Below, piece by piece: positions 1 through 35,326 of a DNA stretch of 35,326 nt. This DNA is from Bacillota bacterium (lineage in GTDB: Bacteria > Bacillota > Sulfobacillia > JAJZYS01 > JAJYTV01). Position 1 is the stretch's first letter; every line of letters starts with the position of its first letter. The notes beneath the pieces are model-generated. The model saw only the letters and a list, made by a program, of their open reading frames with translations. It was not told where the DNA came from and did not search any database. The position numbers and the translations under genes were made by a program. The stretch is taken from positions 1 through 35,326 of the forward strand of contig JAJYSZ010000026.1 of the NCBI GenBank assembly GCA_021793315.1, written 5' to 3'.

Positions 1-1
1 A

Positions 2-1384
2 GTGCACATCGAGCTGCAGACCGAGAGCAAGATGTTCTGCAGCTGCCCGAACCGCTTCGGCGACCCGCCGAACACCAACATCTGCCCTGTCTGCCTGGGT
101 CTGCCCGGCGCCCTGCCGCGGCCGAACGCCGCCGGCGTGGACGCGGCGATCCGCATGGCGCTGGCGCTCGGCTGCCGCGTGGCCGCCCGCAGCAAGTTCG
201 ACCGCAAGAACTACTTCTACCCCGACCTGCCGAAGGGCTACCAGATCTCGCAGCTGGACGAGCCGATCGGCGCCGGCGGGCGCGTCGCGGTGCCGGGAGG
301 CGGGTCGGTGCAGATCCTCAGGGTGCAGCTGGAGGAGGACGCCGGCAAGCTCCAGCACGAGGCGCAAGGGGCCGTCGTGGACTTCAACCGGGCCGGCGTG
401 CCGCTCCTTGAGATCGTCTCGGCCCCCGACCTGCGCTCGCCGCAGGAGGCGAGGGCGTACTGGGAGGAGATCCGGCGCATCGCGCTGGCGCTCGGAATCT
501 CCGACGCGCGCATGGAGGAGGGCTCGGTGCGCGCCGACGCCAACATCTCGATCCGGCCTGCGGGCAGCCAGGAGCTCAATCCGCGCGTCGAGATCAAGAA
601 CATGAACAGCTTCCGCTTCCTCGAGCGCGCCCTCGCCTACGAGGCCGCGCGCCAGGCGGAGATCTACCGCCAGGGCGGGCGCGTCGGGCAGGAGACGCGC
701 GGCTGGGACGACCCGCGCGGCGTCACCTTCTCGCAGCGCAGCAAGGAGGAGGCGGAGGACTACCGCTACTTCCCGGAGCCGGACCTCTTGCCGTTCGCGA
801 TCGCCCCCGCGCACGTCGAGGAGCTGCGGGCCGCGCTGCCGGAACTGCCGGCCGGCCGGCGCCAGCGGCTGGACGGCCTCGGCCTGCCGGACGAACAGGT
901 GCGCCTGATCTCGGAGAGCCGCGGCCGCACCGCGTTCTTCGACGCGGCGCTCGCGGCGGGTGGCGCCGCGGGCGAGGTGGCCAAGTGGATCTGCGGCGAT
1001 CTCGCGCGGTTCGAGAACGACGGGCGCTTCGACTTCGACCATCCCGCGTTCGCGGCGCAGGAACTCGGGGAACTGCTGCGCGCGGTGGGCCAGGGCGAGC
1101 TCACGGGGCCCGGCGCCAAGCAGGTGGTCCAGCTGCTGGCGAAGCGCGGCGGCACCGCGCAAGGGGCCATCGCGGAACTCGGACTTGGCAGGATCGATGA
1201 CCTCGACGCCGTGCGCGCCGAGGTGCGCCAGGTGCTCGCGGAGCAGCCCAAGGCCCTGGCCGATCTTCGCGCAGGCAAGGAGCAGGTGATGGGCTTCCTC
1301 GTCGGACAGGTGATGCGGCGCACGCGCGGACGCGTGGCGCCTGACGTCGCGAGCCGCCTGATCGCGGAGGAAGTGGGGCGGTAG
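2..1384 (+). CDS. gatB: Aspartyl/glutamyl-tRNA amidotransferase subunit B, 5' end missing
   Basis: GatB is the kinase/amidase-coupling subunit of the GatCAB complex, which converts Glu-tRNA(Gln) or Asp-tRNA(Asn) to the correctly amidated tRNA in the cytosol. The first visible residues (HIELQTESKMFC) continue the family's usual GLEVH start, so only a handful of N-terminal codons lie outside the window, and the GTG at position 2 is an internal Val codon. Visible landmarks are the CSCP and CPVC zinc cysteines, the GYQISQ segment, the KNMNSF segment, and a C-terminal YqeY-like tail region ending in GRVAPDVASRLIAEE. gatC and gatA would be expected just upstream. The TAG stop overlaps the GTG start of the next gene by one base, implying co-transcription. 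Identification is very secure. Confidence 0.97.
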   Translation: MHIELQTESKMFCSCPNRFGDPPNTNICPVCLGLPGALPRPNAAGVDAAIRMALALGCRVAARSKFDRKNYFYPDLPKGYQISQLDEPIGAGGRVAVPGGGSVQILRVQLEEDAGKLQHEAQGAVVDFNRAGVPLLEIVSAPDLRSPQEARAYWEEIRRIALALGISDARMEEGSVRADANISIRPAGSQELNPRVEIKNMNSFRFLERALAYEAARQAEIYRQGGRVGQETRGWDDPRGVTFSQRSKEEAEDYRYFPEPDLLPFAIAPAHVEELRAALPELPAGRRQRLDGLGLPDEQVRLISESRGRTAFFDAALAAGGAAGEVAKWICGDLARFENDGRFDFDHPAFAAQELGELLRAVGQGELTGPGAKQVVQLLAKRGGTAQGAIAELGLGRIDDLDAVRAEVRQVLAEQPKALADLRAGKEQVMGFLVGQVMRRTRGRVAPDVASRLIAEEVGR

Positions 1385-2685
1385 TGCGGGCCGAGGTGGA
1401 GATCACGGGGCTCGGACAATCTGGGGAGGGTATCGGCCGGCACGAGGGCCTCGTGCTCTTCGTGCCGGGCGCCGTGCCCGGCGATCGTTGCCTGGTGGTC
1501 TGGGAGCCCGGCCGCAAGCGCATGGCACGCGCGCGCCTTTTGCAGGTGACGCAAGCGAGTCCGGACCGGGAGGCGCCGCCGTGCCCCGCCTTCGGCACCT
1601 GCGGCGGTTGTCAGCTGCAGGCGATCGGATACACCCGCGAGCTGCAGGAGAAGCGGCGCATCGTCGAGGATGCCCTGCAGCGCATCGGCCATCTCGACGT
1701 GGACGTGCCTGCCTGCATTGGACCGGGCGAGGCTTACGGCTACCGGGCGAAGGTGAGCTGGCCGATCCGCCGGGGCCCCGCTGGGCCCCTGATCGGCCTG
1801 TTCGCGACCCAGAGCCACGACGTCGTGGAGCAGGACGACTGTGCCGTGCTGGCGCCCGCGCTGCGCAGCCTGCCGGGGCTGCTGCGCCAGGGGATGCTGG
1901 ACTTTTCGCTTTCCGCCTGGGATGGGCGCGAGGGACTCTTGCGGCATGCCGTCGCGCGACGGGCGCGCAGCGGGGAGATCATCCTGACCCTGGTTGCGAC
2001 AGCCGCGGAGCCTCGCCTGCGGTTGCTCGCGGAGCGCGTGATGTCCGCGCTGCCCGAGATGGTGGGGGTGGCCCTCAGCCTGCATGAGGGACGGGGCAAC
2101 CGGATCCTGGGGGCGCCGGCCCGAATGCTCGCGGGCGCGGGGGAGATCGAGGAGCGGATCCTCGGCCTGCGCTTCCACATTGGTCCGACCAGCTTCTTTC
2201 AGGTGCATCCGGCTGCGGCCGAACGCCTCTTCGCGACGGTGCTCGACTGGGCCGGCCCCGGTGAAGGGACGCCCGCGCTCGATCTCTACACAGGGGTTGG
2301 CGTGCTCGCCCTCCTGCTTGCGCGGGCCGGCTACCGCGTGCAGGGCGTCGAATATGCGGAGGAGGCCGTGTCCTTCGCCAGGCGCAACGCGGAACGGAAC
2401 GGGCTCGAGGCCGCCTTCGCCGTCGGGGACGCCGAGGAGGCCGAGCTGCCGCCGCCAGAGGCGCTCCTGACCCTCGACCCCCCCAGAGGCGGAGCGCCAC
2501 GCCTGGCGGAACGCCTGGCCGCGGCCGGACCTCGGCGGGTGATCTACGTCTCCTGCGATCCCGCGACCTTGGCGCGCGATGCCGCGGTACTGGTCGCGGG
2601 AGGCTACAAGGTGGGACGCGTGCAGCCCTTCGACCTCTTCCCGCGCACGGCGCACGTGGAGACCGTCGCGGAATTCCTGCGCTGA
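1384..2685 (+). CDS. rlmD: 23S rRNA (uracil-5-)-methyltransferase, RlmD/TrmA family
   Basis: This is a 433-residue SAM-dependent methyltransferase making 5-methyluridine in 23S rRNA (RlmD/RlmCD type) or, less likely, tRNA. It begins with a TRAM-like RNA-binding domain (about residues 1-60). An iron-sulfur cluster site follows (CPAFGTCGGCQ, with a further Cys in EQDDCAV). The Rossmann SAM-binding motif is DLYTGVGVLALLLA. The catalytic cysteine lies in YVSCDPATLARD and the general-base Glu in HVETVAEFLR. The GTG start overlaps the gatB stop (TAGTG), so translation is probably coupled. Family assignment is firm; which uridine is modified cannot be read from sequence, so the symbol is tentative. 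Confidence 0.9.
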   Translation: MRAEVEITGLGQSGEGIGRHEGLVLFVPGAVPGDRCLVVWEPGRKRMARARLLQVTQASPDREAPPCPAFGTCGGCQLQAIGYTRELQEKRRIVEDALQRIGHLDVDVPACIGPGEAYGYRAKVSWPIRRGPAGPLIGLFATQSHDVVEQDDCAVLAPALRSLPGLLRQGMLDFSLSAWDGREGLLRHAVARRARSGEIILTLVATAAEPRLRLLAERVMSALPEMVGVALSLHEGRGNRILGAPARMLAGAGEIEERILGLRFHIGPTSFFQVHPAAAERLFATVLDWAGPGEGTPALDLYTGVGVLALLLARAGYRVQGVEYAEEAVSFARRNAERNGLEAAFAVGDAEEAELPPPEALLTLDPPRGGAPRLAERLAAAGPRRVIYVSCDPATLARDAAVLVAGGYKVGRVQPFDLFPRTAHVETVAEFLR

Positions 2686-2700
2686 GGGACACTGCCGCTT

Positions 2701-2717
2701 CGCGGGGCCGCGTTTTT
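2701..2717 (+). terminator. Possible intrinsic terminator after the methyltransferase gene
   Basis: A short GC-only hairpin (CGCG, loop GGGC, CGCG) runs directly into five T residues 15 bases after the stop codon of the methyltransferase gene. The stem is short but the T-run is one of few in this GC-rich stretch. The remaining sequence up to 2919 shows no gene or other signal that I can support. Confidence 0.4.
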
Positions 2718-2919
2718 CGGCGCGCGCGCGGGCGTCGGGCGCGAACTGCACTCCCTGTGGCAGGACCTGCGAACCGGCGACGCGGGACCTGGCATCCGTT
2801 GCGGTACCGCGCCGCGCTGCGGGCGACGGTGACCCCGGGGCATGGAACGGCGGCACCGTCTGGCGCAACATCACCTGGCCACACGGTTTCTGATCGGCGG
2901 CCTGGCGTGACGCCGCGGC

Positions 2920-3723
2920 TCAGCGCTTCGGCACGTAGCGCGAGAGGATGACGCCCAGAGGATCTCCCGTTGCATCGACGCGGCCGACTACGACCATATG
3001 CGGCGCTGCGAGTTCCGGCGTCGAGTCGAAGAGCAGAGGGTAGGTCTGGTGCAGCACGGCGACCGCCTCCGGCCCGTAGATGCCGAAGGGGAAGGCGAAG
3101 GCCGTCGGCTGCGGCAGGCCGATCGCCTTGAAGGTGTTCGCCTCCGCCTGCACGTCCTGCTCGATCTCCTGGGCGAAGGTGGCGGCGGTTTGCCCCGGCA
3201 GGGGGTTCACGAGGTCGGCGGCGTAGCCGACCTGTCCCTGGCGGTAGCTGTGCATGTCGTAGGTATGGGCCTCGAGCGCCCAGAGTCCGCTCTGCCATAC
3301 TTTTTTGACCTGTCCAGGCTGTATTTAGCCGGGCAGGCCGAGTCTGCGGCCGATGATGAAGGCAACGGCCGGGACATGGAACTTCCGGGTGATCGGCAGG
3401 GCGTACTGGTAGACCGATTCCACGCCATCGTCGAAGGTGAGTAGGACGGCGCGCGACGGTAGCGGCGCCCCCGTCTCCTCATAGGCGGCGAAGGCCCTGA
3501 ACGTCACGAAGTGATACGCGTGATCGCGCAGGTACTTGAGGTCACCGGCCAGCTGCTCCGGAGTCACCCAGAAGCGGCGCTTCGGGCCGATGCCGTGATA
3601 GACGAGCACGATCGGACCGGCGTTCGGCAGATCGATATGCTTCTGCGCCGCGCCGGCGGGGGCCGCGGCGGCAAAGGGAAGGCAAAGCAGCAGGAAGAGC
3701 GCAACGAGGCGCAATCGACGCAT
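2920..3723 (-). pseudogene. Secreted polysaccharide deacetylase interrupted by an in-frame TAA
   Basis: Reading leftward from ATG at 3723, the product has a signal peptide (MRRLRLVALFLLLCLPFAAA) and a NodB-type carbohydrate esterase 4 domain, which removes N-acetyl groups from peptidoglycan, chitin-like or exopolysaccharide substrates outside the membrane. Motif 1, TFDDG, carries the metal/catalytic aspartates. Codon 133 (3327-3325) is TAA; the same frame then continues without any shift through the His motif (AHTYDMH), the FPFG motif and a normal end at SRYVPKR. Undisturbed, it would be about 267 residues, typical for the family. The first fragment alone lacks the metal-binding histidines, so it should be inactive. 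The interrupted codon follows LPG where relatives often have Tyr, so one base change from TAC or TAT would explain it. Alternatives are a sequencing error or suppression. Confidence 0.88.
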
Positions 3724-3729
3724 GGTGCC

Positions 3730-3758
3730 ACGATAGCAGGAGGCGCGAGGAGTGTCGA
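3730..3758 (-). promoter_or_regulatory. Sigma-A-type promoter placed for a leaderless mRNA
   Basis: On the minus strand TCGACA (3758-3753), a 17-base spacer and TATCGT (3735-3730) form a good -35/-10 pair. The -10 ends only six bases before the ATG of the deacetylase gene, so transcription should begin at or next to the A of the ATG. No Shine-Dalgarno sequence is present, in agreement with a leaderless transcript. Confidence 0.6.
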
Positions 3759-3779
3759 GCCGTCGTGAGGCCAATTTCG

Positions 3780-4682
3780 TCAACTGACGCTCTGGCCGTA
3801 ACTGCGGGCAATCTCGGCCCAGATTTCCGCCACGGGCCCGACGAACGGGGTGTCGCTGCGACGGGCGATCGCCGTGACGCGGTCCGGCAGGGCGACGTCC
3901 GTGACCTCCAGCCGTACCAGCCGCCCTGCCGCGACGTCCGCCTGCACCGTGGAGTAGGGCAGGAAGGCAAGGCCGAGGCCCGCCAGGGCCATGGAGCGCA
4001 CGGCGTCCAGCGAGTCGAGCTCCATGGCGCGGTGGATCGGGCCCGCCACCTGTTCCGCCGCTCCATAGACCTGCGCCCAGAAGTCGCTTTCGCGGTAGTA
4101 GGCGAGCAGCGACGCGCCCTGCAGGTCGCTGGCCCGCAGCACCTCCTTGCGCCGCGTCAGGGGATGGTCCGGCGGGGCGACCAGACAGACAGGCTCGCGC
4201 AGCACGACCTCCGCCGTCAGGTCGACCTGCTGCACCTCGAGCCGGACCAGGGCCACGTCGACCTGCCGCGCCGTCAGGAGGGCCAGGACCTCGAGCGAGC
4301 GCCCGGTGCGCACGCGCACGTCGACGTCGGGGTGCGCCGCGATATAGCCCCGCAGCACCTGCGGCAGAATGTGCGTGGCGGCGGAGGCGGCGCAGCCGAG
4401 TGCAAGCGAGCCCCTGCGGCCCAGGAGGTACTGGGCGATCGAGCGCCGGCCCTGGTCGATGCTGTCGAGGCCCGCACGGGCGTAGCCGAGGAAGAGCAGG
4501 CCGGCCGGCGTCAGGTGGACGCCCCGTCCGGTGCGCGTGAAGAGTTGCGTGCCCGCCTCGCGCTCGAGCGCTGCCATGCGGTGGCTCACGGTGGGCTGGG
4601 CAAGGAAGAGAAGCTGTGCCGCGCGGCTGAAGCTGCCGCTCTCGGCGACAGCGCGAAAGATGCGAAGATCGGTGAGGTCCAG
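3780..4682 (-). CDS. LysR-family transcriptional regulator
   Basis: This is a cytosolic LysR-type DNA-binding regulator of about 300 residues. Its N-terminal winged helix reads DLTDLRIFRAVAESGSFSRA with the recognition segment LAQPTVSHRMAALE, and a periplasmic-binding-protein-like effector domain fills the rest (about residues 90-300). LysR proteins normally begin two to four residues before the DLRIF-like motif. The only start-like codon there is CTG at 4682, preceded by AGGGA six bases upstream. The next in-frame alternative is a TTG at 4772 that would add 30 unconserved residues. It lies divergent from trmL, with a 134-base intergenic region in which an operator could sit. The effector and targets cannot be inferred. 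Confidence 0.88.
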   Translation of the reverse strand: MDLTDLRIFRAVAESGSFSRAAQLLFLAQPTVSHRMAALEREAGTQLFTRTGRGVHLTPAGLLFLGYARAGLDSIDQGRRSIAQYLLGRRGSLALGCAASAATHILPQVLRGYIAAHPDVDVRVRTGRSLEVLALLTARQVDVALVRLEVQQVDLTAEVVLREPVCLVAPPDHPLTRRKEVLRASDLQGASLLAYYRESDFWAQVYGAAEQVAGPIHRAMELDSLDAVRSMALAGLGLAFLPYSTVQADVAAGRLVRLEVTDVALPDRVTAIARRSDTPFVGPVAEIWAEIARSYGQSVS

Positions 4683-4740
4683 GGTTATCCCTGCCTTCCA
4701 GGATCGTCCGGTGTCCGCTTCTGCCTGGGCCTGTGCATCT

Positions 4741-4758
4741 CCTGCCGGCTGCGGCAGG
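4741..4758. repeat. Inverted repeat between the LysR gene and trmL
   Basis: CCTGCCG and CGGCAGG form perfect 7-base arms around GCTG in the divergent intergenic region. It may be the operator of the LysR-type regulator. It does not show the usual T-N11-A form, so the role is open. Confidence 0.35.
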
Positions 4759-4816
4759 AGGGCGGGGCCCAAAGGCGTAACCTTGCGCTAGCATCAGCAT
4801 CAGGAGGCAGGAGAAC

Positions 4817-5278
4817 TTGCACATCGTGCTCGTCCATCCCGAGATCCACCAGAACACGGGCAACATCGCGCGCACCACGGTCGCCATCGGGGCGGACCTG
4901 CATCTCGTCAAACCGCTCGGCTTTTCGCTCGAAGACCGCTACCTCAGGCGCGCCGGTCTCGACTACTGGCCGCAGGTGCGCCTGCACGTGCACGAGACGC
5001 TGGAGGAAGTACTGCCCGGGCCCGACGACTACTGGCTCTTCTCGGCCCACGGCCGCCCGTTCGCGGACGTCGCGTTCGGACCGGACCCCTGGCTCTTCTT
5101 CGGGCGAGAGAGCCAGGGCCTCGAAGCCGAGATCCTGGCCGAGCATCCGGGCCGCATCCTGCGCCTGCCCATGCGTCCGGGGGTGCGCTCGCTGAACGTG
5201 GGCAACGCCGTCGCCGTGGCGGCCTACGAGGTCCTGCGTCAGCACGGCTACCCGGGGCTGGCCGAGCGCGAGGACTGA
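4817..5278 (+). CDS. trmL: tRNA (cytidine(34)-2'-O)-methyltransferase TrmL
   Basis: This 153-residue SPOUT-class enzyme methylates the 2'-O of the wobble nucleotide of tRNA(Leu) isoacceptors, using SAM. It shows the full short-TrmL pattern: HIVLVHPEIHQNTGNIARTT at the start, the FGRESQGL segment, and the C-terminal trefoil-knot SAM site ending MRPGVRSLNVGNAVAVAAYE. Length is normal for the family. The TTG start at 4817 is supported by AGGAG six bases upstream and by the conserved N-terminus beginning exactly here. The phosphoesterase gene starts two bases after its stop, so the two are probably co-transcribed. Confidence 0.95.
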   Translation: MHIVLVHPEIHQNTGNIARTTVAIGADLHLVKPLGFSLEDRYLRRAGLDYWPQVRLHVHETLEEVLPGPDDYWLFSAHGRPFADVAFGPDPWLFFGRESQGLEAEILAEHPGRILRLPMRPGVRSLNVGNAVAVAAYEVLRQHGYPGLAERED

Positions 5279-5279
5279 G

Positions 5280-5768
5280 ATGCGGATCCTCGTCACCGCC
5301 GACACGCACGGGCCGCGCCACCTCTTGCCCCTGTGGCTCCTGGAGGCGGCAACGGCCGCCGATTTCGTGCTGCACGCCGGGGATGTCTGCGATCGGGACA
5401 CGCTGGGGCAGCTGGCCGCCTTGGCCCCGGTCTACGCCGTGCAGGGCAACCGGGACCTCGGCCTCAGCTTGCCCGAACGCTTGACGGTCGGGGCTGCGGG
5501 CATCTCGATCGGTCTCGTGCACGGTCACCTTGGCCCGGGCGGCGACACGCCCGAGCGGGCCTGGCGCAGCTTTCAGCCGCAGCCGGACGTGGTCGTCTTC
5601 GGACACAGCCACCGCCACCTCCTAGAGCGGCGGGGCGCCTGCTGGCTCGCAAATCCGGGCTCGCCGACCAGTCCAAAGGACGGCAGGCCGTCCGCGCTCG
5701 TGCTCGAGGCGTCGGACGGCCGCATCGCCTGGCGGCGGATCGGGGCCCAGGGCGGAGGGGACGCCTAG
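5280..5768 (+). CDS. YfcE/MJ0936-type metallophosphoesterase
   Basis: A 162-residue calcineurin-like phosphoesterase of the small YfcE family, cytosolic, hydrolysing phosphodiesters or phosphomonoesters with two metal ions. Metal ligands are visible in order: D8 and H10 (ADTHG), D35 (HAGDV), N57 in GNRD, H81 (VHGH), and H109 and H111 (GHSHRH). The closing LANPGSPTSPKDGRPS segment is typical. It follows trmL by one base. Its stop codon lies in the same CTAG tetranucleotide as the stop of the convergent alaX gene. The natural substrate is unknown for most of this family. Confidence 0.92.
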   Translation: MRILVTADTHGPRHLLPLWLLEAATAADFVLHAGDVCDRDTLGQLAALAPVYAVQGNRDLGLSLPERLTVGAAGISIGLVHGHLGPGGDTPERAWRSFQPQPDVVVFGHSHRHLLERRGACWLANPGSPTSPKDGRPSALVLEASDGRIAWRRIGAQGGGDA

Positions 5769-6931
5769 AGCGTCCCGAGACGCTTTAGGGCCTCCTCCAG
5801 GAGCGGCGCCGCAGGCAGGGGCAGGGCACCCTGCGCCTGGACGGCGCTGCCGCCGCCGCGACCGCCGAGGGCGGCGGTGAGCGCTTTCAGCGCCTCGCCA
5901 AGGTGCGGGCCGTCGCCGGCGGGGCGCTGCAGCACGATGGCGCCGAGCTCGTCCTTGGTGCCCGTGAGGACCGTGAGCGGAACCCCGCGCGTCGCGAGGC
6001 GCGCCGCGAGTTCGCGCAGGTCGTCGGGACCGCGGTCCGGAAAGGCCAGGAAGACGCTTCCCGCGCCCCCGGCGAGCCGATCCGCCTCCTGGTCCAGCAA
6101 CTGGCGGCGCTGGCGCGTCGCGAGGTTGCGCAGGCGGTCGATCTCCGCGAGGCGAAGCTCCACGGTGGCGGCCGTCTCCAGCACGGCCACGCCCGCGCGG
6201 GCGGCGATGCGGTCGAGTTCCGCCGCGCGGCGCACGTAGTCGAGGCGGGCCCGCTGCCCGGCGTAGAACCGGATGCGGAAACCGTCGTGGACCGCCTCTG
6301 CCGGATAGAGCTTCACGAGCCCCACCTCCGCCGTCTGGCGGGGATGCGTGCCGCCGCAGGCGGAGCGGTCGAAAGCGTCCACCTCGACAATCCGGTAGGG
6401 CGGTGCCACCTGCGGCGGCTTGCGCAGCCCCAGCGCGTCAAGCTCGTCCGCCTGTGCCCAGCGCACCGTGATCGGGCGATTCTCGCGAATGATCTCGTTG
6501 GCGCGCGCCTCCGCGAGCCGGAGCTCTTCCTCCGTCGGCGGTGTCCGGCCGGCGATGTCGAAGGTGGAGACCTCCTGGCCCATGTGGAAGGAGATCGTGT
6601 CCCTGCCGGCCACCTCGAGGAAGGCGCCGGACGCGATGTGCTGGCCCGCGTGCTGTTCCATGTGGTCTTGGCGGCGGCGGAAGTCGATCCCGCCGTCCAC
6701 CTCGCCGGCGAGGGGACGGGTGACGAGGTGCCAGACGCGGCCTGCCTCGTCCGCCTGCACGTCCTCGACCGGCACGCCGGAAAGCGTGCCGCGGTCGGAG
6801 GGCTGGCCGCCGGACTCCGGATAGAAGGCGGTGTCCTCGAGCTCTACCCAAACGCCGCGCGCGTCCGCCCGCTGATCGATGACGCGGCTCTTGAAGGCAC
6901 TGAGGTAGGAGTCGTCGTAATACAGGCGCAT
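5765..6931 (-). CDS. alaX: Alanyl-tRNA editing protein AlaX-L with DHHA1 domain
   Basis: This 388-residue protein hydrolyses Ser- or Gly-mischarged tRNA(Ala) in trans. It carries the AlaRS-like second additional domain with zinc/catalytic residues H94 and H98 (HAGQH) and C192 and H196 (CGGTH), joined to a C-terminal DHHA1 domain (about residues 270-388) of the long AlaX class. The N-terminus FYPESGGQPSDRG matches the editing fold. ATG 6931 is chosen because AAAGGAG lies eight bases upstream; an upstream in-frame ATG at about 6967 has no such site. It is divergent from nrdR across 86 bases and convergent with the phosphoesterase gene. Confidence 0.94.
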   Translation of the reverse strand: MRLYYDDSYLSAFKSRVIDQRADARGVWVELEDTAFYPESGGQPSDRGTLSGVPVEDVQADEAGRVWHLVTRPLAGEVDGGIDFRRRQDHMEQHAGQHIASGAFLEVAGRDTISFHMGQEVSTFDIAGRTPPTEEELRLAEARANEIIRENRPITVRWAQADELDALGLRKPPQVAPPYRIVEVDAFDRSACGGTHPRQTAEVGLVKLYPAEAVHDGFRIRFYAGQRARLDYVRRAAELDRIAARAGVAVLETAATVELRLAEIDRLRNLATRQRRQLLDQEADRLAGGAGSVFLAFPDRGPDDLRELAARLATRGVPLTVLTGTKDELGAIVLQRPAGDGPHLGEALKALTAALGGRGGGSAVQAQGALPLPAAPLLEEALKRLGTL

Positions 6932-7017
6932 GAGCGAGGCTCCTTTGACATAGCCGATTCGCATCAAGACTTTGGCACGCTAGTCGAGAACACCTGCCGA
7001 CAGGAGGTGGAAGGGGC

Positions 7018-7476
7018 ATGCGCTGCCCCGCATGCGGTTACGCGGACTCACGGGTGCTCGATTCCCGCCCCACGCAGGACGGCCTCGCCATCCGGCGCCG
7101 CCGCGAGTGCCCCAAGTGCCTGCGCCGCTTTACGACGTACGAACGGATCGAGGAGGCGCCGCTGCTGGTGGTCAAGCAGGACGGCCGCCGCGAGGGCTTC
7201 GACCGCCAGAAGATTCTGCACGGTCTGATGACGGCCTGCGAGAAGCGGCCGGTGCCGATGGCCAAGCTGACGGAGATCGCGGACGAGGTGGCCAGGGCGG
7301 CGCATGACGAGAGCGATGGCGAAGTGCCGAGCCGCTGGATCGGCGAGCAGGTCATGCAGCGCCTCAAGGAGGTCGACGAGGTGGCCTACGTGCGCTTCGC
7401 TTCGGTCTACCGGGCGTTCGCCGACGCCGAGCGCTTCCGCGAGGAAGTCGAGCGGCTGACGAGGCGGGAGCCGTGA
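7018..7476 (+). CDS. nrdR: Transcriptional repressor NrdR
   Basis: NrdR represses ribonucleotide reductase genes in response to ATP/dATP bound by its ATP-cone domain. The product is 152 residues, the normal length. An N-terminal zinc ribbon uses C3, C6, C31 and C34 (MRCPACGY and ECPKC), followed by RFTTYER and the ATP-cone (VVKQDGRREGFDRQKI onward). AGGAGG sits upstream of the ATG. No ribonucleotide reductase gene is visible in the window, so its targets lie elsewhere. The following HAD gene overlaps it by four bases (GTGA). Confidence 0.98.
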   Translation: MRCPACGYADSRVLDSRPTQDGLAIRRRRECPKCLRRFTTYERIEEAPLLVVKQDGRREGFDRQKILHGLMTACEKRPVPMAKLTEIADEVARAAHDESDGEVPSRWIGEQVMQRLKEVDEVAYVRFASVYRAFADAERFREEVERLTRREP

Positions 7477-8105
7477 GGGCCGTCCTGTTCGACCTCGACG
7501 GCACCCTCACGGACACCCTGCCGCTCGTGATCGCGGCGCTCAACGCCGCCTTGGCGCCGGTCTGGGGCGGACCGCGGACGCCGGACGAGATCCGCCGCCT
7601 GTTCGGCCCGCCGGAGGGTCAGCTGATCGCGGCCGAGGCGCCGTCCGAGCCGAGCGCGGTCGAGCGGTTCTATGGCTACTATCGTGCGCACCACCAGCGC
7701 GAGGCGGAGGTGTTCCCCGGCGTGCGCGAGCTGCTGACCACTCTCGTGACCCGTGGTTTCCTGCTTGCGCTCGTGACCAACAAGGGACACCGTTCCGCCA
7801 TGATCACGCTCGAGGAGTTCCAGATGCGTCACTTCTTCCGGGCCATCGTCGACGGCGACGAGGTGAAGGCGAAGCCGTCGCCCGAAGGGATCCGCCTTGC
7901 CCTGGCACGCCTCGAAGTCACAAGCGAGGACGCGGTCTACGTCGGCGACATGCCGAGCGACCTCGCCGCGGCCCGGACGGCAGGCGTCGCGGCCTGGGCG
8001 GCTGCGTGGAACCGACCGGCCGACGCCTCCGAGGGCTGGGACTTCATCGCGAGCCACCCGGACGACCTTCTGCGCCGCCTGGCGCATGAACGCCTAACGA
8101 CCTGA
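7473..8105 (+). CDS. HAD-superfamily phosphatase (PpaX/phosphoglycolate phosphatase-like)
   Basis: A 210-residue cytosolic haloacid-dehalogenase-type hydrolase. Motif I is FDLDGTLTDT, with nucleophile D7 and acid/base D9. Motif II lies in LALVTNKGH, the motif III lysine in KAKPSPEG, and motif IV in YVGDMPSDL. The alpha-helical cap between motifs I and II places it with PpaX (pyrophosphatase) and Gph (phosphoglycolate phosphatase); sequence alone does not separate them. The GTG start overlaps the nrdR stop by four bases, so it is translated in the nrdR operon. Confidence 0.88.
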   Translation: MRAVLFDLDGTLTDTLPLVIAALNAALAPVWGGPRTPDEIRRLFGPPEGQLIAAEAPSEPSAVERFYGYYRAHHQREAEVFPGVRELLTTLVTRGFLLALVTNKGHRSAMITLEEFQMRHFFRAIVDGDEVKAKPSPEGIRLALARLEVTSEDAVYVGDMPSDLAAARTAGVAAWAAAWNRPADASEGWDFIASHPDDLLRRLAHERLTT

Positions 8106-8131
8106 CGGCAGGCCCGAACCTGTCCTATGAT
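8102..8131 (+). promoter_or_regulatory. Promoter for the glutaredoxin-like gene
   Basis: CTGACG (8102-8107), an 18-base spacer and TATGAT (8126-8131) fit a sigma-A promoter. Predicted transcription start is near 8138. This argues that the ATG at 8127, which lies inside the -10, is not the gene start. Confidence 0.55.
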
Positions 8132-8156
8132 GGTGCAGAAGGGGGAATCGCCCACC

Positions 8157-8636
8157 ATGCCAGAGCAGGATCAGCTGACGCTCTACAATCTGCACGGATG
8201 CCCGTACTGCGCGATCGTCCGCCTGCGCCTCGGGCAGCTCGGCCTCGGCTACATCCTCCGCGAGCAGCCGCAGAGCCGGCCGGAGCGCAAGGAGGTCATC
8301 GCCGTATCTGGCCAGCAGACAGTGCCCGTGCTGGTGATTTCACGTGCGGGCCAGCCTGACGAGGTGCTCTCGGACGAGAACGATATTCTGCGCTACCTGG
8401 ACGAGCGTTACGCCCCGCGTCCCGCGGTCGAGGACAGCGAGCCCTGGAGCGACGCCGACGGCCGGGCGCTCAAGTCTGCCGCCGAAAACCTTGCCGACCT
8501 CGGTCAGCAGCTCCAGGAACTGGCGCAGGGCGCGGCTGCGTCGGGGGAGATCGACCGGTCCAACGTGCTGATGGCCGCGGCCGGCCATGTCAGCATGGCC
8601 CAGCGCTGGGCAGCCAACCAGCTGCAGGATAGCTAG
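8157..8636 (+). CDS. Glutaredoxin/GST-N-like thiol protein
   Basis: A 159-residue protein with an N-terminal thioredoxin fold of the glutaredoxin/GST-N type. LTLYNLHGCPYC supplies the C15-x-x-C18 redox pair, TVPVLVI holds the cis-proline, and LSDENDILRYLDERY is the GST-like glutathione/substrate segment. A mostly helical C-terminal part (about residues 90-159) is not recognised. It probably acts as a cytosolic thiol-disulfide or glutaredoxin-like reductant. ATG 8157 has a G-rich ribosome site ten bases upstream and lies downstream of the promoter. A terminator follows, so it appears to be a single-gene unit. Confidence 0.82.
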   Translation: MPEQDQLTLYNLHGCPYCAIVRLRLGQLGLGYILREQPQSRPERKEVIAVSGQQTVPVLVISRAGQPDEVLSDENDILRYLDERYAPRPAVEDSEPWSDADGRALKSAAENLADLGQQLQELAQGAAASGEIDRSNVLMAAAGHVSMAQRWAANQLQDS

Positions 8637-8650
8637 CCGGAGACGTCAGG

Positions 8651-8682
8651 AAAGGGCTCGCCGCACCTGCGGCGAGCCCTTT
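8651..8682 (+). terminator. Hairpin terminator after the glutaredoxin-like gene
   Basis: AAAGGGCTCGCCGC and GCGGCGAGCCCTTT form a perfect 14-base stem around ACCT, 14 bases after the stop codon. The symmetric A and T ends let it act on either strand. Confidence 0.85.
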
Positions 8683-8786
8683 CTGTGGTACCAGCGCAGA
8701 GAGGCCGCAAAAGTCGCGCGTGTGCCTGCTCGCGCTGCCCCGGCGCCCTGCGCGGCCCTCAATCTCCGAGACGCGCCCGCCGCCGG

Positions 8787-8815
8787 CCAAGACGCCGTTT
8801 CAGGAGGCGTCTTGG
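8787..8815 (-). terminator. Inverted repeat, probable terminator of the aldolase gene
   Basis: CCAAGACGCC and GGCGTCTTGG are perfect 10-base arms around a nine-base loop, about 40 bases beyond the aldolase stop. There is no clear T-run, so termination efficiency is uncertain. Between this and the terminator at 8682 there is no gene that I can support. Confidence 0.55.
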
Positions 8816-8854
8816 TGTTGCCCGTGGCGAAGCTTCCCCTTGCGGTGGCCGCTC

Positions 8855-9751
8855 TCAGCGCGGGTGCTGCAGGAGGAGGTCACGGATGCGCTGCGAGACC
8901 GCGACGGCCTCCTCGAACGGGCGCTGCCAGATGTTGCGGCCGAAGATGAGACCCGTCGCGCCGGCATCGAGCACCTGGCGCGCCTTCTCCACGACCTCGT
9001 CGGCGCTGCCCTTCTCGCCGCCCGCGAATATGACGAGGGTGCGCCCGGCGGAGCGTACGATCTCGCGCAGCATCTCGCCGGTCTCAGCCGACGGCATCGA
9101 GTTGTAGGGCGCGGGCGCCCGCTTGATCTTCTCCGCGTCGAACTTCGGCACGTTGAGCTTGACCACGTCGGCGCCAAGCTCTTGCGCCACGCGTGCCGCG
9201 TAGTCCACCGCGTAGTACGAATCCTTGCCGCCGCGCGCATCGACGGCGGCGCCCCGGGGGTAGGACCAGACGATGATGGGCATGCCGAAGCGCTCGGCAT
9301 CCTGCCGCACCTGGGCAAACTGGCGGAAGTCCTCGTCCTGGCGCGCGCTGCCGACATAGAGCGTGTAGCCCACCGCGTCCGCCCCAAGCCGTACCGCGTC
9401 CTCGACGCAGGCGTTGAGCGGCGAGAGGGGGGCTTCGTCGCCGGGAATCTCCGTCTTGCCGTTCAGCTTGAGCACGAGGGGCACGCGGCCGGCGTAGGCC
9501 GGCATGAACTTCCCCGCCGTGCCGATCTGCATCGCGATGCCCGAGTAGCCGCCGGCGGCCGCGATCTTGAGCTGGAACTCGATGTCGGCGGCTGGCGGGT
9601 TCGGGAAGAAGTCGCGCGGGCCGTGCTCGAGACCCTGGTCGATCGGCAGGAGCAGGAGGGTGCCGTTCGCCGGCCCGGACCCGTAGCAGAGGCGCTGGAG
9701 CCGTGCTCGCTTGCCGGTCGGAAGGCTGAGGTCCTTGAGGCCGATGGCCAA
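8855..9751 (-). CDS. fbaB: Class I fructose-bisphosphate aldolase, DhnA/FbaB family
   Basis: A 298-residue Schiff-base aldolase of the DhnA type, cleaving fructose-1,6-bisphosphate to dihydroxyacetone phosphate and glyceraldehyde-3-phosphate in glycolysis/gluconeogenesis. Visible motifs are LLLPIDQGLEHGP, the YSGIAMQIGTA strand, WSYPRG, the probable Schiff-base lysine K198 in ADVVKLNVPK, and the phosphate-binding GGEKGS and GLIFGRNIW segments of the TIM barrel. Length is normal. It is transcribed alone from a good promoter at 9784-9811 and divergent from an unrecognised gene. Related DhnA proteins also include transaldolase-like enzymes, but the overall pattern fits FbaB. Confidence 0.92.
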   Translation of the reverse strand: MAIGLKDLSLPTGKRARLQRLCYGSGPANGTLLLLPIDQGLEHGPRDFFPNPPAADIEFQLKIAAAGGYSGIAMQIGTAGKFMPAYAGRVPLVLKLNGKTEIPGDEAPLSPLNACVEDAVRLGADAVGYTLYVGSARQDEDFRQFAQVRQDAERFGMPIIVWSYPRGAAVDARGGKDSYYAVDYAARVAQELGADVVKLNVPKFDAEKIKRAPAPYNSMPSAETGEMLREIVRSAGRTLVIFAGGEKGSADEVVEKARQVLDAGATGLIFGRNIWQRPFEEAVAVSQRIRDLLLQHPR

Positions 9752-9783
9752 CGTGGATCGCTCCTTCGCTCGTTTCTGCTTTC

Positions 9784-9811
9784 ACTATAGTGGACCCGGC
9801 CGGGCTTTCAA
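9784..9811 (-). promoter_or_regulatory. Promoter of the aldolase gene
   Basis: On the minus strand TTGAAA (9811-9806), a 16-base spacer and TATAGT (9789-9784) give a near-consensus sigma-A promoter. The -10 sits inside the palindrome CACTATAGTG. The predicted leader before ATG 9751 is about 25 bases. Confidence 0.7.
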
Positions 9812-9869
9812 AGCTCACGGGGTGAGCCTGCCATGCTAGAATCGGTGCAGGCAGGAGGGGGGAGCTCAC

Positions 9870-10382
9870 GTGCCAAGGTTCAACCGTGACATCAAGGAGC
9901 GCGTGCAGCTGACGCTGCCGCTGGCGTTCACGCGTCCTGAGGACCCGCTGCTCGGCGCCACGCTGGTCGGGATCCTGGTCAAGGACGGTCAGGCCAAAGT
10001 GGATGACGCTGTCCTGCACGGCCGCAGCGACGTCGAGCGTGGCATCCGCTTTTCCGGCTCGCCGGAGGGGCTGGCACCGGAGGAGCGGTGGAGTGTGGTT
10101 TTCGTCGCCATGAAGAAGGGGCCCGAGGGGCTCCTCTATCACGGCGCCAGCTGGGCGCCGCTCTGGATCGACCGCCCGGGGCGCAGGGGATACCGCGACA
10201 TCGCGCGTTCCGTGAACTGCATGTCCGACGCGATCGCTGGCCTGGTCGAACTCGGCGAACTCGACGCGGCGGACCGCAGGGCGGTCGCCGAGGTCCTGCG
10301 CGAGCGCGGCCGCGACGTCTGGTCGCGCACGCCGGACGGGACACGCCGCCTGCTCGGTGAGGATCTGCTGAGACCCGAGTAG
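9870..10382 (+). CDS. Conserved-looking protein of unknown function
   Basis: I do not recognise this 170-residue protein. It starts with GTG at 9870 behind a strong AGGAGGGGGGAG ribosome site. The sequence is soluble-looking, without membrane segments or a signal peptide. It holds an N-terminal part rich in beta-strand-like stretches (VQLTLPLAF, LVGILVKDG), a central WSVVFVAMKKG strand and a charged helical C-terminus (about residues 115-170). Its composition matches its neighbours. A TAGAAT -10-like element at 9837-9842 and the palindrome GCTCA-CGGGG-TGAGC (9813-9827) precede it. It is followed after 86 bases by the MFS gene on the same strand. Confidence 0.65.
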   Translation: MPRFNRDIKERVQLTLPLAFTRPEDPLLGATLVGILVKDGQAKVDDAVLHGRSDVERGIRFSGSPEGLAPEERWSVVFVAMKKGPEGLLYHGASWAPLWIDRPGRRGYRDIARSVNCMSDAIAGLVELGELDAADRRAVAEVLRERGRDVWSRTPDGTRRLLGEDLLRPE

Positions 10383-10468
10383 CTGCGCTCATCCCGCGCC
10401 GCGGCTATGTTACTATCCCTCCAAGCAGGCCCTGCGGCCGCAGTTCCCCGCGTTAGGAGCATCTCCAG

Positions 10469-11656
10469 GTGCTGTCGACCCCGGTAGGCGCAAGAAGGCG
10501 CGAGGCTGCCCCGATCCATCGTCCCGCCAACGTCGTGGTGCTGTCGATGACGACCGCACTTATCGTGGTGGCCCTCTACACGTGGTACCCTGTGCTGCCG
10601 GTGGTGCTCCAGCACCGCGGCGCCTCGAGCTTCGAGGTGTCCATGGTGTACACCCTGATCTCCTTGGCCGCCGCCCTGCTCCAGCTGCAGGGCGGCATTC
10701 TCGCCGACCGCTTCGGCAGACGGCTGCTGCTCGCCTTGCCGACCTTCGCGGCCGCCGTGCTCTACGGGGTCGTCTGGTGGTCCTCGAACTGGCCGGTGCT
10801 CGCCATCGCGCTGATCGTGATGAACGCGACGGGCGCGTTGCAGAGTCCGTCGTTCACCGCCCTGACCGCCGAATCCGTACCGCCGGACAGGCGCGCGCAG
10901 GCATTCTCGACCTTTCAGTTCGCGACGGGACTCGCGACGCTCGCAGGCCCTGCGATCGGGGCCATCCTGCTGCCGACCCTCGGTGCCCGCCCCTTGATGG
11001 GTCTGACCGCCGTGGCGTCGCTCGTGGCGGGCACGATGCGCATCACCATGCTGAGGGACACGCAGCGCAGCCATTCGGCGCAGAGGTTCCGCATCCGCGA
11101 TGCCTTCGCCGGGAGGCTGCGCCCCCTCACGATGGCCTCGACAGCGTTCCTCGCCGTGGCGGCCCTGACGGTGAACGGTCCCTTCATCGCGCTCTACGCG
11201 CACAACGAGGCCCATCTCGCCTCGTCAGCCGTCAGCCTGTTGTTCTCGGTGGGCTGGTTGCCCGCCGTCGTGTTGTCGTTCTGGCTCGGCCGGCGCATCG
11301 AGGCGTTCGGCTCCGCCAGGGCGCTCGCAATCGGCGTAGCAGGACATCTCGCCATTCTCGGCGTCTGGCTCCTGCTGCGCGGCGAGTTGCCGATGATGCT
11401 TGCGCTTGCGGCGTCGTTCCTCTTCTACCAGCTTGCGGTCATCGCCTGGGGGACATTGCGCATGGAGCAGGTCGGGCAGGAGAACGCCGGCGCCGCGCTC
11501 GGCGCCATCGGCACGGTGGCTGGCATGGTCTCGGCCGTGGGCCCGATCCTGGGCGGCGCTATCGCGAGCGTCGTGGTACCGGTCGGGGCGTTCCTGCTCG
11601 CGGGCGCCGTGGGTGTCTGGACCCTGCTCGCGCTGCGGCGCCTGCCGGCGGCATGA
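10469..11656 (+). CDS. Major facilitator superfamily transporter
   Basis: A 395-residue inner-membrane transporter with about twelve hydrophobic helices in two halves. Motif A of the family appears between helices 2 and 3 as GGILADRFGRR. The central loop lies around residues 190-210 (MLRDTQRSHSAQRFRIRD). Such proteins are proton-coupled or uniport carriers, often drug or metabolite exporters; the substrate cannot be told. The GTG start at 10469 has AGGAG nine bases upstream. Its TGA overlaps the ATG of the DNA-glycosylase gene (ATGA), so the two are translationally coupled. Confidence 0.9.
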   Translation: MLSTPVGARRREAAPIHRPANVVVLSMTTALIVVALYTWYPVLPVVLQHRGASSFEVSMVYTLISLAAALLQLQGGILADRFGRRLLLALPTFAAAVLYGVVWWSSNWPVLAIALIVMNATGALQSPSFTALTAESVPPDRRAQAFSTFQFATGLATLAGPAIGAILLPTLGARPLMGLTAVASLVAGTMRITMLRDTQRSHSAQRFRIRDAFAGRLRPLTMASTAFLAVAALTVNGPFIALYAHNEAHLASSAVSLLFSVGWLPAVVLSFWLGRRIEAFGSARALAIGVAGHLAILGVWLLLRGELPMMLALAASFLFYQLAVIAWGTLRMEQVGQENAGAALGAIGTVAGMVSAVGPILGGAIASVVVPVGAFLLAGAVGVWTLLALRRLPAA

Positions 11657-12513
11657 CGGCGGCAGAGCTGCTCGCCGGCCTCGGACAGGCCTTCGGCGAC
11701 CTCGTGGCCTGGTGGCCGGGGGACAGCCCGTTCGAGGTGGCTGTCGGTGCCCTGCTCGTACAGGCCGTCACCTGGCGCCAGGCGTCGCGGGCCGTGCAGG
11801 CGCTCAAGGGACAAGGTCTCTTGCAGCCTGCAAGCCTTGCGGCAGCAGGGCAGGACGACGTGGCAGCGGCCATCAGGCCCGCTCTCTTCCATCAGCAGAA
11901 GGCCCGCTACCTCAGGGGCTTCGCGCTCTTCACCTGGCGGGAGCTCGCGGGCGACCTCACCGAGCTGACTTCCCGGCCCCTGGCGGAGCAGGAGGCGATC
12001 CTGCTCGCCCTGCCGGGCGTGGGGAGGGAGACAGCGGCTGCCATCATGGTCTACGCGCTCGGCGAGGCGGCGGCGGTGGTGGATGCCTACGCGCTGCGCG
12101 TCCTGCCGCGCGTCGGGGTGCTTGCGCCCGGGGCCGGCCGCGGGGAGGCCGCGGCCGCGATGGGGGCAGTGATTGGCGGCAGCCCGGAGCGGGCTAAGCT
12201 CCTTCACGCGGGCATCGTCGAGCTTGGGCGGCTTCACTGCCGGCCCGAGCCGCTCTGCGCGACCTGCCCTCTTGCAGCGCTCTGCCCGAAAATCCTTGGG
12301 CATCCTGCGCATGGAAGGAGGGATCGTCCTGCCCAGAACGCAGGGAGAGCGGCGGCGCGCCGCGAAGCAGGAAACTCCGGAAGAGGCCGCGCTGCGTCAG
12401 CTCAAGGAAGCCGTCGCGCGAGAACTCGGCCTGTGGGACAAGGTCGTCCAGGCGGGTTGGGGCAATCTCAGCGCCAAGGAAAGCGGCAGGGTCGGGGGCA
12501 TCCTGGCGCGTAG
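11653..12513 (+). CDS. HhH-GPD DNA glycosylase (Endonuclease III/MagIII-like) with run-on tail
   Basis: A base-excision-repair glycosylase. Residues 1 to about 215 form the Nth-like fold with the helix-hairpin-helix LPGVGRETAA, catalytic D144 (VVDAYALR) and a 4Fe-4S loop C196-C202-C205-C211. In Nth the lyase lysine lies in LPGVGRK; here that position is E126, so a monofunctional glycosylase like MagIII (alkyl-base removal) is more likely than a bifunctional AP lyase. The first cysteine spacing is x5, not the usual x6. After about residue 215 the frame continues 70 more residues as an Arg/Gly-rich tail overlapping the spore-protein gene; that tail is probably unselected. The start overlaps the MFS stop. 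Confidence 0.85.
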   Translation: MTAAELLAGLGQAFGDLVAWWPGDSPFEVAVGALLVQAVTWRQASRAVQALKGQGLLQPASLAAAGQDDVAAAIRPALFHQQKARYLRGFALFTWRELAGDLTELTSRPLAEQEAILLALPGVGRETAAAIMVYALGEAAAVVDAYALRVLPRVGVLAPGAGRGEAAAAMGAVIGGSPERAKLLHAGIVELGRLHCRPEPLCATCPLAALCPKILGHPAHGRRDRPAQNAGRAAARREAGNSGRGRAASAQGSRRARTRPVGQGRPGGLGQSQRQGKRQGRGHPGA

Positions 12514-12667
12514 AATGCGGGAGGAGTCGATTGGCGGTGGAAGCGATCAGGGCGGTGCTGCGCACCAAGCAGAACTGCAGCCTCTGCCACAAGGCGGAGA
12601 GCGTCCTGCGGCGCATCGCGCGCGACGTTCCGCTCGATCTCGAACTGGACCAGGTACCGGAGGATAG
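12329..12667 (+). CDS. Small acid-soluble spore protein, alpha/beta type, with run-on C-terminus
   Basis: Residues 20-67 carry the alpha/beta-SASP pattern: LKEAVARELGL (including the EAVARE-like germination-protease site) followed by GWGNLSAKESGRVGG. These proteins coat and protect DNA in dormant spores and are degraded by the GPR protease at germination. An AAGGAGG site lies seven bases before CTG 12329, which I take as the start; ATG 12311 lies upstream of that site and has none of its own. The family normally ends soon after residue 67, but no stop occurs until 12667. The last 45 or so residues are an out-of-phase reading of the next gene, an unusual 137-base overlap. Confidence 0.8.
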   Translation: MPRTQGERRRAAKQETPEEAALRQLKEAVARELGLWDKVVQAGWGNLSAKESGRVGGILARRMREESIGGGSDQGGAAHQAELQPLPQGGERPAAHRARRSARSRTGPGTGG

Positions 12668-12777
12668 TCCGCTGGCCGCGCGGGTGCCGATCGTGGAGAT
12701 CGGCGGCATCGAGGTGCAGGCGGGCAAGGTGTCGGAATTCAGGCTCCGCAACTGGCTCAAGGAAAGGGGTTACCCTG

Positions 12778-12791
<14 letters not shown>
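12531..12791 (+). CDS. Glutaredoxin-like (DUF836-type) thioredoxin-fold protein
   Basis: An 86-residue thioredoxin-fold protein with C16-x-x-C19 (RTKQNCSLCHKAESVL), a VPIVEIGGIEV cis-proline strand and a short C-terminal helix, matching the glutaredoxin-like DUF836 family. It is presumably a small cytosolic thiol-disulfide carrier; a partner is not evident. The TTG start at 12531 has GGAGG seven bases before it. The beginning overlaps the spore-protein frame, and the end overlaps the aminotransferase start by 14 bases. Confidence 0.85.
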
Positions 12792-13964
<1,173 letters not shown>

Positions 13965-13968
<4 letters not shown>

Positions 13969-15293
13969 CCCTGCCCGATTCCTTCAGGGGCCGGCGGGTC
14001 GCCCTGCTCGGCCTCGGCAGGGCGCACAAGGCGCTCGCTCAGGCCCTGCGGGTCGAGGGAGCCGAGGTCCTGGGCTTTGACCGCGACCCGGCCAAGGGCG
14101 GCCTGCTGGCCGACCTTGGCATCTCCGGGTCGTGCGGCGAAGGCTATCTTGAGGACGCCGTGCGCTCCCGGGCAAGCTTCTGCTTCCTGACGCCCGGCAT
14201 GCGCAAGGACATACCGGAGGTGCGCGCCCTGGTGGCGGACGGCTGCCAGCTGGCTGCGGAAGCCGGCTACTTCTTTGCGCGCCGCAAGGCAGCGGTGCTC
14301 GGCATCACGGGATCCGCGGGCAAGACGACCACCACGACGCTGGTCACCCGCATGCTGTTGCGCAGCGGCGTCGCCGCCACGGCCTGCGGCAACATCGGCC
14401 GCGCGTTCGCCGACGCCCTGCGCGACGAGGAGCGCACCGCGATCTATGTCGCGGAATTGTCGTCGTTCCAGCTTCAGCTGGTGGAGCAGAGTCCCGAGAT
14501 TGCGGCCGTTCTCAACATCCGGCCGAACCACCTGGACATCCACCCGAGCTTCGAGGACTACGCCCAGAGCAAGTGGCACATCGCCCGCTACCAGCGGCCG
14601 GAGGATCTGCTCGTCCTGCCGCCGGACCTGCTCCCAGAGGCACAGGGCGCTGGGCGCCGCGCCACCTTCAGCCTGGCGGGGCCCGCCGCCGCAACCATCC
14701 TGGCGGGCCAACTGACGCTCGACGGCGAGCCGCTGATGGCTGCCGAGGAAGTGCGGCTGCCGGGCCGCCACAATCTTGAGAATGCGCTCGCCGCAGCCCT
14801 CCTGGCGCGGGCGGGCGGCGCCAGGGCGGAGGACATCCGGGAGGAGCTCAAGACCTTTTCGGGCGTGCCGCACCGCCTCGAGCTCGTCGCCGAGTCGAGC
14901 GGCGTACGCTTCATCAACGACTCGATCGCGACGGCACCGGACAGGACACTCGCGGCGTTCGCGGCCATCGCGGGGCCGCTGCTCTGGCTTGGTGGCGGCT
15001 ATGACAAGCATCTCGACTACGGGGTGCTCAAGGGCCACCTGGCGGACGTGCGCCGGGCCTTCCTGTTCGGCCCCGTCGGTCGCCTGCTGCTGCCGGTCTG
15101 CCAGGGGGACGGAGTGCCCGCGCAGATCTATCCGGACTTCGCCGCAGCCGTTGCGGCCGCCATCGGCGCGGCGGCGCGGGGCGAGACGGTGCTGCTCTCG
15201 CCGGGCGCCGCTTCCTACGATGCCTTCCGGGACTTCGAGCAGCGGGGCGAGGCATTCCGCAAGCTGGTCACGGATGCCCTGACACCCCGCTGA
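13965..15293 (+). CDS. murD: UDP-N-acetylmuramoyl-L-alanine--D-glutamate ligase MurD, variant
   Basis: A 442-residue Mur ligase adding D-Glu to UDP-MurNAc-L-Ala during peptidoglycan precursor synthesis. It has an N-terminal Rossmann domain (VALLGLGRAHKALA), the ATP P-loop GITGSAGKTTTTTL, the central AELSSFQLQL and NIRPNHLDIH motifs, and a C-terminal domain with NDSIATAPDRT and LGGGYDKHLDY. Most MurDs read GTNGKTT and NDSKATN; this variant resembles the NDSIAT form I associate with Chloroflexota-like and some deep Bacillota MurD proteins. The gene stands away from a dcw cluster. It overlaps aspB by four bases and runs 26 bases into the convergent region-2-like gene. Confidence 0.9.
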
Positions 15294-15591
15294 GCGCGCG
15301 GGAAGGCTGTGCCAGCCCGGGCCTTCGCTTGGCTTTCGGCCCATGCGCCCGGTCAGACCGGACCGTGGCCTGTCCTGCCGCGGCGGGCCTGAATCTGGAT
15401 GCGGCCTGCAGCAACTGAAAGCGGATGTCCTCCTCGACGTCCTCGCGGTAGGATTGCGGGGCTGCGGATGCCATGCGCCGCACGAGCGGAGCGAAGCGTC
15501 GCAGGATCAGCTGCAACGCCGCCTCGTCGCCGCGCCCTGCGGCCAGGACCGCGTTCGCCGGCCCGGGACCGACGTCTGGCCAGCTACTCAT
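15268..15591 (-). CDS. Sigma region-2-like partner protein (RsoA/HTH_16-like)
   Basis: A 107-residue protein whose middle (about residues 18-67) reads GDEAALQLILRRFAPLVRRM and then EDVEEDIRFQLLQAASRF. This is the helix pattern of sigma region 2 as found in short HTH_16/RsoA-type proteins that supply the core- and -10-binding half of a split sigma factor. The last 40 residues are basic and low-complexity. It starts with ATG 15591 eight bases inside the end of the region-4 gene, so the two are coupled. I infer a two-subunit sigma factor with that neighbour, as for SigO-RsoA of Bacillus subtilis. The match is by pattern, not by alignment, and the function is untested. Confidence 0.62.
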   Translation of the reverse strand: MSSWPDVGPGPANAVLAAGRGDEAALQLILRRFAPLVRRMASAAPQSYREDVEEDIRFQLLQAASRFRPAAAGQATVRSDRAHGPKAKRRPGLAQPSRALSGVSGHP

Positions 15592-15958
15592 GGTTTTCCT
15601 TCCCGTCGGCGAGGAGTTCGCGCAGGTGTCCGAGGGCCTGGCGCCTCAGCTGGCTGACCCTGGCCTGCGACAGGTGGACGGCCGCCGCGATGCGACGTTG
15701 CGGCCAGTCCGCGACGATGCTGAGGAAGAGGATTTGGCGCTCCGCGAGAGGCAGCATCCGGAAGGCCAGGCGCAGGTCCATGACCATGTCCTGATCTTCG
15801 GTGGCGAGTGCGGCGAAGTCCGGCTCCGGGGCGTCGCTGTCCGCTGAGGCTCGCAAAAGCTCGCGCGCGTAGCGGTTGTAGTCCACGGCGGCGCGACGTC
15901 CGGCGCGACGGATGGTCACCTCGATCCAGCGCAAGGCAGCGAGGTCTGGCTGCCTCAT
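15584..15958 (-). CDS. Sigma-70 region 4 protein, probable half of a split sigma factor
   Basis: A 124-residue protein with a sigma region 4 domain in its C-terminal half (about residues 55-118). DLRLAFRMLPLAERQILFLS is followed by the helix-turn-helix RRIAAAVHLSQARVSQLRR that would read a -35 element. The N-terminal 45 residues (RWIEVTIRRAGRRAAVDYNR) do not resemble a region 2 domain, and the protein is far shorter than an ECF sigma (about 170-200). Its ATG overlaps the membrane-protein stop (ATGA) and its end overlaps the region-2-like gene, giving a complementary pair. It is likely an RNA-polymerase specificity factor; targets are unknown. Confidence 0.75.
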   Translation of the reverse strand: MRQPDLAALRWIEVTIRRAGRRAAVDYNRYARELLRASADSDAPEPDFAALATEDQDMVMDLRLAFRMLPLAERQILFLSIVADWPQRRIAAAVHLSQARVSQLRRQALGHLRELLADGKENHE

Positions 15959-16242
15959 GCCGAGGGCCCCTTTCGTCCTCGGACCTGAAGACGGTCGACC
16001 ACTCCGTGCACGCCCGCCAGCGCCGCCGCCGCGACCACGAAGCCGTTGAGAGTCAGAAGGACGGCGCTTTGCGCGGTCACGCTTGTCTGCAGCCAGCCGC
16101 CGGACCAGACGACGAGTTGGGAGATGACGAGGATGACCGGCGCCCTGGGCAGCGTCGCTCTCAGTTGGTGGAGGACGAAGTAGACCGCAGAGGTCACCGT
16201 GGAGGCACCGGCGAGCGTGAGCAGGTCATGAGCTTGAAACAT
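15955..16242 (-). CDS. Small three-helix membrane protein, holin-like
   Basis: A 95-residue hydrophobic protein with three predicted membrane helices: about residues 8-27 (LAGASTVTSAVYFVLHQL), 34-52 (APVILVISQLVVWSGGW) and 60-83 (AVLLTLNGFVVAAAALAG). A basic tail RLQVRGRKGPSA follows. Size, helix number and charged end are those of class I holins and of UviB/TcdE-type proteins, but no specific family is certain. It is the first gene of the riboswitch-led operon. Holin-like genes beside special sigma factors are known in clostridial toxin and bacteriocin loci (TcdR/TcdE, UviA/UviB), where they serve release. An alternative is a membrane anti-sigma or sensor for the split sigma factor. Start ATG 16242 follows GGAAGGGG. 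Confidence 0.68.
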   Translation of the reverse strand: MFQAHDLLTLAGASTVTSAVYFVLHQLRATLPRAPVILVISQLVVWSGGWLQTSVTAQSAVLLTLNGFVVAAAALAGVHGVVDRLQVRGRKGPSA

Positions 16243-16293
16243 GGCGCATCCCCTTCCGCTTCCTGCGTGCCGGTCCGCGCCAGGACGGGAAAG

Positions 16294-16314
16294 GGCGGGC
16301 GCCGAGGTCCCGCC
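16294..16314 (-). promoter_or_regulatory. Hairpin in the riboswitch expression platform
   Basis: On the minus strand GGCGGG, nine bases, CCCGCC and then CTTTCCC lie between the aptamer and the first gene. It could be a weak intrinsic terminator. The 8-mer GGCGGGAC at its 5' side is repeated in the aptamer's third stem, so alternative pairing is possible. Confidence 0.45.
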
Positions 16315-16330
16315 ATGAGAACGTACTTTC

Positions 16331-16430
16331 CGTAGCCCTGGTGGCCAGGCTGTCTTGTCCCGCCTGGCGGGACGTAGACCCTATAGCTTTGCGTCCCCGG
16401 CTTTCGCCGGGTTTGCCGTGAGCAGGGTGG
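16331..16430 (-). ncRNA. c-di-GMP-I (GEMM-I) riboswitch
   Basis: The minus strand shows the GEMM-I core: CACGGCAAACC, a CGGC-GAAA-GCCG stem with GNRA loop, then GGGACGCAAAGC, with the stacking adenosine in GCAAAGC. A P3 stem (GTCCCGCC/GGCGGGAC) is followed by AGACAGCCTGGCCACC, aligned to the AGC-GGGGUUACC end of the Vibrio Vc2 aptamer. P1 closes as CCCTG with CAGGG. The base equivalent to Vc2 position 20 is G, which favours c-di-GMP over cAMP-GMP, where A is expected. The aptamer lies 88 bases upstream of the holin-like gene and in the same direction, so it should control the three-gene sigma operon. Confidence 0.92.
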
Positions 16431-16525
16431 ACAATCGGGTTGCGAACGCCGCCGCCCGGTGGGCCGCACCTCCTTCTACCTAACAAGAAGCGCGGTGGGC
16501 TGAAAGTGATCAGTGCCAGGAAAAT

Positions 16526-16545
16526 TAGCCTGCAAGCTCAGGCTA
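16526..16545 (-). terminator. Minus-strand terminator-like hairpin upstream of the riboswitch
   Basis: TAGCCTG and CAGGCTA form perfect 7-base arms around six bases and run into ATTTTCC on the minus strand. It may end a transcript from the gene-free block to the right, insulating the riboswitch. Confidence 0.5.
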
Positions 16546-16911
16546 GCACCCGTGGTCCGGGGTGCATATCGGCCGTACCCACAGGTTGGTTACAGAGCGG
16601 CCAGCTCAGGTTTCCGCCCTGCTCGCGGCCAGCGAGGCGCGCCAGGCTTCGGCCAGGCGAGTGCCGGTCGCCTGGCCGCGTTTGCCCAAGCAGCGTGTTC
16701 CTCAGCCGGACCGCGACGTCCGCCTCGCTGCGCCGGTCGCCAACCGCCGCCGGATGAGGGACACGTACCGCTTTGCGGGCAGGGGCGTAACCGGTTTGTA
16801 CCTTGCGACGGGAAAGCCGTGCGACGCGTCGCAAGCGGTCGGGGCCGAGGGTGACGAGCCCACCCGAGGAGGCGACGCCCGCCCGAGGCGCTCCCGTCTT
16901 TGGTCCGGCCA
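16546..16911. other. Gene-free, hairpin-rich block of unknown role
   Basis: No reading frame here has a recognisable product or ribosome site. The block contains clustered inverted repeats: CTCGC/GCGAG (16622-16636), the perfect CGGCCAGGCG/CGCCTGGCCG with nine-base loop (16650-16678), and CTTGCGAC/GTCGCAAG (about 16802-16833). A minus-strand terminator-like hairpin lies at its left end and the typA promoter at its right. It could encode a structured RNA or be a remnant. I see none of the conserved motifs of RNase P RNA, tmRNA, 6S RNA or SRP RNA. Confidence 0.4.
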
Positions 16912-16941
16912 GTGGCACGACGTGCGGCACATTGGTACACT
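16912..16941 (+). promoter_or_regulatory. Promoter for typA
   Basis: GTGGCA (16912-16917), an 18-base spacer and TACACT (16936-16941) fit a sigma-A promoter. The transcript would start near 16949, leaving a leader of about 60 bases. This excludes the long upstream in-frame extension of typA. Confidence 0.55.
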
Positions 16942-17008
16942 AGCTTGGGCAAGGCGGCCGGAAGGTCCGCCCGCTGACTTTTCTGGCTCCGGCATAGGAG
17001 GATCTTCA

Positions 17009-18880
<1,872 letters not shown>

Positions 18881-18884
18881 GCTC

Positions 18885-18913
18885 TTCCAATTACTGGGTT
18901 CATAGGCTACAAT
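18885..18913 (+). promoter_or_regulatory. Promoter of the recombinase-like gene
   Basis: TTCCAA (18885-18890, weak), a 17-base spacer and TACAAT (18908-18913, strong) suggest transcription from about 18920. The -10 overlaps the left arm of a perfect palindrome. Confidence 0.5.
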
Positions 18914-18940
18914 CCCTTGGCGGAGGGGTGGTAGCCTATG
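18901..18940. repeat. Perfect 10-base inverted repeat across promoter and start codon
   Basis: CATAGGCTAC (18901-18910) and GTAGCCTATG (18931-18940) are exact reverse complements 20 bases apart. The left arm covers part of the -10; the right arm ends in the ATG. Because the left arm lies mostly before the predicted transcript start, a DNA operator is more likely than an RNA hairpin. The ribosome site GGAGGGG lies in the spacer. Confidence 0.7.
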
Positions 18941-19750
18941 TTGTTTCTGGACGCGCTAGAAAGGTGCCTTGCACGCCTGGCGGCAAATGGCCGCGGCCGC
19001 CAGACGATCGCGGCCTACCGGGCGGACCTCATGCTCTACGGGCGGTTCGTCGCCAAGCGACTTCACCTGGCGCTCGACGACCTGCTGCTCGAGGACTGCG
19101 CCGCGCTCGGCATCGAAGTCTACCTCAAGGAACTGCGTGAGGTGCGCCGCAATGCTCCCGCCACCCTCGCACGGCGGCTGGCCTCGCTGCGGGCGCTCTA
19201 CGCCGCCACCTGGCGGGAGGCCGGACTCGGGTCGGATCCGGCCTCCGGCGTGAGGTATCCCCTGGGTGCGCGCCGCAGCGTGCGGGCCCTGGACATCCAG
19301 AGCGCGCGGTCGCTGGTGCGTGCCGCCACGCTGGACAGCCGAACGCCGCTCCGCGACGCCCTGATGCTGGTCCTGATGCTCGGCAACGGCCTCAGCCTTG
19401 CGGAACTTGTCCGCCTCGAGAGCCGCGACGTCGACGTGGTGCAGTGCCGCATCACGGTGCGGGGCCGGCGCGGCCGCCCGCGCAGCGTGCCCGTCTCGCA
19501 CGCGACCGCGCAGCTGCTGACCTGGCATCTTGCAAGCCAGGGCGCCGGGCCGCTCTGGTGCAACCGGCGCGGCGAGCGCCTCTCGCCGCGTGGCGTGCAG
19601 TACGTCTGCCAGCGGGCATCGCAGCGAGCCCGGGTCGGGGGCCGGGTGTCGGCGCAGGCCCTCAGGGCCACGGCCAGGCGCCTGATGCGCCGGGCGGGAG
19701 CGACCCCCGGCACTTTGCGGGCCCTGCTCGGCGTCGACAGCGCCGTTTGA
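18938..19750 (+). CDS. Tyrosine-recombinase-like protein lacking catalytic residues
   Basis: A 270-residue protein with the two-domain layout of XerC/XerD: an N-terminal SAM-like DNA-binding domain (about residues 5-95, with TIAAYRADLMLYGRF and LASLRALYAA) and a C-terminal catalytic-fold domain. The catalytic set is largely gone. The first Arg is Ser (GLSLAEL, S153, instead of GLRISEL). The HxxR box is QALR (Q240, R243). The following His is Ala. The chain stops at LLGVDSAV, where GHxxxxTTxxY would carry the nucleophile. No missing end is found in another frame. Its codon composition matches its neighbours and the gene has its own promoter, so it may be a DNA-binding protein derived from Xer, not a decayed integrase. 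Confidence 0.85.
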   Translation: MLFLDALERCLARLAANGRGRQTIAAYRADLMLYGRFVAKRLHLALDDLLLEDCAALGIEVYLKELREVRRNAPATLARRLASLRALYAATWREAGLGSDPASGVRYPLGARRSVRALDIQSARSLVRAATLDSRTPLRDALMLVLMLGNGLSLAELVRLESRDVDVVQCRITVRGRRGRPRSVPVSHATAQLLTWHLASQGAGPLWCNRRGERLSPRGVQYVCQRASQRARVGGRVSAQALRATARRLMRRAGATPGTLRALLGVDSAV

Positions 19751-19759
19751 GGGGCAAAA

Positions 19760-19797
19760 GAGGGACAGGTGCCGCCAGCCGCGGCGACCTGTCCCTC
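19760..19797. terminator. Bidirectional terminator hairpin between convergent genes
   Basis: GAGGGACAGGT and ACCTGTCCCTC are perfect 11-base arms. Inside them GCCGC/GCGGC extends the stem to 16 pairs with one bulged G. It separates the recombinase-like gene from the convergent sensor-kinase gene. T-runs are short on both sides. Confidence 0.75.
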
Positions 19798-19818
19798 GTC
19801 GTCGGAAGCCGCTTTGCC

Positions 19819-21177
19819 TCAGGCGTCCCGCGGCAGGCGGATCGTCGCCGTGGTGCCTGCCCCCGACGCCGACCGCAGGACCAGTTCGGCGTCGAGCGAC
19901 TCCGCGAGCGCCTTGGCGATCGGCAGGCCGAGGCCGGTGCCGCGCTTGCCTTTGCCGTGCCGTCCCCGGAAAAAGCGTTCGGTGACGAACGGCAGCTCGT
20001 CCTTGTCGATGCCGGGGCCGGAATCGCGCACGTACACCTCCACGCTGTCCGGCAGCAGCGACGCGCCCAGCGTGACGCGCCCGCCCGGCGGGGTGTAATG
20101 CAGGGCGTTCTCCAAGATCGCCCAGAAGGCGCGCGTCAGGATCTGCGTGTCCACCTGGACGGTCTGCGCGGAGGGCGCCAGGACGCGCACGTCGAGTTCG
20201 GGCGCCAGTGCCTGGGCATCCTCGCGCAGCCCCTCGAGCCACGGGCCGAGTTCGAGCGGCTGCGGCTCCGGCCGCCGCGTGCGCGCCGACTCCAGGGTCA
20301 GGAGGTCGTTCGTCAATCGCGTCATGCCGCCCAACGCCTGCTGCATGGCGCTGAGGGATTCCTGGCTCTCGGCTGGGCTGAGACCGCCCTCGGCCAGCAG
20401 CGCGGCATTGCCCTGTACGATCTGGAGCGGCGTGCGCAGCTGATGCGCGGCCTCGGCGAGCAGCATCCGATCTCGTTGGCGCTGCTGGTCGAGATCGGAA
20501 ATGAGGTCGTTCAGCACGCGGCCGAGACGGCCGATCTCGTCCTGAGGGTCGGAGAGTTCGGGCAGGCGCGCGTCGGCCGGAGCTCGCCGCAGATCCATGG
20601 CGGCCTGCGTCAGGGACTGCACGGGCTTGAGCATGCGGCGCGCCGCGACATAGCCGAAGGCGCCGCCGCCCACGGCGGCCGCGAGGCCGATCGTCGCCAC
20701 GCCCAGGATCAGGTCCTCGATCAGGGCAAGCGCCGGCGCCAGGGGATAGTCGAGCACCACCGAGAGATTCTGGCGCGTCACCTGCACGCGGACATAAGGA
20801 AACGGCCCCGCGAGCGACGTGCCGCTGTGCGAGCCGGTGGGCACGCGGGAGCCTGTGTTCGGGGACTGCAGCACCACCTGGCCGTTGCGGTAGATCCAGA
20901 CCTGCGGATCCGTGCGCAGGCGGTCGTCGAAGACGGTCGTCTGGGTCGCGCCGGTCGGTCCGCCAGGACCCAGCGTGTCGAGTACGAAATGCGCCGTGCT
21001 GGACGCGGAGGCGACCACGCTCGTGTACTGGTGGACGGCGGTGAAGATCGACACGAGCAGCGTCGCGCCGATCACCATGCCGGTGGTGGCGAGGCCCGCC
21101 TGGGTCGCCAGGCGCCGACTCAGGCTGCCCAGCCGCTGCTCACGGTATGCGGTCTCGGGCGCGGCCTCGGTGCTCAC
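19819..21177 (-). CDS. Sensor histidine kinase of a two-component system
   Basis: A 452-residue membrane sensor kinase. One helix at about residues 27-50 and another at about 150-178 flank an extracytoplasmic sensor of about 100 residues. A HAMP region (AARRMLKPVQSLTQAAMDL) follows, then the HisKA H-box with H245 (EAAHQLRTPL), and the HATPase domain with N-box ENALHYTPPGG, DSGPGID and GTGLGLPIAKAL. It should autophosphorylate H245 and pass phosphate to the adjacent OmpR-type regulator. The GTG start overlaps the regulator's stop by four bases (GTGA). The signal is unknown. Confidence 0.95.
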   Translation of the reverse strand: MSTEAAPETAYREQRLGSLSRRLATQAGLATTGMVIGATLLVSIFTAVHQYTSVVASASSTAHFVLDTLGPGGPTGATQTTVFDDRLRTDPQVWIYRNGQVVLQSPNTGSRVPTGSHSGTSLAGPFPYVRVQVTRQNLSVVLDYPLAPALALIEDLILGVATIGLAAAVGGGAFGYVAARRMLKPVQSLTQAAMDLRRAPADARLPELSDPQDEIGRLGRVLNDLISDLDQQRQRDRMLLAEAAHQLRTPLQIVQGNAALLAEGGLSPAESQESLSAMQQALGGMTRLTNDLLTLESARTRRPEPQPLELGPWLEGLREDAQALAPELDVRVLAPSAQTVQVDTQILTRAFWAILENALHYTPPGGRVTLGASLLPDSVEVYVRDSGPGIDKDELPFVTERFFRGRHGKGKRGTGLGLPIAKALAESLDAELVLRSASGAGTTATIRLPRDA

Positions 21178-21905
21178 TCGGCTTGGGCTTCGGACGCGCC
21201 TTGGCTGTCCTGGGCGCGCAGCCTGTATCCGACGCCGCGCACCGTCTCGATCAGCTTGGGCGCGCCGACCGCGGTGAGCTTCTGGCGCAGGTAGCCGATG
21301 TAGACATCGACGATGTTGCTCTGCCCGCCGTAATGGAAGCCCCAGACGCGCTCGAGCAGCATGTCGCGCGTCAGGACGGTCTCCTGGTTGAGCGCAAGGC
21401 AGCGCAGCAGCTCGAACTCCCGGCGCGTCAGGTTGAGCGGCTGACCCTGGAAGCTGACCTCCCAGCGCAGGGTGTCGACATGCAGCTCTCCGACGTCCAG
21501 GACCGCCTGCGCGCGCTCATGCTCACCCTGTTGGTTCGTGCGCCGCAGCAGGGCTCTCAGCCTGGCCACCAGCTCGGCCGGCGCGAACGGCTTTACGAGG
21601 TAGTCGTCGGCCCCTGCGTCCAGGCCTTCGACACGCTCGGGCAGGCTGCCGCGCGCGGTGAGCATCAGAATGGGGATATCGGAGAGGGCGCGCAGGGCCC
21701 TGCATACCTCAAGGCCGTCGATGTCCGGCAGGGTGAGGTCGAGGATGACGGCGTCATATGATCCCTGCGCCGCCTCAGCCAGGCCGGCGCGGCCGGTTTC
21801 CTTCTGGTCGACCGTGAAGCCGGCGTGGCGCAACTCGATGCCGACGAGCCGTGATACGGCCGGGTCGTCCTCGATCAGGAGAAGATGCGGCTCTGCCTGC
21901 GTCAT
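21174..21905 (-). CDS. OmpR/PhoB-family response regulator
   Basis: A 243-residue DNA-binding response regulator. The receiver domain has the acidic pocket IEDD near the start, phospho-acceptor D56 (ILDLTLPD), the switch Thr in MLTARG and K104 (YLVKPF). The C-terminal winged helix contains LNLTRREFELLRCL, the NIVDVYIGYLRQKL recognition region and RGVGYRL. It is first in an operon with the kinase, four-base overlap, and divergent from a membrane protein gene across 123 bases; that gene is a natural candidate target. Start ATG 21905 is preceded by GGGAG ten bases upstream. Confidence 0.95.
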   Translation of the reverse strand: MTQAEPHLLLIEDDPAVSRLVGIELRHAGFTVDQKETGRAGLAEAAQGSYDAVILDLTLPDIDGLEVCRALRALSDIPILMLTARGSLPERVEGLDAGADDYLVKPFAPAELVARLRALLRRTNQQGEHERAQAVLDVGELHVDTLRWEVSFQGQPLNLTRREFELLRCLALNQETVLTRDMLLERVWGFHYGGQSNIVDVYIGYLRQKLTAVGAPKLIETVRGVGYRLRAQDSQGASEAQAE

Positions 21906-22028
21906 GTGTTCGTCACTCCCGTAGGCTGCCGAATGGAGGGCCGCCGGAGGTACGGTTCGCGGCCGACGGCCGCACTCCCTGCGTCAGAGAGGCAGGCGTT
22001 CGCGGCAGACAAGGGGAATACCACCAAT

Positions 22029-22553
22029 ATGACATCGAACGACTGGACCCGCATGCGACGCGGGCGCTGGACAACCGTCGGACTCATCGTCGTCGCCGCC
22101 GTCGTGCTGCTCGTCGTAAGGCTCAATCAGCACCAGACCATTTCCCGAGCCTGGAGCCTCTACTCGGTCGGCTACGTCCTCAAGGTCAGCCAGACACAGG
22201 AGCTGCAGCAGACGGCGCAGTGGCTGCGCCTGCCTGCGCATGTCGCCGGACTGCCGTACGGCGGTGCCGTGGTGCACCCCGAGGGCGCGCGCGGCATCGC
22301 GTTCGTCGAGCTGCTCTACGGCCGCATGCCGGACGCCTTCGTCGACGTTTCGGAGTCGCAGCAGCCGCTGTCGCTGGGCAGCGCGGGCCGGCAGGCGCAG
22401 ATCGGCGGCGTCAAGGCCGCGGTCGGCACGATCGCGCTGCGCGGCGTGCGCCGAGACTTCGCGCTCTTCCGGCATGGCGGCCTCTACTATCTCGTCGTCA
22501 CGCCGAAGGGATCGCCAACCCTGGACAGCGCCGTCACGCAGCTGGCTCTCTGA
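22029..22553 (+). CDS. Membrane-anchored protein with a DUF4367-like domain
   Basis: A 174-residue protein with a short cytoplasmic N-terminus, one transmembrane helix at about residues 15-31 (TTVGLIVVAAVVLLVV) and an extracytoplasmic domain. The outer part has a VELLYG strand, an AQIGGVKAAVGTI strand with an embedded VRRDFAL element, and the ending LYYLVVTPKG. This resembles the DUF4367/anti-sigma-linked outer domains of Bacillota, but I am not certain of the family. ATG 22029 is chosen since AAGGGG lies about 11 bases upstream and the helix follows closely. It is divergent from the two-component genes and followed by two S41 peptidase genes. Confidence 0.65.
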   Translation: MTSNDWTRMRRGRWTTVGLIVVAAVVLLVVRLNQHQTISRAWSLYSVGYVLKVSQTQELQQTAQWLRLPAHVAGLPYGGAVVHPEGARGIAFVELLYGRMPDAFVDVSESQQPLSLGSAGRQAQIGGVKAAVGTIALRGVRRDFALFRHGGLYYLVVTPKGSPTLDSAVTQLAL

Positions 22554-22744
22554 GTCCCGGCTCAGCCACGCCTCATCCGCATCGCTCCCGGCCGGCGGAG
22601 CGGGGCACGGGGTCTTGCGCCCAGGGGTCGGACGCCGAACGCACCTAGGCCCGCAATTTGGCACCATCGGCCATTGGCAGCGAGTGGCTACGACACGTAG
22701 ACTGCCGTCGGATCCCTGGCATCCGCCTGTGCGGGGGGACGACC

Positions 22745-24079
22745 TTGCAGCTGAAGACGTGGCTCGCAGCCTTGCTGGTGATCGCGGCTACCCTGTCGGC
22801 CCTGCCGGAGTTCCGGCACGCCGTGGACCTTGTACCGCTGCCGCAGGCGAGGCAGGACCTCATCAGCACGGCCGAGCAGGTGGCAAGCGTCCATCCCGCC
22901 TTCGTGGACAGCGCCGACGGCGCGGCGCGCCAGCGCAGCTATCTGCGGTATGCGGAGGGCCTTGCGGCCGGGTTGCGGGAACCTCTGACCTACAGCGGGC
23001 TGCTCGCGGACGAAGACCGCGTGCTCAATTACGTCAAGGACCCGCACACGCTGCTTGCGCAGAACTGGAGCCCGCTCGCCGATCCAGAGCTGCTTCCAGT
23101 GGGCTTCTTCTGGGCGAAGGGCGGCCTCGTCGTCTACCGCGTGCGCGGCACGCCCGCAGGCATCGAGACGGGTGATCGCGTGCTCGCTATCGGCGGCATT
23201 CCGACCGCGCTTGTACTGGTACGGATGCGGCGGTTCTTTAGCGGCAACGTCCCGTGGCTGCACACACTGGCCGGGTACTACCTGCCACTCGGCAACACGC
23301 TCACCTGGCTCGGCGTCGTCAGCCACGGCGACGTGGCTCTCCGGCTGGAGCGACCGTCGGGCCAGCGTTACAGGATCGCGGCAGCCCTGGTGCCGCTGAG
23401 TCTCGCGAGCTACGACGCCTACGAGCTGGGGCGCGGAAGCTTCCTTGAGCGCTTTATCGCTCCGCCTGGCCTCGCGGCGCGCCTTAGGAACTCGATCTAC
23501 GCATGGCAGGTCACACCGGACTACGGCATCTTCTGGCTCACCGCGTGCCAGGACAGCCCAGGCTTCGAGCGGGCGGTCCAAGCGTTCTTCCAGGCGGTCA
23601 GGCGGGCGGGCGTGAGCAATGTCGTGATCGACCTGCAGGAGAACATGGGCGGCGACGCGGCCGTCGCGTTCGCGTTCCTCGCGCACATGCCGCTGAAGTC
23701 CGGCAATGGCCTCGGCATCTCGCCAGCTCCCGGCGGCGTGTTCCCGGGGCACGTCTATGTCCTCGTCAACGGCGCGACGATGAGCTCGGGTGTCGAGGCG
23801 GCCGAATTCCTCACCGAGGAGGGCGATGGCATCCTGGTCGGAAGCCCGGCTGGGCTCGCGAGCGGCGCCTGGGGCGAAGTGCAGGGGTACCAGACGCCGG
23901 ACGGCAGCATGAATTACCAGGTGTCGACGATGTTCATCGACGCGGTCAACCATCGGATCACGCCCGCCTTGATGCCCAGCATCGAGTTGCCCCTGACGGC
24001 GCAGGATGTCGCGCGCGGCGTGAACCCCGTGACGAAGTGGCTCGCGCGTCTTCCTTCGCCCGTCAGCCCCTGCACCTGA
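22745..24079 (+). CDS. Exported S41-family peptidase homologue, copy A
   Basis: A 444-residue protein with an N-terminal signal or anchor helix (residues 4-20, KTWLAALLVIAATLSAL) and a tail-specific-protease-like architecture. The KDPHT segment (98-102) is followed by a PDZ-like stretch (GIETGDRVLAIGGIP, about 139-153). The S41 core has VIDLQENMGGDAA (about 294-306), NGATMSSGVEAAEFL with candidate nucleophile S347, and VGSPAGLASG. The usual GENPGG reads QENMGG here. It should act outside the membrane. A TTG start at 22745 follows GGGGGG by six bases. It aligns almost without gaps with the next gene, so the two are tandem duplicates. Confidence 0.82.
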   Translation: MQLKTWLAALLVIAATLSALPEFRHAVDLVPLPQARQDLISTAEQVASVHPAFVDSADGAARQRSYLRYAEGLAAGLREPLTYSGLLADEDRVLNYVKDPHTLLAQNWSPLADPELLPVGFFWAKGGLVVYRVRGTPAGIETGDRVLAIGGIPTALVLVRMRRFFSGNVPWLHTLAGYYLPLGNTLTWLGVVSHGDVALRLERPSGQRYRIAAALVPLSLASYDAYELGRGSFLERFIAPPGLAARLRNSIYAWQVTPDYGIFWLTACQDSPGFERAVQAFFQAVRRAGVSNVVIDLQENMGGDAAVAFAFLAHMPLKSGNGLGISPAPGGVFPGHVYVLVNGATMSSGVEAAEFLTEEGDGILVGSPAGLASGAWGEVQGYQTPDGSMNYQVSTMFIDAVNHRITPALMPSIELPLTAQDVARGVNPVTKWLARLPSPVSPCT

Positions 24080-24163
24080 CATAGACGCTAGGACGCCCGT
24101 GCGGCGTGCGAGAAAGTCTAAGACCTGACGGTGCAGGCCCGGTTCACGGGAAGGGGGTTGCCG

Positions 24164-25510
24164 ATGCGATCCAGGACAGTCTTTGCGGCTCTCGTGCTGC
24201 TGGCCGTGTCCATCTGGGCCGTGCCGCGGCTCTCTGCCGCCGAGCGGCTCGTTCCGCTGCCCGCGGCGCGCCGCGACCTCGTCTCCACCGCCGAGCACGT
24301 GGTGGTGACCCAGCCCGAGTTCACCGGCAGCCTCGGCAACCTTGCGCGGCGCCCAGGCTACCTTGCCTATGCGCAACGCCTCGCGGCTCGGCTTCGCGAG
24401 CCGCTGACCCGGGTGGATCTTGCCGAGGCGGAGGATCTCGTCCTGAGCCGCCTGCACGATCCGCACACGAGCCTCGAGGGGACATGGAATCCCCTCTCGA
24501 GCCCGGACCTGCTGCCGGTCGGCTTCTACTGGGCCCAGGGCGGACTCGTGGCGTACCGCGTCCAGGGCAGCCCTGCCGCGCTGCGCACCGGGGACCGCGT
24601 CCTGGCGCTCGGCGGTGTGCCCGCGCAGGCCATTCTGCGGCGGGCCCAGCGGTTCTTCTCTGGCAATGTGCCCTGGCTGAAGACGCTCACCGGGCAGGAC
24701 CTGCCATTTGGCAACACGCTGCGCTGGCTCGGGCTGGTCCATGGCGATGCCGTGCAGGTGGAACTCGCGCGGCCGTCAGGCGAGCGTTACGATCTCACGG
24801 TGCGCCTGGTGCCGCAGAGCCTGGCGGCGGATCGCTCCTACACGCTCGGACGCGACGCGTTCTTGTCCCGCTATCTGGCGCCCTCCGGCATGGCGGAACC
24901 CGTAGGGCGGTCTTTCTACGCCTGGCGCCTGACGCCGGACTACGGCGTCTTCTGGATCACTTCAAGCTCCGATACGACCGGGTACCAGGCCGCGGTCGAC
25001 GCCTTCTTCCGTGCGGTGCGGACGGCCGGTGTCTATTACGCCGTGATCGACCTCGGGGAAAATCCGGGCGGATATGCCTCGGTCGCGTATCCGCTCCTAG
25101 AGCATCTGCCGCTGCGTCCCGCCTACGCCGCCGCCCTCCCGGGTGACGTCAGGGACCAGAACCCGGCCGAGGTCTTTCACGGCAAGGTCTACGTACTCGT
25201 GGACGGCAGCACGATGAGCGCGGCCGTTTTCAGCGCCGAGATGCTGAGCGAGATGAGCGACGCCGTGCTGATCGGAGAGCCGGCGGGCATGGCGAGCGGA
25301 GCGCTGGTCGGAGCAAAAAACTTCAAGACGCCGGACGGGATCTTCGGGTACCACGTCTCGACGGTCTACGCGACGCCCGTGAACGGCGTCGTGACGGCCG
25401 CACTCGAGCCGAGCGCGGCGCTGCCGCTCACCGTGCGCGACATCCAGCAGGGCATCGATCCGGTCGCCCGGTGGCTTTCGCATCTCGCGACGCCGCGCGT
25501 CAAGACCTGA
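24164..25510 (+). CDS. Exported S41-family peptidase homologue, copy B
   Basis: A 448-residue paralogue of the preceding protein. It has a signal-type helix (residues 6-25) and HDPHT (98-102). LRTGDRVLALGGVP (140-153) is the PDZ-like segment. VIDLGENPGG (294-303) is close to the canonical S41 VIDLRGNPGG, and DGSTMSAAVFSAEML carries candidate nucleophile S352. Then IGEPAGMASG is visible, while a lysine typical of C-terminal processing proteases is not obvious, so a Ser-His type mechanism or a non-peptidase role is possible. ATG 24164 has AAGGGGG upstream. The 84-base gap to copy A holds no clear promoter, suggesting co-transcription. Confidence 0.84.
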   Translation: MRSRTVFAALVLLAVSIWAVPRLSAAERLVPLPAARRDLVSTAEHVVVTQPEFTGSLGNLARRPGYLAYAQRLAARLREPLTRVDLAEAEDLVLSRLHDPHTSLEGTWNPLSSPDLLPVGFYWAQGGLVAYRVQGSPAALRTGDRVLALGGVPAQAILRRAQRFFSGNVPWLKTLTGQDLPFGNTLRWLGLVHGDAVQVELARPSGERYDLTVRLVPQSLAADRSYTLGRDAFLSRYLAPSGMAEPVGRSFYAWRLTPDYGVFWITSSSDTTGYQAAVDAFFRAVRTAGVYYAVIDLGENPGGYASVAYPLLEHLPLRPAYAAALPGDVRDQNPAEVFHGKVYVLVDGSTMSAAVFSAEMLSEMSDAVLIGEPAGMASGALVGAKNFKTPDGIFGYHVSTVYATPVNGVVTAALEPSAALPLTVRDIQQGIDPVARWLSHLATPRVKT

Positions 25511-25523
25511 CGACGCAAGTGAC

Positions 25524-25540
25524 GCCGCCCGTGGGGCGGC
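25524..25540 (+). terminator. Hairpin terminator after the S41 pair
   Basis: GCCGCCC, loop GTG, GGGCGGC forms a 7-base stem 13 bases after the stop. It is followed at a short distance by TAATTTT. It separates the convergent S41 and ROK genes. Confidence 0.6.
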
Positions 25541-25544
25541 AGCG

Positions 25545-26444
25545 CTAATTTTGGCCGAGACTGCGCCTGGCGAAATAGGCGGCGCCGATCAGGGGCGCCG
25601 GCCCGCCCAGCTGCGCAGGCAGGATGGGCAGCGGCAGGTTTGCGGACCACGCGCGCTGGCGCAGGCTCTGGAGCAGCGCAGGCTGCAGGAGATCGAGGCT
25701 CTGGGCGAGCGATCCGCCTGCGATCACCGCATGGGGGTTCGCCACCTGGGCCACGACGGCGCAGGCGACGCCGAGTGCGCGTCCGGCCCGGCGATAGACC
25801 GCAAGCGCCCCGGCTTCCCCGGCACGGGCCCGCTCCGCGATCTCCTTCGCGCTGATCTTCACTCCCGTGCGGCTCTCGTAGGCGCGTTCGATGGCGCGTC
25901 CAGCGGCGATCGCCTCGACGCAGCCGCGGCGGCCGCAGCCACAGACGGGTCCGCGCGGCTCGACCTGGAAGTGACCGACTTCGCCTGCGGCGCCGTCGGC
26001 ACCGAGCACGGGCTGGCCATCCAGGATCAGGCCGCCGCCGATGCCGGTGCCGAGCGTGATGTAGAAAAAGGACTGCAGGCCACGGCCGGCACCTGCGGCG
26101 TACTCGCCGAGGCCGCCCATCAGTGCGTCGCGCTGCGCGAAAAGCGGCAGGTCCAGGCCCAGCATCGCGGCGTAGTCCTGGATGCGCTGCCCGACCCAGC
26201 CCTTCGGCAGGTTCGGGGCATGGAGCAGCGAGTCGTGCGCGATCGGGCCGGGCAGGGAGAGACCAACGACGCCGGGCGTGGCGCTCGCGTCCTTGGCCAT
26301 CGCCTTCAGCCGCTGCCCGACGGCCCGCAGCTGCTGCTCCGGCGGCTCCTGCGCGGTCTCCATCCGGTCGCTGGCGACGATGCGGTTTCTGTCGATCAAG
26401 GCGTAGGCGATCTTGGTGCCTCCCACGTCGATGGCGAACTCCAT
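25545..26444 (-). CDS. ROK-family sugar kinase/regulator-like protein
   Basis: A 299-residue ROK protein, without an N-terminal winged helix, hence probably a cytosolic glucokinase or other hexose/N-acetylhexosamine kinase. It has ATP phosphate-binding AIDVGGTKI, LSLPGPIAHD, LGTGIGGGLI, GEVGHFQV and the zinc motif CGCGRRGCVE. The sugar-binding NDANA-type motif is QRDALMG here: the catalytic Asp is kept but both flanking Asn are lost, so substrate preference may be unusual. It is convergent with the S41 genes and divergent from the DUF1540 gene. Confidence 0.88.
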   Translation of the reverse strand: MEFAIDVGGTKIAYALIDRNRIVASDRMETAQEPPEQQLRAVGQRLKAMAKDASATPGVVGLSLPGPIAHDSLLHAPNLPKGWVGQRIQDYAAMLGLDLPLFAQRDALMGGLGEYAAGAGRGLQSFFYITLGTGIGGGLILDGQPVLGADGAAGEVGHFQVEPRGPVCGCGRRGCVEAIAAGRAIERAYESRTGVKISAKEIAERARAGEAGALAVYRRAGRALGVACAVVAQVANPHAVIAGGSLAQSLDLLQPALLQSLRQRAWSANLPLPILPAQLGGPAPLIGAAYFARRSLGQN

Positions 26445-26648
26445 GCCTGCGCCTGGCCAATGTCTCTGCCGCCGCGCCTGCGGCCAAGCAGAGTACGCCC
26501 TCCCCGGGCCAGGCTTCGCTCCTTTCGGCTTGGACTCTCCCGCAAGGGAGGGGGATGGGGAGGAACGCCTGATGCCGCCCCGCGCCGCAGAGGGTCCGGG
26601 ACTCCGTCAGCCCTTCGCGTCCCGCGTGTCCATCCCTGCCGCTATACC

Positions 26649-26667
26649 ATCTCCTCCGCGAGGAGAT
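26649..26667. repeat. Inverted repeat upstream of the DUF1540 gene
   Basis: ATCTCCTC and GAGGAGAT are perfect 8-base arms around CGC, 23 bases before the ATG. It directly follows a TATACC element that could be a -10. It may be an operator or a leader hairpin. The rest of the 245-base gap to the ROK gene shows no gene. Confidence 0.45.
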
Positions 26668-26689
26668 GCTAGTTGCGGAGGGATGCGGC

Positions 26690-26914
26690 ATGAATGAGGT
26701 CACGGTGCGCTGCACGGTGGAGAACTGCCACTACTGGGGGCGCGGCAGCGTCTGCGACGCGCGCGAGATCCTCGTGACGAGCGATCAGGTCGCGGCGAAG
26801 TATCCGTCCCACGTCGACACCCAGCAGCTTTCGACGATTCTTGAGGAGGTCGGCGAGACGCCGGCCGGGACAAGCGAGGAGACGTGCTGCAAGACCTTCC
26901 GGCCCAGGGCCTAG
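26690..26914 (+). CDS. DUF1540 domain protein
   Basis: A 74-residue cysteine-containing protein of the DUF1540 family: VRCTVENCHYWGRGSVCDA supplies three cysteines, ILVTSDQVA follows, and the end TCCKTF gives two more. The cysteine pattern suggests a small metal-binding module; no biochemical role is established, and the family is common in spore-forming Bacillota. The ATG has GGAGGG eight bases upstream. Its TAG stop shares a CTAG tetranucleotide with the stop of convergent metX. Confidence 0.88.
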   Translation: MNEVTVRCTVENCHYWGRGSVCDAREILVTSDQVAAKYPSHVDTQQLSTILEEVGETPAGTSEETCCKTFRPRA

Positions 26915-27957
26915 CGGACGGCAGTCCGGCTTGCGCGGCTCTTCACGGCAGCTCCGCCATGCGGCGGGGCTGTCGCTGCGTCCACCAGTCTGCGCAGGAT
27001 GCCTGCCAGCAGCTCCTGCTCCGCCAGGAATGCGTCGTGGCCCATGTCGGTCTCCAGGCGGTGCAGGCTGCCAGGCACGCCCTGCAGGCGAAGTCTGGCG
27101 TTCAGCGACTCGACGGCGGCTTCGGGAAAGAGCCAGTCGTGCTGGATGGAGACGAGGTCGACGCGGGTGCCGGCCCGGACCTCTAGGTCCCAGGCGAAGC
27201 GTTCCATCGCGCGGCTGAGCACGAGGTAGCTCCAGGCGGAGAAGCGCTCGGCCAGGCGGTCGCCGTGGTGGTCGAGATAGCTCTCGACGGCGAAGTGGCG
27301 GCTGCCCCGCGGTGCGGGGCTGCGTCCGAAGCGGACCTCGAAGTGCGGGTCGGAGCGGTAGGTGGTCATGGCGATGGCGCGCGCGGCGCGCAGGGCTCCC
27401 GCAGGGTCGCCGTGCGCAAGACCCAGTTCCAGCGCGACATGCTGCGCATGGCAGAGCGCCACCTGCAAGGTTGGCAGACGATCGGCGGCCCCGATCGCAG
27501 CGGCGTGGCGGACCGGGATCTTCTGCTGTCCGGCCCAGACGAGGGCCTGCAGGCCGCCAAGCGATCCGCCGATCACGAGCTTGAGAGTTGTCACGCCAAG
27601 CGCGGCCAGCAGGCGCACCTGCGCCGCGACCATGTCCTCCACCGAGATCTCGGGGAATGGCTGGCCGCCAGGCAGGCAACCCCCGGTGTCCGGGCCCGTG
27701 CTGCCGTAGCAGCTGCCGATGACGTTGCTTGCGACGATGAAGCTTCGGCTGCTGTCGAGGACCTTCCCAGGCCCGACGACCTCGCGCCACCAGCCCGGCT
27801 GGCCGTCGACGTCCGCCGGCCGCTGGTCACCCGTGAGGGCATGACAGATCAGGATCGCCTCGCGCGAGGGCGCACCCCACGTCTCGAAGGCGATTTCCGC
27901 CGCCTTGAGCGACCCGCCGCCCGAAAGCGGCAGGTCGCCGATTGCGATCCGGGGCAT
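26911..27957 (-). CDS. metX: Homoserine O-acetyltransferase MetX
   Basis: A 348-residue alpha/beta-hydrolase-fold enzyme acylating homoserine (acetyl-CoA donor in most MetX), feeding sulfhydrylation in methionine synthesis. It shows CHALTGDQ, SNVIGSCYGSTGP, nucleophile S132 in GGSLGG, IGAADRLPT, the catalytic Asp in IQHDWLFP and the His in MGHDAFL. Some MetX proteins use succinyl-CoA; the donor cannot be fixed here. Its ATG overlaps the metY stop by one base (TGATG), so the pair is translated from the SAM-riboswitch transcript. Length is slightly short for the family but all catalytic residues are present. Confidence 0.94.
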   Translation of the reverse strand: MPRIAIGDLPLSGGGSLKAAEIAFETWGAPSREAILICHALTGDQRPADVDGQPGWWREVVGPGKVLDSSRSFIVASNVIGSCYGSTGPDTGGCLPGGQPFPEISVEDMVAAQVRLLAALGVTTLKLVIGGSLGGLQALVWAGQQKIPVRHAAAIGAADRLPTLQVALCHAQHVALELGLAHGDPAGALRAARAIAMTTYRSDPHFEVRFGRSPAPRGSRHFAVESYLDHHGDRLAERFSAWSYLVLSRAMERFAWDLEVRAGTRVDLVSIQHDWLFPEAAVESLNARLRLQGVPGSLHRLETDMGHDAFLAEQELLAGILRRLVDAATAPPHGGAAVKSRASRTAVR

Positions 27958-29234
27958 CAGGCCTGGCTCGCCGCGAGGGCCGCCTGGAGATCCTCAATGA
28001 GGTCCTCGGGGTCCTCGAGGCCGATCGAGAGCCGCACGAGGTCGTCGGGGACGCCGGCCTGGCGGCGCTCCTCGCTCGTGAGCTGCTGGTGGGTCGTGGT
28101 CGCCGGGTGGATGACGAGCGAGCGGGTGTCGCCGACGTTGGCGACATGGCTGAACAGCGACAGCGCGTCGATGAAGCGAGGGCCTGCCTCGACGCCGCCC
28201 TTGAGGCCGAAGGTGAGGATGCCCGAGTAGCCGCCGGCCAGATAACGCTTGGCCAGATCGTGCGACGGGTGGCTTTGCAGCCCCGGGTAGGTCACCCAAG
28301 CCACCTGCGGCTGTGCCTCGAGCCACTCGGCGATCGCGAGGGTGGTCGCCGAGATGCGCTCCATGCGCAGCCCGAGCGTCTCGACGCCCAGCAGCAGGAG
28401 GTGCGCGTCCGACGGGCTGAGGCAGGAACCGAGGTCGCGCAGAAGCTGCACGCGCGCCTTGACGATGTAGGCGAGGCCGCCGAACGCGTCCACGTAGCGT
28501 ACCCCGTGGTAGCTCGGGTCCGGCTCCGTGAACTCTGGGAACCTGCCCTGGGTCCAGTCGAAGCGACCGCCGTCCACGATCACGCCCGCGATGACCTGCC
28601 CGTGGCCGCCGATGAACTTCGTCGCGGAGTGGATGATGATGTCCGCGCCATGCTCGAACGGGCGGCAGAGGTAGGGGGTGGCGAACGTGTTGTCCACCAC
28701 GAGCGGTACACCGTGGCGGTGACTGAGGTCGGCGATCGCCGAGATGTCGGCGACGTCGAGCCGCGGATTGCCGATCGTCTCCACGTAGACGGCCCGGGTG
28801 CTCTCGTCGATCTCCCGCTCGAGCGCCTGGGGCGAGCCGTCCGCCGCCAGCCGGACCTGGATGCCGAGACGCTGGAACGTGCTGCGCAGGAGGTTGTGCG
28901 TACCGCCGTAGAGGTTCGGCGCCGCCACGATGCTGTCGCCGGCCCTGGCCAGATTCAAAAGGGCCAGCGTGATCGCCGACTGGCCGGACGAGGTCGCCAG
29001 CGCACCGACGCCGCCCTCGAGTGCCGCGATGCGCTCCTCGAACACCGCGGTCGTCGGGTTCATGATGCGGGTGTAGATGTTGCCCGGCTCCTCGAGGGCG
29101 AAGAGGCGCGCCGCGTGGGCCGCATCGCGGAAGGCGTACGCCGTGGTGCGATAGACGGGCACGGACAGGGCACCGGTCACCGGGTCCGGCTTCTGGCCGG
29201 CATGGAGCGCCAGGGTCGAGAATCTCTGTGTCAA
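27957..29234 (-). CDS. metY: O-acetylhomoserine sulfhydrylase MetY
   Basis: A 425-residue PLP enzyme making homocysteine from O-acetylhomoserine and sulfide. The protein has the Cys/Met-metabolism PLP fold: [21 protein letters not shown], Schiff-base lysine in [18 protein letters not shown], and the ending [16 protein letters not shown]-terminal [13 protein letters not shown] and [10 protein letters not shown] are typical of MetY. The TTG start at 29234 is chosen since AAAGGAG lies eight bases upstream; farther upstream in frame the sequence is the riboswitch leader. With metX downstream it forms the direct-sulfhydrylation route, controlled by SAM. Confidence 0.95.
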
Positions 29235-29263
29235 CGGTCCGTCTCCTTTCGGTGCCGGCGAAA

Positions 29264-29285
29264 CAAAAAACGCGCCCGAGGGCGC
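29264..29285 (-). terminator. Terminator of the SAM riboswitch expression platform
   Basis: On the minus strand GCGCC, loop CTCG, GGCGC is followed by GTTTTTTG, directly between the aptamer and metY. It should form when SAM is bound. Confidence 0.85.
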
Positions 29286-29302
29286 ATGCTGTTCGCGGAC
29301 CC

Positions 29303-29410
29303 TCTTATCTCTCAATCCGGCGGACCGGATTGCAGGAATTGGCACCGACGGCGCTGCGCGCCCGGTTGCCGGGTTTCATCGGGCCAGTCCCTCCACCTCT
29401 CGCGATAACA
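29303..29410 (-). ncRNA. SAM-I (S-box) riboswitch
   Basis: The minus strand carries the S-box core in order. P1 is TTATC pairing with GATAA. GAGAGGTGGAGGGACTGGCC is followed by CGATGAAACCCGGCAACC, then the P3 hairpin, GGTGCCAATTCC and TGCAATCCGG...CCGGATTGAGAGATAAG. All conserved elements of SAM-I are seen. It precedes the terminator and metY, so it should turn off metYX when SAM is abundant. Confidence 0.98.
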
Positions 29411-29471
29411 GGTGAGATATTGAGTTGTTCGGGCTGCCGCGGCCTGCCTCCCCTTCCACGAGATTGACGCC

Positions 29472-29500
29472 ATTATGCAGGGGTAGCCCCGGCGCGTCAA
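29472..29500 (-). promoter_or_regulatory. Promoter of the metYX operon
   Basis: On the minus strand TTGACG (29500-29495), exactly 17 bases and CATAAT (29477-29472) give a near-consensus sigma-A promoter. The transcript would start near 29465, about 55 bases before the SAM aptamer. Confidence 0.78.
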
Positions 29501-29604
29501 GTCGCTTTGCGGCAACGGCGCACCTCTTGCCGCCCGGCAGGGGATCAGGCCCCGCCCCGCGAAGGCTCGCCCCAACAACCACGCTCCATGGAGGCTTTCA
29601 GCGG

Positions 29605-30093
29605 ATGTACCACGAAAAGACGGGCCCCCTGACGTCGGAAGACGTCCTGCAGGAGCTCTCAGGCCTTCTCGAAGGCGAGCCGGACGGCATCGCGACCCTG
29701 GCGAACGCGTCCTCGCTCCTCTTCTTGCACCTTTCGGACATCAATTGGCTCGGCTTCTACCTGCTGCGCGACGGCGAACTGGTGCTGGGCCCGTTCCAGG
29801 GCAAGCCGGCCTGCACGCGCATCGCGGTCGGGCGCGGCGTCTGCGGCAGATCCTTCGCGCGCGCCGAGACGCTCATGGTGGAGGACGTGGCGCAGTTTCC
29901 CGGCCACATCGCCTGCGACCCGGCGTCGCGCTCGGAACTGGTCGTCCCGCTGGCGGCGGGCGGCAGGCTGATCGGCGTCCTCGACTGCGACGCGCCCGAG
30001 GTCGGGCGCTTCGGCGACGCCGAGCGCGATCTCCTGGAGCGGGCCGCTCGGATCATCGGCGGCCAGCTGACGCGGGCAGGCGCAAAGGTCTGA
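29605..30093 (+). CDS. msrC: Free methionine-(R)-sulfoxide reductase (GAF domain)
   Basis: A 162-residue single-GAF-domain protein of the fRMsr/YebR family, reducing free Met-R-sulfoxide in the cytosol with thioredoxin-type reductants. NWLGFYLLRDGELVLGPFQG is the family hallmark, and the three redox cysteines are present as C70 (KPACTRIA), C80 (GRGVCG) and C104 (HIACDPASRSELVVP). ATG 29605 has GGAGG ten bases upstream. The gene is divergent from the metYX operon and its stop overlaps the dnaE start by one base (TGATG). Confidence 0.94.
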   Translation: MYHEKTGPLTSEDVLQELSGLLEGEPDGIATLANASSLLFLHLSDINWLGFYLLRDGELVLGPFQGKPACTRIAVGRGVCGRSFARAETLMVEDVAQFPGHIACDPASRSELVVPLAAGGRLIGVLDCDAPEVGRFGDAERDLLERAARIIGGQLTRAGAKV

Positions 30094-33000
30094 TGGCGGG
30101 GGAATTCGTACACCTGCATCTGCACTCCGAGATGAGCCTGCTCGACGGCATGAGCCGCATCTCGGAGATCCCGGGCCGCATCCGCGAGCTCGGCATGGAC
30201 GCCTGCGCGCTGACCGACCACGGCGTCCTGTACGGGCTGATCGACTTCGATGCCGCCTGCCGCGCGCAGGACGTGCGCCCCATCCTGGGCGTCGAGGCGT
30301 ATATGGCTCCGGGCAGCCGCCTTGACCAGGGCGGCCAGGTCGGCGAGCGCAGCAACTACCACATGCTGCTGCTCGCGATGAACGATGTGGGCTGGCACAA
30401 CCTCGTGCGCCTGATGAGCATCGCGTCGCTCGAGGGATTCTACCGGCGCCCGCGCATCGACAAGGAGGTGCTGCGGGAGCTGAACCAGGGCCTGATCGGC
30501 TCCACTGGCTGCCTGCAGGGCGAGGTGCCCAGCCTCCTGCGCCTCGGGCGGACCGAGGAGGCCCGCAGGGCGCTCTCGCAGTATGTCGAGATCTTCGGCC
30601 GCGACCGCTTCCTCGTGGAGATCTGGGACCACGACATGCCGGAACAGCGGCCCGTGGTGCGACAGCTCGTGGCGCTCGCCAAGGAGTTCGGGCTCAAGGT
30701 CGTCGCGACGCAGGACGCCCACTACCTCAGGCGCGAAGACGCCGAGGCGCACGACGTGCTGCTGGCGATCCAGACCGGCAAGAACCTGGACGACCCCGGG
30801 CGCCTGCGCTATCCGAACGACGAGTTCTACGTCAAGTCGCCGGCCGAGATGGCGGCGCTGTTCCACGAGCTGCCCGAGGCGCTCAGCAACACGCTCTGGG
30901 TCCGCGACGCCTGCGACGTGAAGCTCGGCGAGGGCAAGATCCTCCTACCGCGCTACGAGCTGCCGGGCGGCGAGGATCCTGACCACTACCTGCGGCAGCT
31001 CTGCCTGGAGCGCCTGCCGCGGCGCTACCCGAACCCCTCCGCCGAGGTGCAGGAGCGCCTGCGCTACGAGCTCGACGTGATCGCCCGCATGGGCTACCAG
31101 AGCTACTTCCTGATTGTCGCGGACTTCGTGGACTTCGCCCGCGGGGCCGGGATCGCCGTCGGGCCCGGCCGCGGGTCGGCCGCGGGATCGCTTGTCGCCT
31201 ACGTGCTCGGCATCACCGACGTCGACCCGCTGCGCTACCATCTGCTGTTCGAGCGCTTTTTGAACCCCGAGCGGGTCACGATGCCGGACATGGACATCGA
31301 CTTCGACTACCGTCGGCGCCACGAGGTGATCGCGTACGTCCAGCGGCGCTACGGGCAGGACCACGTGGCGCAGATCATCACGTTCGGCACGATGGCGGCC
31401 CGCGCCGCCATCCGCGACGTCGGCCGCGTGCTGCAATGGCCGTACGCCGACGTGGACCGCCTCGCGAAGCTCGTGCCCTCCGAGATCGGCATCACGCTCG
31501 ACCGCGCCCTCGACGGATCGGAACTCGGCGCCGTCTACCGCAGCGACGAGCGGGCGCGCAGCCTGCTCGATTTCGCCCGCCGGCTCGAAGGTCTGCCGCG
31601 CCACGCGTCGGTGCACGCGGCGGGGGTGGTGATCGCGCCACAGCCGGTGGCGGAGCTCGTGCCGCTGCAGAAGATGCCGGACGGCAGCGTCGTGACGCAG
31701 TTCCCGATGACGACGCTCGAGCACCTCGGGCTCCTGAAGATGGACTTTCTCGGCCTGCGCACCCTCACGGTGGTCGAGCAGGCCCGGCGTCTGGCGGCAG
31801 GCGCCGGGGAGGCGCCGCCGCCGCTCTCGGAGCTGCCGGACGACGATCCCCGGACATTCCGCATGCTGCAGGCCGGCGACACCTGGGGCGTCTTCCAGCT
31901 CGAGTCGAGCGGCATGCAGGACATGCTGCGCGACCTGCGCCCCTCGAACGTCGAAGACATCATCGCGGCCGTGAGCCTCTACCGTCCGGGACCCATGGAG
32001 AACATCCCGCTGTTTGTCGCCTCGAAGCACGGCGGCAAGCCGAACTACCTGCACCCGGACCTCGAGCCGATCCTGCGCGACACCTACGGCGTGATCGTCT
32101 ACCAGGAGCAGGTCATGCAGGTGGCGGCCGTGATGGCCGGCTACACGCTCGGCCAGGCCGATCTGATGCGCCGCGCGATGGGCAAGAAGAAGCGCGAGCT
32201 CCTGGAGGCAGAGCAGGAGCACTTCGTCGCGGGCTGCTTGCGCAAAGGGTACACGCGGGAGCTCGGCGAGCAGCTCTTTGACCTCATCCTCCGCTTCGCG
32301 AACTACGGCTTCAACCGGGCCCACGGGGCCGCCTACGGCCTGCTGGCGTACGAGACCGCCTACCTCAAGGCGCACCACCCGGTCGCCTACGCCGCCGCGC
32401 TGCTGAGCTCTGTCGCGGACAATACCGACAAGGTGGCGGAATATCTCGAGGACGTGCGCCGGCGCGGCATCGCGGTGCTGGCGCCCGACGTGCGCAGCGC
32501 GGAAGCGGATTTCTGCGTCGAGCAGAGCGCGATCCGCTTCGGGCTGAGCGCCATCAAGGGGCTCGGCACGGCGACGGCGCAGGAGATCGTCGAAGCGCGC
32601 GGAAGCGGTCCCTACCGTGACTTCTTCGACTTCACCGGGCGTCTCGCCGGAAAGCTCAACCGGCGCACGCTCGAGGCCCTGGTGCAGGCCGGCGCCTGCG
32701 ACGGCTTCGCGCCCAGCCGCGCGGCACTCTTTGCGGCGATCGACGATGCCCTGCGCTTCGATCGCAAGGGCCCCCAGGACCAGCTCGACCTCTTCGGCGC
32801 GGGGGAAGCCCCGAGACCCATCCTGCCGGACCTGCCGGACTGGCCGCCCGCGGAGCGCCTCAGGCGCGAGCGCGAGTCCCTCGGCTGCTACGTGACGGGG
32901 CACCCGCTCGAGCAGCACCGCGCGCTGGCGGAGAAGCGCGGCGCGGCGGAGCTGCGCGAGGCCATCGCGGCCGGAGGCGATGCGACGGTCGCGGCGGTCG

Positions 33001-33437
33001 TGGAGTCGGTGCGCGTCGTCACCACGCGCCGTGGCGACCGCATGGGCTTCGCGCGCATCATGGACGGTACCGGCGGCTGCGAGGCGGTCATCTTCCCGAA
33101 GCTGCTCGCGGCGGTGGAGACGGCGGCAGAGACCCTGGAACCGATGCTTCTGCGCGGCCGCATCGAGGCGGACGAGGCGGGGGCGCGCCTCGTGGCGCAG
33201 GAGGTGGAGCCGCTCAGGCGGCCGCCGGCCCTCTTCCTGCGCATCGCGGACGAGGGGGCCTGGCAGCAGGCCAGGCAGGAACTGGAGCGCCATCCCGGGA
33301 ACTGCCCGGTCTACCGCTTCGCGCCAGGTGCGACGCGCGCGCGCCCGACGGGCATGTCGGTCGCCTCGCCGGAGCGGGTCCTGCCGGCGCTCGGATTCCT
33401 GGGCGAAGGCAGCGTCGTCGTCCGGCCTGGCGACTAG
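30093..33437 (+). CDS. dnaE: DNA polymerase III subunit alpha, DnaE type
   Basis: This 1114-residue replicative or lagging-strand DNA polymerase has an N-terminal PHP domain (HLHLHSEMSLLDG, TDHG, QDAHYL). The palm has GPGRGSAAGSLVAYVLGI and the catalytic aspartates in PDMDIDFDY (about residues 396-404), followed by fingers (YQEQVMQVA, MRRAMGKKK, GFNRAHGAAYG) and the little-finger/HhH region. An internal beta-clamp motif QLDLFG lies at about residue 896, then the OB fold. There is no 3'-5' exonuclease domain, so it is DnaE, not PolC. It starts in the fRMsr stop codon. As in other Bacillota, a separate PolC may exist elsewhere. Confidence 0.98.
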   Translation: MAGEFVHLHLHSEMSLLDGMSRISEIPGRIRELGMDACALTDHGVLYGLIDFDAACRAQDVRPILGVEAYMAPGSRLDQGGQVGERSNYHMLLLAMNDVGWHNLVRLMSIASLEGFYRRPRIDKEVLRELNQGLIGSTGCLQGEVPSLLRLGRTEEARRALSQYVEIFGRDRFLVEIWDHDMPEQRPVVRQLVALAKEFGLKVVATQDAHYLRREDAEAHDVLLAIQTGKNLDDPGRLRYPNDEFYVKSPAEMAALFHELPEALSNTLWVRDACDVKLGEGKILLPRYELPGGEDPDHYLRQLCLERLPRRYPNPSAEVQERLRYELDVIARMGYQSYFLIVADFVDFARGAGIAVGPGRGSAAGSLVAYVLGITDVDPLRYHLLFERFLNPERVTMPDMDIDFDYRRRHEVIAYVQRRYGQDHVAQIITFGTMAARAAIRDVGRVLQWPYADVDRLAKLVPSEIGITLDRALDGSELGAVYRSDERARSLLDFARRLEGLPRHASVHAAGVVIAPQPVAELVPLQKMPDGSVVTQFPMTTLEHLGLLKMDFLGLRTLTVVEQARRLAAGAGEAPPPLSELPDDDPRTFRMLQAGDTWGVFQLESSGMQDMLRDLRPSNVEDIIAAVSLYRPGPMENIPLFVASKHGGKPNYLHPDLEPILRDTYGVIVYQEQVMQVAAVMAGYTLGQADLMRRAMGKKKRELLEAEQEHFVAGCLRKGYTRELGEQLFDLILRFANYGFNRAHGAAYGLLAYETAYLKAHHPVAYAAALLSSVADNTDKVAEYLEDVRRRGIAVLAPDVRSAEADFCVEQSAIRFGLSAIKGLGTATAQEIVEARGSGPYRDFFDFTGRLAGKLNRRTLEALVQAGACDGFAPSRAALFAAIDDALRFDRKGPQDQLDLFGAGEAPRPILPDLPDWPPAERLRRERESLGCYVTGHPLEQHRALAEKRGAAELREAIAAGGDATVAAVVESVRVVTTRRGDRMGFARIMDGTGGCEAVIFPKLLAAVETAAETLEPMLLRGRIEADEAGARLVAQEVEPLRRPPALFLRIADEGAWQQARQELERHPGNCPVYRFAPGATRARPTGMSVASPERVLPALGFLGEGSVVVRPGD

Positions 33438-33507
33438 CATTTGCCGCCAATGGCCTCGATGGGTAGCATGGAGACAGCGGAACCGACAAGACAAGGAGGC
33501 CACCTCA

Positions 33508-34578
33508 TTGGATGACGAGATGCGACTTGTGACGGAACTTTGCGAGGCACACGGGCCGTCTGGCTATGAAGAGCCGGTGCGGGTCGTCATGCGGCGCTGG
33601 CTCGAAGGCTGCGGCGATATCTCCCAGGACCGGCTCGGCTCCCTGATCGTGCGCAAGGCCGGCGACGAGTCCGGGCCCAAGATCATGCTGGCGGGTCACC
33701 TCGACGAGATCGGCATGATGGTATCGCGGATCGACGAGCATGGCTTCGTCTACTTCCAGACGATCGGCGGCTGGTGGGAGCAGGTGATGCTCGCGCAGCG
33801 CGTCGAGATCCGCACCGAACGCGGCATGGTGCACGGCGTCGTCGGCAGCAAGCCGCCGCACGTGCTCGACGCCGAGGAGCGCAAGAAGATCGTCGACCGC
33901 CGCAAGATGTTTATCGACGTCGGCGTCAAGAGCCGCGAGGAGGCCGAGGCGATCGGCATCGCGCCGGGCGACCCGATCACGCCGCTCTGCCCGACCGAGC
34001 GCCTGGGCAACCCGGACCTGGTGCTCGCGAAGGCATGGGACAACCGCTACGGCTGCGCCGTGGTGACGGAAGTGATGCGCGGCCTGAGGGGCGCCTCGCA
34101 CCCGAACATCATCTACGGCGTCGCCACGGTGCAGGAGGAGGTCGGCCTGCGGGGCGCCCGCACCGCCGCCCAGACGATCGTGCCGGACGTCGCCTTCTCG
34201 CTGGACGTCGGCATCGCGGGCGACACGCCGGGCGTGGAACCCTACGAGGCCGAGGCCGCCCTGGGCAAGGGACCCGCCATCCTGCTCTACGACGGGTCGA
34301 TGATTCCCAACCAGCCCTTGCGCAAGCTGGCGCTCGAGGTGGCGAAGAGCGAGGGCATACCGGTCCAGCAGGACATGGTGCGTGCCGGCGGCACGGACGC
34401 CGGCCAGATTCACCTGACCGGCAGCGGTGTGCCGAGCCTCGTCATCAGCGTGCCGACGCGCTATATCCACAGCGCTGCATCGGTCTTCAGCCTCGCGGAC
34501 TACAAAAACGCCGTCCGCCTGGTGTCGGCCTTGGTGCAGCGCCTCGACCGCGAGACCGTCGCGGGCCTCGTGCGCTGA
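33508..34578 (+). CDS. M42-family metal-dependent aminopeptidase
   Basis: A 356-residue cytosolic M42 peptidase (TET/glutamyl-aminopeptidase or endoglucanase-M-like), removing N-terminal residues from peptides with a two-metal centre and usually forming dodecameric tetrahedra. Visible residues are H64 and D66 (AGHLDEIG), the bridging Asp (AWDNRYG), the general base and ligand glutamates (QEEVGLRG), the Asp in SLDVGIAGD and the His in PTRYIHS. N-terminal ELCEAHGPSGYEEPVR is typical. The TTG start at 33508 follows AAGGAGG by eight bases and begins just before the conserved region. Confidence 0.94.
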   Translation: MDDEMRLVTELCEAHGPSGYEEPVRVVMRRWLEGCGDISQDRLGSLIVRKAGDESGPKIMLAGHLDEIGMMVSRIDEHGFVYFQTIGGWWEQVMLAQRVEIRTERGMVHGVVGSKPPHVLDAEERKKIVDRRKMFIDVGVKSREEAEAIGIAPGDPITPLCPTERLGNPDLVLAKAWDNRYGCAVVTEVMRGLRGASHPNIIYGVATVQEEVGLRGARTAAQTIVPDVAFSLDVGIAGDTPGVEPYEAEAALGKGPAILLYDGSMIPNQPLRKLALEVAKSEGIPVQQDMVRAGGTDAGQIHLTGSGVPSLVISVPTRYIHSAASVFSLADYKNAVRLVSALVQRLDRETVAGLVR

Positions 34579-34582
34579 AGCC

Positions 34583-35224
34583 GTGATCCTGCTGCTGCTC
34601 GGCGACAGCGGCTTTGGCCGCGTCCAGCTGCGCCAGATCCGTGCGGCGATGGCGGAGGGGCAGATCGCCGAGCAGCGCATCCTGGTAGTAGGCGAGCGGG
34701 CGCCATCGCTGGCGGACGAGCCGGCTGCCCACGGTGTGCAGCTCCTGGCCGAGCCAGGCGACGCCTATCTCGCAAAGGCACTCGACGGACTGCCCGGCGA
34801 CTGTCGTGTCATCCCGCCTCCGATCGGTCGGCACCTCTTCGCCCGGCTCCTCGCCGAGGGCAGCGGCGGACGGCTCGAGTCGCCGGCATCCAGCTTCTCG
34901 CTGCCCTTCGTGCGACGCCATGAGGACGTGCTCTATCTCTCTGCGGCGGCCTGGACCTGCCCGATCTCCTGCATGGCGCCGAAGGTCTGCCCGCGCATCG
35001 CCTTCGCGCGCACCTGGCACCTGCCGTCGCTCCTGCGCGGCTGGGCCAGGGAGCAGGGCATCCCCGCGATCGTGTTCGCGCCGCGCGGCCCGGCGAGCGG
35101 CCTCGAAAGCGTTGCGGCCGCGAGGCTGCAGGCGGCCAGACGCAGGGTCGGGCGCGGCGGAAGGTTCCTGGTGGCGACGGCGGCCCCGTGCCATGCCGCG
35201 GCAAGTCTCCTGCAGGTCGGGTGA
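34583..35224 (+). CDS. Unknown protein with a clustered Cys motif
   Basis: I do not recognise this 213-residue protein. It starts with GTG four bases after the M42 gene stop and has no ribosome site, so translation probably depends on the upstream gene. The N-terminal half looks like a Rossmann-type alpha/beta unit (VILLLLGDSGFGRVQLRQI, RILVVGER). At about residues 124-138 the segment WTCPISCMAPKVCP gives C126, C130 and C136, suggesting metal or iron-sulfur binding. The C-terminal part (HLPSLLRGWAREQGIPAIVF onward) is alpha/beta and ends with a basic helix and ATAAPCHA. No signal peptide or membrane helix is clear. Confidence 0.7.
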   Translation: MILLLLGDSGFGRVQLRQIRAAMAEGQIAEQRILVVGERAPSLADEPAAHGVQLLAEPGDAYLAKALDGLPGDCRVIPPPIGRHLFARLLAEGSGGRLESPASSFSLPFVRRHEDVLYLSAAAWTCPISCMAPKVCPRIAFARTWHLPSLLRGWAREQGIPAIVFAPRGPASGLESVAAARLQAARRRVGRGGRFLVATAAPCHAAASLLQVG

Positions 35225-35270
35225 CCCCGGCCGGTCGACACACCGAGTATGTGAGGAGGCTCCTCAAACC

Positions 35271-35326
35271 GTGTGGATCGTCGTATACGTCACCGGACGC
35301 AAGGCCGAGGCCGAGCGCATCCGAAC
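35271..35326 (+). CDS. DUF2007-like protein, 3' end beyond the window
   Basis: Only the first 18 codons are visible: VWIVVYVTGRKAEAERIR. The start resembles short Bacillota proteins beginning MWKVVYIAPN with AEKIK following (DUF2007-like), which often stand near dnaE and acetyl-CoA carboxylase genes. GTG 35271 has GAGGAGG about 11 bases upstream. The assignment is tentative because of the truncation. Confidence 0.5.
   Translation, partial: MWIVVYVTGRKAEAERIR

Follow-up and report, generated by a model that had tools for sequence, protein, structure and literature searches.

In the window, a stretch of 35,326 nucleotides that is one contig of a 3.5-Mb draft genome, a c-di-GMP-I riboswitch probably governs both a two-subunit sigma factor and a small membrane protein of holin-like appearance. 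As read from the sequence, the operon consists of three open reading frames on the minus strand downstream of the aptamer, which overlap by 4 and 8 nt. Its features, in the direction of transcription, are as follows.

16476-16512 (-): 37-nt block TGATMA...TAGGTAG, a likely promoter or leader element (comparison of upstream sequences)
16336-16427 (-): c-di-GMP-I (GEMM-I) riboswitch aptamer (Rfam RF03167 and RF01051; aptamer alignment)
16294-16314 (-): hairpin GGCGGG...CCCGCC in a terminator-like position directly 3' of the aptamer (leader folding)
16288-16293 (-): CUUUCC, an alternative-pairing element and possible translational switch (leader folds)
16250-16257 (-): putative Shine-Dalgarno sequence of ORF1, GGAAGGGG (sequence and fold)
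15955-16242 (-): ORF1, three-helix membrane protein of 95 aa, holin-like (AlphaFold2 model, viral fold search, distant homologues)
15584-15958 (-): ORF2, predicted SigO-like sigma subunit of 124 aa that comprises the end of region 2 and region 4 (PF04545, TIGR02937, mapping onto L233)
15268-15591 (-): ORF3, predicted region-2 sigma subunit of 107 aa, RsoA-like (PF12645, PDB folds, mapping onto L233)

The riboswitch and its leader

The earlier note on this DNA had proposed a complete GEMM-I aptamer on the minus strand, and the covariance search against the Rfam models bears this out. The general c-di-GMP-I model RF01051 reached 66.1 bits at 16337-16427 (-), against a gathering score of 35, and RF03167 (c-di-GMP-I-GGC) matched at 16336-16426 (-) with 60.7 bits, marginally above its gathering score of 59 (E 4e-12). 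In a residue check on the alignment, the canonical ligand-contact bases were found in the window aptamer, namely the equivalents of G20, A47 and C92 in the numbering of Vc2. The alignment of 22 aptamers places a G at the last base of J1/2, corresponding to G20 of Vc2, and the 3' end reads ACC. It also places an A where the GGC model prints a G, and this core-position G instead of A is presumably the source of the variant's name. As this G is absent, the window aptamer looks, despite its best Rfam name and the marginal pass of its score, like a member of the ordinary c-di-GMP-I class and is treated as such.

Further riboswitches were noticed in the same genome. A c-di-GMP-I aptamer with a terminator precedes the gene of a secreted protein with S-layer-homology-like repeats, which is cut by the contig end (L009:965-1052(-), contig 23), and another is followed by transposase-like genes, its target gene probably being lost (L010:9815-9901(-), contig 134). 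The window itself also holds a SAM (S-box) riboswitch of 84 bits at 29302-29411 (-), before methionine-biosynthesis-like genes.

The 37-nt block upstream of the aptamer has equal length in all five loci of the family despite differing flanks, its end diverging in L024. Downstream of the aptamer, the hairpin forms by free folding in most leaders. In the window and in the relatives L021 and L022, it occupies the same place and is poor in its U-tract; in most distant modules, it stands directly 3' of the aptamer with a clear U-tract. The adjoining CUUUCC is predicted to pair either with an upstream GGAAAG (16326-16331) or with the downstream Shine-Dalgarno sequence, and both elements are present in L021 and L022, too. 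Through this alternative pairing, control in these three loci could act on translation. The aptamer and the hairpin occupy separate stretches here, as in Cd1 of C. difficile, in which aptamer and terminator coexist and the ligand switches the gene off (PMC9262584); the class I switches of this organism are mostly OFF switches (PMC6200980). Based on this precedent and on the non-overlapping aptamer and terminator, we lean to the view that the operon is OFF at high c-di-GMP.

The sigma subunits and the membrane protein

In profile searches with the three proteins, as proposed earlier, two gave matches over curated cut-offs, namely ORF2 with Sigma70_r4 (PF04545, 2.9e-8) and ORF3 with HTH_16 (PF12645, 2.4e-5); ORF1 had no family match. 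ORF2 aligns with positions 57-165 of the 165 positions of TIGR02937, and its homologues in L021 and L023 exceed the cut-off of this model over positions 57/58-165. The region-2 relatives match the N-terminal 50-80 residues of models for ECF sigma factors. About 70 conserved residues of ORF3 are followed by a lineage-specific tail, and its AlphaFold2 model reaches a pLDDT of 76 overall and of about 95 in the conserved part. In a fold comparison with the PDB, structures of sigma region 2 head the list (probability 1.00, best E 0.06).

Where the sigma factor is cut can be read from locus L233 (genome G520), where a single fused sigma factor of 205 aa stands behind a c-di-GMP-I aptamer with an atypical 3' end and matches TIGR02937 over its full length (1-165, 4.8e-17). 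The ORF3 profile maps onto residues 6-66 of this protein (5e-8) and the ORF2 profile onto residues 80-195 (3.5e-9), which places the cut inside region 2; by these alignments, ORF2 and ORF3 tile one whole predicted sigma factor. The short region-2-like protein of the earlier note is thereby substantiated, and from its 'region-4-only' sigma protein the Sigma70_r4 domain stands, while the word 'only' has to be dropped because ORF2 also holds the end of region 2. As in the SigO-RsoA type, regions 4 and 2 are divided between two proteins encoded together, and a SigO/RsoA-like two-subunit sigma factor is the best reading of the pair. ORF3 scored 14.1 bits with the RsoA equivalog model NF041489, far under its cut-off of 100, and is therefore called RsoA-like here and not filed as RsoA.

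For ORF1, the three membrane helices proposed earlier for this protein of 95 residues reappear as three long helices in the AlphaFold2 model, which is of moderate confidence (pLDDT 73). Judged by model and hydropathy, size and number of helices fit a holin, for which two or three membrane helices are expected. Among viral structures (BFVD), the top four matches are annotated as holins, with a best E of 0.11, which is non-significant, a probability of 1.00 and a TM of 0.77. The holin family phrog_1129 was reached weakly by 4 of 11 ORF1 relatives (best E 0.0047), and not by ORF1 itself. Of the parts of the earlier interpretation, 'holin-like' is the one with the least support.

Recurrence in the family and across the Bacillota

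Homologues similar to ORF2 over the full length were found in five of ten family genomes, and the rest of the order has none; the operon is absent from the other five, two of which are less than 85% complete. A scan of genome contigs gave close homologues in four MAGs only. All five family loci have an aptamer upstream, over the cut-off in the window and the four relatives, and a region-2 gene downstream. A GTPase gene and a murD-like gene flank the operon in the window, L021 and L022, and in L023 and L024 the flanking genes differ, giving three neighborhoods in all, so that the operon moves or survives as a unit. ORF1 of the window is 84, 80, and 53% identical to its counterparts in the family loci with a membrane gene, and in L021 to L024 the identities are 74, 71, 50, and 50% for ORF2 and 65, 65, 43, and 46% for ORF3. 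L024 keeps aptamer and sigma pair and has no membrane gene; the membrane protein is therefore dispensable there. A decayed second region-2 copy (E 2.6e-13) was noticed beside a transposase-like gene in the genome of the window (L075:1444-1704(-), contig 117).

For the phylum, an even draw of 398 genomes was used, and the surroundings of short HTH_16 proteins were searched with our own covariance model. Thereby, nine further loci with an aptamer directly before a region-2/region-4 pair were detected (G482, G324, G418, G491, G261, G334, and three in G428), and the distant loci were confirmed with Rfam's own models. In G324, part of the sigma genes is masked in the record, and one of the three G428 loci has a broken region-4 gene. 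One more case comes from G134 (L139), a genome from a different family of this class, in which genes for a SigO-like protein, YvrJ and an RsoA-like protein follow a c-di-GMP-I aptamer, bringing the split-sigma loci with aptamer beyond the family to ten. Roughly half of the remaining split-sigma loci lack a riboswitch, e.g. those of G258, G173, G375, G505, G217, and G231. Aptamers were present at 10 of 20 split-sigma loci; in the background sets, they were present at 3 of 70 loci with YvrJ and at 0 of 20 with long HTH_16 proteins. Fisher's test gave a P of 8e-7 (about 1e-6) when loci are counted and of 2e-4 when families are counted, values which, because of hand-assembled counts and convenience controls, indicate strong enrichment and are not exact probabilities.

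The proteins of the distant modules are related to those of the window, with profile E values of 4.7e-6 for ORF1 and of 1.7e-9 and 1.2e-8 for the other two, and scores of 35-59 versus at most 18 in shuffles. The association of aptamer and genes, for which a synteny check had been proposed, is hence conserved, and distant genomes show it again with relatives of each of the three proteins. In G482, G418, G491, and G428, the same operon encodes a protein of 101-105 aa with three hydrophobic stretches, and in the G334 module the membrane protein is divergent. Compared with the distant membrane proteins, the ORF1 profile aligned over 81 columns at 31% identity with a score of 35; the scores of 60 column shuffles did not exceed 16, and the reversed profile scored 12. 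When all ORFs of 58 loci were searched, the ORF1 profile matched only the membrane proteins of the distant modules and the corresponding gene in the TM-RsoA-SigO locus of G258. The recurrence of the same parts in unrelated Bacillota suggests a dedicated c-di-GMP-controlled gene programme.

YvrJ was rejected as a marker of the module since it occurs mostly in other clusters, in which a sigma gene is accompanied by genes that we liken to DUF1659/DUF2922, and where a riboswitch, if any, drives a downstream HD-domain gene. In L150 and L156, a c-di-GMP-I aptamer lies directly 3' of such a sigma-...-YvrJ cluster and drives an HD-domain (HD-GYP-like) gene. A c-di-GMP-I aptamer at L215:2609-2701(-), which lies some 300 nt upstream of Tn916-like genes for sigma and HTH_16 proteins, was left out of the counts because two terminators lie between the aptamer and the sigma-like gene. 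Serine-recombinase-like genes near the modules in L267, L268, L270, and L273 suggest mobility of the module. The region L271:6158-12785 contains a diguanylate cyclase gene, two c-di-GMP-I aptamers and the split-sigma module, followed by Agr-type-like peptide quorum-sensing genes.

Proposed function, alternatives and known systems

In the proposed mechanism, binding of c-di-GMP would alter the fold of the leader and thereby set read-through or translation of the operon. ORF3, as the core-binding part of region 2, and ORF2, with the end of region 2 and region 4, would assemble on RNA polymerase, and the resulting sigma factor would transcribe promoters of its own. The membrane protein may open or destabilize the membrane, or release a leaderless wall enzyme or protein in the manner of a holin. 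No endolysin gene adjoins the operon of the window. In one G428 locus (L268), the aptamer is followed by the genes for the membrane protein, region 2 and region 4, in this order, and then by that for a leaderless Amidase_3 protein (5e-44); in G491, a leaderless protein of 277 aa without family match follows the module; and in G482 (L271), a GGDEF gene (7e-50) lies upstream of two aptamers and the module. Taken together, the distant homologues, the holin-like folds, the amidase of L268, the leaderless protein of G491 and the GGDEF gene of G482 support a putative release or lysis function of the module. We tentatively go one step further: many Bacillota may possess a chromosomal non-phage module of c-di-GMP riboswitch, two-subunit sigma factor and holin, in some cases with a leaderless wall amidase, for gated lysis or holin-dependent secretion, although we give this generalization somewhat less than an even chance.

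Other readings apply to each part of the operon. Instead of forming a pore, the membrane protein might serve the split sigma factor as its sensor or anti-sigma partner, so that c-di-GMP would control a membrane-tethered regulatory circuit. Small membrane proteins do stand beside split sigma factors elsewhere (YvrJ in L139 and L112), ORF1 overlaps translationally with the sigma genes, and YvrL is a partner of SigO-RsoA of the sensor or anti-sigma type; in the literature, yvrJ and oxdC-yvrL are listed as SigO-RsoA targets. ORF1, however, matches neither YvrJ nor any other Pfam family, its best fold matches are holins, and the L268 homologue shares its operon with a leaderless amidase, so that we consider a mere regulatory partner rather unlikely and prefer a holin-like protein. 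It is distinctly unlikely, in our judgement, that the module was left behind by, or recruited from, a mobile element or a prophage lysis cassette and is now decaying, without a coherent function today. The serine-recombinase-like genes adjoining several distant modules would fit such an origin, as would the decayed copies (the region-2 remnant L075, L024 without membrane gene, and a broken SigO gene in L248) and two c-di-GMP-I switches of C. difficile that sit in prophage lysis modules (PMC3649979). Yet the window, L021 and L022, where the operon stands between housekeeping genes, keep all three frames open at 65-84% identity. ORF2 and the distant region-2 protein have no relatives in the viral contigs of IMG/VR, and ORF2 has no match in phage records, which speaks against a phage origin.

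The sigma pair could also consist of common DNA-binding regulators like ORF7 and ORF8 of Tn916 that form no working sigma factor. HTH_16 is also the family of conjugative-transposon proteins, and the low score of ORF3 with the RsoA equivalog would agree with this, but the two pieces tile a complete sigma factor, a fused homologue exists in L233 and the folds matched by ORF3 are those of sigma region 2; we thus regard such regulators as very unlikely and retain the two-subunit sigma factor. As to the ligand, the best Rfam label would allow the ligand of the GGC variant, and 3',3'-cGAMP would fit the aptamer of the relative L024 (4948-5039), in which an A replaces the G at position 20. This G20A change confers cGAMP binding on GEMM-I (PMC6274999); with a coverage of 1.3x in the L024 record, a sequencing error may lie behind it. 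In the window, both G20 and A47 are present as in ordinary c-di-GMP-I aptamers, which makes another cyclic dinucleotide highly improbable.

If c-di-GMP control of a split sigma factor and a holin-like protein holds, the second messenger acts on the RNA encoding both sigma halves, and one riboswitch could therefore move a whole regulon. For most sigma factors, release depends on anti-sigma proteins or on proteolysis. The holin-like protein, together with the amidase in one genome and the diguanylate cyclase in another, would then form a direct route from c-di-GMP to lysis or release of leaderless proteins, which is relevant to the release of biofilm matrix and DNA. The module also offers a clear point, inside region 2, at which a sigma factor is divided into two chains. 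Each part is of a known kind; what appears to be new is how the parts are combined, that this set recurs and where the sigma factor is cut. In open-access papers, no description of a c-di-GMP riboswitch combined with a split sigma factor and a holin was found; the closest described cases are the flgB-sigD switch and two prophage lysis-module switches of C. difficile.

In TcdR/TcdE and UviA/UviB, a special sigma factor is encoded beside a holin-like protein and linked to the release of leaderless proteins. The window operon shares this arrangement, but TcdR and UviA are single-chain group 5 sigma factors without a riboswitch; assignment to group 5, which requires a single-chain sigma factor beside a holin gene, was rejected as the sigma factor of the window is split. 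In the same genome, a c-di-GMP-I aptamer directly precedes a small pilin-like gene and a tad-pilus-like operon (L011:7140-7225, contig 8); it belongs to the same aptamer class, but controls structural pilus genes and not a regulator. The same class is also found in C. difficile, where sigD lies within the riboswitch-controlled flgB operon and two switches lie in lysis modules of the PhiCD119 type (PMC3649979, PMC6200980). There, the riboswitch reaches a whole flagellar sigma factor deep in a motility operon, whereas the window operon consists of a split sigma factor and a membrane protein only. SigO-RsoA likewise has region 4 and region 2 on separate small co-encoded proteins and is tied to the small proteins YvrJ and YvrL. 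The pair of the window falls outside this family by the NCBIfam cut-off, and the oxalate decarboxylase link of SigO-RsoA is not seen for it; instead, a c-di-GMP riboswitch heads the operon, and its membrane protein is of another, holin-like kind.
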